Source: an uncultured Clostridia bacterium (GTDB lineage Bacteria; Bacillota; Limnochordia; Darwinibacteriales; DTU012). From it: a stretch of DNA of 39,622 nucleotides. How positions within the stretch are numbered: position 1 is the stretch's first letter; every line of letters starts with the position of its first letter. Of this stretch, positions 1 through 39,622 are shown piece after piece. The stretch is from positions 1 to 39,622 of the forward strand of contig FIZJ01000009.1 of the NCBI GenBank assembly GCA_900019385.1, read 5' to 3'. Below the pieces are notes generated by a model, which was not told the DNA's origin, made no database searches, and was given only the letters and a program-made list of their open reading frames with translations. The position numbers and the translations under genes are program-made.

Positions 1-35
1 GTCCAGCCCGGGGAGCCATTTTTATGCCCATTTTC

Positions 36-63
36 AGCATCGGACTAGCTCCGGTGCTTTTTT
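36..63 (+). terminator. Rho-independent terminator of an upstream gene
   Basis: A 9-bp stem (36-44 with 50-58, one G-T pair) has a 5-nt loop and runs into six T residues. It should end a plus-strand transcript that enters from outside the window. Confidence 0.75.
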
Positions 64-112
64 CATTTGTCGAGGCAATCTCCTAACGCAAGAAAGCTGC
101 AGCCGCCGATCA

Positions 113-144
113 ACACTGAAGGCTTGACTCTTCGGTGTTTTTTT
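113..144 (+). terminator. Second tandem Rho-independent terminator
   Basis: A stem of ACACTGAAG (113-121) pairs with CTTCGGTGT (130-138), with one G-T pair and an 8-nt loop, and is followed by seven T residues. It lies about 50 nt after the first terminator. I recognise no gene or known RNA motif between the two. Confidence 0.75.
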
Positions 145-196
145 GTAAATATAAGATGTAGCCTTGAATGCCTGATAATTTTGGGAGTGGAGCCTT

Positions 197-874
197 GTGG
201 CCGGATATAAGTGGAAAGTGTCTATTGTTGTCTGCCTGCTTTTGGCCTGCCTGCCTGCGGCGGCCTATGGGGAGGGGCTGGAGCAGCTTCCTTCTCTGAC
301 CCGAAGGTACTATACCACCAAACCGGTCCTTGCCGAATTTGAAGTGGGAGGCTTTGTGGTCAGCTTCAGCCTGATTCTGGTGGACGAGCCTTTGCATGAG
401 CTTATGCACAGCAGGGATCCGCTGCCGCGGGAAGTGTGGAAAGGCATCACCTGGATTGGCGACCCCTTGTTCCATCTGGCGTTGGGTTTCGCCGGAGTAC
501 TGATGGGTTCGGAAGTTGGAACCGATTTATTCTACGCGTGCCTGTACAACGATGTGAACACCGCGGCGATCAAGGTATCCACCGGTATGGCGCGGCCCAA
601 AACCGGTGTTAGCACAGTGTTCACCGGGCCATCCTTCAACGATGATTTCGCGGCCATGCCGTCTGGCCACACATCTTCTTCCTTCGCGGCTGCTGGGGCC
701 TTGGCTGAGCATTTTCCCGAATGGAAGCCAGTCTTGTACACAGCGGCGGCCGCGGTAGGATTGTCCCGGATTTACCTTGACGAACACTGGCCGAGCAATG
801 TGGCCTTGGGAGCGCTGATCGGGTACTTAAGCGCCAAGCATTATTTGCATCTTAAAAAGGAGCCGCAGCAATGA
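197..874 (+). CDS. PAP2-family phosphatase, exported or membrane-associated
   Basis: This 225-aa protein starts at GTG, preceded by a GGGAGTGG ribosome site. Residues 1-25 form a signal peptide or membrane anchor. The three PAP2 (phosphatidic acid phosphatase / lipid phosphatase) signatures are visible: K126-x6-R133-P134, PSGH at 155-158, and SR at 190-191 with His197. The family normally has Asp four residues after that His; here it is Asn201. Such enzymes remove phosphate from lipid phosphates such as undecaprenyl pyrophosphate or phosphatidate at the outer membrane face, but the substrate here cannot be named. Its stop overlaps the next gene's start (ATGA), so the two are probably translationally coupled. 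Confidence 0.8.
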   Translation: MAGYKWKVSIVVCLLLACLPAAAYGEGLEQLPSLTRRYYTTKPVLAEFEVGGFVVSFSLILVDEPLHELMHSRDPLPREVWKGITWIGDPLFHLALGFAGVLMGSEVGTDLFYACLYNDVNTAAIKVSTGMARPKTGVSTVFTGPSFNDDFAAMPSGHTSSSFAAAGALAEHFPEWKPVLYTAAAAVGLSRIYLDEHWPSNVALGALIGYLSAKHYLHLKKEPQQ

Positions 875-1713
875 TCGATTATCACATCCATCTGGAAAAC
901 GGCCCGTATACGCTGGAATGGCTGGAAACATTCTGGCGCCAGGCGCAAAAACGGGGAATAACTGAAATCGGCATAACGGAGCACTGCCATAAATTCAAGG
1001 CGTTCTACCCAATGTTCGCCCCTTTGGCTGAGGGTGAAGGTAGCTGTCAGTATATGAGAGACTGGATTAGGCAGGATTTCCGGCAAGATTTGGAGCAGTA
1101 CATCAAGCTGCTTTTGGATGCCCGTGCCGCGGGGATTCCGGTGAAGATTGGACTGGAGCTTGATTATATAAGCGGCATGGAAGCTGTGGCGCGGCGGATT
1201 GTTGCTCAGTACCCTTTTGACTTTATCCTGGGTTCAGTCCATGTGATCGGCAAGTGGGGCTTTGACTTCGCGCCGGAGGTCTGGGTGGGGCATGATGTGG
1301 ACCAAGCCTACCGTGATTACTACACAACCCTTGAGCGGGCTGTCGATTCAGGATTGTTCGACATCATAGCCCATTTCGATTTGATTAAGATTTACGGGCA
1401 CAAGCCAAGCGCGGCGTTGATGCCGCGTTTGGCGGCGTCCATAGATATAATTCTATCCAAGATGGCTCAGAAACAGATAAGCCTGGAACTAAGCTCCGCC
1501 GGGTGGAGGAAACCGGTCAGCGAAATGTACCCGGCTCCAGCTATTGTAATGCGGGCCGCCGGATTGGGAATACCAGTCACTTTTGCTTCCGATGCCCATT
1601 ATCCCGAGCACGTGGGTGCCGATTGGGAACTGTTGGCTGCCGCGGCGAGAGAATGCGGCTGCCGGGAGTACAGTGTCTATGCCGGCCGGCGGCGGCAGGG
1701 AGTCCCACTGTGA
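871..1713 (+). CDS. PHP-domain hydrolase, histidinol-phosphatase (HisJ/HisK) type
   Basis: This 280-aa protein has the PHP metal-binding motifs in order: HIH near residue 5, ITEHCH near 37, LELDYI near 92, a SVH element near 125, AHFD near 163, and a C-terminal SDAHYP. That is the full set for PHP-type histidinol phosphatases (EC 3.1.3.15), which convert L-histidinol phosphate to histidinol in histidine synthesis. No other his gene lies in the window and the neighbour is a PAP2 phosphatase, so another phosphoester substrate is possible. The ATG overlaps the PAP2 stop by 4 bp. The stop codon directly abuts the stop codon of convergent spoIIP, leaving no intergenic base. Confidence 0.75.
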   Translation: MIDYHIHLENGPYTLEWLETFWRQAQKRGITEIGITEHCHKFKAFYPMFAPLAEGEGSCQYMRDWIRQDFRQDLEQYIKLLLDARAAGIPVKIGLELDYISGMEAVARRIVAQYPFDFILGSVHVIGKWGFDFAPEVWVGHDVDQAYRDYYTTLERAVDSGLFDIIAHFDLIKIYGHKPSAALMPRLAASIDIILSKMAQKQISLELSSAGWRKPVSEMYPAPAIVMRAAGLGIPVTFASDAHYPEHVGADWELLAAAARECGCREYSVYAGRRRQGVPL

Positions 1714-2838
1714 CTATCTGCGTTTAAGTCTGGCCAAGGCGGCTTTCCAACCACCGGCATTGATGATGTAGAATATGACGCCCGTTGCGGCGAGGAACAG
1801 CGCAATCCATAAGATGGTCCGGATAGCGCTCTGAGTGCCTTTGGTGGCCAGTGTCCCTTGATCCCGGTCCTGAGGTCCGTAGAAATAGAAGTCCACCACC
1901 TCGGCAAACAGCGATATGCCTCTAACTGCAGCTTCACGGCTGTTGGTGTGGGCACCGACTTCCAGCAGCAGATTGAGGGGGCTTAGGTCCTGGTTGTAAT
2001 TGCCGCGGGCGTAGAATATGCCTTTCACCAGCCCGGGATAGAGCTGATCCGCGGCGGCCTTCAGGCTTTGGGCGTATTGGCGGTTGACGCCTAGATTTTG
2101 ATTCTGCCTTCCCACAACGAATTGAACCTGGGTGATCCATTCATCGCCGATGTTTGCGGCATACGCGTCTTTCGGCGCTGCGTCGCGGTGGACATCGTAG
2201 ATGGCGTCGGGATTCTGGGCGAGCAGTTCCAGGACTGTGTTGCGGGAGCGGCGGTACGCGCCCCGATCATGGGGCAAGTGGAGGTTTTCCGAATATTCCA
2301 CGCCCACACCCAACTTTTCCAGGGACTGGGCAAAACCGCTGCCGACAGCATGGATGCCGCCTTTACCGTCAATACTGTCGGTACCGTCGGTGGGGACGTA
2401 GGATTCAGCATTGTGGGTGTGGTAGATGGCGATCAAGCCGGATTTGCCGTTTTGTTCCTGGGCTTGAGCCGGGCTTAATCCCAGGGCTTCGCGGATCTGG
2501 CGTAATGAGAAGTATTCCGCGGCCAAATCAACCTTTTCTTCCACCAGTTCGGTGTAGGCCAGGTTGTCTTTGACTTCAACCACACGGTAAAGCCGGTTGT
2601 CGCTTGTAAGATACTCATCTCCTTCATAGATGCGGCGCCCGGTCTGGGTAATCACTTCTCCGTCGGGAGTAAGCATGGTCATGTACTGGCCTGGTTCCAG
2701 CCATTCTTCCCACAATTCCTCGATATCCAAATCCTGGGCGAACTCATAGGTGATCTGGCTCAGATCCAGCGCTGTGCAGGCTGGCGCCGGCAATAGTGTC
2801 AACATAAGCAGCAGTATGGCTGCAAGAAGCCTAGTCAT
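1714..2838 (-). CDS. spoIIP: Stage II sporulation protein P (SpoIIP), peptidoglycan hydrolase
   Basis: This protein is about 374 aa from the ATG at 2838. That start is preferred over upstream ATGs because it has a better-spaced GAGG site and overlaps the end of the upstream gene by only 8 bp. It has an N-terminal signal or anchor segment, a linker, and the SpoIIP core with YHTHNAES, a DVHRD element and LLLEVGAHTNS, which supply the zinc ligands and catalytic Glu of this amidase/endopeptidase family. A C-terminal membrane helix ends near Gly-Trp-Lys. In the family, SpoIIP acts with SpoIID and SpoIIM in the mother cell to degrade septal peptidoglycan and drive engulfment. It is probably co-transcribed with the DUF1614 gene upstream. 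Confidence 0.88.
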   Translation of the reverse strand: MTRLLAAILLLMLTLLPAPACTALDLSQITYEFAQDLDIEELWEEWLEPGQYMTMLTPDGEVITQTGRRIYEGDEYLTSDNRLYRVVEVKDNLAYTELVEEKVDLAAEYFSLRQIREALGLSPAQAQEQNGKSGLIAIYHTHNAESYVPTDGTDSIDGKGGIHAVGSGFAQSLEKLGVGVEYSENLHLPHDRGAYRRSRNTVLELLAQNPDAIYDVHRDAAPKDAYAANIGDEWITQVQFVVGRQNQNLGVNRQYAQSLKAAADQLYPGLVKGIFYARGNYNQDLSPLNLLLEVGAHTNSREAAVRGISLFAEVVDFYFYGPQDRDQGTLATKGTQSAIRTILWIALFLAATGVIFYIINAGGWKAALARLKRR

Positions 2839-3484
2839 TATTGTCACCATCCTCATGACCGGCAACTGTGGCTTTGCCGCGGTGAATCCGTTCAATGATT
2901 TCACCGATGCCCTCGGCGATCAGCACAGCCAGGACACCGTTGATAACCAGGGCGTCGAATATGCCTCCGCCGCCGATGACGGTGCGGGCGTGATAAGTCT
3001 TAAGCGATATGGCCAGGATGGCCGCCAAGTCACTTAGAAACACCGCGGCGGTCGCACTGATGAATGCCGTGCGCCGGGATTTTGTGGTAAAATATGATAG
3101 AAGGCCTGCGGCGACTCCGGGTACATATAAAGGATCGATATCGAAGGGTAGCTGGCCGGGGAGTGTCGGCAGCAGCTGATCGGACAACCACAGTACCGCG
3201 GCGGCGGCCAGGCTGATGGCCAAGGCTCGGATCCGCTCATGTCTTTCAGCGGTTGCGAATAGATATATAATAACACCCAGGGGTACAAGGGCGCCAAGTT
3301 GGATACCGATGTTAGGTGTGATGGGAACCGCCGGCAGAAAGTGGGCGGCAATCAACAGCCCCAACAAAATGACGGCGGCTGTGTCGGTAAGCCGCATCCG
3401 ATCCAGGACGCGCTGCGCTGTGCCCAGCAAGATCAGAACCGCCGCGGCGGCAAGGAGAATAATACTGAAAGGCACGTTGGTCAT
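2831..3484 (-). CDS. DUF1614-type multi-spanning membrane protein
   Basis: This protein is about 217 aa. The second of two in-frame ATGs (3484) is chosen because it lies 7 nt after AGGAG; the first (3490) lies only 1 nt after it. It has at least six hydrophobic segments with little soluble sequence. A Gly-rich stretch (GGGGIFDAL) near the C-terminus, followed by a conserved helix, matches the DUF1614 membrane family of Clostridia. The function is unknown. It overlaps spoIIP by 8 bp on the same strand, which implies one transcript and suggests a sporulation-linked role by association only. Confidence 0.65.
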   Translation of the reverse strand: MTNVPFSIILLAAAAVLILLGTAQRVLDRMRLTDTAAVILLGLLIAAHFLPAVPITPNIGIQLGALVPLGVIIYLFATAERHERIRALAISLAAAAVLWLSDQLLPTLPGQLPFDIDPLYVPGVAAGLLSYFTTKSRRTAFISATAAVFLSDLAAILAISLKTYHARTVIGGGGIFDALVINGVLAVLIAEGIGEIIERIHRGKATVAGHEDGDNND

Positions 3485-3623
3485 GGTCATGCTCCTTAAG
3501 CTGTACTACAGTTAGTGTTGAACAAAACGAAGCGTGCTATACAGTTTATCGAGGCGTCATAAAAACTGGGAGCAGGATTTCATGAGTAAAAATTGAAGAT
3601 TAAGATGAAAGGGGGGCAGTCTA

Positions 3624-4475
3624 GTGAGGAACGTCTTACTGACAAAATTTGCAAGTTTGATCCCGATACTCGTATTGATGATGCTCAGCGTCAATCTTTA
3701 CATATTCGTTTCCGCTGCGGATCAGCTGAAGCCGGAAGAGCCCGGCCCCGCAGTGCTTGCTGCTGCTGCTGTTGTTTCTGAAGACAGCCTGGATATGGAC
3801 AGCAGTCCGCTTCCGTCTGAGCAGGCTGCGGATGCCGTCTCGGTGTTGGAGAAAGAGTTTGGCAGTGATGCTGCGTCGTTGGCAAGCGGAAGCAGTGCGG
3901 CGGCTCCCAGAGTGGAGAAGCCGAAACAGCAGGATCAGACGAATTATATCAGTTACCGAGTGGTGAAAGGCGACAGTTTGTATGAGATTGCGAGGTTCTT
4001 TGGAACCATTGTAGCCGCGCTGATGGAAATCAATGAGCTGAAAACAACCACAATCGGCGTTAATCAGGTCTTATTGGTACCCGATAACGGCGCCAAAGAG
4101 TATCCGGTGGGCTTGTGGCTTACCGACCAGGAAGTCCAGTGGATTGCGCAGATGATCCACGCAGAGGCCCGCGGTGAGCCCTACCTGGGGCAAGTGGCGG
4201 TAGGGGCGGTTATTATCAACCGGGTTAAAAGCCCGAAGTTTCCCAACACTGTCAAGGATGTGCTGTTTCAGGATGGTGCTTTCCAGCCGATTCGCAACGG
4301 CACGTTTTATCAAGCTGCCAGCGAACAGGCTTACCGGGCAGCGTTGGAAGCTCTAAACGGCCATGATCCGACAAACGGCGCACTGTTCTTTTTCAATCCC
4401 TCGATTTCCAAAGACCGGTTCATGCACAGCCGGACACCGGCCATCACCATTGGGCAGCACCGGTTCACATATTAG
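3624..4475 (+). CDS. LysM plus SleB/CwlJ-type cell wall hydrolase
   Basis: This 283-aa protein starts at GTG, 8 nt after an AAAGGGGGG ribosome site. It has an N-terminal membrane anchor or signal segment (about 8-30) and a low-complexity acidic linker. A LysM peptidoglycan-binding domain spans about 110-155 (YRVVKGDSLYEIARFF onward). A C-terminal Hydrolase_2 (SleB) domain spans about 165-283, with HAEARGE, GAVIINRV and a closing FMHSR...GQHRF. SleB-type enzymes are lytic transglycosylases that act on spore cortex or vegetative peptidoglycan. This order (LysM, then SleB) is typical of SleB/YkvT-like proteins. A strong terminator follows directly. Confidence 0.85.
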   Translation: MRNVLLTKFASLIPILVLMMLSVNLYIFVSAADQLKPEEPGPAVLAAAAVVSEDSLDMDSSPLPSEQAADAVSVLEKEFGSDAASLASGSSAAAPRVEKPKQQDQTNYISYRVVKGDSLYEIARFFGTIVAALMEINELKTTTIGVNQVLLVPDNGAKEYPVGLWLTDQEVQWIAQMIHAEARGEPYLGQVAVGAVIINRVKSPKFPNTVKDVLFQDGAFQPIRNGTFYQAASEQAYRAALEALNGHDPTNGALFFFNPSISKDRFMHSRTPAITIGQHRFTY

Positions 4476-4486
4476 GCAGAATAGCC

Positions 4487-4521
4487 AAAAGCCTTCGCCG
4501 AGATTAGGCGAAGGCTTTTTT
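4487..4521. terminator. Bidirectional terminator between convergent genes
   Basis: A perfect 9-bp GC-rich stem (GCCTTCGCC 4491-4499, GGCGAAGGC 4507-4515) is flanked by A and T runs, giving U-tracts on both strands. It serves the SleB-like gene on plus and the response-regulator gene on minus, whose stop codon lies 2 nt beyond it. Confidence 0.85.
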
Positions 4522-4522
4522 G

Positions 4523-5104
4523 TCACATCAGGAAATCCCGAATCTCGTTGCGCCTTGATATGCCCAGTTTGTTGTAGATAATGGAGCTGACTTTCTTGAT
4601 GTAGTTGTACGAGTAATGGAGTTGTTCCGCGATTTCGGCGTTGGTATAGCCTTGGGCCATGAGTTTGGCGATAGCCATTTCAGTGTCGTTCAACACTGCG
4701 CTTAAGCTCTCAACCTTTTCCGGATCGAGGTTTTCTTTCTTTCTGCCCATGGACAGATGTATTCTTAACCGTGCCAGCAAGATTTCTTTGACAAATGGTT
4801 TGGTGATGTAATCAACCGCGCCGGCGGTAAGGCCTTTCAGTTCATATTCAGTCTCAGTGAGCCCGGTCAGGAAGATCACCGGGATGTCAGGGTCCAGCTC
4901 CTGGATCTTCCGCAGTGTCGCATAGCCGTCCATTTTCGGCATGTCGATATCCAGGAGGATGATGTCCGGCCGCGGGCCGTAGGTTATGGCAGATATCGCT
5001 TCCTCACCCGATTTTGCCAGCATAACAGAGTATTCCGATTTAAGCAGCTGCTCCGCCATTTTCAGCAGCATCACATCATCGTCGACAACTAAGACTCTGG
5101 ACAT
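4523..5104 (-). CDS. Response regulator, receiver plus LuxR-type helix-turn-helix
   Basis: This protein is about 193 aa from the ATG at 5104, which follows AGAGGTGG; an upstream in-frame ATG lacks such a site. The receiver domain (1-120) has the acidic pocket DDD at 8-10, phospho-acceptor Asp52 (LLDIDMPKMDG), a conserved LTG and the Lys of YITKPF. The C-terminal domain (about 135-193) has the LuxR/GerE signature: TNAEIAEQL, then KKVSSIIYNKLGISRRNEI. It should bind DNA as a phosphorylation-dependent dimer. It overlaps the upstream hybrid kinase gene by 16 bp, so it is the likely last step of that phosphorelay. No target promoter is apparent. Confidence 0.85.
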   Translation of the reverse strand: MSRVLVVDDDVMLLKMAEQLLKSEYSVMLAKSGEEAISAITYGPRPDIILLDIDMPKMDGYATLRKIQELDPDIPVIFLTGLTETEYELKGLTAGAVDYITKPFVKEILLARLRIHLSMGRKKENLDPEKVESLSAVLNDTEMAIAKLMAQGYTNAEIAEQLHYSYNYIKKVSSIIYNKLGISRRNEIRDFLM

Positions 5105-7239
5105 GATTCCACCTCTTTTAACCCGGCTACCACCCGATCCCAAGTGAACATCAAAAAGGGCATGGCCACCTTGACGTACAACGTATCGCCCCGGCGCAGG
5201 TGCTCTTCCATGGCCGCCGCCTGTTTGGAAAGCTCCAACGCGCCGACAGCCAGCGCTTTGCTCTTCAATGAATGTACAGCATATGTCAGTCCCGCGAAAT
5301 CTTCCGTTTCCAGCATATCGGCGATTTCCTTCCTGCTTTCGTCCGAATGTTCCCGGAAGATACCGCTGATAGCTTTGTATTGCCCGAGATCGCCGTTGAC
5401 ATACTTCAATCCTTCGGTAACGGAGAGCCCAAAAGGCAGCAGTTTTTGATGAAGTTCAGCGGCAATCTCCTCGTTGACCGGTGTCTCTTTGTGCTTCAGC
5501 TGTATCAGCTCAGCTGGGAGCAGCTCAAGCAGCACCTGTTCCAAGTGGTTCCAAAGCACCGGTTTGGTCAGGAAGGCGGCGAATCCTGCCTCCATCAACG
5601 TTTCTTTTGTCCCCGGCAGGATATTGGCTGTAACTGCAATCACCGGTGTTTCAACACCCCGCTGCCGCAAAAGTTTCAGCGTCTCCAAGCCGTCCAAATC
5701 AGGCATCATGTAGTCCATAAGGATCAAATCGTAGCGGTGCCTTTCCGCCAAGGCCAGGCACTCCCTACCGCTAAGGGCGGTGTCGATCTGGGACAAGCTT
5801 TCTTTGAGCAGTGTCTTCATCACTTCCAGGTTCTCCTGGTTGTCGTCTACGAGCAAAATCCTGGCTGCGGGAGCGATGAAGCTTGTCCGTTCCGCGGTGA
5901 CAGCGACTTGTTTCGATTCCCACCGTCCAATTGGGGTGGGATCCACTACAGCCTGGGGCACTTCCAGTGTAAAAGTGCTGCCGTAGCCCACTTTGCTTTC
6001 CACATGGATCTTGCCCCCCATCAGATCTGTCAGCTCTCTTGCGATGGCCAAGCCAAGGCCGGAGCCTTCGATCACTCTGTGTGAAGGGAGTTCGCCGCGG
6101 GTAAACGACTGAAAAAGACGTTCCAAGTCGTTGGGGTCGATACCGATCCCCGTGTCTTTCACCGAAATGGAAAGCCAAGTATGAGCACCTTCCTGCCGCC
6201 AGCTGAACCCCAGAGTCACGAACCCTTCATTGGTGTATTTCACCGCGTTCGACAGGAAATTGACCACTACCCGCTTGATGTGGAATGCGTCGCCGTGGAG
6301 GACACTGGGAAGGCTGCGGTCCACCTGGGTTTGAAACACCAGTCCCTGCTTGGCGGCGCTTTCTCTGCCGATCACGACCAGGTCGAAAATCAGATCCGCC
6401 GTCTTGTAGTTCTCATAGACCAGTTCAAATTTACCCGATTCAATTTTGGCGATGTCCAAAATGTTGTTGATCAAGGAAAGAAGGGTCTTGCCCGCAGTCT
6501 GGATGTTCGCGGCGTAGCGGAGGATTTGGTCTGAAGTGCTTTCCCGGAGAATCATCTCATTCATGCCCAGGACAACGTTGATTGGGGTGCGGATTTCATG
6601 GCTGATGTTGGTTAAAAAAGTACTCTTGACTTTGCTTAAGGCCACAGCTTCTTCCCGGGCTTTTTCCAGCTCCCGCTGCTGCTCATAGTTCATGCGGAAA
6701 TGGTAATACATGATAATCCCCAATGAAATGCTGACCACCACGAAGGATACGACGATATCCCGGAGCATGGCCGCTTCGGACGTGAACGGCCTTACCGACT
6801 CGGGGTTGTAATAGGCGTAAAAGCACAGCCCAACATAAATGGCCAGTTCCAGCACAGTCACCGCGAGGGCCGTCCGTTCCCTGAGCATAAAAACCGAAAT
6901 GGTCACAGCAAACACAAAAAAAGTGGGCATACCGCTGAGGTAGCCATTGGAATTGAAAAAAACCGCCGGGAACAGGATCATGAACACGCAGACAACAGTG
7001 GCCAAGTAGCTGAGCTGGTAGTTCTGTGTCTTTTTGCATAAATACAGCAATCCAAAGGATACCAGCGCGATCAGGATGTTCAGGAAAAAGTGCATGATTC
7101 CTGCCCCGGTGAAAAAGGTGCTCACCGCCATGATCAGGCTGATGAAGATACCTCCGACAGCCAGGACGTTGAAAAGGCGCATCCGCAGATCGAGGTGCTT
7201 CCCGAAATAACGCTCTTGTATGGCTTTCACTTTCTCCAT
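5089..7239 (-). CDS. Hybrid sensor histidine kinase (6 TM, HisKA, HATPase, receiver, Hpt)
   Basis: This protein is about 716 aa from the ATG at 7239, which follows GGGGTAGGA; the ATG 24 nt upstream has a poor site. Six hydrophobic helices (about 22-180) form the sensor with no large external domain. A short coiled coil leads to the HisKA box with phospho-acceptor His214 (SHEIRTP). The ATPase has N (NFLSNAVKYT), G1 (DTGIGI) and G2 (GSGLGLAI) boxes. A receiver follows with Asp509 (LMDYMMPDLDG), then a C-terminal Hpt domain with His656 (AVHSLKSKA). This gives a complete His-Asp-His relay inside one protein. The LuxR-type regulator overlapping its 3' end is the obvious final acceptor. The input signal is unknown. 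Confidence 0.88.
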   Translation of the reverse strand: MEKVKAIQERYFGKHLDLRMRLFNVLAVGGIFISLIMAVSTFFTGAGIMHFFLNILIALVSFGLLYLCKKTQNYQLSYLATVVCVFMILFPAVFFNSNGYLSGMPTFFVFAVTISVFMLRERTALAVTVLELAIYVGLCFYAYYNPESVRPFTSEAAMLRDIVVSFVVVSISLGIIMYYHFRMNYEQQRELEKAREEAVALSKVKSTFLTNISHEIRTPINVVLGMNEMILRESTSDQILRYAANIQTAGKTLLSLINNILDIAKIESGKFELVYENYKTADLIFDLVVIGRESAAKQGLVFQTQVDRSLPSVLHGDAFHIKRVVVNFLSNAVKYTNEGFVTLGFSWRQEGAHTWLSISVKDTGIGIDPNDLERLFQSFTRGELPSHRVIEGSGLGLAIARELTDLMGGKIHVESKVGYGSTFTLEVPQAVVDPTPIGRWESKQVAVTAERTSFIAPAARILLVDDNQENLEVMKTLLKESLSQIDTALSGRECLALAERHRYDLILMDYMMPDLDGLETLKLLRQRGVETPVIAVTANILPGTKETLMEAGFAAFLTKPVLWNHLEQVLLELLPAELIQLKHKETPVNEEIAAELHQKLLPFGLSVTEGLKYVNGDLGQYKAISGIFREHSDESRKEIADMLETEDFAGLTYAVHSLKSKALAVGALELSKQAAAMEEHLRRGDTLYVKVAMPFLMFTWDRVVAGLKEVESCPES

Positions 7240-7337
7240 GATCCTACCCCATTTGACAATCATTTTCTTACAATAATATTACATCAAATTCTCCACTCGA
7301 TAAAGATTCCACCGGTAACCTTCGCATGTTTGCCGAC

Positions 7338-7370
7338 AAAAAACAGCGAGGGTTTCTCCCTCGCTGTTTT
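7338..7370 (-). terminator. Terminator after ackA
   Basis: An 11-bp stem (AACAGCGAGGG with CCCTCGCTGTT) has a 5-nt loop and is followed on the minus strand by a run of T. It lies about 30 nt after the ackA stop. It should also insulate the kinase gene downstream. Confidence 0.85.
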
Positions 7371-7398
7371 GGGCTGGCCAACAGCGCAAAAGCCCGAG

Positions 7399-8610
7399 TC
7401 ATTGTTTGCTCTTATTGTTGTTTTCAGTGATTAGTTTCAGTGTGTCTTTGGCGATCATGATCTCCTCATCGGTCGGGATCACATAGACTTTGACCTTGGA
7501 CTCAGGGGTAGAAAGCTCAAATTCACCGCGCTGCTGATTGACCTGGTGATCGATGGCGATGCCGAAGTAGCTCAGGTTATCGCAGATCTTGGCCCGCAGC
7601 GACGGAGTGTTCTCACCGATGCCGGCGGTGAAGGCAATGGCGTCGACGCCGTTCATGGCAGCGATATATGCGCCTATGTACTTGCGGATCCGGTATTCGT
7701 ACATATCGAAGGCCAGCATGTGCATGGGCTTCTGATCTTCCACTCCCTGGACAATGTCCCGCATGTCTCCGGCGCCGGCAATCCCGTACAATCCGGAATG
7801 CTTGTTCAGCATATTGATGATGTTCGCCATCGGCACATCTTCTTTATCCATCACATATTCCAGGGCGCTGGGGTCGATGTCCCCGCTGCGGGTGCCCATC
7901 ATCAGGCCTTCCAGAGGAGTGAAGCCCATGGAAGTATCCACGGATCTGCCGCCGTCGATTGCCGCCAGGCTGGCGCCGTTGCCCAAGTGGCAGGAGATAA
8001 TCTTAAGCTCCTTGACATCCCGGTTCATCAGCTGCGCGACCCGCAGAGCGATATAGTTGTGGCTGGTGCCGTGGAAACCGTAGCGGCGGATCCGGTAGCG
8101 CTGATACAGCTCATACGGAACTGCGTATAAATAGGCGTGCTTCGGCATGGTGGAATGGAACGCTGTATCGAAGACAGCCACCTGGGGAGTGTTCGGCATC
8201 AGTTTCATGCAGGAGCGGATACCCAGGATATTGGCGGGCATATGCAAGGGGCCGAGATCCCGCAGCTCTTCCATTTGATCCAGAGCCGTGTCGTCGACAA
8301 GGGTAGATTGCTTGAAGTACTCACCGCCGTGCAGGACCCGGTGGCCGATACCCTTGATATCATTCAAACTCTCAATGGCGCCGACTTCCGGATCAGTGAG
8401 CAAAGAGAGGCATTCCGAGATAGCCACGCTGTGCTCTGGGATCGGCTTGGTTTTGTTCACCTTTTCTCTATCCACTGCCTGATGGGTGATGATTCCATCA
8501 TTTTCGCCGATCCGCTCCACTCTGCCTTCGGCTATGACGGAATCCTTGTCCATATCGAAGAGTTTATACTTAAGTGATGAAGACCCACAGTTGATTACCA
8601 GTATTTTCAT
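7399..8610 (-). CDS. ackA: Acetate kinase
   Basis: This 403-aa protein has the usual family length. The ASKHA-fold signatures are present: NCGSSSLKYKL at the N-terminus, GFHGTSHNYIA, the TPLEGLMMGTRSGDID block and FTAGIGENTP near the C-terminus. The enzyme interconverts acetyl phosphate plus ADP with acetate plus ATP, giving substrate-level ATP during fermentation, or activating acetate. The start codon follows GGAGGAG and shares one base (TAATG) with the stop of the dehydrogenase-like gene upstream, so the two are coupled. No phosphotransacetylase gene lies alongside, unlike the common pta-ackA arrangement. Confidence 0.97.
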   Translation of the reverse strand: MKILVINCGSSSLKYKLFDMDKDSVIAEGRVERIGENDGIITHQAVDREKVNKTKPIPEHSVAISECLSLLTDPEVGAIESLNDIKGIGHRVLHGGEYFKQSTLVDDTALDQMEELRDLGPLHMPANILGIRSCMKLMPNTPQVAVFDTAFHSTMPKHAYLYAVPYELYQRYRIRRYGFHGTSHNYIALRVAQLMNRDVKELKIISCHLGNGASLAAIDGGRSVDTSMGFTPLEGLMMGTRSGDIDPSALEYVMDKEDVPMANIINMLNKHSGLYGIAGAGDMRDIVQGVEDQKPMHMLAFDMYEYRIRKYIGAYIAAMNGVDAIAFTAGIGENTPSLRAKICDNLSYFGIAIDHQVNQQRGEFELSTPESKVKVYVIPTDEEIMIAKDTLKLITENNNKSKQ

Positions 8611-9503
8611 TACTTCTCCTCCTGTCCCAACCCTGATATGTCTATGCGCTGTCCGGCTTCATTATAATGGAAGAAGCCCTGCTGAGTCTTGACCCCGAGC
8701 TTGCCCTGGCGCACCAGCCTGCGGATCACCGGCGCCGGCTTGTAGTGGTCGCCGTAGCGTTCCTGCAGCTGCTCCATCCAGTCGAGGATAATATCGATGC
8801 CCATGCGGTCAGCCATCTCAAATGGGCCCTGGGACATGCCCCAGCTGTGTTTGATAATTGCCTCCACCGCATCGGCACTGGCCACGCCCTCATCCAGCAG
8901 ATATGCGGCTTCGTTGATCAACGTGACAAGAGCCCGGGGATTGACCAAACCGGGAGACTCGTGGACATGGACAGCCGTCTTGCCGAGGCTGGCGATGAAC
9001 TTCTTGACCGTTTCCACCGCCTCCGGGTCTGTGTCTTGGCTGTAGCTGAACTCTACAACATCTACATCCACTACTGGCGGGATGAAGCGGGCTCCCACCA
9101 GGAGCTGGGAACGGGACAAGCTGCGGGCAATCTCGTATACAGGCAGCATGGCACTGGTAAGGATAAAAATGACGTTCGGCTTGCAGAGCCTGTCGGCAGT
9201 CCGCAGCAGTTCCTGCTTGGTGTAAAGGTGATCAACGGTCGCTTCAATAACCAGATCCGCGTTGGCCAGCTCCTTCAAATCGGCGGTGTAGCTGATCCGG
9301 TTGAGAATCACCCGTTTTTGTGTTTCGGTTAGCGCCCATTTGGCGACCTTTCTGTTTAAGCTTTGCTCAATCCGGTGCGGCGCGTTTTGGCTGCCGGCAC
9401 CTTGTGTGAAAAGGGTCACCTCATAACCCTTGGTGGCGGCGTTTTCGGCAATGCCCCGTCCAAGGCGCCCCGAACCCAGGATAGCAACTTTTTTTATCTC
9501 CAT
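8610..9503 (-). CDS. Divergent 3-hydroxyacyl-CoA dehydrogenase homologue
   Basis: This protein is about 297 aa from the ATG at 9503, placed 7-8 nt after GGGAGG; in-frame upstream codons lack a site. A Rossmann nucleotide-binding motif (GSGRLGRGIA) opens residues 8-20. The C-terminal helical domain typical of 3-hydroxyacyl-CoA dehydrogenases follows, with SPGLVNPRALVTLINEA and a closing QGKLGVKTQQGFFHY. The position of the catalytic His in the GMHFFNP-type motif is Arg139 (GARFIPP). The Asn of the usual VNR motif is displaced (VNPR). The paired Glu (151) is kept. It may therefore bind nucleotide and acyl-CoA without normal dehydrogenase activity, or act on another substrate. It is coupled to ackA through TAATG. 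Confidence 0.75.
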   Translation of the reverse strand: MEIKKVAILGSGRLGRGIAENAATKGYEVTLFTQGAGSQNAPHRIEQSLNRKVAKWALTETQKRVILNRISYTADLKELANADLVIEATVDHLYTKQELLRTADRLCKPNVIFILTSAMLPVYEIARSLSRSQLLVGARFIPPVVDVDVVEFSYSQDTDPEAVETVKKFIASLGKTAVHVHESPGLVNPRALVTLINEAAYLLDEGVASADAVEAIIKHSWGMSQGPFEMADRMGIDIILDWMEQLQERYGDHYKPAPVIRRLVRQGKLGVKTQQGFFHYNEAGQRIDISGLGQEEK

Positions 9504-9638
9504 ACTCCAACCTCCCAGAACAGATTCGTCAAAAGCAAGAATTAGTTCAGTATTCATTCTGCTTTGGTTTCCATATGGTATTCTACATTGACGGTGAAAA
9601 AAACCTGCCAAATCCAAGAATTATTTGTTAATCCCTGA

Positions 9639-11177
<1,539 letters not shown>

Positions 11178-11205
11178 CAGGCCAAGCCAAAAGCGGGGTG
11201 ATCTC

Positions 11206-11853
11206 ATGTTAGACCGACGGTGGCTGGCCGCTGTTGCGGCCGGCTGGTTTCTGCTCGGTCTTGTGCGGGCAGGAGCCGCGGTCGAATCCGGTGAGGAACT
11301 GCTGGTGTGGATGTTGTTGCAGCAGCTGTGGCTGATTGTCGGCAGCTGGCTCGCGGTGCGGCAGGCCTCCATTCTGCGCTGGGATACCCGGGATATCGCT
11401 CAGGGCGCACTTGTCGGCGTAGGTTTGTTTGCCGCCACCTCAGTGCTCAACTTGGTGACTATCGTTGGGCTGAGCCTGCTTTTCCCGGAGGCCCGGGTGC
11501 AGCAGTGGCTGCTTAATGAGCGGAGCGGCATCGATATGCTTTTGGGCATAGAAAATGCAGCTAAGTTTTGTTTAGCTGCAGCAGCAATAACCCTAGGCGC
11601 ATCAGTGAGCGAGGAACTATTCTTCCGCGGAGCGATCCTGACAGCCCTCTGTCAAGTGATGCCCGTCAAGTGGGCTGTTTTCCTGGGTGCTTTAGTATTC
11701 GCCTGTGTGCATTTTTACTTGATCCAGTTCATTCCCGTGCTGCTTTCAGGAATCGCCCTGGGATATTTGTACCTCAAGCGCAAGAATCTGAGCGCATCCA
11801 TAACCGCTCATCTAGTGGTGAACGCACTGGCGCTGGCGGCTCAGGTTTTGTAG
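11206..11853 (+). CDS. CPBP-family intramembrane glutamic protease-like protein
   Basis: This protein is about 215 aa from the ATG at 11206, which has a GGGGTGA site; the longer open frame upstream overlaps guaB and has no site. It has six or so membrane segments. The CPBP (Abi/CAAX protease-related) motifs are present: EELFFRG near 144, FACVHF near 165, and a C-terminal HLVVNALA. These residues form the intramembrane catalytic site in the Rce1-like family. Bacterial members process or bind membrane peptides, and roles range from bacteriocin immunity to sporulation. The target here is unknown. Its last 13 bp overlap the convergent darA gene. Confidence 0.8.
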   Translation: MLDRRWLAAVAAGWFLLGLVRAGAAVESGEELLVWMLLQQLWLIVGSWLAVRQASILRWDTRDIAQGALVGVGLFAATSVLNLVTIVGLSLLFPEARVQQWLLNERSGIDMLLGIENAAKFCLAAAAITLGASVSEELFFRGAILTALCQVMPVKWAVFLGALVFACVHFYLIQFIPVLLSGIALGYLYLKRKNLSASITAHLVVNALALAAQVL

Positions 11854-12161
11854 AAGTTGGCCACATCCACGACAAAGGCGATGGCACCGCCGACCTCGAT
11901 CTCAATCGGCAGTTGGATTGATGTTGGTATCTCAGGCGTCGCGTGCGGAATGATTTTCTTGCGGCGCACGCACGTCTTGCGGATCAAGTCGAGCACAGAA
12001 TCCACTTGATCATCGTCGACGCCCACCAGCAGGGTGGTGTTGCCGTGGAGCAAAAAACCTCCGGTGCTGGCCAGTTTGGTTGAGCTGTACCCGTGGGTGG
12101 ACAATTCCCGGATCAGGGTTGGCGCATCATCGTCTTCGACGACGACAATAATCAGCTTCAT
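11841..12161 (-). CDS. darA: Cyclic-di-AMP receptor DarA (PII-like)
   Basis: This 106-aa protein starts at the ATG at 12161 after GGAGGTGG. It matches the DarA/PstA family (formerly DUF970, YaaQ) along its whole length: an MKLIIVVVEDDDA opening strand, the STKLASTGGFL nucleotide-binding segment, GNTTLLVGV, and a C-terminal EIEVGGAIAFVVDV strand. DarA is a trimeric PII-like protein that binds c-di-AMP, the second messenger for potassium, osmotic and cell-wall homeostasis in Bacillota. Its downstream partners are not settled. Its 3' end overlaps the convergent CPBP gene by 13 bp, so antisense transcription is possible. Confidence 0.9.
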   Translation of the reverse strand: MKLIIVVVEDDDAPTLIRELSTHGYSSTKLASTGGFLLHGNTTLLVGVDDDQVDSVLDLIRKTCVRRKKIIPHATPEIPTSIQLPIEIEVGGAIAFVVDVANFYKT

Positions 12162-12195
12162 AGAGGCCACCTCCACCAGTAGTATTGGACACTAG

Positions 12196-12225
12196 GCGAC
12201 TTTTTCCCTTTATTTGCATAAGTTG
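12196..12225 (+). promoter_or_regulatory. Candidate sigma-K-type sporulation promoter
   Basis: GCGAC ends at 12200, followed by exactly 16 nt and then CATAAGTTG at 12217-12225. This fits the sigma-K pattern of AC, a 16-17 nt spacer and CATAnnnTA, apart from the last position. It lies about 34 nt before the YabG-like module. In Bacillus subtilis yabG is a sigma-K gene, which agrees with the reading. Confidence 0.4.
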
Positions 12226-12258
12226 TAGTATCAGCACAAGAACAAGGAGCGGGTCAAA

Positions 12259-12465
12259 ATGAATGTTGCCAAGGGGTCAATCGTTGTGCGGCGATCCTAT
12301 TCTGGCGACATTTATTTTATTGTTGTCGATATCCAAGGCGGTGTCGCCCTGCTGAAAGGGCTGTTTCACCGGCTGTTGGCGGATGCGCCTGTGGAAGACC
12401 TGATCAGGGTTTCGGACGAGAAAGAACAGCTGCTGTTGGAAAGAATCGGCGGCAAACATGACTGA
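12259..12465 (+). CDS. Orphan YabG-like N-terminal module
   Basis: This 68-aa protein follows an AAGGAG site (12242-12248). Its sequence resembles only the first 60 residues of the sporulation protease YabG (peptidase family U57): GSIVVRRSYSGDIYF, then VDIQ, LLKG, and LLADAPVEDLIRV. These correspond to the GD-VARKSY-D--F, I-HG and LIADSD--DL landmarks of Bacillus YabG. The protease part (about 220 further residues) is absent, and no continuation in any plus-strand frame is visible. It may be a remnant of a disrupted yabG or a free-standing adaptor. Its 3' half (12366-12465) is antisense to the end of the glycosyltransferase gene. Confidence 0.6.
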   Translation: MNVAKGSIVVRRSYSGDIYFIVVDIQGGVALLKGLFHRLLADAPVEDLIRVSDEKEQLLLERIGGKHD

Positions 12466-13415
12466 TAAACCTCGACGACAGCCTGAGCCATGGCTTTGTC
12501 CGAGAAATGAGCCCGGGCATAATGAAAGCCGAATTCCTGGAGCCTACCAAGATGATCAGGCACCAGCCGATCCAGCTCCGCCGCGATGTTTTCCTCGTTT
12601 GGAGCCAATTTCAGCGCCCGGCCGCTGAAATTGCAGCGGCGCAGAAGTTCCACGTTTTCCTCTGTCACTATCCCGTCCAAGTGATCTCCCAGCACCAGAG
12701 CGGCCGCGCCGGCCGCCATGCCTTCTCTTATGCTGCGGCCTGTACCGATTACAAGATCTGCTGTCTGGTACTCTTCACTCAAGTCTATCCGCCATCCTGC
12801 ATACTCAATGCCCAGAAAAGCAGGGCGCCAGTTCCCCACCGATCTCACTTGCCATCCCCGCTTGACCAAGCCTTGCGCCAGTTGGATATACCCCGGCTCT
12901 TTTTGTTCAGTCATCCTTGCGGCAATCAGTGCCCGAGGCGGGATTGACTCCTTCCGCCGCCTCAGCTTGAACGGGTCCAGGTCAATACCATTTTCGATGA
13001 CGACGGTCTTTTCGGCAGGCAGTACCAGGCTCTCCCGCATTTCTTCGCTGATGACAATGATTTTGCTGGCTTCGGCAAGCTTGCTCAATGGCTGAAAACC
13101 AAGGTAGTGGCAGGTGGCCACCACAGGTATCCGGTGTTTTCGGCCAAGATCGAGAGCCGCATCCAAAGTGTGGGATGAGTGAGTGTGGATCACATCAAAG
13201 GCCGACCTGCCCACCAATCTTTCGAGCAGATCAAGGCGGGTGTTGGTTGTGAACTTGATCCCCCGGGCTTGGAGCCATTGGCTGTAGGCAGGGTGGTTGA
13301 GGTTGGCCGCTGCCAAGCAGGGGTCATGGCCAAGTTCCTTCAGGCGGGAACAGAGAGAGAAAACATGGGCTGTCTGCCCGTTAAGGTAGAAGCGTGTCAG
13401 GACCAGAACTCGCAT
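12366..13415 (-). CDS. GT4-like (GT-B fold) glycosyltransferase
   Basis: This protein is about 349 aa from the ATG at 13415 after GAGGAAGCC. The N-terminal half has the usual opening strand (RVLVLTRFYLNGQTAHV), a FDVIHTHSS element and VVATCHYLG, followed by ISEEM and ENGIDLDPF, as in family 4 glycosyltransferases. The C-terminal half has AARMTEQK and GRSIREGMAAGAAALVLGD, the donor-nucleotide region with the conserved Glu. It probably transfers a sugar to an unknown glycan or protein; the neighbours suggest the spore surface. The final 30 or so residues, rich in Ser, are encoded antisense to the YabG-like module. They look like an acquired tail rather than part of the fold. Confidence 0.75.
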   Translation of the reverse strand: MRVLVLTRFYLNGQTAHVFSLCSRLKELGHDPCLAAANLNHPAYSQWLQARGIKFTTNTRLDLLERLVGRSAFDVIHTHSSHTLDAALDLGRKHRIPVVATCHYLGFQPLSKLAEASKIIVISEEMRESLVLPAEKTVVIENGIDLDPFKLRRRKESIPPRALIAARMTEQKEPGYIQLAQGLVKRGWQVRSVGNWRPAFLGIEYAGWRIDLSEEYQTADLVIGTGRSIREGMAAGAAALVLGDHLDGIVTEENVELLRRCNFSGRALKLAPNEENIAAELDRLVPDHLGRLQEFGFHYARAHFSDKAMAQAVVEVYQSCLPPILSNSSCSFSSETLIRSSTGASANSR

Positions 13416-13445
13416 GGCTTCCTCCTTAGGCCTCATAAAAGAGTA

Positions 13446-13477
13446 AATCCAGCACCCTCTAGTCTGGATGCTGGATT
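13446..13477 (-). terminator. Weak hairpin after the SPOCS-like gene
   Basis: An inverted repeat (AATCCAGCA 13446-13454, TGCTGGATT 13469-13477) has a 14-nt loop and is followed on the minus strand by a broken T-rich run. It may terminate the SPOCS-like transcript, or fold in the leader of the glycosyltransferase gene. Confidence 0.4.
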
Positions 13478-13499
13478 ATATCCCCTGCCATAACCGGCA

Positions 13500-14084
13500 T
13501 TATGTGTTGGTGTTTCTCGGAGGTTGGGGTGGAAAGGGTGGCCAAAAGGCTCCTGACCGGGCCAATTCAAACCATTCTGGGCATCCAAGGGGTTCAAAAG
13601 CTTCACATTCAGGAGGTTCAGGGCAGAACCTCGCAAACACTTCCAGCTGCACCAAGGATACGACTTTGACAACAACGTAAAAGCCCACATCGCATTCGAT
13701 CGCTGTCCCACCGTCGACAGGAGTACAGGAAATGCATTGGATCAGAGGCAGGATGATTACATCCATTCCGGGCAGAGCGCCGTCCAACAAGACTCTTCTT
13801 CTTCTGAACTGGGCAGTCTGCTGGATGAAGTGGGTTTCTCCGTTGCTGTCATACTCCACGTTGAGCACAAAGGTTATGGTGACGCTGAGTTCCCCTGCGC
13901 CAATGATCGTTCCCATGGTTTCGATGTTTGTTATTTCGCAATCCACCACGTTTACGGCCGGTGGATAGCCGGGGGGAATCGGGATGCGGTAGACGGGGCA
14001 GTCGATGATTGTGCATTCGTTGTACACCTTGTTTACTAGAATGCATTCCCGCTCAAAATCAGGCTCATAACATCCAAAACTCAA
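13500..14084 (-). CDS. Cysteine-rich SPOCS/DUF3794-like protein, probable spore coat component
   Basis: This 194-aa protein starts at TTG, 7 nt after a strong AGGAGGG. It has no signal peptide. About ten Cys residues lie mainly near the N-terminus and after residue 115. A central region (about 62-155) has the pattern of a SPOCS (DUF3794) beta-domain: GELSVTITFVLNVEY, a QFRRRRVLLD strand, then PGMDVIILP and alternating strands. SPOCS domains occur in spore-coat morphogenetic proteins such as SpoVID and SipL. The C-terminus is Pro-rich. The family match is by pattern, not a search. A sigma-K-like promoter just upstream supports a late mother-cell coat role. Confidence 0.6.
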   Translation of the reverse strand: MSFGCYEPDFERECILVNKVYNECTIIDCPVYRIPIPPGYPPAVNVVDCEITNIETMGTIIGAGELSVTITFVLNVEYDSNGETHFIQQTAQFRRRRVLLDGALPGMDVIILPLIQCISCTPVDGGTAIECDVGFYVVVKVVSLVQLEVFARFCPEPPECEAFEPLGCPEWFELARSGAFWPPFPPQPPRNTNT

Positions 14085-14109
14085 TAGTGAACCCTCCTTT
14101 CTCTGAGAT

Positions 14110-14140
14110 CATCTTATGCACCTGGCTGTGAGTGGTGATC
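14110..14140 (-). promoter_or_regulatory. Candidate sigma-K-type promoter of the SPOCS-like gene
   Basis: On the minus strand, ATCAC is followed by 16 nt and CATAAGATG (+ positions 14118 down to 14110). The AC, spacer length and CATAAG-TG core are the same as at 12196-12225. The predicted start would leave a leader of about 20 nt carrying only the ribosome site. Confidence 0.4.
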
Positions 14141-14205
14141 ATTTCTCCAAAAAAGTCTTAATTCAGGTTTCCAAGGCATAGATTTACACAGAAAGGAGGG
14201 ATAGG

Positions 14206-15687
14206 ATGCGCGTAAAGCTTACTCATCCCCAGTACCAGGTGTTGGCCAGGACCGATGAAGCCTTAATCCTGCAGGGCGATACGGTGGTGACGCTGTTTCC
14301 CGACGCAGTGGAAGAATGTACAGTGACTCTCAGCCAGGATATGATCCATGCAGCCGCTTTGTCGAAGCACAATACGATCCTCCACTGGCACGGCAGCGGG
14401 AGTGCGCCGTTCCAGTTCCAGGAGATTGACACGGAAAAGCTGCCGGTCAAGGGGCTGAAGTTGGTCGCCGATTCGGCGGGCACACCCCATTTGTTTTATC
14501 TGCAGCAGGGTGCGAAGCAGTCCAGCTGGTCCCTGATGCAGCATTCATTCATCGCCGGCGAATGGAGCGATCCCCTGCGTGTGACGGGAAATATCACAAG
14601 CGATCCAGGCAGCTGGCAGGTCTGCTTCGGCGCGGATCAATCCCTGCACCTGGTGTACTTAAGCCAAACACATGACACTTTGTTTTACCGAGCCGCGGAT
14701 ATGAAGGCCAGAAGCTGGACTGGGGCGGTGCCCATTGCTCAGGAATACGTCGAGCATCCTCAAGTTTTCGCCGCAGGATTCGGGTTGGTAGTATTCTGGA
14801 TCAGCCAGCTTGAGCAGGGCAAAGTGCTCAGGGCGGTAGTCCAGATGGGTACCTGGAGCAAACCCAGCGATCTGTCGCCTATCGCCAAAGATATCTTTCA
14901 ACCTGGCATTGAGTTCGATCAAGGCCGGCTCAGGATCATGTGGATGCAGTCAGGGAAGCTGTGGTACACCAGTTATGATCAGCAGTGGGCTCCAGCCGGG
15001 CAGCTTGACCTTGACCAGCGCCAGTTTGGTTACCAGACAGTCCTGTCTGATCAAGAGAACAACTTGGGCTGCTGTGTGCTGCGGATGTATTCCGAAAAGC
15101 ATCCGGCAGCGGAGGCGGATACCAAACCCCAGCACCTGAGTGCTGAGGAAACAAAGCCCCCAGAGCATCCTGTGCAAGAAGCGGCCCCACCACCAGAACC
15201 AGCCGCGGCAGCCCGGCACCAGGAACCGTCCCCCGCCGAGCAGGCCCGCAGGGAGGCCGAGCGCCGTTTCTTTGCGGAAGCATTCCAGCTGCGCTTGGAG
15301 TGGCAGTCCTTCAAAGAACAGTATGCAAAAACAATGGAAGATAAGGGGAGCATAGCAGAAACCGCGGAAAAGCTCGAGCTGCTGTCGCAGCGAGTTTTGG
15401 CGATCAGGGAAGAGGTGCGCAGTCTAAAGGCGCAGGCAGGGTTTAACCAGCACGCCGGCCTTGAGGCGCTGCAGCGTCGGGTCGAACAGTTGGAGGCCGG
15501 TTTGCGGGGAAAGGCCGCCGCATCGGAACTGCAGGAAGTAAAGAACAGGGTTGTCAGGCTGGAACAACAAACGGCCGATCGGCCGGTAGCTGTCCATACC
15601 AAGCCGGAGAAGCCTGTGGCTGAACAGGCCAAGCCAGAAAAAAAGGCAAAACGCACAATCTGGCAGCAGCTCTTTTCCCGCCTGTAG
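14206..15687 (+). CDS. Unknown protein: beta-propeller-like N-half, coiled-coil C-half
   Basis: This 493-aa protein starts at ATG after AAAGGAGGG. I do not recognise a named family. Residues 1-290 contain at least four blade-like repeats of about 50-60 residues. Each has a hydrophobic strand (LFYLQQG, LHLVYLSQ, LVVFWISQ, LRIMWMQSG) followed by a Trp-Ser/Thr turn (GEWSDP, RSWTGA, GTWSKP), as in sialidase-like propellers. Residues 300-345 form a Pro/Ala/Glu linker. Residues 345-460 are strongly predicted coiled coil with heptad Leu. The C-terminus (460-493) is Lys-rich, ending KRTIWQQLFSRL, a possible amphipathic membrane or partner-binding helix. No signal peptide is seen. The context suggests a structural role in the spore or envelope. 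Confidence 0.55.
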   Translation: MRVKLTHPQYQVLARTDEALILQGDTVVTLFPDAVEECTVTLSQDMIHAAALSKHNTILHWHGSGSAPFQFQEIDTEKLPVKGLKLVADSAGTPHLFYLQQGAKQSSWSLMQHSFIAGEWSDPLRVTGNITSDPGSWQVCFGADQSLHLVYLSQTHDTLFYRAADMKARSWTGAVPIAQEYVEHPQVFAAGFGLVVFWISQLEQGKVLRAVVQMGTWSKPSDLSPIAKDIFQPGIEFDQGRLRIMWMQSGKLWYTSYDQQWAPAGQLDLDQRQFGYQTVLSDQENNLGCCVLRMYSEKHPAAEADTKPQHLSAEETKPPEHPVQEAAPPPEPAAAARHQEPSPAEQARREAERRFFAEAFQLRLEWQSFKEQYAKTMEDKGSIAETAEKLELLSQRVLAIREEVRSLKAQAGFNQHAGLEALQRRVEQLEAGLRGKAAASELQEVKNRVVRLEQQTADRPVAVHTKPEKPVAEQAKPEKKAKRTIWQQLFSRL

Positions 15688-15712
15688 CAGTGCGGATGGA
15701 AATAATTCCCTT

Positions 15713-15741
15713 TTGTTTTCACTCCTGGTGTACGATATAAT
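15713..15741 (+). promoter_or_regulatory. Sigma-A promoter of the CAP-domain gene
   Basis: TTGTTT (15713-15718) and a perfect TATAAT (15736-15741) are 17 bp apart, about 53 nt before the start codon. Confidence 0.65.
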
Positions 15742-15742
15742 G

Positions 15743-15768
15743 GTCTAGGACACAATATTGTTCTAGAC
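15743..15768 (+). promoter_or_regulatory. Palindromic operator at the start of the CAP transcript
   Basis: GTCTAGGACA (15743-15752), a 6-nt spacer, and TGTTCTAGAC (15759-15768) form an inverted repeat with 9 of 10 matching positions per arm. It begins 2 nt after the -10 box, so a bound protein would block initiation. It has no T-run and is not a terminator. Confidence 0.5.
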
Positions 15769-15793
15769 TATTATATTATAAGGAGTGAAAAAG

Positions 15794-16594
15794 ATGAAGC
15801 GGTATGCAGTACTGCTGTTGGCCTTGATACTGATCGTATCGATCAGCCTGGTTTCTGAGGCCAACTCGTGGAGCTATTGGCAAAACGCGTGGACAAGCTA
15901 TAACAGCGGCAGCCAAGGCAGCGGCGGAAGCACGGGCAGTGATGGAAGCTCAGGCAGCGGCGGAAGCTCAAGCGGCAGCAGCTCCAGTTCCAATCCGTGG
16001 AGCTCGTATTGGGGCAGCTGGAACAGCAGCGGCCTTGGTTATCTAAACCCGAAGCCGCAGACTCCTGTGGAGCCAAACCCGAACCCGCCGATCGATCCGG
16101 TGCAGCCGGAACAACCGAAACCGGAACAACCGAAGCCGGAACAGCCGCAGCCGAACCCACAGCAGCCGTTACAGCCGATCACGCCCAAGCCAAAGGATAT
16201 CCCCAAGCCGAGCAGTTCTTTGACCAGTGAAGAAAAGCAGCTGATCGATCTGATCAATCAGGAACGGACAGCCAGGGGTTTGAAACCGCTGCAGATAGAT
16301 ATGACTTTGGTGCAGTTGGCAAAGGAAAAAAGCCACGAGATGGCATCCACAGGCGAAGTGGCCCACTATGCGAGGTCGAAGTTCCATTCGATCTTGGATG
16401 CCGCCGGTGTGCAGTACAAGCTCGCCGGTGAGAACCTGGCCAAGGCTGCAAGCCTGACCAGAGTGCACAACGGCTTGATGGACAGCAGCGGCCACAGAGC
16501 CAATATCCTGTCCTCCGCCTATACCCATGTGGGCGTGGGCATCGTCAAGTACGGCACCATGTACTATGCCACAGAAATCTTTGTTGGCAGATAA
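15794..16594 (+). CDS. Secreted CAP/SCP-domain protein (YkwD-like)
   Basis: This protein is about 266 aa from the ATG at 15794, 8 nt after AAGGAG; the GTG at 15785 lies inside that site. A signal peptide covers about 1-24. Two aromatic motifs (WSYWQNAW and WSSYWGSW) flank a Ser/Gly linker. A Pro-rich stretch with PEQPK repeats (about 90-130) probably spans the cell wall. The C-terminal CAP domain (about 145-266) begins EEKQLIDLINQER and keeps the conserved His of the AHYA element, GEN, and SGHRANILS. Bacterial CAP proteins of the YkwD type are extracellular and mostly of unknown activity. It is transcribed alone, between its own promoter-operator and a strong terminator. Confidence 0.85.
   Translation: MKRYAVLLLALILIVSISLVSEANSWSYWQNAWTSYNSGSQGSGGSTGSDGSSGSGGSSSGSSSSSNPWSSYWGSWNSSGLGYLNPKPQTPVEPNPNPPIDPVQPEQPKPEQPKPEQPQPNPQQPLQPITPKPKDIPKPSSSLTSEEKQLIDLINQERTARGLKPLQIDMTLVQLAKEKSHEMASTGEVAHYARSKFHSILDAAGVQYKLAGENLAKAASLTRVHNGLMDSSGHRANILSSAYTHVGVGIVKYGTMYYATEIFVGR
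16106..16150 (+). repeat. Three tandem 15-bp repeats encoding PEQPK/PEQPQ
   Basis: Units 16106-16120, 16121-16135 and 16136-16150 differ at only a few positions. They encode the Pro-rich linker of the CAP protein. Unit-number changes would keep the frame and alter linker length. Confidence 0.8.
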
Positions 16595-16607
16595 CCACGT
16601 ATTTAAC

Positions 16608-16634
16608 AAAAGGACCTTTGCAGGTCCTTTTCTT
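16608..16634. terminator. Bidirectional terminator between CAP and HAD genes
   Basis: A perfect 9-bp stem (AAAAGGACC 16608-16616, GGTCCTTTT 16623-16631) has a 6-nt loop. It is T-rich on both strands and separates two convergent genes. Confidence 0.8.
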
Positions 16635-17425
16635 CATGGGAGAAAATCCGCCACGCTTTCCAACACGTACGTCGGCTTAATCTGGCTCACCTCCAACATC
16701 TCCCGCGAGGTGACGCCTGTGAGCACGAGGGCCGTGTCGATCCCCAGATCAATGCCCATTTTAATGTCAGTTTCCAGGCGGTCGCCAATCATCAGGCACT
16801 TGCCGACCGGCAGCCGCAGCCGTTCCAAGGCCACAGCCAGCATCTGCGGCGAAGGTTTGCCGCAGATCAGCTCAGGCCTGCGGCCTGTAACCCCTTCGAT
16901 GGCCCCAATCATTCCGGCGCAGTCCGGGATCTCTCCGCCGTCCACCGGACAGGTCCGATCAGGGTTTGTGGCGAAATAACGGGCTCCGTTCTTCAGGGCG
17001 ATCATGGCATCGTTGAGCTTGTTGTAGTGGAAAGTGCGATCGAAGGCCACAACCAGAAACTCAGCCTCCATCGGATCTGCCGTCACTCTCAAGCCCGCCG
17101 CCTCAAGCTCGGCGATCAGCGGCTGTTCACCGACGACATAAACCGTTGCGCCCGGCTTCTCTTTGCTGATGCAAATAGCTGTGACCAGCGACGAATTGAC
17201 AATGTTGTCGATTGCGGCGGGAATACCCATGCGGTTAAGTTTGTCAGCGTAAGCCGCGCGGCTTTCAATCGGTTTGTTGGACAGAAACAGTGTTTTTTTC
17301 CCCATTTGCCGCAAATGCCTGATTACCTGATCCGCGTTGGCCAGCATCCGGTTGCTGAGATAAACAGTGCCGTCCAGATCAAATATATAACCATCGTACG
17401 CGAGCAGTGTCTCCTTGTCTGCCAT
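16634..17425 (-). CDS. HAD-superfamily IIA phosphatase (NagD/AraL-like)
   Basis: This 263-aa protein starts at ATG after GGGGAGGAC. All HAD motifs are present: FDLDGTVYL (nucleophile and acid Asp) at about 15-23, LFLSNKP (motif II Ser/Asn) near 48, the GKPSPQML Lys (motif III), and MIGDRLETDI (motif IV). The cap type and NKP signature are those of subclass IIA, which includes NagD, AraL and p-nitrophenyl phosphatases acting on small sugar or glycerol phosphates. The exact substrate cannot be read. It lies 52 nt after the CwlD-like gene and also has a good promoter of its own inside that gene's end. Confidence 0.85.
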   Translation of the reverse strand: MADKETLLAYDGYIFDLDGTVYLSNRMLANADQVIRHLRQMGKKTLFLSNKPIESRAAYADKLNRMGIPAAIDNIVNSSLVTAICISKEKPGATVYVVGEQPLIAELEAAGLRVTADPMEAEFLVVAFDRTFHYNKLNDAMIALKNGARYFATNPDRTCPVDGGEIPDCAGMIGAIEGVTGRRPELICGKPSPQMLAVALERLRLPVGKCLMIGDRLETDIKMGIDLGIDTALVLTGVTSREMLEVSQIKPTYVLESVADFLP

Positions 17426-17466
17426 GGTGTCCTCCCCATCGCCGGATCGTGTGCTTGTTCATTCCC

Positions 17467-17495
17467 ATTATATAGAATCAGAGCGGATACTTCAA
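17467..17495 (-). promoter_or_regulatory. Sigma-A promoter for the HAD phosphatase gene
   Basis: On the minus strand, TTGAAG (17495-17490) and a perfect TATAAT (17472-17467) are separated by 17 bp. The -35 box lies inside the last codons of the amidase gene, so the HAD gene can be expressed independently of it. Confidence 0.6.
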
Positions 17496-18284
17496 CAACC
17501 GGAAATAATCCTGGATTCCGTCGGCGACTGCTTTGGCGATGGCCTGCCGCCCCGATTCGGACAGCATGAACTCCCGATCATGCTTGTTGGATACAAAGCC
17601 GATTTCTATTAGAACAGCCGGGATTGGGCTGCGGCGGAGGATGAAAAAATCGTCCGGGCTGATCCCCGGTTCGGCACGGCCGGGGAGGAGGTCTTTCAGA
17701 TAGTGCTGAATGGCGGCTGCCAACTGCCGGCTTAGATCCGAGTGGGACTGATAGAGCGTTACAGCGCCTTTGGCGCTTTCGGAGCGGAAGTGGTTGGTGT
17801 GGATGCTGATCAGGATGTTGGCGTTGTGCTGTTGGGCGACAAGAAGCCGCGCCCTGAGCCCAAGGCGGTAAGTGGGAGGAAAGCGGGTGCCTAGAGCGAT
17901 TCCCCGGTCCCTGGGGTCGATCTTGCGGCCGAGTTCGAGATCCTGTTCATATTCCTTTTTTGTATACTCGATTTCATCTTGGTAAGTCACTTGATCCCAC
18001 AAGTCTGTATCGGTGTCTCGGGTCAGAACCGCAATGCCGCCCCGGGCACGGATTTCGTCAGCGATGGCCATGCTAAGCAAAAGCGTGATGTCCTTTTCCG
18101 TGAAACCAGCGTGGGAACTGCCTGAATCTCTGCCCCCATGTCCAGGGTCGATAGCGACAACATACCCATCGAGCTCCGAAACCACTGAGACAATCAATGG
18201 TTCGGCGATCAAAAGACAAGCCGCGGAGGCCAGGATTGCGGCAATACCGATCCAGATGGATTTGGCGCGTTTCACTGACAGCAC
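17478..18284 (-). CDS. N-acetylmuramoyl-L-alanine amidase, CwlD-like
   Basis: This protein is about 268 aa. The start is set at GTG 18284, 6 nt after AGGAGG; the TTG at 18299 would include that site. An N-terminal membrane anchor (about 7-30) precedes an Amidase_3 domain. The zinc ligands lie in AIDPGHGG (His), GFTEKDI (Glu) and ISIHTNHF (His), and the catalytic Glu lies in LIEIGFVSN. The TRDTDTDLWD segment and overall layout resemble CwlD. CwlD removes the stem peptide so that muramic delta-lactam can form in the spore cortex; that role is inferred. The family is usually sporulation-controlled. An insertion of about 30 charged residues follows the TRDTD motif. Confidence 0.82.
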   Translation of the reverse strand: MLSVKRAKSIWIGIAAILASAACLLIAEPLIVSVVSELDGYVVAIDPGHGGRDSGSSHAGFTEKDITLLLSMAIADEIRARGGIAVLTRDTDTDLWDQVTYQDEIEYTKKEYEQDLELGRKIDPRDRGIALGTRFPPTYRLGLRARLLVAQQHNANILISIHTNHFRSESAKGAVTLYQSHSDLSRQLAAAIQHYLKDLLPGRAEPGISPDDFFILRRSPIPAVLIEIGFVSNKHDREFMLSESGRQAIAKAVADGIQDYFRLLKYPL

Positions 18285-18426
18285 AGCAAACCTCCTCAAG
18301 CCAAACGGTCTGCTTTAAATATATGCGGCGGTGCTTGCCCATTAGTCTGCCGCCGGCTGCCGCTGTTCCCGGCAGTTGTTAAAACGTGCCAAGCTTGAGT
18401 TTGGAAAAGGAATTGGATATTCAGTG

Positions 18427-18455
18427 TTGAATAAATGTAATTAATCAATTAAGAT
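18427..18455 (+). promoter_or_regulatory. Candidate promoter of the oligopeptide transport operon
   Basis: TTGAAT (18427-18432) and TAAGAT (18450-18455) are 17 bp apart in an AT-rich stretch, about 90 nt before the binding-protein gene. The rest of the 260-nt gap (18285-18544) shows no gene or recognisable RNA element. Confidence 0.4.
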
Positions 18456-18544
18456 TTAACAGGGAGGTGGACTAGTTAAGGCAGGTATAGCCAGTTGTGG
18501 GTAAGAAGTATATGAGGTACTTAGTTCAAAGGAGGAGTGTCAGC

Positions 18545-20422
18545 ATGCGTAGTTATCGATTTTTGCCAGTAGTCTTGCTTTTGGTATTGGTGATTTCCGC
18601 AACAGCGGCAGCATACCAAGAAGCACCGACACTGGCGGCAAAGGTTGCCAAGGGTGAACTTCCACCGGTCGAAGAAAGACTGCCGGAGAATCCTTTGGTG
18701 ATTGAGCCGATTGAAGAAGTGGGCACATACGGCGGACTGATCAGAATGGCCCACAGAGGCCCAAGCGATGCCACCGGATATTACCGGACAGTCCGGGAGC
18801 CTCTGGTCAACTATAACCCCAGCTTGACTCAGATTCAGCCTAACCTTGCCGAAAGATGGGAAGTCTCCGAGGATGGCACCACCATCACTTATTATCTGCG
18901 CAAAGGGCTGAAATGGTCCGACGGGCATCCTTTCACCACCGAAGATGTCCTGTTCTGGTGGGAAGTCCAGAACACTCCTGAGATAGTGCCGACAATTCCC
19001 GGCGCTTTCGTCAGGGATGGTGTGCCTTGCGAAGTTATCGCCATTGACGAGTATACAGTGGCATTCAAGTTCCCTGTGCCGGCAGCCGCGCATATCAACT
19101 GGATCGCAGCGGGCGGCGCCGAAACTTTTCTGCCGAAGCACTATCTGAGCCAATTCCACAAGAACTATGTGGATGAGGAAACTCTGAACCAGATGGCCAA
19201 GGCAGAAGGCTTCAACACATGGTACGAGCTGTTCATGGAGAAAGCCGGCGCCAATACACAATGGCGCGCAGTAGGCATGCCGGTTATGGATGCCTGGGTA
19301 ATCACCACCAACTTTGATGATCCGATCCTGATTTCCGAAAGGAACCCGTACTACTTCAAAGTTGACACCGCAGGCAACCAACTGCCGTATGTTGACACAC
19401 TGCACCGCATCCTGGTCGAGGACATCGAGGTAATGAAGCTGCAGCTGATCAACGGCCAACTCGATTACATCACCCGCCATCTGTGGACCACTTACGGCGA
19501 TCTGCCGATGTATATGGCTTATCAGCAGCAGGGTGATTACCGGATTATCCGCACCAACGGCGGCACACCGGGCGGTATCAACATTATGTTCAACGCGACT
19601 TACAAAGCTGATCCGGTTATCGCCGAGCTGATCAACAACATTGAGTTCAAGAAAGCTCTGTCCTATGCTATTGACCGCGAAGAAATCAACAACGTCCGTT
19701 TCAGCGGTCTGGGCAACATCGGCCACGGCCATTTCCATCCGCAGCATCCTGGTTATGTGGAGGAAGTCGACAAGGCCTATACCGAATATAACCCGGAACT
19801 GGCCAACAAGATTCTGGATGATCTCGGCTTGACCGCCCGCGACAGCGAAGGCTACCGCCTGCGTCCCGACGGCCAACGCTTGACTCTGATCATCGACGGA
19901 TCCACTCACCACCTGCACCATGCCGCTGCCGGCGAGCTGATCCAGAGCTACTGGAAAGACATCGGCATCAGGCTGGTTGTGAACATTATCGACCGCGGCC
20001 TGTGGGAAGCCAAACGTGAGGCCAACGAGCATATGCTGACCTTCGCCGATTTGGCTGACCCGCTGATTCCGCTTGAGCAAAGCGGCCATCAGATCACTTA
20101 TGTAATCGCGCCTCTGTGGGAGCAATGGTTCCAGAGCAACGGCGCCCAAGGTGAAGAGCCGCCTGAGGATGCCAAGCGGATCATGGAAATCTACACGGTC
20201 TTGGCTCCCGCGACCGCCGACGATGATGTCAGGGCTGCTTATGTCCGTGAGATTGCCGAGATCTGGGGCCGCAACCTCTGGACCATCGGTACTGTGGGTG
20301 TACCGTTCAACCTCTCCTTCGCCAAGAACAACCTGAGAAACATTCCTGGCGACTATGTGGGTGCCCACAGCCATCCGGCCAACCCGGCCATCTATCAACC
20401 ATATCAATGGTTCTGGAAATAA
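18545..20422 (+). CDS. Peptide ABC transporter substrate-binding protein (SBP_bac_5)
   Basis: This protein is about 625 aa from the ATG at 18545, which follows AAAGGAGGAG; an upstream in-frame start has no site. A signal peptide ends near the Ala-Tyr-Gln at about 24-27. No lipobox Cys is seen, so anchoring, if any, is not by lipid. The body has the cluster-C binding-protein pattern: NLAERWEVSEDGTTITYYLR, then GLKWSDGHPFTTEDVLFWWE, and later ALSYAIDREEINN. It should capture oligopeptides, or sugars in some relatives, outside the cell. The four downstream transporter genes complete the system. A strong hairpin after the gene probably keeps it more abundant than the permeases. Confidence 0.9.
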   Translation: MRSYRFLPVVLLLVLVISATAAAYQEAPTLAAKVAKGELPPVEERLPENPLVIEPIEEVGTYGGLIRMAHRGPSDATGYYRTVREPLVNYNPSLTQIQPNLAERWEVSEDGTTITYYLRKGLKWSDGHPFTTEDVLFWWEVQNTPEIVPTIPGAFVRDGVPCEVIAIDEYTVAFKFPVPAAAHINWIAAGGAETFLPKHYLSQFHKNYVDEETLNQMAKAEGFNTWYELFMEKAGANTQWRAVGMPVMDAWVITTNFDDPILISERNPYYFKVDTAGNQLPYVDTLHRILVEDIEVMKLQLINGQLDYITRHLWTTYGDLPMYMAYQQQGDYRIIRTNGGTPGGINIMFNATYKADPVIAELINNIEFKKALSYAIDREEINNVRFSGLGNIGHGHFHPQHPGYVEEVDKAYTEYNPELANKILDDLGLTARDSEGYRLRPDGQRLTLIIDGSTHHLHHAAAGELIQSYWKDIGIRLVVNIIDRGLWEAKREANEHMLTFADLADPLIPLEQSGHQITYVIAPLWEQWFQSNGAQGEEPPEDAKRIMEIYTVLAPATADDDVRAAYVREIAEIWGRNLWTIGTVGVPFNLSFAKNNLRNIPGDYVGAHSHPANPAIYQPYQWFWK

Positions 20423-20446
20423 TCTCGGTAAGACCTGAATAGGGTG

Positions 20447-20484
20447 AAAGAGAAGTCAACTTCCAGGTTGACTTCTCTTTTACC
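20447..20484 (+). terminator. Intra-operon hairpin between binding-protein and permease genes
   Basis: A perfect 14-bp stem (20447-20460 with 20467-20480) has a 6-nt loop and is followed by TTTTACC. It probably acts as a partial terminator or mRNA stabiliser, so that the binding protein is made in excess. Confidence 0.7.
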
Positions 20485-20528
20485 AATCCTTTTGTTTGTG
20501 GACAGCGGTTTGATTGGGGGAAAAACTG

Positions 20529-21515
20529 ATGCTCAGGTATATAGTCAAGCGAATCGTGCAGATGATTCCCATCCTCTTCATGATCTCGATCATATCCTTT
20601 ATCATCATCCAACTGCCGCCGGGCAGCTATCTTAACACACTCATCGCCCAGATGCGAGCAACTGGCGACGAGGTCGATATGGAGATGATTGAAGCTCTAA
20701 GAATCCGTTACTCCCTGGATAAGCCGATGCACATCCAGTATTTCAATTGGATGAAGGGTATTATTACCAGAGGGGATTTCGGCTTTTCATTCGAGTGGAA
20801 CCGGCCGGTGAGTCATCTGATTTGGGAACGGCTCGGCTTGTCCGTCGCGGTTTCCGTGTCGGCGATGCTGTTTTCGTGGATTATCGCTTTTCCGATTGCC
20901 ATCTATAGTGCTGTGCGCAAGCACACCTTGGGAGATTACTTCTTCACATTTGTCGGGTTTTTGGGATTGTCCACACCAAACTTCATGTTGGCACTTATCC
21001 TGATGTTCATTTCATCTAAATACTTTGGGTTTACAGTTGGTGGGCTGTTCTCTCCTGAGTATATGATGGCGCCTTGGAGTTGGGCGAGGTTCGTCGATAT
21101 GCTGACGCATATCTGGATCCCCATGATTGTGGTTGGAACCGCCGGCACCGCTGGGTTGATCCGGGTGCTGCGCAACAACCTCCTTGATGAACTGGGAAAA
21201 CCCTACGTAGTCGCCGCTAGATCCAAAGGGATCAGCACGGTGCGGCTCGTGTTCAAATATCCGGTGAGATTGGCGCTCATTCCTTTCATCAGCACAGTAG
21301 GGTGGCAGCTGCCGAATATGGTTTCGGGGGAGGCTGTGACCGCGACTGTCTTGAGCCTGCCGACAGCAGGGCCGCTGATGCTGGCGGCGCTGCGCAGCCA
21401 GGATATGTATCTTGCAGGCAGCTTTTTGCTGTTGCTGGCGCTCCTGACAATGATCGGCACCCTGATTTCCGACTTGCTGCTGGTATTAGTTGATCCCCGG
21501 ATCCGTTACGAGTGA
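20529..21515 (+). CDS. Peptide ABC transporter permease, OppB/DppB type
   Basis: This protein is about 328 aa from the ATG at 20529 after TTGGGGG; a TTG at 20514 would fall inside that site. It has the standard opening (LRYIVKRIVQMIPILF), an external loop ending SLDKPMHIQYFNWMKG, and six membrane helices. The binding-protein-dependent transport EAA loop reads DELGKPYVVAARSKGIS, which docks on the ATPases. It forms the translocation channel with the OppC-type partner. It is second in the operon, 106 nt after the binding protein across the hairpin, and 13 nt before the next gene. Confidence 0.92.
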   Translation: MLRYIVKRIVQMIPILFMISIISFIIIQLPPGSYLNTLIAQMRATGDEVDMEMIEALRIRYSLDKPMHIQYFNWMKGIITRGDFGFSFEWNRPVSHLIWERLGLSVAVSVSAMLFSWIIAFPIAIYSAVRKHTLGDYFFTFVGFLGLSTPNFMLALILMFISSKYFGFTVGGLFSPEYMMAPWSWARFVDMLTHIWIPMIVVGTAGTAGLIRVLRNNLLDELGKPYVVAARSKGISTVRLVFKYPVRLALIPFISTVGWQLPNMVSGEAVTATVLSLPTAGPLMLAALRSQDMYLAGSFLLLLALLTMIGTLISDLLLVLVDPRIRYE

Positions 21516-21528
21516 GGAGGCGTAGTCC

Positions 21529-22683
21529 ATGGCGAGGAAAAAAATCCCGGCTCCTGCGGCAGACACGGCAGAGGCCTTGAGCACAACCGAAGAGAAAATA
21601 TTCTACGCCAGCCAATGGCGCTTGATGTGGTGGAAGTTTCGCAAGCACAAAGTGGCAGTAATTGCAGGCTTTGTAATCGCTTTGATGTATCTTGGCGCCA
21701 TCTTTGCGCCTTTTATCGCGCCCTATGGGCCAACCCACCGGGATCGGGGCAACATTTATGTCCCGCCTCAAAAGATCCGTTTCTGGGACGAGAACGGATT
21801 CAGCTTGCGCCCGTTCATTCATCCACTCAAAGTTACGACGGATTGGGAGACATTCCAGAAAGTATACACAGAGGATACCAGCCGCAGAATTTACATCCGC
21901 TTCTTTGTCCGAGGCAAATCCAACGATGATCAGTATAAGCTGTTTGGCCTGTTTAAATCAAATATTCATCTGTTTGGTGTCGACGAAGGGTACATTCATC
22001 TCTTCGGCACTGACGACCTTGGGCGGGATGTCTTTTCCCGGGTGATGTACGGTGGGCAGATTTCCATGAGCATCGGATTGGCCGGTGTGTTCTTGAGCTT
22101 GATTCTCGGCCTGATTCTGGGCGGAATTTCCGGATACTATGGAGGAGTTGTTGACAACATCATACAACGCTTGATCGAGGTAATCCGCTCCTTCCCCCAG
22201 ATACCGCTGTGGATGGCGCTGAGCGCCGCCATTCCTCCGGATATCTCGCCGAAACTAGTCTACTTCGGCATTACCATTATCTTGTCATTTATCGGCTGGA
22301 CAGCTTTGGGAAGGCAGATCCGCAGTAAGGTTCTGGCTCTGAAAAACGAAGATTTCATTGTGGCGGCGCGCTTGGCGGGAACGAGCGAACCCAAGATTAT
22401 TCTCACGCATCTGATCCCGTCGTTTATGAGCCACGTGATTGCGAGCTTGACTCTGAGCATCCCGTCGATGATTCTGGCAGAAACTTCCCTCAGTTTCCTG
22501 GGGATAGGTTTGAGGGCACCGGTAGTCAGTTGGGGCGTCATGCTGCAGCAGGCGCAAAACGTGCATACCATCTCCATGGCCCCGTGGCTGTTGATACCCG
22601 GCGTGTTTGTAATCATCTATGTGCTCGCGTTCAATTTCCTGGGTGACGGCCTGCGGGATGCCGCCGATCCATACGGGAACTGA
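21529..22683 (+). CDS. Peptide ABC transporter permease, OppC/DppC type, with enlarged external loop
   Basis: This 384-aa protein starts at ATG after GAGGAGG. After the first membrane helix (about 43-63), an extracytoplasmic segment of roughly 95 residues leads to the conserved LFGTDDLGRDVFSR (from about 158). That loop is longer than in classical DppC. Five further helices and the coupling loop (EDFIVAARLAGTSEPKIILTHLIPS) follow. The C-terminal FNFLGDGLRDAADP is typical of the family. The long loop probably contacts the large binding protein. It lies in the transporter operon between the OppB- and OppD-type genes. Confidence 0.92.
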   Translation: MARKKIPAPAADTAEALSTTEEKIFYASQWRLMWWKFRKHKVAVIAGFVIALMYLGAIFAPFIAPYGPTHRDRGNIYVPPQKIRFWDENGFSLRPFIHPLKVTTDWETFQKVYTEDTSRRIYIRFFVRGKSNDDQYKLFGLFKSNIHLFGVDEGYIHLFGTDDLGRDVFSRVMYGGQISMSIGLAGVFLSLILGLILGGISGYYGGVVDNIIQRLIEVIRSFPQIPLWMALSAAIPPDISPKLVYFGITIILSFIGWTALGRQIRSKVLALKNEDFIVAARLAGTSEPKIILTHLIPSFMSHVIASLTLSIPSMILAETSLSFLGIGLRAPVVSWGVMLQQAQNVHTISMAPWLLIPGVFVIIYVLAFNFLGDGLRDAADPYGN

Positions 22684-22712
22684 TTGAAAGACTACTGGGT
22701 GGTGAAGATGAC

Positions 22713-23735
22713 ATGAATCCAAAGAATATACTTGAGGTCAGGGATCTGGTTGTCAAGTTCAAATTGAGCGAAGGAATTGTCCACGCCGTAAACGGCGTGA
22801 GTTACGATGTGCCGGAAGGCAAATCCATCGGGATTGTCGGCGAAAGCGGCTGCGGCAAAACAGTCAGCTCCTATGCCTTAAACAGGCTGCTTCCGCCTTA
22901 TGCCACCTTAAGCGGGCAGATCTTGTTTCGGCAGCAGGATGGGAACATCATCGACATTGCGAAGCTAAAGCCAGAAGGCAGAGAGATCCGCGCGATCCGC
23001 GGCCGGGACATCGCCATGATTTTCCAGGAGCCGATGACCTCCTTAAGCCCGGTGCACACCATCTGCAACCAAATATCCGAGGCCTTGATCCTCTTCCAGG
23101 GGATGACCAAGAAACAGGCCAGGAACCGGACAATCGAGCTGTTGAAGCTGGTGGGCATTCCCCAGGCTGAAAGGCGGGTCGACGAATATCCATTTCAGTT
23201 CAGCGGCGGTATGCGCCAAAGGGCAATGATCGCCATGGCTTTGGCCCGCAATCCTAGAGTGCTGATTGCGGACGAACCCACCACTGCCTTGGACGTGACG
23301 CTGCAGGCACAGGTCTTAAGTTTGATCCAGGATCTGCAGAATCGGTTCAACCTTTCGATGATCCTGATCACCCACGCATTAGGCGTGGTAGCCCACATGG
23401 TGGAAACAGTCAATATCATGTATTTGGGCCGAATCGTGGAAACCGGCCCGACTATGGAGATATTCGAAGAACCGCTTCATCCATACACGCAGGGGCTGCT
23501 GCAGTCGATTCCGAAGCTTACCGGCAGGCTGGGCGAGCGGGTGAGTTCTATTCCTGGTTCGGTTCCCAGTGCCTACGACATCCCCAAGGGCTGCCCCTTC
23601 GAAGCAAGGTGCAAACACCGTATGGAGATCTGCCGCGAAGAGATGCCAAAACCAGTCACTGTCGGAAGCGAACACACCGTATACTGCCATCTGTACACAG
23701 GAAGGGAGGCGGCTCGCGATGCTGCAAATGCCTGA
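22713..23735 (+). CDS. Peptide ABC transporter ATPase, OppD/DppD type
   Basis: This 340-aa protein has Walker A (GESGCGKT), a Q-loop in MIFQEPMTSLSP, the signature SGGMRQRAMIAMALA, Walker B (VLIADEPTTALD) and an H-loop in ITHALGVVA, where family members usually have ITHDLGVVA. A C-terminal CPFEARCKHRMEIC cluster plus a later Cys matches the oligopeptide-ATPase tail, which binds an iron-sulfur cluster in some homologues. It powers uptake as a heterodimer with the OppF-type ATPase. The next gene begins 17 bp before this one ends, so translation is coupled. Confidence 0.92.
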   Translation: MNPKNILEVRDLVVKFKLSEGIVHAVNGVSYDVPEGKSIGIVGESGCGKTVSSYALNRLLPPYATLSGQILFRQQDGNIIDIAKLKPEGREIRAIRGRDIAMIFQEPMTSLSPVHTICNQISEALILFQGMTKKQARNRTIELLKLVGIPQAERRVDEYPFQFSGGMRQRAMIAMALARNPRVLIADEPTTALDVTLQAQVLSLIQDLQNRFNLSMILITHALGVVAHMVETVNIMYLGRIVETGPTMEIFEEPLHPYTQGLLQSIPKLTGRLGERVSSIPGSVPSAYDIPKGCPFEARCKHRMEICREEMPKPVTVGSEHTVYCHLYTGREAARDAANA

Positions 23736-24756
23736 TGATGTCATTCTGCAGGTGACTGGCCTTAAGAAATACTTTCCGATCGAGTCTGGTTTCTTGCTGA
23801 AAAAAGTGCTCGGCCATGTGAAAGCCGTTGATGACGTGAGTTTCACGGTCAGGAAAGGTAAGACTCTGGGGTTGGTAGGAGAGTCCGGCTGCGGCAAAAC
23901 GACCATTGCCCGGACGGTGATCCGGGCTTACGATCCGACTGCGGGAACCATCCTGTTCCGTTCCAGGGACGGTGTGGTCGATATGGCCAAGGCGGAAAAA
24001 AAGGACCTCAAACGGATCAGGCGCGATATGCAAATGATCTTTCAAGATCCTTACTCTTCTCTCAATCCCCGCATGCCGATTATGGAAATTGTCGCCGAGC
24101 CGATGAAAGCCCACGGCGTGCCTAAATCCGTATACGAGGAACGGGTTGCGGAACTGCTGAAACTGGTAGGCCTGCGCCCGGAATACATGCGGCGCTTTCC
24201 ACATTCGTTCAGCGGCGGCCAGAGGCAGCGGATCGGTGTCGCTCGGGCTTTGGCCCTAAATCCATCCTTGATTCTGGCGGATGAGCCGGTGTCGGCGCTT
24301 GATGTATCGGTCCAGGCTCAGGTCCTCAACCTGCTCTTGGATCTCCAGGAACAGCTGGGATTGACGTATCTGTTCATCAGCCACGATTTAAGTGTGGTTC
24401 GCTACCTGTGCGATCAGGTGGCCGTGATGTACCTCGGGAGGATTGTGGAGATCGCTGATGTGGATCGGCTGTATGAGAACCCCACCCATCCTTATACCAG
24501 TGCCCTTTTGGGTGCTGTGCCGGACGCCAACCCCAAAGCTTCGTGGCGGCCGCATGATGTGGTGAAGGGCGAAATCGGCAAAGCGACTGCGGATATCAAA
24601 GGCTGTGCCTTTGCTCCGCGGTGCCCGTTTGCCAAGCCCGAGTGCCTTGAGCAGGTGCCGGAATTGATTTCGGTTGATCCCGTCAATCCAGAGGCACAGA
24701 AATCAGCGTGCCTGTTTGCTAGAGAGCTCTCCCTTCCCGGTGTGAGCACGGCGTAA
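23719..24756 (+). CDS. Peptide ABC transporter ATPase, OppF/DppF type
   Basis: This protein is about 345 aa. The ATG at 23719 follows GGGAGG and overlaps the OppD-type gene by 17 bp; a second ATG at 23728 is also possible. It has Walker A (GESGCGKTTIAR), MIFQDPYSSLNP, the signature FSGGQRQRIGVARAL, Walker B (LILADEPVSALD) and ISHDLSVVRYL. A C-terminal CAFAPRCPFAKPEC motif is present. An insertion between Walker A and the Q-loop is usual for OppF. It closes the transporter operon and is followed by a strong terminator. Confidence 0.92.
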   Translation: MLQMPDDVILQVTGLKKYFPIESGFLLKKVLGHVKAVDDVSFTVRKGKTLGLVGESGCGKTTIARTVIRAYDPTAGTILFRSRDGVVDMAKAEKKDLKRIRRDMQMIFQDPYSSLNPRMPIMEIVAEPMKAHGVPKSVYEERVAELLKLVGLRPEYMRRFPHSFSGGQRQRIGVARALALNPSLILADEPVSALDVSVQAQVLNLLLDLQEQLGLTYLFISHDLSVVRYLCDQVAVMYLGRIVEIADVDRLYENPTHPYTSALLGAVPDANPKASWRPHDVVKGEIGKATADIKGCAFAPRCPFAKPECLEQVPELISVDPVNPEAQKSACLFARELSLPGVSTA

Positions 24757-24766
24757 ACCAACAGAG

Positions 24767-24810
24767 AAGAAAACAGCTGCGGGCACAAAACCCGCAGCTG
24801 TTTTCTTTTT
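24767..24810. terminator. Strong terminator closing the peptide transport operon
   Basis: A perfect 14-bp stem (24770-24783 with 24791-24804) has a 7-nt loop, then TTTTCTTTTT. The minus strand is also T-rich after the stem, so it probably serves the convergent chemoreceptor gene too. Confidence 0.9.
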
Positions 24811-24835
24811 CGCTGTTTGGCTGTTTCGTATCTGT

Positions 24836-26758
24836 TTACAGCTTGAAACGGTTGACCAGCCTGGCCATCTCTTCCGCCATCTTGGCAACGGTTTCCGCAT
24901 TGGTGGCGATCTGCTCCATGGAAGCGGCCTGCTGTTCGGAGGAGGCGGCCAACTCCGCCATCCCCGCTTCGATTTCCACGCTGGATGTGTTCACTTCATT
25001 GATCAGCTGCACTGTATCGCCGATGCTGGCAATGATCTCCTCAAAGTCTTCTTGCGTTTGCTTCAGACTCTTGGCTCCGGCGACAATCTTTTCGTTGTTG
25101 CTGTTGATAACACTGACCGCTTCGTTTGTCCCTGAGCGCAGCTGATTGATATAATTCATGATGGTGCCGATGGAGGCCTGTGTCTCTTCCGCCAAGTTCC
25201 TGACCTCATCCGCGACTACAGCGAACCCGCGGCCGTGGGAACCAGCGCGCGCGGCCTCGATGGCGGCGTTTAGAGCCAGAAGGTTGGTTTGATCCGCAAT
25301 TTGGGAAATAATATTGACTACTTCGCTGATTTGGTTTACCGCCTGTTCCAGCTGGGCGATCTTCTCCTGTGACGCTTTGGATGACTCGAGAATCTCCATC
25401 ATCACTCTGTCTGAAGCGATCATCTGCTCGCTGCCCTTGTGCGACAGCTGATTGACATTCTTCGCCTGCATCGCCATCTTTTCGGTGATGCGGTGCACCT
25501 CTTTGGTGGTTTGGGCGTAATGATTGATGGTTGAGACAATCTCTTCGATGGTGGCGGAGTTTTCTTCCGCGGCCGCCGAGAGCTCTTCGCTGGCGGAGGA
25601 TGCGTTGTGGACCGCGTCGTTGATCAAGGAAATCATTTCCCGGAGGTTGTCTGTCATCTTGTTGAACGAGGCGATCAGTTTACCGATTTCATCCCTGCGC
25701 TTGATTTCGATCTGCTGCGACAAATCTCCAGAAGCTGCTTGTTCGCTGTAAGCCACCAAATGGGCGATGGGCCTTGTGATGCTGTTGGATAAAAAGTTGC
25801 TGACCAGCCCGATGCCAAGCGCTGAGGCCACAATAATGACGGAAAATAGTATTTGGGTTTGGTAGACTCCGGCCATAGCCGCGTCTTTGTTTGTCTCCAC
25901 GATCAGAATCACAGGTTCGCTGCCGATATGTACCAGCTTTGCGTAACCCAACACGGTTTCACCGTCGAAACTGCGGTATTCCAGATCAATGAAGGGATTC
26001 TCATTGACGCCAGCGGCAATTCGTGTGGCTGACGTGATGATGTCTGTATCCACCTTGCGGGTGAAGCTTGTGTAGCCTTCATATTGAGTGCTGCTGAGCA
26101 GCAGGCCGTCAGGCTTGACCAGATAAGCATCATACTCAAGATTGTTGGGGCTTGAGACACTTTGTATCAATTGGTCCAATTGGGCGTGGCCGATGGCTGC
26201 GCCGACAGTGCCGACCACATCTCCAGTGATATTGTAGACCGGTACTGTTACAAACATCAAATATGTCTGCAGCTGTTCAGACCAGATCCACGGCGACCAC
26301 GTGGGAGCGGCGGTTGCCAGGGCGGTGCCTATGAAATCCTTGGGTGCGTCATCCGCAGTCAATGTGGCCTGGGGGTTGAAAAGGATGTAGTCGTTGCTTG
26401 TGGCGAACAGATCCAAGTATTGATCTTGATAGTCCTTGGCCACTCTGTTGATGGAATTGAGAACTGTGGTCAAACTGGTGCGCCACATGCTGGAATTCGG
26501 CTCTGTGTTGGCCATGAGAGAGATAGGAAGGGTAATGCTCTGGTCATTGGCCAGAGTCTCAATCTGCCCGGTGTGATACTGGAAGAAACTGTCCAGCTTC
26601 TCGCTGATCGATTCCAGAAGCCTGACGGAGTCCCGGTAGATGATCTCCCGTTCTCTTTTTTCTATGCGAAGGTAGAACACAGTATCGACAATAATAGCCG
26701 GCAATAGCCCCAAGAATAGAAAAATGAGGATCAGCCTGATCCGTAAGCTCTTTGTCAT
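24836..26758 (-). CDS. Methyl-accepting chemotaxis protein (dCache, HAMP, MA)
   Basis: This protein is about 640 aa from the ATG at 26758, 8 nt after AAAGGAG; an upstream ATG lacks a site. A first membrane helix lies at about 7-27. An extracellular dCache-like sensor of about 240 residues follows, with the [22 protein letters not shown] stretch characteristic of the family's ligand pocket region. A second helix (about 270-295) and a HAMP domain ([18 protein letters not shown]) follow. The long cytoplasmic coiled coil carries the signalling tip [25 protein letters not shown]. It should relay an unknown ligand to CheW/CheA. No C-terminal CheR-tethering pentapeptide is seen, and no che genes lie nearby. 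Confidence 0.9.
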
Positions 26759-26906
26759 GCTGAAATCTCCTTTAATGTAGTCATACATATATTTACCAAA
26801 TCTTAACTAAAGTATATCACACCGGTGGGCCAAAAAACAAGACCGAACGGGACAAGGAATTTGCGCGGGAGGTAAAGAAAGGAATAGCAGAACGGAGGTT
26901 GGACTA

Positions 26907-29189
26907 ATGGAAAACCATAAGCAGAACAGAAACCTGGCTTTGATTTTGCTTGGATTTATAGTAATCATGCTGGTGATTGCCGTTTGTGCGATCAAACCGC
27001 CCAAGCCGGTTGGCAGCGGCGCGCCGCAGGATCAGTTCGCTTCCGGCAGGGCTATGGAGCATTTGGCCCAGATCGCCGCGGAACCGACACCGATCGGCAG
27101 CGTCAGCCACCGGCAAGTCTGGGAATATTTGTTAGGCGAGCTGAAAGCACTGGGTTTGGAAGCGGAAATCCATGAAACCACAATGTACAATCCCTACTGG
27201 CGCAATGCCGGCAATGTGGCCAATGTCATCGCCAGGATCCCCGGCACGGATTCTTCCCGCGCAGTGGCTTTGGTGGCCCATTATGACACAATCAGCCTAG
27301 TGCCGGGGGCAAGCGGATCAAAAGCGGCGATCGCGGCGATCCTTGAGATGTTAAGGGTGCTGAGCCTGCGGGAGCCGCTGAAAAACGATCTGATCATATT
27401 GTTCGCCGACGGCGGCGAGACAGGCATCCTGGGCACGCTTGCCTTTTTGGAGCAGCACCCTTGGGCAGAAGATGTGGGCCTGGTGATCGCTGCTGCGGCC
27501 CGGGGAACAGCAGGTCCGGTGATGATGATCGAGTCCGGACGGGACAACAGCTGGATTGTGCCTCATTTTGCCAAGGCCGTGGATAATCCTGTCGCAAACT
27601 CATTCACCCATGAGGTTTACCGCTGGCTGGTTAATGATACTGATTTCTTGGCCTTCAAGCAGGCCCTGATCCCAGGGCTGCAGCTGACCTTCTTGGACAA
27701 TGCCAGGGCGTTCCAGACACCTTTGGACAACCCCGGCACCCTTGATGAGAGCAGTTTGCAGCATTTGGGGACTTATCTTTGCCAATTGGTCACTCATTTT
27801 GGAAATGTGGAGATTAAAGAGGGGGAGGCGGATCTTGCCGCCAACCGGGTCTATTTCGACATTCTCGGCCGGTTTTTAGTCCGTTATCCCATCGGGTTTG
27901 TTGCCCATACCTTGACTGTTGCCATCATCTTGTTTGGTTTTGTCTGCTGGCATGCTTTCAAGACGGAAAAAGCCAAGCTTACCCATACAGCCTTTGGCGT
28001 GCTGCTGTTTATCGGCATGGCGATCTTCAGCATGCTGATAACCAACATGTTCTTTGGAATCGTCCAGTCCGGCAGCGGGTTCTACCAGTACATCCCCATG
28101 ACGGGAGGGTTGTGGTACTACGGAGCGATCGCCGCTCTGGTCGGCGCTCTGTTTTTCTGGCTGTACACATGGGCCCTGGACAAGTATAGGCTGATGGATT
28201 TATACCTGGGCATAAATACTGTTTGGCTGGTTGTGACCGTAATGGCGTCTCTGTACCTGCCGGGGGCAAGCTATGCCTTTGTCTGGCCGTTCTTGTTCAG
28301 CTTGGCGGCTGCCATGATCATCAACGCCCGCCCCAAGCTTGCCTGGCCCTCAAAGCTTGCCGTGCTGGCGATCGGATCCTTGCCGGTGTTGATTTTGTGG
28401 CCGTATTTGCTTAGGACGCTGTTCGTCATCTTGGGGTATGCCCTGCCGGGGTTGCTGTCCTTCATGGCAGTAATGGCCTTTGGGGCGCTGCTGCCGCATT
28501 GGGCGAGCATCATACAGTGGAAAAAGCTGGTGCTCCCGATCCTGGCAGTCATTACAGCCGCAGCCTGCCTTGGGATGGGCATCTGGTCTTCACAAGGAGA
28601 CCGCAGCCCCCACATGGATACCCTCTTCTATTTTGCCGATCTTGACTTGGAGCAGGCCTACTGGGTGAGCCTCGATCAGGCGCCGGATTCATACACGGAG
28701 CAAGTGCTGGGCAGCGAGTACCAAGAATCCAACCTGGGCCAGTTCATCCCATATGAAGATCTGCCTGTGATATACAGCCAAGCGGCTTTGGAGCCGGAGG
28801 CTGCCCAAGAACTGATCAGGGTTGAGCTTTTGGAGGACCAAAACGAAGGTGAAGTTCGCCGCATGACCATGAAGATCCAAGCTGCTCCCGAAGTGAACAA
28901 CTTGATCATCTATATTGAACCGGAACTGCTTAATGGTGCCGTCATCCTCGATGGGGACACCACTGTCGAATGGGAGGAGCGCTGGCCGGTGCTGCGGTAC
29001 TACAACCCCGACGCCGACGGGTTCGATCTTACTATTCCGGCGGCAGTCGATCAACCCTTTACGATGAGAATCCTGGCTCATGTGCTGCAGCTGCCGGCGG
29101 TCGGCCTTACGCCGCGCCCGGAAAACATCATATCGGCTCCCACAGGGATTACCGACAGCACATTTGTGTTCAAAAGCTACCAGTTTTAG
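26907..29189 (+). CDS. Membrane M28-family peptidase-like protein with degraded active site
   Basis: This 760-aa protein starts at ATG after GGAGG. One N-terminal helix (10-29) precedes an M28 domain (about 40-315) resembling the ER-metallopeptidase (Fxna/ERMP1-like) group: AHYDTIS, KNDLIILFADGG, NDTDF and TPLDNP. At least seven membrane helices (about 330-570) and a soluble C-terminal domain follow. His125 and Asp127 of the first metal motif remain. The bridging Asp is replaced by Gly137, the catalytic Glu of GEE by Gly170, the ligand Glu of the F-E-A-R-G-type motif by Ala197, and the late ligand His by Gln270. It is therefore probably not an active aminopeptidase. It is followed after 26 nt by the MBL gene. 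Confidence 0.8.
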   Translation: MENHKQNRNLALILLGFIVIMLVIAVCAIKPPKPVGSGAPQDQFASGRAMEHLAQIAAEPTPIGSVSHRQVWEYLLGELKALGLEAEIHETTMYNPYWRNAGNVANVIARIPGTDSSRAVALVAHYDTISLVPGASGSKAAIAAILEMLRVLSLREPLKNDLIILFADGGETGILGTLAFLEQHPWAEDVGLVIAAAARGTAGPVMMIESGRDNSWIVPHFAKAVDNPVANSFTHEVYRWLVNDTDFLAFKQALIPGLQLTFLDNARAFQTPLDNPGTLDESSLQHLGTYLCQLVTHFGNVEIKEGEADLAANRVYFDILGRFLVRYPIGFVAHTLTVAIILFGFVCWHAFKTEKAKLTHTAFGVLLFIGMAIFSMLITNMFFGIVQSGSGFYQYIPMTGGLWYYGAIAALVGALFFWLYTWALDKYRLMDLYLGINTVWLVVTVMASLYLPGASYAFVWPFLFSLAAAMIINARPKLAWPSKLAVLAIGSLPVLILWPYLLRTLFVILGYALPGLLSFMAVMAFGALLPHWASIIQWKKLVLPILAVITAAACLGMGIWSSQGDRSPHMDTLFYFADLDLEQAYWVSLDQAPDSYTEQVLGSEYQESNLGQFIPYEDLPVIYSQAALEPEAAQELIRVELLEDQNEGEVRRMTMKIQAAPEVNNLIIYIEPELLNGAVILDGDTTVEWEERWPVLRYYNPDADGFDLTIPAAVDQPFTMRILAHVLQLPAVGLTPRPENIISAPTGITDSTFVFKSYQF

Positions 29190-29215
29190 GTTGAAACGGA
29201 GGGGAGATCAGCGGC

Positions 29216-30001
29216 GTGGTGAAGATTCACTTCCTGGGTACATGCGCCGGTACGGAACCGCAGCCAAACCGCAGGCACTCGTCGTTGGTTGTGGAGTATC
29301 AGGACAGGCTGTTCTGGTTTGACGCCGGCGAAAGCTGTGGTTATACCGCCCATATGATGGGTTTGGACTTGCTTAAGACTAACGCGGTCTTCATCTCCCA
29401 TCCCCATATGGATCACATCGGCGGGCTGCCGCACCTGGTCTGGGTGATCAAGAAACTTGAATCCCGTTCGCTTCAGGCCAATGCTCGTGAGATTGAGCTC
29501 CACCTTCCGGCGGCGGAGATTTGGGAAGGCCTGAAGCTGATGCTGTTTCTCAAAGGTAGAACGCTTGATCAAGGCATTGGATTCAGCCCAAAGCGGATCA
29601 CCGACGGTATGATCTACCACGAAGCAGGCTTCAAGGTCACGGCCGTGCACAACCTGCACCTAGGGACGCCTGCCCCAGGCGGCTCATGGCAGTCGTTTTC
29701 CTTTTTGATTGAGGCTGGGGGAAAGCGGATCATCTACTCTGGGGATTTCAAGGAAATGGCAGAGCTGGAGCCCCTGTTTGACTTGGGGCCGGTGGATCTG
29801 CTGCTGGTGGAGACGGGGCACCATACTGTGGAAGAAATCTGCTCACATGTGGTGCGGCAGGGGAAAACAGTGGCCTCCATCGGGTTCACCCATCACGGCA
29901 GGGCTGTGCTTGACGATCCCGGTGCCGAGCTTGCCAAAGCCCAGGCCATCTTTGGGCCCAAGGTGTTTCTTGCGGAAGATCAAACAACAATGACCCCGTG
30001 A
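29216..30001 (+). CDS. Metallo-beta-lactamase-fold hydrolase, RNase Z-like subgroup
   Basis: This 261-aa protein starts at GTG after GGAGGGGA; a second GTG follows directly. It opens with KIHFLGTCAGTEP and a FDAGES strand. The metal motif HPHMDHIGG is complete. Later ligands are the His of VHNLHLG, the Asp of YSGDFKE, and the His of GFTHHGR. The layout resembles RNase Z/ElaC and related MBL enzymes, but the tRNase Z exosite is absent, so a tRNA role is not supported. It is probably a cytoplasmic hydrolase of unknown substrate. It sits 26 nt after the M28-like gene, likely in one operon. Confidence 0.78.
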   Translation: MVKIHFLGTCAGTEPQPNRRHSSLVVEYQDRLFWFDAGESCGYTAHMMGLDLLKTNAVFISHPHMDHIGGLPHLVWVIKKLESRSLQANAREIELHLPAAEIWEGLKLMLFLKGRTLDQGIGFSPKRITDGMIYHEAGFKVTAVHNLHLGTPAPGGSWQSFSFLIEAGGKRIIYSGDFKEMAELEPLFDLGPVDLLLVETGHHTVEEICSHVVRQGKTVASIGFTHHGRAVLDDPGAELAKAQAIFGPKVFLAEDQTTMTP

Positions 30002-30012
30002 CAGGGGTCATT
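29989..30012 (-). terminator. Hairpin between convergent MBL and diguanylate cyclase genes
   Basis: A perfect 9-bp stem (AATGACCCC 29989-29997, GGGGTCATT 30004-30012) overlaps both stop regions. A T-rich tail follows it only on the minus strand, so it more likely ends the cyclase transcript. Confidence 0.55.
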
Positions 30013-30988
30013 GAGCTTGTCTAACCAGATTGCGCCCGCTCCTTTTGGCGTTGTACAGGGCTCTGTCAGCTGCTTGGATCAACTGGTCCCAGTGATTGGG
30101 GCCGATCGTGCGCGGTACCATGGCGGCTGTCCCCAGACTGATGGTGATTACTCCCGCCGGGAGCGTCGTGTTTTTGTGGGGGATGGATAGGGCTTGGATG
30201 TTCGTGCGGATCTTTTCCGCGATTACCGTTGCCGCCGCCAAGTCGGTCGCCGGAAGGATTACGGCGAATTCCTCGCCGCCGTAGCGGGCGACAAAATCAC
30301 AGGATCCCTTCAGCGTCTGCCTGATGGTATAGGCGATCATCTGCAGGCATGAATCGCCGGCGGGATGGCCGTAGGTATCGTTAAACTGCTTGAAATGATC
30401 GATATCGATCATGATAAGCCCAAGCCAGGTACCGTCTTCATAAGCCCGCTGCCACTCGGCAATCAGGGTTTGGTCGAAGGACCGGCGGTTCGGGATTCCC
30501 GTAAGCCCATCGAGGGATACCAGCCGGGCAAGCTCCAGATTAGCCAGTTCCAGTTTATGCTTGACTTCCAAAAGCTCCCGCTCCCGCTCTCGCACCTTGT
30601 CCATTTCCCTCTTAAGTTTGATGGCAGAAGCGACCCGGGCCAAAAGCTCCGTCTTGCGAATCGGTTTGGTGATGTAATCCACCGCTCCGGCTGCGAAGGA
30701 TTCCTGAAGGATCTCCTCGGTGGTGTCCGCTGTCATGATCATCACGGGGATCTGATTGAACCTGGGATGGTTTTGCAGCGACTTGCAGACTGAAATACCG
30801 CTGGTCCCCTTCATGAAAACGTCCATCAAGATCAAGTCTACCTGTGTGTAATTATCGTTATTATTAAGGAAGGAAAACACTTGCTCTCCGCTGGTGACAG
30901 TGTGGATATCGCTGTATCCGGCGGCTTTTAGGTTGTACTCCACGAAGCGCAGTGTGAAGACCGAATCGTCAACAACCAGAATACTCAC
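30008..30988 (-). CDS. Response regulator with GGDEF diguanylate cyclase domain
   Basis: This protein is about 326 aa. The start is set at GTG 30988 after AAAGGAGGGGG; an upstream ATG has no site. The receiver domain (1-120) has the DD pair at 7-8, phospho-acceptor Asp56 (LMDVFMKG) and the Lys of ITKPIRK. A coiled linker leads to the GGDEF domain (about 160-326): DGLTGIPNRRSFD, IDIDHFKQFNDTYGH and active-site ARYGGEEFAVIL. It should make c-di-GMP when phosphorylated. The RxxD inhibitory site usually found just before GGEEF reads GSCD here, so product inhibition is probably lost. No partner kinase lies alongside. Confidence 0.88.
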   Translation of the reverse strand: MSILVVDDSVFTLRFVEYNLKAAGYSDIHTVTSGEQVFSFLNNNDNYTQVDLILMDVFMKGTSGISVCKSLQNHPRFNQIPVMIMTADTTEEILQESFAAGAVDYITKPIRKTELLARVASAIKLKREMDKVRERERELLEVKHKLELANLELARLVSLDGLTGIPNRRSFDQTLIAEWQRAYEDGTWLGLIMIDIDHFKQFNDTYGHPAGDSCLQMIAYTIRQTLKGSCDFVARYGGEEFAVILPATDLAAATVIAEKIRTNIQALSIPHKNTTLPAGVITISLGTAAMVPRTIGPNHWDQLIQAADRALYNAKRSGRNLVRQAQ

Positions 30989-31107
30989 AGTGCCCCCTCC
31001 TTTCCAAATAATTGATTCGCCGATGATTGTCAAAATCCTTCAAGTGAGAGCTTTGGGGAGAAAACAGAAAGATAGGCAAGCTCTTTCGCTGTAAAACGGG
31101 AAAACCG

Positions 31108-31124
31108 GCAATATTGGTTATTGC
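31108..31124 (+). promoter_or_regulatory. Inverted repeat overlapping the -35 box
   Basis: GCAATA and TATTGC arms are separated by 5 nt. The right arm covers the first four bases of the -35 box of the cupin-XRE promoter. This is a plausible regulator site. Confidence 0.35.
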
Positions 31125-31149
31125 AGAATGGGGAAAAACGCAATAGAAT
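31121..31149 (+). promoter_or_regulatory. Sigma-A promoter of the XRE-pot operon
   Basis: TTGCAG (31121-31126) and TAGAAT (31144-31149) are 17 bp apart. The expected transcription start is near 31157, just ahead of the TTTAG repeats. Confidence 0.6.
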
Positions 31150-31160
31150 AAAAATGCTTT

Positions 31161-31190
31161 GTTTAGTACGCCTAAACCTTAGGTTTAGTA
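31161..31190 (+). promoter_or_regulatory. Operator array for the cupin-XRE regulator
   Basis: CTAAACCT (31172-31179) and AGGTTTAG (31181-31188) form a perfect 8-bp inverted repeat around one central base. GTTTAGTA occurs twice as a direct repeat (31161-31168, 31183-31190). The array covers the predicted transcription start, which suits autorepression by the downstream XRE protein. Confidence 0.55.
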
Positions 31191-31218
31191 AATACAAACT
31201 TTTCCAAGGAGCATTTCT

Positions 31219-31758
31219 ATGAAAATTGGCGAGAAGATCAAGCGTTTAAGGGTTCTAAACGGGTTAACCCAGGAAGAACTGGCCAACCGCTGTGAACTGA
31301 CCAAAGGATTCATTTCCCAAGTGGAAAGGGACTTGACCTCGCCGTCAATAGCCACGCTCGTGGACATTCTGGAAAGCCTGGGGACCAACCTGCGGGACTT
31401 TTTTAATGATCGGACTCAGGAGAAAGTTGTTTTCACCGCCAACGATATCTTCACCAGTGAAGATGAGGAACTGATGCTGCAGGTAGATTGGATAGTCCCC
31501 AACGCCCAGAAAAACATGATGGAGCCGATTCTTGTGACACTAGCACCCGGCGGCCGCACCAGCCCCCAGGATCCACACGAAGGCGAGGAATTCGGCTATG
31601 TGCTCAAGGGCCACATCCATCTCCATCTGGGAAAACAGAAATTCAAGGCCTCCAGAGGCGACTGTTTTTATTTTAAACCGAACATGGTCCATTATCTGGC
31701 CAACGGCGGCAAGTCAGAGGCCAAGGTGTTATGGGTGGCGACACCGCCAAGCTTTTAG
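31219..31758 (+). CDS. XRE-family transcriptional regulator with C-terminal cupin
   Basis: This 179-aa protein starts at ATG after AAGGAGC. An N-terminal HTH_3 domain (about 5-60) has LTQEELANRCELTKGFISQVERDLTSPSI, the classic recognition-helix region. The C-terminal cupin_2 fold (about 105-175) has DPHEGEEFGYVLKGHIHLHLG and closing FKPNMVHYLAN. This HTH-plus-cupin layout is that of PuuR-like regulators that sense small metabolites such as polyamines. It is the first gene before potABCD (15 nt gap), so it probably controls the operon in response to polyamines and represses itself through the TTTAG repeats. Confidence 0.88.
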   Translation: MKIGEKIKRLRVLNGLTQEELANRCELTKGFISQVERDLTSPSIATLVDILESLGTNLRDFFNDRTQEKVVFTANDIFTSEDEELMLQVDWIVPNAQKNMMEPILVTLAPGGRTSPQDPHEGEEFGYVLKGHIHLHLGKQKFKASRGDCFYFKPNMVHYLANGGKSEAKVLWVATPPSF

Positions 31759-31773
31759 GTAAGGGGGATAAAG

Positions 31774-32820
31774 GTGGCAGAATGCATCATCGAACTGAGA
31801 AACGTGTCAAAAGACTACGACGGCACCGAAGCGCTGCGGGATATCAACCTTAAAATCTACCGGAATGAGTTTGTGACGCTTCTGGGGCCGAGCGGCTGCG
31901 GCAAGACCACAACATTGAGGATTATCGGTGGCTTTGAGCAACCTACCACTGGAGAAGTGGTTTTCAACAACACCAGCATCAACCATCTTCCTCCGTACAA
32001 GCGCAGAGTCAACACCGTGTTTCAGCGCTATGCCTTGTTTCCGCACATGAATGTGTATGAGAATATCGCCTTCGGCCTGCGGATCAAGAAACTGGATGAA
32101 GAAGTGATCGAGTATAAAGTGAAGAATATGTTGAAGTTGGTGAACCTGGCAGGGTACGAAGAGCGGAAAGTGGATTCCCTAAGCGGCGGCCAACAGCAGC
32201 GGGTTGCCATCGCCAGAGCTTTGGTCAACGAACCGGATGTGCTGCTCCTCGACGAACCTTTGGGGGCGTTGGATCTGAAACTGCGGCAGGACATGCAGCT
32301 GGAGCTGAAGCATATGCAGCAGTCTTTGGGGATCACCTTTGTCTATGTCACCCATGACCAGGAAGAAGCCCTGACCATGTCCGACACTATCGTTGTGATG
32401 CGGGAAGGCCGGATTCAGCAAATTGGTACACCCATCGACATCTACAACGAGCCCAAGAATGCTTTTGTCGCTGACTTTATCGGTGAGAGCAACATTGTTG
32501 ACGGAATAATGGTTAGAGATTACTTGGTGGAATTTGCCAACCACAGGTTTGAGTGTGTCGACGCCGGTTTTGGCGAGAACGAACCGGTGGATGTGGTAAT
32601 CCGGCCGGAGGATATCAAGCTTGTGCCTGAATCAGAAGGTATGTTAAGGGGCGAAGTCCGTTCCGTGGTCTTCAAAGGGGTTCATTATGAGATGATGGTT
32701 GAAAACGGCGAATATGTGTGGATCGTCCATGACACGCTGATGCAGCCGGTAGGCAGCAAAGTCGGCATGGTAATCACACCTCAGGACATCCACATTATGC
32801 GGAAGGAGGACCAGGGCTAG
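31774..32820 (+). CDS. potA: Spermidine/putrescine ABC transporter ATPase PotA
   Basis: This 348-aa protein starts at GTG after AAGGGGGATAAAG. It has Walker A ([12 protein letters not shown]), Q-loop, the signature [15 protein letters not shown], Walker B ([12 protein letters not shown]) and the H-loop VTHDQEEAL. The C-terminal regulatory TOBE-like domain (about 240-348) has [34 protein letters not shown] is characteristic of PotA. It drives polyamine uptake with PotBCD. It is 2 nt from potB. Confidence 0.93.
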
Positions 32821-32822
32821 CC

Positions 32823-33647
32823 ATGAGTTACAAGTGGGCAGCATCGCCCTATTTGGTCTGGATGGTAATCTTTATCGTTGTCCCCATCATTCTAGTCTGT
32901 TATTACAGCCTGACGGTCAGGACAGACGCTGGATTTCGGTTTTCCACCGATAATTTCAGGCGTTTTTTTGAACCGATTTACCTGAAGGTTTTATACCGAT
33001 CGATCGAGCTGGCCTTTGTGGCCACCGTGGTTTGCTTTATCCTGGGCTACCCTCTGGCGTATATCCTGGCCCGCAGTGATTTCAAGCACACCAATGTCTT
33101 AATCATGCTATTGGTTGTGCCCATGTGGATGAATTTCCTTTTGCGCACATATGCCTGGATGACCATTCTGGAGCAGAACGGCGTGCTTAACATTGTGCTG
33201 AGCTGGCTGCGGCTGCCGACAATCAGCATCCTATACACGGAAGCAGCAGTGATTCTCGGCATGGTCTACAACTTTCTGCCGTTCATGGTGCTGCCCATCT
33301 ATTCTGTTTTAAGTAAAATTGATCCGAGTGTTGTCGAGGCGGCGGAAGACTTGGGAGCCAATGGAATCATAGTGTTCCGAAAGGTTATTTTCCCCTTGAG
33401 CCTTCCGGGTGTAATTTCAGGTATTACCATGGTGTTCATGCCCGCCGTCACCACGTTCGTCATTTCCCGGCTGCTGGGCGGCGGTCAATTCACCCTGATC
33501 GGCAACTTGATTGAACAGCAGTTCCTTTATGTCAGCGACTGGGGTTTTGGTTCCGCGATTTCTTTGGCGATGATGGTACTGATCCTGCTCAGCATGGCAG
33601 TGATGTCTAAATTCGCCGGCGAGGACAGGGGGTTGGGGCTGTGGTAA
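32823..33647 (+). CDS. potB: Spermidine/putrescine ABC transporter permease PotB
   Basis: This 274-aa protein has six membrane helices. The MetI-type coupling loop is VVEAAEDLGANGIIVFRKVIFPLSLPG, shown here only as its key EAAEDLGA and FPLSLPG elements. PLAYILARS and WMNFLLRTYAWM are family landmarks for PotB/PotC-type permeases. The start codon lies 13 nt after the AAGGAGG at the end of potA, a rather long spacing, so translation may depend on coupling to potA. The last 7 bp overlap potC. Confidence 0.92.
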   Translation: MSYKWAASPYLVWMVIFIVVPIILVCYYSLTVRTDAGFRFSTDNFRRFFEPIYLKVLYRSIELAFVATVVCFILGYPLAYILARSDFKHTNVLIMLLVVPMWMNFLLRTYAWMTILEQNGVLNIVLSWLRLPTISILYTEAAVILGMVYNFLPFMVLPIYSVLSKIDPSVVEAAEDLGANGIIVFRKVIFPLSLPGVISGITMVFMPAVTTFVISRLLGGGQFTLIGNLIEQQFLYVSDWGFGSAISLAMMVLILLSMAVMSKFAGEDRGLGLW

Positions 33648-34504
33648 GGGCGTTGAAAAAATGCTATGTGGCTGTGATCTTTGCATTCCTTTATGCACCG
33701 ATCCTGGTGTTGATCCTTTATTCATTCAACAATTCCCGCTCCCGGGGAACATGGGGAGGCTTTACACTGCGCTGGTATGGCGAGCTGCTTCAGGATCGGC
33801 ATATCCTGGGTTCTCTGTACAACACGATCATCATCGCTGTATTATCAGCAGCCATCGCAACGGTGATCGGGACAGCGGCGGCAATTGGCCTAAACGGCTG
33901 GCGTGGTGTTCAGCGCAAGGTGATCATGAACATTACGTATATTCCGGTCCTCAATCCGGATATCGTCACAGGTATTTCATTGATGCTGCTGTTTGTCTTT
34001 GCCAGGATGCCTCTGGGGCTTTTGACAATGCTTTTAGCCCATATCACATTCAACATCCCCTATGTGATCCTGTCGGTGCTGCCGAAACTCAAACAGCTTG
34101 ACACGCATCTTTATGAGGCAGCCTTGGATTTGGGGGCCACACCGTGGTACGCGTTCAAGAAGGTGATCCTGCCCGAGATCATGCCGGGGATCATCACAGG
34201 TTTGCTGCTGGCATTCACCCTATCCATCGACGACTTTGTCATCAGTTTCTTCACCACCGGTTCCGGTGTGGCAAACCTGTCGATCACTATCTTTTCCATG
34301 GCACGGCGGGGAGTCAATCCCACAATCAATGCGGTTTCCACACTGATGTTCCTGGCAGTCTTGGTGCTGTTGGTCATTGTCAATCTGAGGGTCAGCAAGG
34401 AAAACTCAAGAAAGGGGAGACGAAACCATGAACAAGAAGCTTATGATCATCGCCATCGCCGTTTTGGCAGTGCTCGCCGTCTTAGTCGTAATCATGCGCG
34501 GTGA
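33641..34504 (+). CDS. potC: Spermidine/putrescine ABC transporter permease PotC with overlapping tail
   Basis: This 287-aa protein starts at GTG 33641, 7 bp inside potB. Six membrane helices and the coupling loop (EAALDLGATPWYAFKKVILPEIMPG region) are typical of PotC, as is SLYNTIIIAVLSAAIATVIG. The usual protein ends near the last helix at about residue 255. Here the frame runs on for some 30 mostly basic residues (RKGRRNHEQ onward), and its last 77 bp overlap the start of potD. The tail is rich in Arg and His and looks like read-on through potD's start region rather than a conserved domain. Confidence 0.9.
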   Translation: MVRALKKCYVAVIFAFLYAPILVLILYSFNNSRSRGTWGGFTLRWYGELLQDRHILGSLYNTIIIAVLSAAIATVIGTAAAIGLNGWRGVQRKVIMNITYIPVLNPDIVTGISLMLLFVFARMPLGLLTMLLAHITFNIPYVILSVLPKLKQLDTHLYEAALDLGATPWYAFKKVILPEIMPGIITGLLLAFTLSIDDFVISFFTTGSGVANLSITIFSMARRGVNPTINAVSTLMFLAVLVLLVIVNLRVSKENSRKGRRNHEQEAYDHRHRRFGSARRLSRNHAR

Positions 34505-35471
34505 GAAGAAGCCGACATTGTACGTCTACAACTGGGGCGACTACATTGACGAGAGTGTGCTGGATCGGTTTGAAGAGGAGTACAACGTGCGCGTCGTTTA
34601 CGACACGTTTTCCACCAACGAGGACATGTATGTCAAGGTGAAGTCGGGCGGCAGCAAGTACGATGTCTTGTTTCCCAGCGACTACATGATCAAGCGGATG
34701 ATCGACGAGGATTTGCTGCAGAAAATCAATTTGGAAAATGTGCCAAACGATAAGTACATCGATCCCATGTTCAAGGGTTTGGATCACGATCCCAACAACG
34801 AATACTCCGTTCCATACATGTGGGGGACCCTTGGTATACTCTACAACAAGAACATGGTTTCAGACCCGGTGGACAGCTGGGATATTCTCTGGAATGAGAA
34901 GTACCGCAAACAGATCCTAATGGTGGACAGTCAGCGGGATGCCATCGGTATCGCCCTGCAGAAGCTTGGTAATTCCCTCAACTCCACCGACCCGGCTGAA
35001 CTGGAGGCGGCCAAGCATGAGCTGATCAAGCAAAAAGAATTGGTGCTGGCTTATGTCGTTGATGAGGCCAAGGACAAGATGGTGGCCGAAGAAGCTGCCC
35101 TGGCGGTGGTCTGGTCGGGAGATGCGGTTTACGCCATGCGGGAGAACTCCAATTTGGCTTACGCTGTGCCGAAAAACGGCGGCAATCTCTGGTTTGACGG
35201 CATGGTGATTCCCAAGACAGCTCAAAACAAGGAGCTGGCGGAAGCTTTCATCAACTTTATGAATGATCCGGAAATCGCTCTGGCCAACGCCGAGTACACT
35301 GGGTATTCCACGCCGCACATGGATGCCAGAGAAAAACTCTCTTTGGAGGGAGACATAGAGAAGGTGGCTTATCCCAACCCAGAGGACATTGCCAATGCAG
35401 AAGTGTTCGTGCATATCGGGGAGATGTTGAGGGAATACGACCGGATTTGGACAGAAGTGAAAGCGCACTGA
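34428..35471 (+). CDS. potD: Spermidine/putrescine-binding protein PotD
   Basis: This 347-aa protein starts at ATG after GGGGAGACG, inside potC. An uncleaved-looking N-terminal hydrophobic anchor (about 4-23) has no lipobox Cys, so membrane tethering would be by the helix. The mature part begins with the family signature LYVYNWGDYIDESVLDRFE, followed by YDVLFPSDYMI and VPYMWGTLGILYN. Later Asp/Trp residues (VWSGDAVYAM, LWFDGMVIP) line the polyamine site in PotD/PotF. It delivers polyamines to PotBC. A strong terminator follows the gene. Confidence 0.92.
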   Translation: MNKKLMIIAIAVLAVLAVLVVIMRGEKKPTLYVYNWGDYIDESVLDRFEEEYNVRVVYDTFSTNEDMYVKVKSGGSKYDVLFPSDYMIKRMIDEDLLQKINLENVPNDKYIDPMFKGLDHDPNNEYSVPYMWGTLGILYNKNMVSDPVDSWDILWNEKYRKQILMVDSQRDAIGIALQKLGNSLNSTDPAELEAAKHELIKQKELVLAYVVDEAKDKMVAEEAALAVVWSGDAVYAMRENSNLAYAVPKNGGNLWFDGMVIPKTAQNKELAEAFINFMNDPEIALANAEYTGYSTPHMDAREKLSLEGDIEKVAYPNPEDIANAEVFVHIGEMLREYDRIWTEVKAH

Positions 35472-35477
35472 GACAAA

Positions 35478-35515
35478 AAAAGCGGCTGTTGGAAGCTCCA
35501 ACAGCCGCTTTTAAT
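35478..35515. terminator. Bidirectional terminator after potD
   Basis: A perfect 16-bp stem (35478-35493 with 35497-35512) has a 3-nt loop and T-runs on both strands. It ends the pot operon and the convergent CBM9-like gene. Confidence 0.92.
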
Positions 35516-35523
35516 TCAATATG

Positions 35524-36219
35524 CTATTTTACCAATGTGACAACGGTCCAGGAATCCTCGTTGCCAATGCCGCCGTCGCCGTCAGGCCACGGGAACAGGA
35601 AGCCTTTCCGTTCGCCGTCGCTGGTGGCATCAAGAATGAATGGGCCAAACGGGAAGCTGACGCCTTCGGCAACAGCTGCCGGCTGCAGGATCTCCCACGG
35701 GAAGGCCACTTCGATGGTGTAGCCGCCGAAGAAGGTGAGCCCTGCGATCGGCAGGTCAACATTGCCGGGGATTGTCCAGTTTTCCCAAACCAGCGGAGTG
35801 CCGACGTTGGAGGTGGCAATAATGTCGAAGATAAACCGGCCTTGGCCTTTCTCCACTGAAGGATCAGGCTTGATGCAGACCTGGATCAGGTCGTTTCTGA
35901 TAAAGTTCGCGCCGGGGCTGGCGTTGAACGAACCGTCCCTATCAGCGATATCGGCAAACAGGTACAGATTCTCTTCGTCCCACATCACACGGAACCTGCC
36001 GCCTGCGGCAAAGCCTCCCGGGCCTCTGGCAACATACGAACCACCGATGGCTTCATAGTTATCCATGGTCAGCTCCACAACCGGGGCATTCTTCCAGACT
36101 TCATCCAAAATACCGTCAATCACTGGTGTGCCATAGACAGCTGTGAACTCGGGCTTTGCCAAGGCAGCTGCGCTGATGGCGAGCACAAGGATCAATGAAA
36201 GAGCAAGAATCCTTTTCAT
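35524..36219 (-). CDS. Secreted CBM9-like single-domain protein
   Basis: This 231-aa protein starts at ATG after CAGGAGG. A signal peptide covers about 1-21 (ending Ala-Leu-Ala). The rest is one family-9 carbohydrate-binding-like domain: the opening TPVIDGILDEVWKNAP, FRVMWDEENLYLFADIAD, then DLIQVCIKPD, and the closing YTIEVAFPWEIL. In CBM9 proteins these strands and aromatic residues bind reducing ends of sugars. No catalytic domain is attached and no glycosidase gene is near, so it may be a free sugar-binding or sensing protein. It has its own promoter and is divergent from the S9 peptidase gene. Confidence 0.78.
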   Translation of the reverse strand: MKRILALSLILVLAISAAALAKPEFTAVYGTPVIDGILDEVWKNAPVVELTMDNYEAIGGSYVARGPGGFAAGGRFRVMWDEENLYLFADIADRDGSFNASPGANFIRNDLIQVCIKPDPSVEKGQGRFIFDIIATSNVGTPLVWENWTIPGNVDLPIAGLTFFGGYTIEVAFPWEILQPAAVAEGVSFPFGPFILDATSDGERKGFLFPWPDGDGGIGNEDSWTVVTLVK

Positions 36220-36257
36220 CTAAATACCTCCTGTTTTAAGAGATAGTTTGTATCTCA

Positions 36258-36286
36258 ATTGTATCTTAACAAAATGTAAAAATCAA
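36258..36286 (-). promoter_or_regulatory. Sigma-A promoter of the CBM9-like gene
   Basis: On the minus strand, TTGATT (36286-36281) and TACAAT (36263-36258) are 17 bp apart, about 40 nt before the start codon. Confidence 0.6.
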
Positions 36287-36346
36287 CATAAGGCATGTAC
36301 ATATTTACCTCGTTAACAAATAAGAAACAACATATTTGCCTAACTG

Positions 36347-36376
36347 CTGAAAACAAGGGCAATCCTATGATATAAT
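36347..36376 (+). promoter_or_regulatory. Extended -10 promoter of the S9 peptidase gene
   Basis: A perfect TATAAT (36371-36376) is preceded by TGA, giving an extended -10 element. The -35 match is weak (CTGAAA at 36347-36352, 18-bp spacer). It lies about 50 nt before the TTG start. Confidence 0.55.
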
Positions 36377-36427
36377 AAGCGTGGAAGTACCAAATTTGGG
36401 CATATTCTAATGAAAGGTTGATTCTCC

Positions 36428-38452
36428 TTGGAACGGATAAAGCTGGATGACTTTACCAGGTTTCATTTCATCTCCGGGCTGGAATTCAACAACAACGGCT
36501 CCCATGCCTGCTTCGCCGTCCACAAAGCGAATCTGGACCAGAATGAATATGATTCGAACCTCTGGGTTTGCGAAGCGGATTCCGGGAAATACTTCCAGCT
36601 TACGGCCTTGAACAAAGAACGGGCTTTCACTTGGCTCAACGACAATGAACATATTGTTTTCGTAGGGTTGAGGGATCCTAAGGACAAAGAAAGAAGAGAA
36701 AGCGGGGAAGAGTTCACAGTCTTTTACAAGATCTGCATCCATGGGGGAGAGGCGGTCAAGTTCTTTGAGGTGCCTTTTTCTGTAAGCCAGATCGAACAGA
36801 TCGACGATGAGAACTTCCTGCTTGTGGCGGCATACAACCCCGCGCGCCCACCGCTGGCTGGCCTTGACGATGTGGAGAGGGCCAAGGCACTCAAACAGCG
36901 GAAGGAAGAAAGAGACTATGAAGTGTTGGAGACGATCCCCTATTGGAGTAACGGCAGAGGTTTCACAAGCGGCACCAGAAACAGACTTTATCTGTACAAT
37001 CTTAAGGAGAACAGCTGGCAGCCCATGACAGGCGAAGAACTGGATGTGAGCTCGGCGGCTTTGGATCCTTCCCGCGCCCGGGCGGTGGTGATCGCCGCCC
37101 CTTACAAGAGCAAACGGGAATTGGAGAATCGACTGTATCTTCTTGACCTGGAAAGCGGCAGCCTGAGCCTCTTGGCGAACCAGGATCATTTCCGCTATTA
37201 TTTCGCTGATTTTCTCGACGACAAACAGATCATCTGCGCCGGCACCGATGGTGTGCCGTACGGTTTAAACCATAACCCCCTCTTTTATACTGTGGATTTG
37301 GCTTCCAAAGAGCAGCGCCTGCTCACTCCCGGGCTGGATCTGTCCATTGGCAATTCTGTTGGATCAGACTGCCGGTTCGGCCATTCCAAGTCGTTGAAAG
37401 TGTTCGGGGAAGCATTGTATTTTATCAGCACAGAAGGGGCTCACTCATACTTGAACCGTCTTGATGCAAACGGGCGGATCACCAAACTGACCAGCTCCCC
37501 AGGCTCGGTCGACGGCTTTGCGGTGCGAAACGGCACGATGCTTTTGGTGCGCTTAAGCCCTGACCGCCTGCAGGAGGTCTACCGCCTGGAGCAGGATCGG
37601 GAAGTCCAGATCACTCACTTCAACGACTGGTTCGCAAATGAACGGCGCGTCGTCAAGCCGGACCCGGTGACCTACACCAACGGCGGCGTGGAGATCGATG
37701 GATGGGTGCTGAAGCCTGTGGATTGGGATCCCAGGCAGAAGTACCCGGCAATTCTCAACATCCACGGCGGGCCCAAGACGGTGTACGGCGAGGTCTATTT
37801 CCACGAAATGCAGTATTGGGCCAACCAAGGTTATTTTGTCATGTTCTGCAACCCACGGGGGAGTGACGGCAAAGGTAATGATTTCGCCGATATCCGCGGC
37901 AAATACGGCACCATTGATTACGACGATTTGATGGGCTTTGTGGATACAGTCCTTGCCCAGTACCCCAGCATCGATCCGGAGCGGCTTGGAGTTGCCGGCG
38001 GCTCGTACGGCGGGTTCATGACCAACTGGATCATCGGGCACACTGGCCGGTTCAAGGCGGCCGTGTCCCAAAGAAGCATCTCCAACTGGATATCCATGGC
38101 CAATACCACCGACATCGGCTATTATTTCGTCCCGGATCAAATCGGCGCCGACTTGTGGGAAAACACTGACAAGCTCTGGGACGCATCACCACTGAAATAT
38201 GCGGGCAGAGTTACAACCCCAACCTTGTTCATCCATTCGGAAGAAGACTACCGCTGCTGGCTGGTGGAAGGCCTGCAGATGTTCACAGCCTTGAAATACC
38301 ACGGCGTGGAAGCCAGGCTGTGCATGTTCCGCGGTGAAAACCACGAACTGAGCCGGAGTGGCAAACCGAAACACCGAATCCGCAGGCTGCAGGAGATCAG
38401 CAGCTGGTTTGCAAGATTCTTAAAAGGAGTGGAGCAAAGTGAGCAGAGCTGA
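36428..38452 (+). CDS. S9-family (prolyl oligopeptidase/acylaminoacyl-type) serine peptidase
   Basis: This 674-aa protein starts at TTG, 10 nt after AAAGG. The N-terminal 400 residues form a beta-propeller that restricts access. The C-terminal alpha/beta hydrolase domain (about 410-674) has HGGPKTVYG as oxyanion strand, and GGSYGGFMTNW with nucleophile Ser526. Asp607 (SEEDYRCW) and His639 (GENHEL) complete the triad. The layout matches S9C acylaminoacyl peptidases, which cleave short or N-blocked peptides in the cytoplasm. No signal peptide is seen. It could process peptides imported by the transporter at 18545-24756. Its end overlaps the sulfatase start by 14 bp. Confidence 0.9.
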   Translation: MERIKLDDFTRFHFISGLEFNNNGSHACFAVHKANLDQNEYDSNLWVCEADSGKYFQLTALNKERAFTWLNDNEHIVFVGLRDPKDKERRESGEEFTVFYKICIHGGEAVKFFEVPFSVSQIEQIDDENFLLVAAYNPARPPLAGLDDVERAKALKQRKEERDYEVLETIPYWSNGRGFTSGTRNRLYLYNLKENSWQPMTGEELDVSSAALDPSRARAVVIAAPYKSKRELENRLYLLDLESGSLSLLANQDHFRYYFADFLDDKQIICAGTDGVPYGLNHNPLFYTVDLASKEQRLLTPGLDLSIGNSVGSDCRFGHSKSLKVFGEALYFISTEGAHSYLNRLDANGRITKLTSSPGSVDGFAVRNGTMLLVRLSPDRLQEVYRLEQDREVQITHFNDWFANERRVVKPDPVTYTNGGVEIDGWVLKPVDWDPRQKYPAILNIHGGPKTVYGEVYFHEMQYWANQGYFVMFCNPRGSDGKGNDFADIRGKYGTIDYDDLMGFVDTVLAQYPSIDPERLGVAGGSYGGFMTNWIIGHTGRFKAAVSQRSISNWISMANTTDIGYYFVPDQIGADLWENTDKLWDASPLKYAGRVTTPTLFIHSEEDYRCWLVEGLQMFTALKYHGVEARLCMFRGENHELSRSGKPKHRIRRLQEISSWFARFLKGVEQSEQS

Positions 38453-39622
38453 CAACAGGCCCAATGTGATCTTTTTCATGACGGACCAGCAGCGCTGGGA
38501 CGCCTTGGGTGTGGCTAACCCTCTTGTCAAGACCCCCAACCTCGACCGCTTGGCACGAACCGGGATCCGATTTGATCAGGCAGTCTGCCAAGCTCCTATG
38601 TGTGTGCCCAGCCGGTACTCCCTGATGTTCGGTTATTATCCTTCCCAAATCGGTGTGCGCTCGAACGGCGGTGGGCTGTTTTTTGAGGATCGCTTGCCGT
38701 CAACCCCACTACCTGAGCTGATGCGGCGGCAGGGCTACCAGACAGCCGGATTCGGCAAGACTCATTGGAACCACGGCTTTCTCAATCCCGCGCCGCCAAC
38801 CCGGGGCTTTGAAGTGCGGGCGGAAGGCCAAGCCGCCAGCAGCCCCCAGTATGAGCACGGCGCGGTGATGATGAGCGATGTCAATCCTGAGGGATTGGCC
38901 CGGTATTTTGAGGAGACCAAAGACTTCGGCGGTGGGGAAGAGAATCCCAATGGATATATCGGCTGCACAAGCAAACTTCCGCCTTCGGACCACCGGGATG
39001 GGTTCATCGCCGAGCAGTGCCTGAAGTTTCTGGACGAAGGTGTCGATCCAGACCGGCCTTTGTTTTTATATTTGTCGTTTATCAAGCCCCATGCCGGGTT
39101 TAACGTGATCAAAGAATTCGAAGAACTCTACAACCTCGATGACATCCCCGATGTACCGGAGCCGCCGTGGTTGGAAGAGCCGGATACCCATGTCCGGGCG
39201 ACACGGGAACAGAATCCTCAGATGCTTAGGCGCTATCAGGCGTGGAGAGAAACGTGGGAGCAGCTGAGCAAAGCAGAGCGTCGCCGAACGACCCTGCGTT
39301 ACTGGGCCAACTGCAGCTGGCTGGACAGTTATTTCGGCCAGGTGCTGGAGAAGCTGGAAAAACTGGGCAGGCTGGAGAACAGCCTGATCATCTACTGTTC
39401 CGATCACGGCGACATGATGGGCGAACGCCGGCACATGTTCAGCAAGTACTGCCTCTACGACAGCAGTGTCCGGGTGCCTCTGATCATTTCCGGAAGCGTG
39501 ATCCCAAAAGCCAAGCGAGGCACTGTGGACAGCCGTCCTGCGGAACTAGTGGATATCATCCCCACAATCAAGAGTGCGTTGGGGATCCCGCAGGATCCCA
39601 GGATGCCCGGCTTGGATCTTTT
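38439..39622 (+). CDS. Sulfatase (alkaline phosphatase superfamily), cut by window end
   Basis: The first 394 residues are present and open at the right edge. The GTG start is 8 nt after AAGGAG and overlaps the S9 gene by 14 bp. The N-terminus PNVIFFMTDQQRWDALG carries the paired metal-binding Asp region, typically followed by NLDRLA as here. The motif C-V-P-S-R with Cys55 and a Gly six residues on is the site converted to formylglycine in type I sulfatases. SDHGDMMGE supplies later metal ligands. No signal peptide is seen, so it may be cytoplasmic. It would hydrolyse sulfate esters such as those of glycans, though some relatives act on phosphonates. No maturase gene is in view. Confidence 0.88.
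   Translation, partial: MSRADNRPNVIFFMTDQQRWDALGVANPLVKTPNLDRLARTGIRFDQAVCQAPMCVPSRYSLMFGYYPSQIGVRSNGGGLFFEDRLPSTPLPELMRRQGYQTAGFGKTHWNHGFLNPAPPTRGFEVRAEGQAASSPQYEHGAVMMSDVNPEGLARYFEETKDFGGGEENPNGYIGCTSKLPPSDHRDGFIAEQCLKFLDEGVDPDRPLFLYLSFIKPHAGFNVIKEFEELYNLDDIPDVPEPPWLEEPDTHVRATREQNPQMLRRYQAWRETWEQLSKAERRRTTLRYWANCSWLDSYFGQVLEKLEKLGRLENSLIIYCSDHGDMMGERRHMFSKYCLYDSSVRVPLIISGSVIPKAKRGTVDSRPAELVDIIPTIKSALGIPQDPRMPGLDL

Follow-up and report, generated by a model that had tools for sequence, protein, structure and literature searches.

An ERMP1-like membrane protein of an uncultured Clostridia bacterium is a probable pseudopeptidase of M28 descent

The stretch of DNA analysed here (39,622 nucleotides of contig FIZJ01000009.1 from an uncultured Clostridia bacterium, hereafter the window) encodes an ERMP1-like membrane M28 protein from which the two-zinc site is missing. 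Comparison of this protein with its relatives makes it very probable that it is a maintained membrane pseudopeptidase, catalysis having apparently been lost stepwise in one bacterial family. Judged on its sequence, the protein is an M28 homologue with the layout of ERMP1 but would not be an M28 member as an enzyme.

The gene is present as a single copy in the window genome (G000), which otherwise holds a few distant M28/M20-like matches, the best of them reading as an M20 PepT-type protein. An earlier sequence-only reading of this DNA had described an intact frame of 760 codons, homology to the M28 family and at least seven membrane helices. The frame is borne out, with an ATG start and an upstream GGAGG (Table 1). 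Homology to M28 is likewise confirmed by a Pfam scan, which returned one domain in the 760-residue protein, Peptidase_M28 at residues 106-294 (1.5e-28), the PF04389 profile scoring 100.2 bits against a curated cut-off of 21.3 and being covered across the whole domain (profile positions 1-192 of 193). As to the helices, hydropathy gives nine, in keeping with the earlier minimum (residues 11-29, 329-347, 365-383, 406-424, 429-447, 454-472, 484-502, 505-523 and 541-559). The charged loops predict an N-in topology in which the M28 domain lies outside, as do the last 200 residues, and the predicted order of a first helix, an external M28 domain, eight helices and an external C-terminal domain is that of an ERMP1-like protein. 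ERMP1/Fxna, the eukaryotic M28 protease of the endoplasmic reticulum membrane, likewise combines an M28 domain with nine transmembrane helices (PMC11120530) and shares with the window protein an identical spacing of the active-site columns.

Table 1. Features of the M28-like gene and of the genes on either side of it, in window coordinates
Feature	Position	Strand	Basis or remark
Divergent dCache chemoreceptor gene	24836..26788	-	118 bp gap to M28-like gene
Shine-Dalgarno GGAGG of M28-like gene	26894..26898	+	ATG 8 nt on; GGAGG kept in three genus relatives
ERMP1-like membrane M28 protein CDS, two-zinc site missing	26907..29189	+	760 aa, ATG start, intact frame
TM1, residues 11-29, N terminus inside	26937..26993	+	Hydropathy and charge
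Peptidase_M28 domain, residues 106-294, predicted extracytoplasmic	27222..27788	+	PF04389, 100.2 bits; M28/QC fold match
His125 codon, zinc-2 ligand kept	27279..27281	+	Alignment
Gly137 codon replacing bridging Asp	27315..27317	+	Alignment
Gly170 codon replacing catalytic Glu	27414..27416	+	Alignment
Glu171 codon, zinc-1 ligand kept	27417..27419	+	Alignment
Ala197 codon replacing Glu/Asp zinc-2 ligand	27495..27497	+	Alignment
Phe269-Gln270 codons replacing stabilising Tyr and His zinc-1 ligand	27711..27716	+	Alignment, Ermp1 spacing
TM2-TM9, eight-helix membrane bundle, residues about 329-559	27891..28583	+	Hydropathy and charge; helices in model
C-terminal acidic beta-rich domain, residues 563-760, predicted extracytoplasmic	28593..29186	+	No Pfam match
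Metallo-beta-lactamase (RNase Z-like) gene	29216..30001	+	26 bp downstream of M28-like gene

The active site was read from an alignment over 25 homologues at eight key columns (125, 127, 137, 170, 171, 197, 246 and 270), whose canonical state, H/D/D/E/E/E-or-D/D/H, was taken from at least 12 canonical homologues; the window protein has HDGGEADQ. The site of Schizosaccharomyces pombe Ermp1 is formed by His161, Asp173, Glu207 (the proton acceptor), Glu208, Glu234, Tyr306 and His307, zinc 1 being held by Asp173, Glu208 and His307 and zinc 2 by His161, Asp173 and Glu234 (PMC11120530). This spacing transfers residue for residue to His125, Gly137, Gly170, Glu171, Ala197, Phe269 and Gln270 of the window protein. 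The four replacements proposed in the sequence-only reading (G137, G170, A197 and Q270) are thus all right by both the alignment and the Ermp1 spacing, and to them is added Phe269 in place of the catalytic stabiliser Tyr. Whereas S. pombe Ermp1 retains the five zinc ligands together with the catalytic Glu, the window protein is without four of these six: the H-D-E-(E/D)-H ligand set of active M28 enzymes is broken by D137G, E197A and H270Q, with H125 and E171 kept, and the catalytic Glu is Gly170 in the window protein, in the other three genus members and in G008, a more distant relative. Glu171 is the only protein ligand left to zinc 1 and His125 the only one left to zinc 2. With one ligand remaining at each site, canonical binding of two zincs is ruled out; the general base being gone as well, we infer that the protein would not carry out zinc-dependent hydrolysis.

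An alignment with homologues, which the sequence-only reading had called for, reveals the losses to be genus-wide. Those at 137, 170 and 270 are common to three further species of the genus (54-67% identity), whose open frames give HDSGEDDK (G003), HDNGEADQ (G001) and HDSGEMDQ (G002). G008, of the same family (41% identity), has a half-lost site (NDAGEESH), and the nearest out-group, G016 of the same order, a full canonical one (HDDEEEDH). The losses are not a sequencing accident, since equivalent ones occur in the open frames of three genus species and, half-way, in G008. Canonical sites were also found in testable homologues from Hydrogenedentota, Azospirillum, Janthinobacterium, Streptomyces, Nonomuraea and Paenibacillus, in record L034 of the viral_contigs set and in others of the window's phylum. 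The viral_contigs search, made for alignment depth, added one new relative only; the copy in G005, its N-terminal half lying beyond the contig end, was left out of the site columns, and the DGEE motif of L013, which has a six-residue insert, was placed properly in the larger alignment.

In the tree, the genus and the genus plus G008 are each supported at 100/100, and the group that adds the canonical G016 at 99/98. Parsimony on this tree suggests that the change of Glu170 to Gly and the loss of Asp137 preceded the split of G008 from the genus, that His270 was lost on the genus stem and residue 197 in three of the four species, and that G008 lost His125 and Asp246 separately. The ancestor would accordingly have been a membrane-bound M28 zinc peptidase of ERMP1-like layout (one helix at the N terminus, external M28 domain, eight helices, external C-terminal domain) which first lost the catalytic Glu and the bridging Asp; the His ligand would have gone later, as would the third acidic ligand in most species. 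Two zincs could then no longer have been held canonically, and purifying selection would have preserved the fold since then.

A separate clade (G006, G012 and G014; support 99/95) has HDDHEEDH at the key columns, all zinc ligands being kept and the catalytic Glu replaced by His (DGHE/DAHE). A side listing of this clade comprises L008, L009, L010 and L011 (genomes G006, G014, G012 and G016), of which G016 is itself canonical in the alignment. We considered these proteins as dead enzymes and rejected the idea because the titles of PDB entry 2ANP and of a reference in PMC4320195 describe the E151H mutant of the Aeromonas aminopeptidase as functional; going by these titles, the clade appears to be a natural counterpart of that mutant.

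The sequence-only reading had also held that the gene is maintained rather than decaying, and proposed dN/dS across relatives as a check. Pairwise dN/dS is about 0.1-0.2 within the genus, well below 1. Between the window and G003, dN is 0.22 and dS 1.2-1.5 (dN/dS 0.15-0.18), and for the M28 domain by NG86 dN is 0.18 and dS 1.5 (about 0.12), ratios that are rough as synonymous sites are near saturation here and saturated in many other pairs. Since the canonical residues at 137, 170 and 270 are already gone from all four members, what these comparisons capture is largely the evolution that followed the loss. In every pair, as in canonical relatives, conservation is highest in the M28 domain (identity of window and G003: 71.6% in the M28 domain, 68.3% in the membrane part and 61.9% in the C-terminal domain). 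Ten canonical proteins share 31 invariant columns, of which 25 are constant across the genus; the six that vary (45, 137, 195, 238, 269 and 270) lie mostly at the site and column 170 is fixed as Gly, so that the catalytic centre has taken most of the change (Fisher exact test of losses at the site versus other conserved columns: p 0.012 for the window protein, p = 0.004 for losses common to all four). Catalytic residues lost from a fold under purifying selection are, at the level of sequence, what is expected of a pseudoenzyme.

Relaxed decay, in which the gene is on its way out and its frame merely still uninterrupted, could draw on the absence of a copy from genus member G004 (genome 94% complete), which means that one lineage at least can do without the gene, on the lower conservation of the protein relative to its neighbours (in G003, 67% against 74-91% for most of them) and on the free variation of site columns in the genus (G/S/N/S at 137; A/D/A/M at 197). 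We nevertheless consider it quite improbable, as four species that are 54-67% identical still have open frames with ribosome-binding sites, dS greatly exceeds dN with the M28 domain best conserved, and the losses of E170 and D137 are apparently older than the split from G008. Just as improbable is that the protein is still an enzyme, working with one metal as do glutaminyl cyclases of the same fold, or with a re-built site. AlphaFold2 models made with few alignment rows (pLDDT 55.5 at full length, 39.6 for the domain alone) can be read for overall fold only; in the low-confidence model, residues 38-302 match M28 aminopeptidases and glutaminyl cyclases (best Z 12.5, rmsd 4.1, 208 residues aligned), the single-zinc cyclases ranking as high as the peptidases, and a profile search found the Bacillus subtilis aminopeptidase 6hc6 at 2.6e-16. 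Of the structural check suggested in the sequence-only reading, the fold therefore stands (Z about 12, low confidence) while the geometry of the site is unreadable, and the metal-site argument rests on the alignment. The poverty of the models makes a metal site rearranged from variable residues conceivable; His125, Asp127, Glu171 and Asp246 are kept, and the Aeromonas titles cited above report function with another substitution of the catalytic residue, Glu to His. Against this, the bridging ligand and the general base are gone, and the alignment columns of the four genus members contain no new genus-wide Asp, His or Cys in the M28 domain; the two newly shared Glu, 188 and 307, are distant from the site columns in sequence, so that no replacement ligand is evident. 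The cyclase metal presumably has as its ligands the equivalents of D137, E171 and H270, of which E171 alone is present in the window protein. Lys139, two residues past the lost bridging Asp, is found in the genus, in G008 and in the canonical G016, and residue 270 of G003 is Lys; a lysine could occupy the emptied metal site.

The downstream metallo-beta-lactamase (MBL) gene, on the same strand, is probably co-transcribed with the M28-like gene, and the sequence-only reading had raised its product as a possible partner. In ten genomes tested, the MBL was found only in G000, G001, G003 and G005, all carriers of the M28 gene and adjoining it each time. However, the MBL is missing from two M28 carriers, G002 (whose copy is a pseudo-enzyme) and G008, and it resembles RNase Z and has no obvious signal peptide in its sequence. 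With the MBL apparently cytoplasmic, the M28 domain predicted outside and M28 carriers without MBL, direct partnership is unlikely, and we give very little credence to the pseudo-enzyme being a dedicated partner or regulator of the MBL protein. In G008, a MacB/FtsX-type ABC transporter set lies downstream of the half-lost copy, in the MBL's place (contig C123, L028:503-4793).

On the other side, the dCache chemoreceptor gene is backed in the window by an oligopeptide ABC (Opp) operon; the chemoreceptor orthologue and Opp genes also accompany the M28 gene in G003, G008 and G001, a methylase gene intervening in G001. This gene encodes an N6/N4 DNA methylase of about 414 aa; in G001 and G002 it is inserted immediately upstream of the pseudo-enzyme gene (L026:8612-9856, L027:2476-3723), and it is absent from the window and G003. 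Overall, a dCache chemoreceptor gene adjoins the M28 gene in five genomes, counting G001; the G006 copy has alongside a non-orthologous short dCache receptor with its signalling part ahead of its sensor part (L030:5268-6281). The window genome has five MCP signalling matches only. The chemoreceptor link is suggestive, and may reflect a single inherited arrangement. Conservation of the neighbouring chemoreceptor and oligopeptide transporter makes extracytoplasmic peptide binding our best guess at the function of the pseudopeptidase, its pocket or domain surface perhaps binding a peptide or a partner outside the membrane. More speculatively, the external domain may pass information, or a ligand, on to the chemoreceptor or transporter encoded nearby; in a specific form that we think unlikely, the dead ectodomain would be a co-receptor that captures and keeps peptides, instead of cutting them, and passes peptides or a signal to the dCache chemoreceptor and the nearby Opp transporter.

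Ectodomains of M28 type that serve binding or assembly are known from eukaryotic non-peptidases (GPAA1/Gaa1, nicastrin, transferrin receptor and nicalin). They are without catalysis, as the window protein very probably is, but belong to other lineages; no Pfam Gaa1 (PF04114) or Nicastrin (PF05450) match to the window protein was found at E up to 1, weak sub-threshold ones being given by the canonical L006 only. Bacterial membrane proteins annotated as M28 family peptidases (WP_012978620 of Azospirillum, L034 and L006) are full-length homologues of the same layout at about 30-35% identity and, unlike the window protein, have an intact canonical zinc site. B. subtilis YwaD (6hc6) and the Aeromonas and Streptomyces griseus aminopeptidases share the fold, and their site columns co-align, but these are active di-zinc enzymes, soluble and secreted. 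On plasmid or viral records, full-length relatives with a canonical site (L034, L035, L036, L038 and L039) repeatedly adjoin NRPS-type genes (MbtH, adenylation domain protein, SbnA/SbnB, reductase, P450 and MFS), hinting that active family members mature secreted peptides.

To our knowledge, M28-fold pseudopeptidases are mostly eukaryotic, and a literature search for a described bacterial one returned nothing directly relevant. Extant members of this bacterial family of membrane M28 proteins represent every stage, with the site intact, changed from Glu to His, half-lost or lost, and expression tests on these could date the end of catalysis and reveal the function that survived it. Genes such as the one described here should not be annotated as peptidases.
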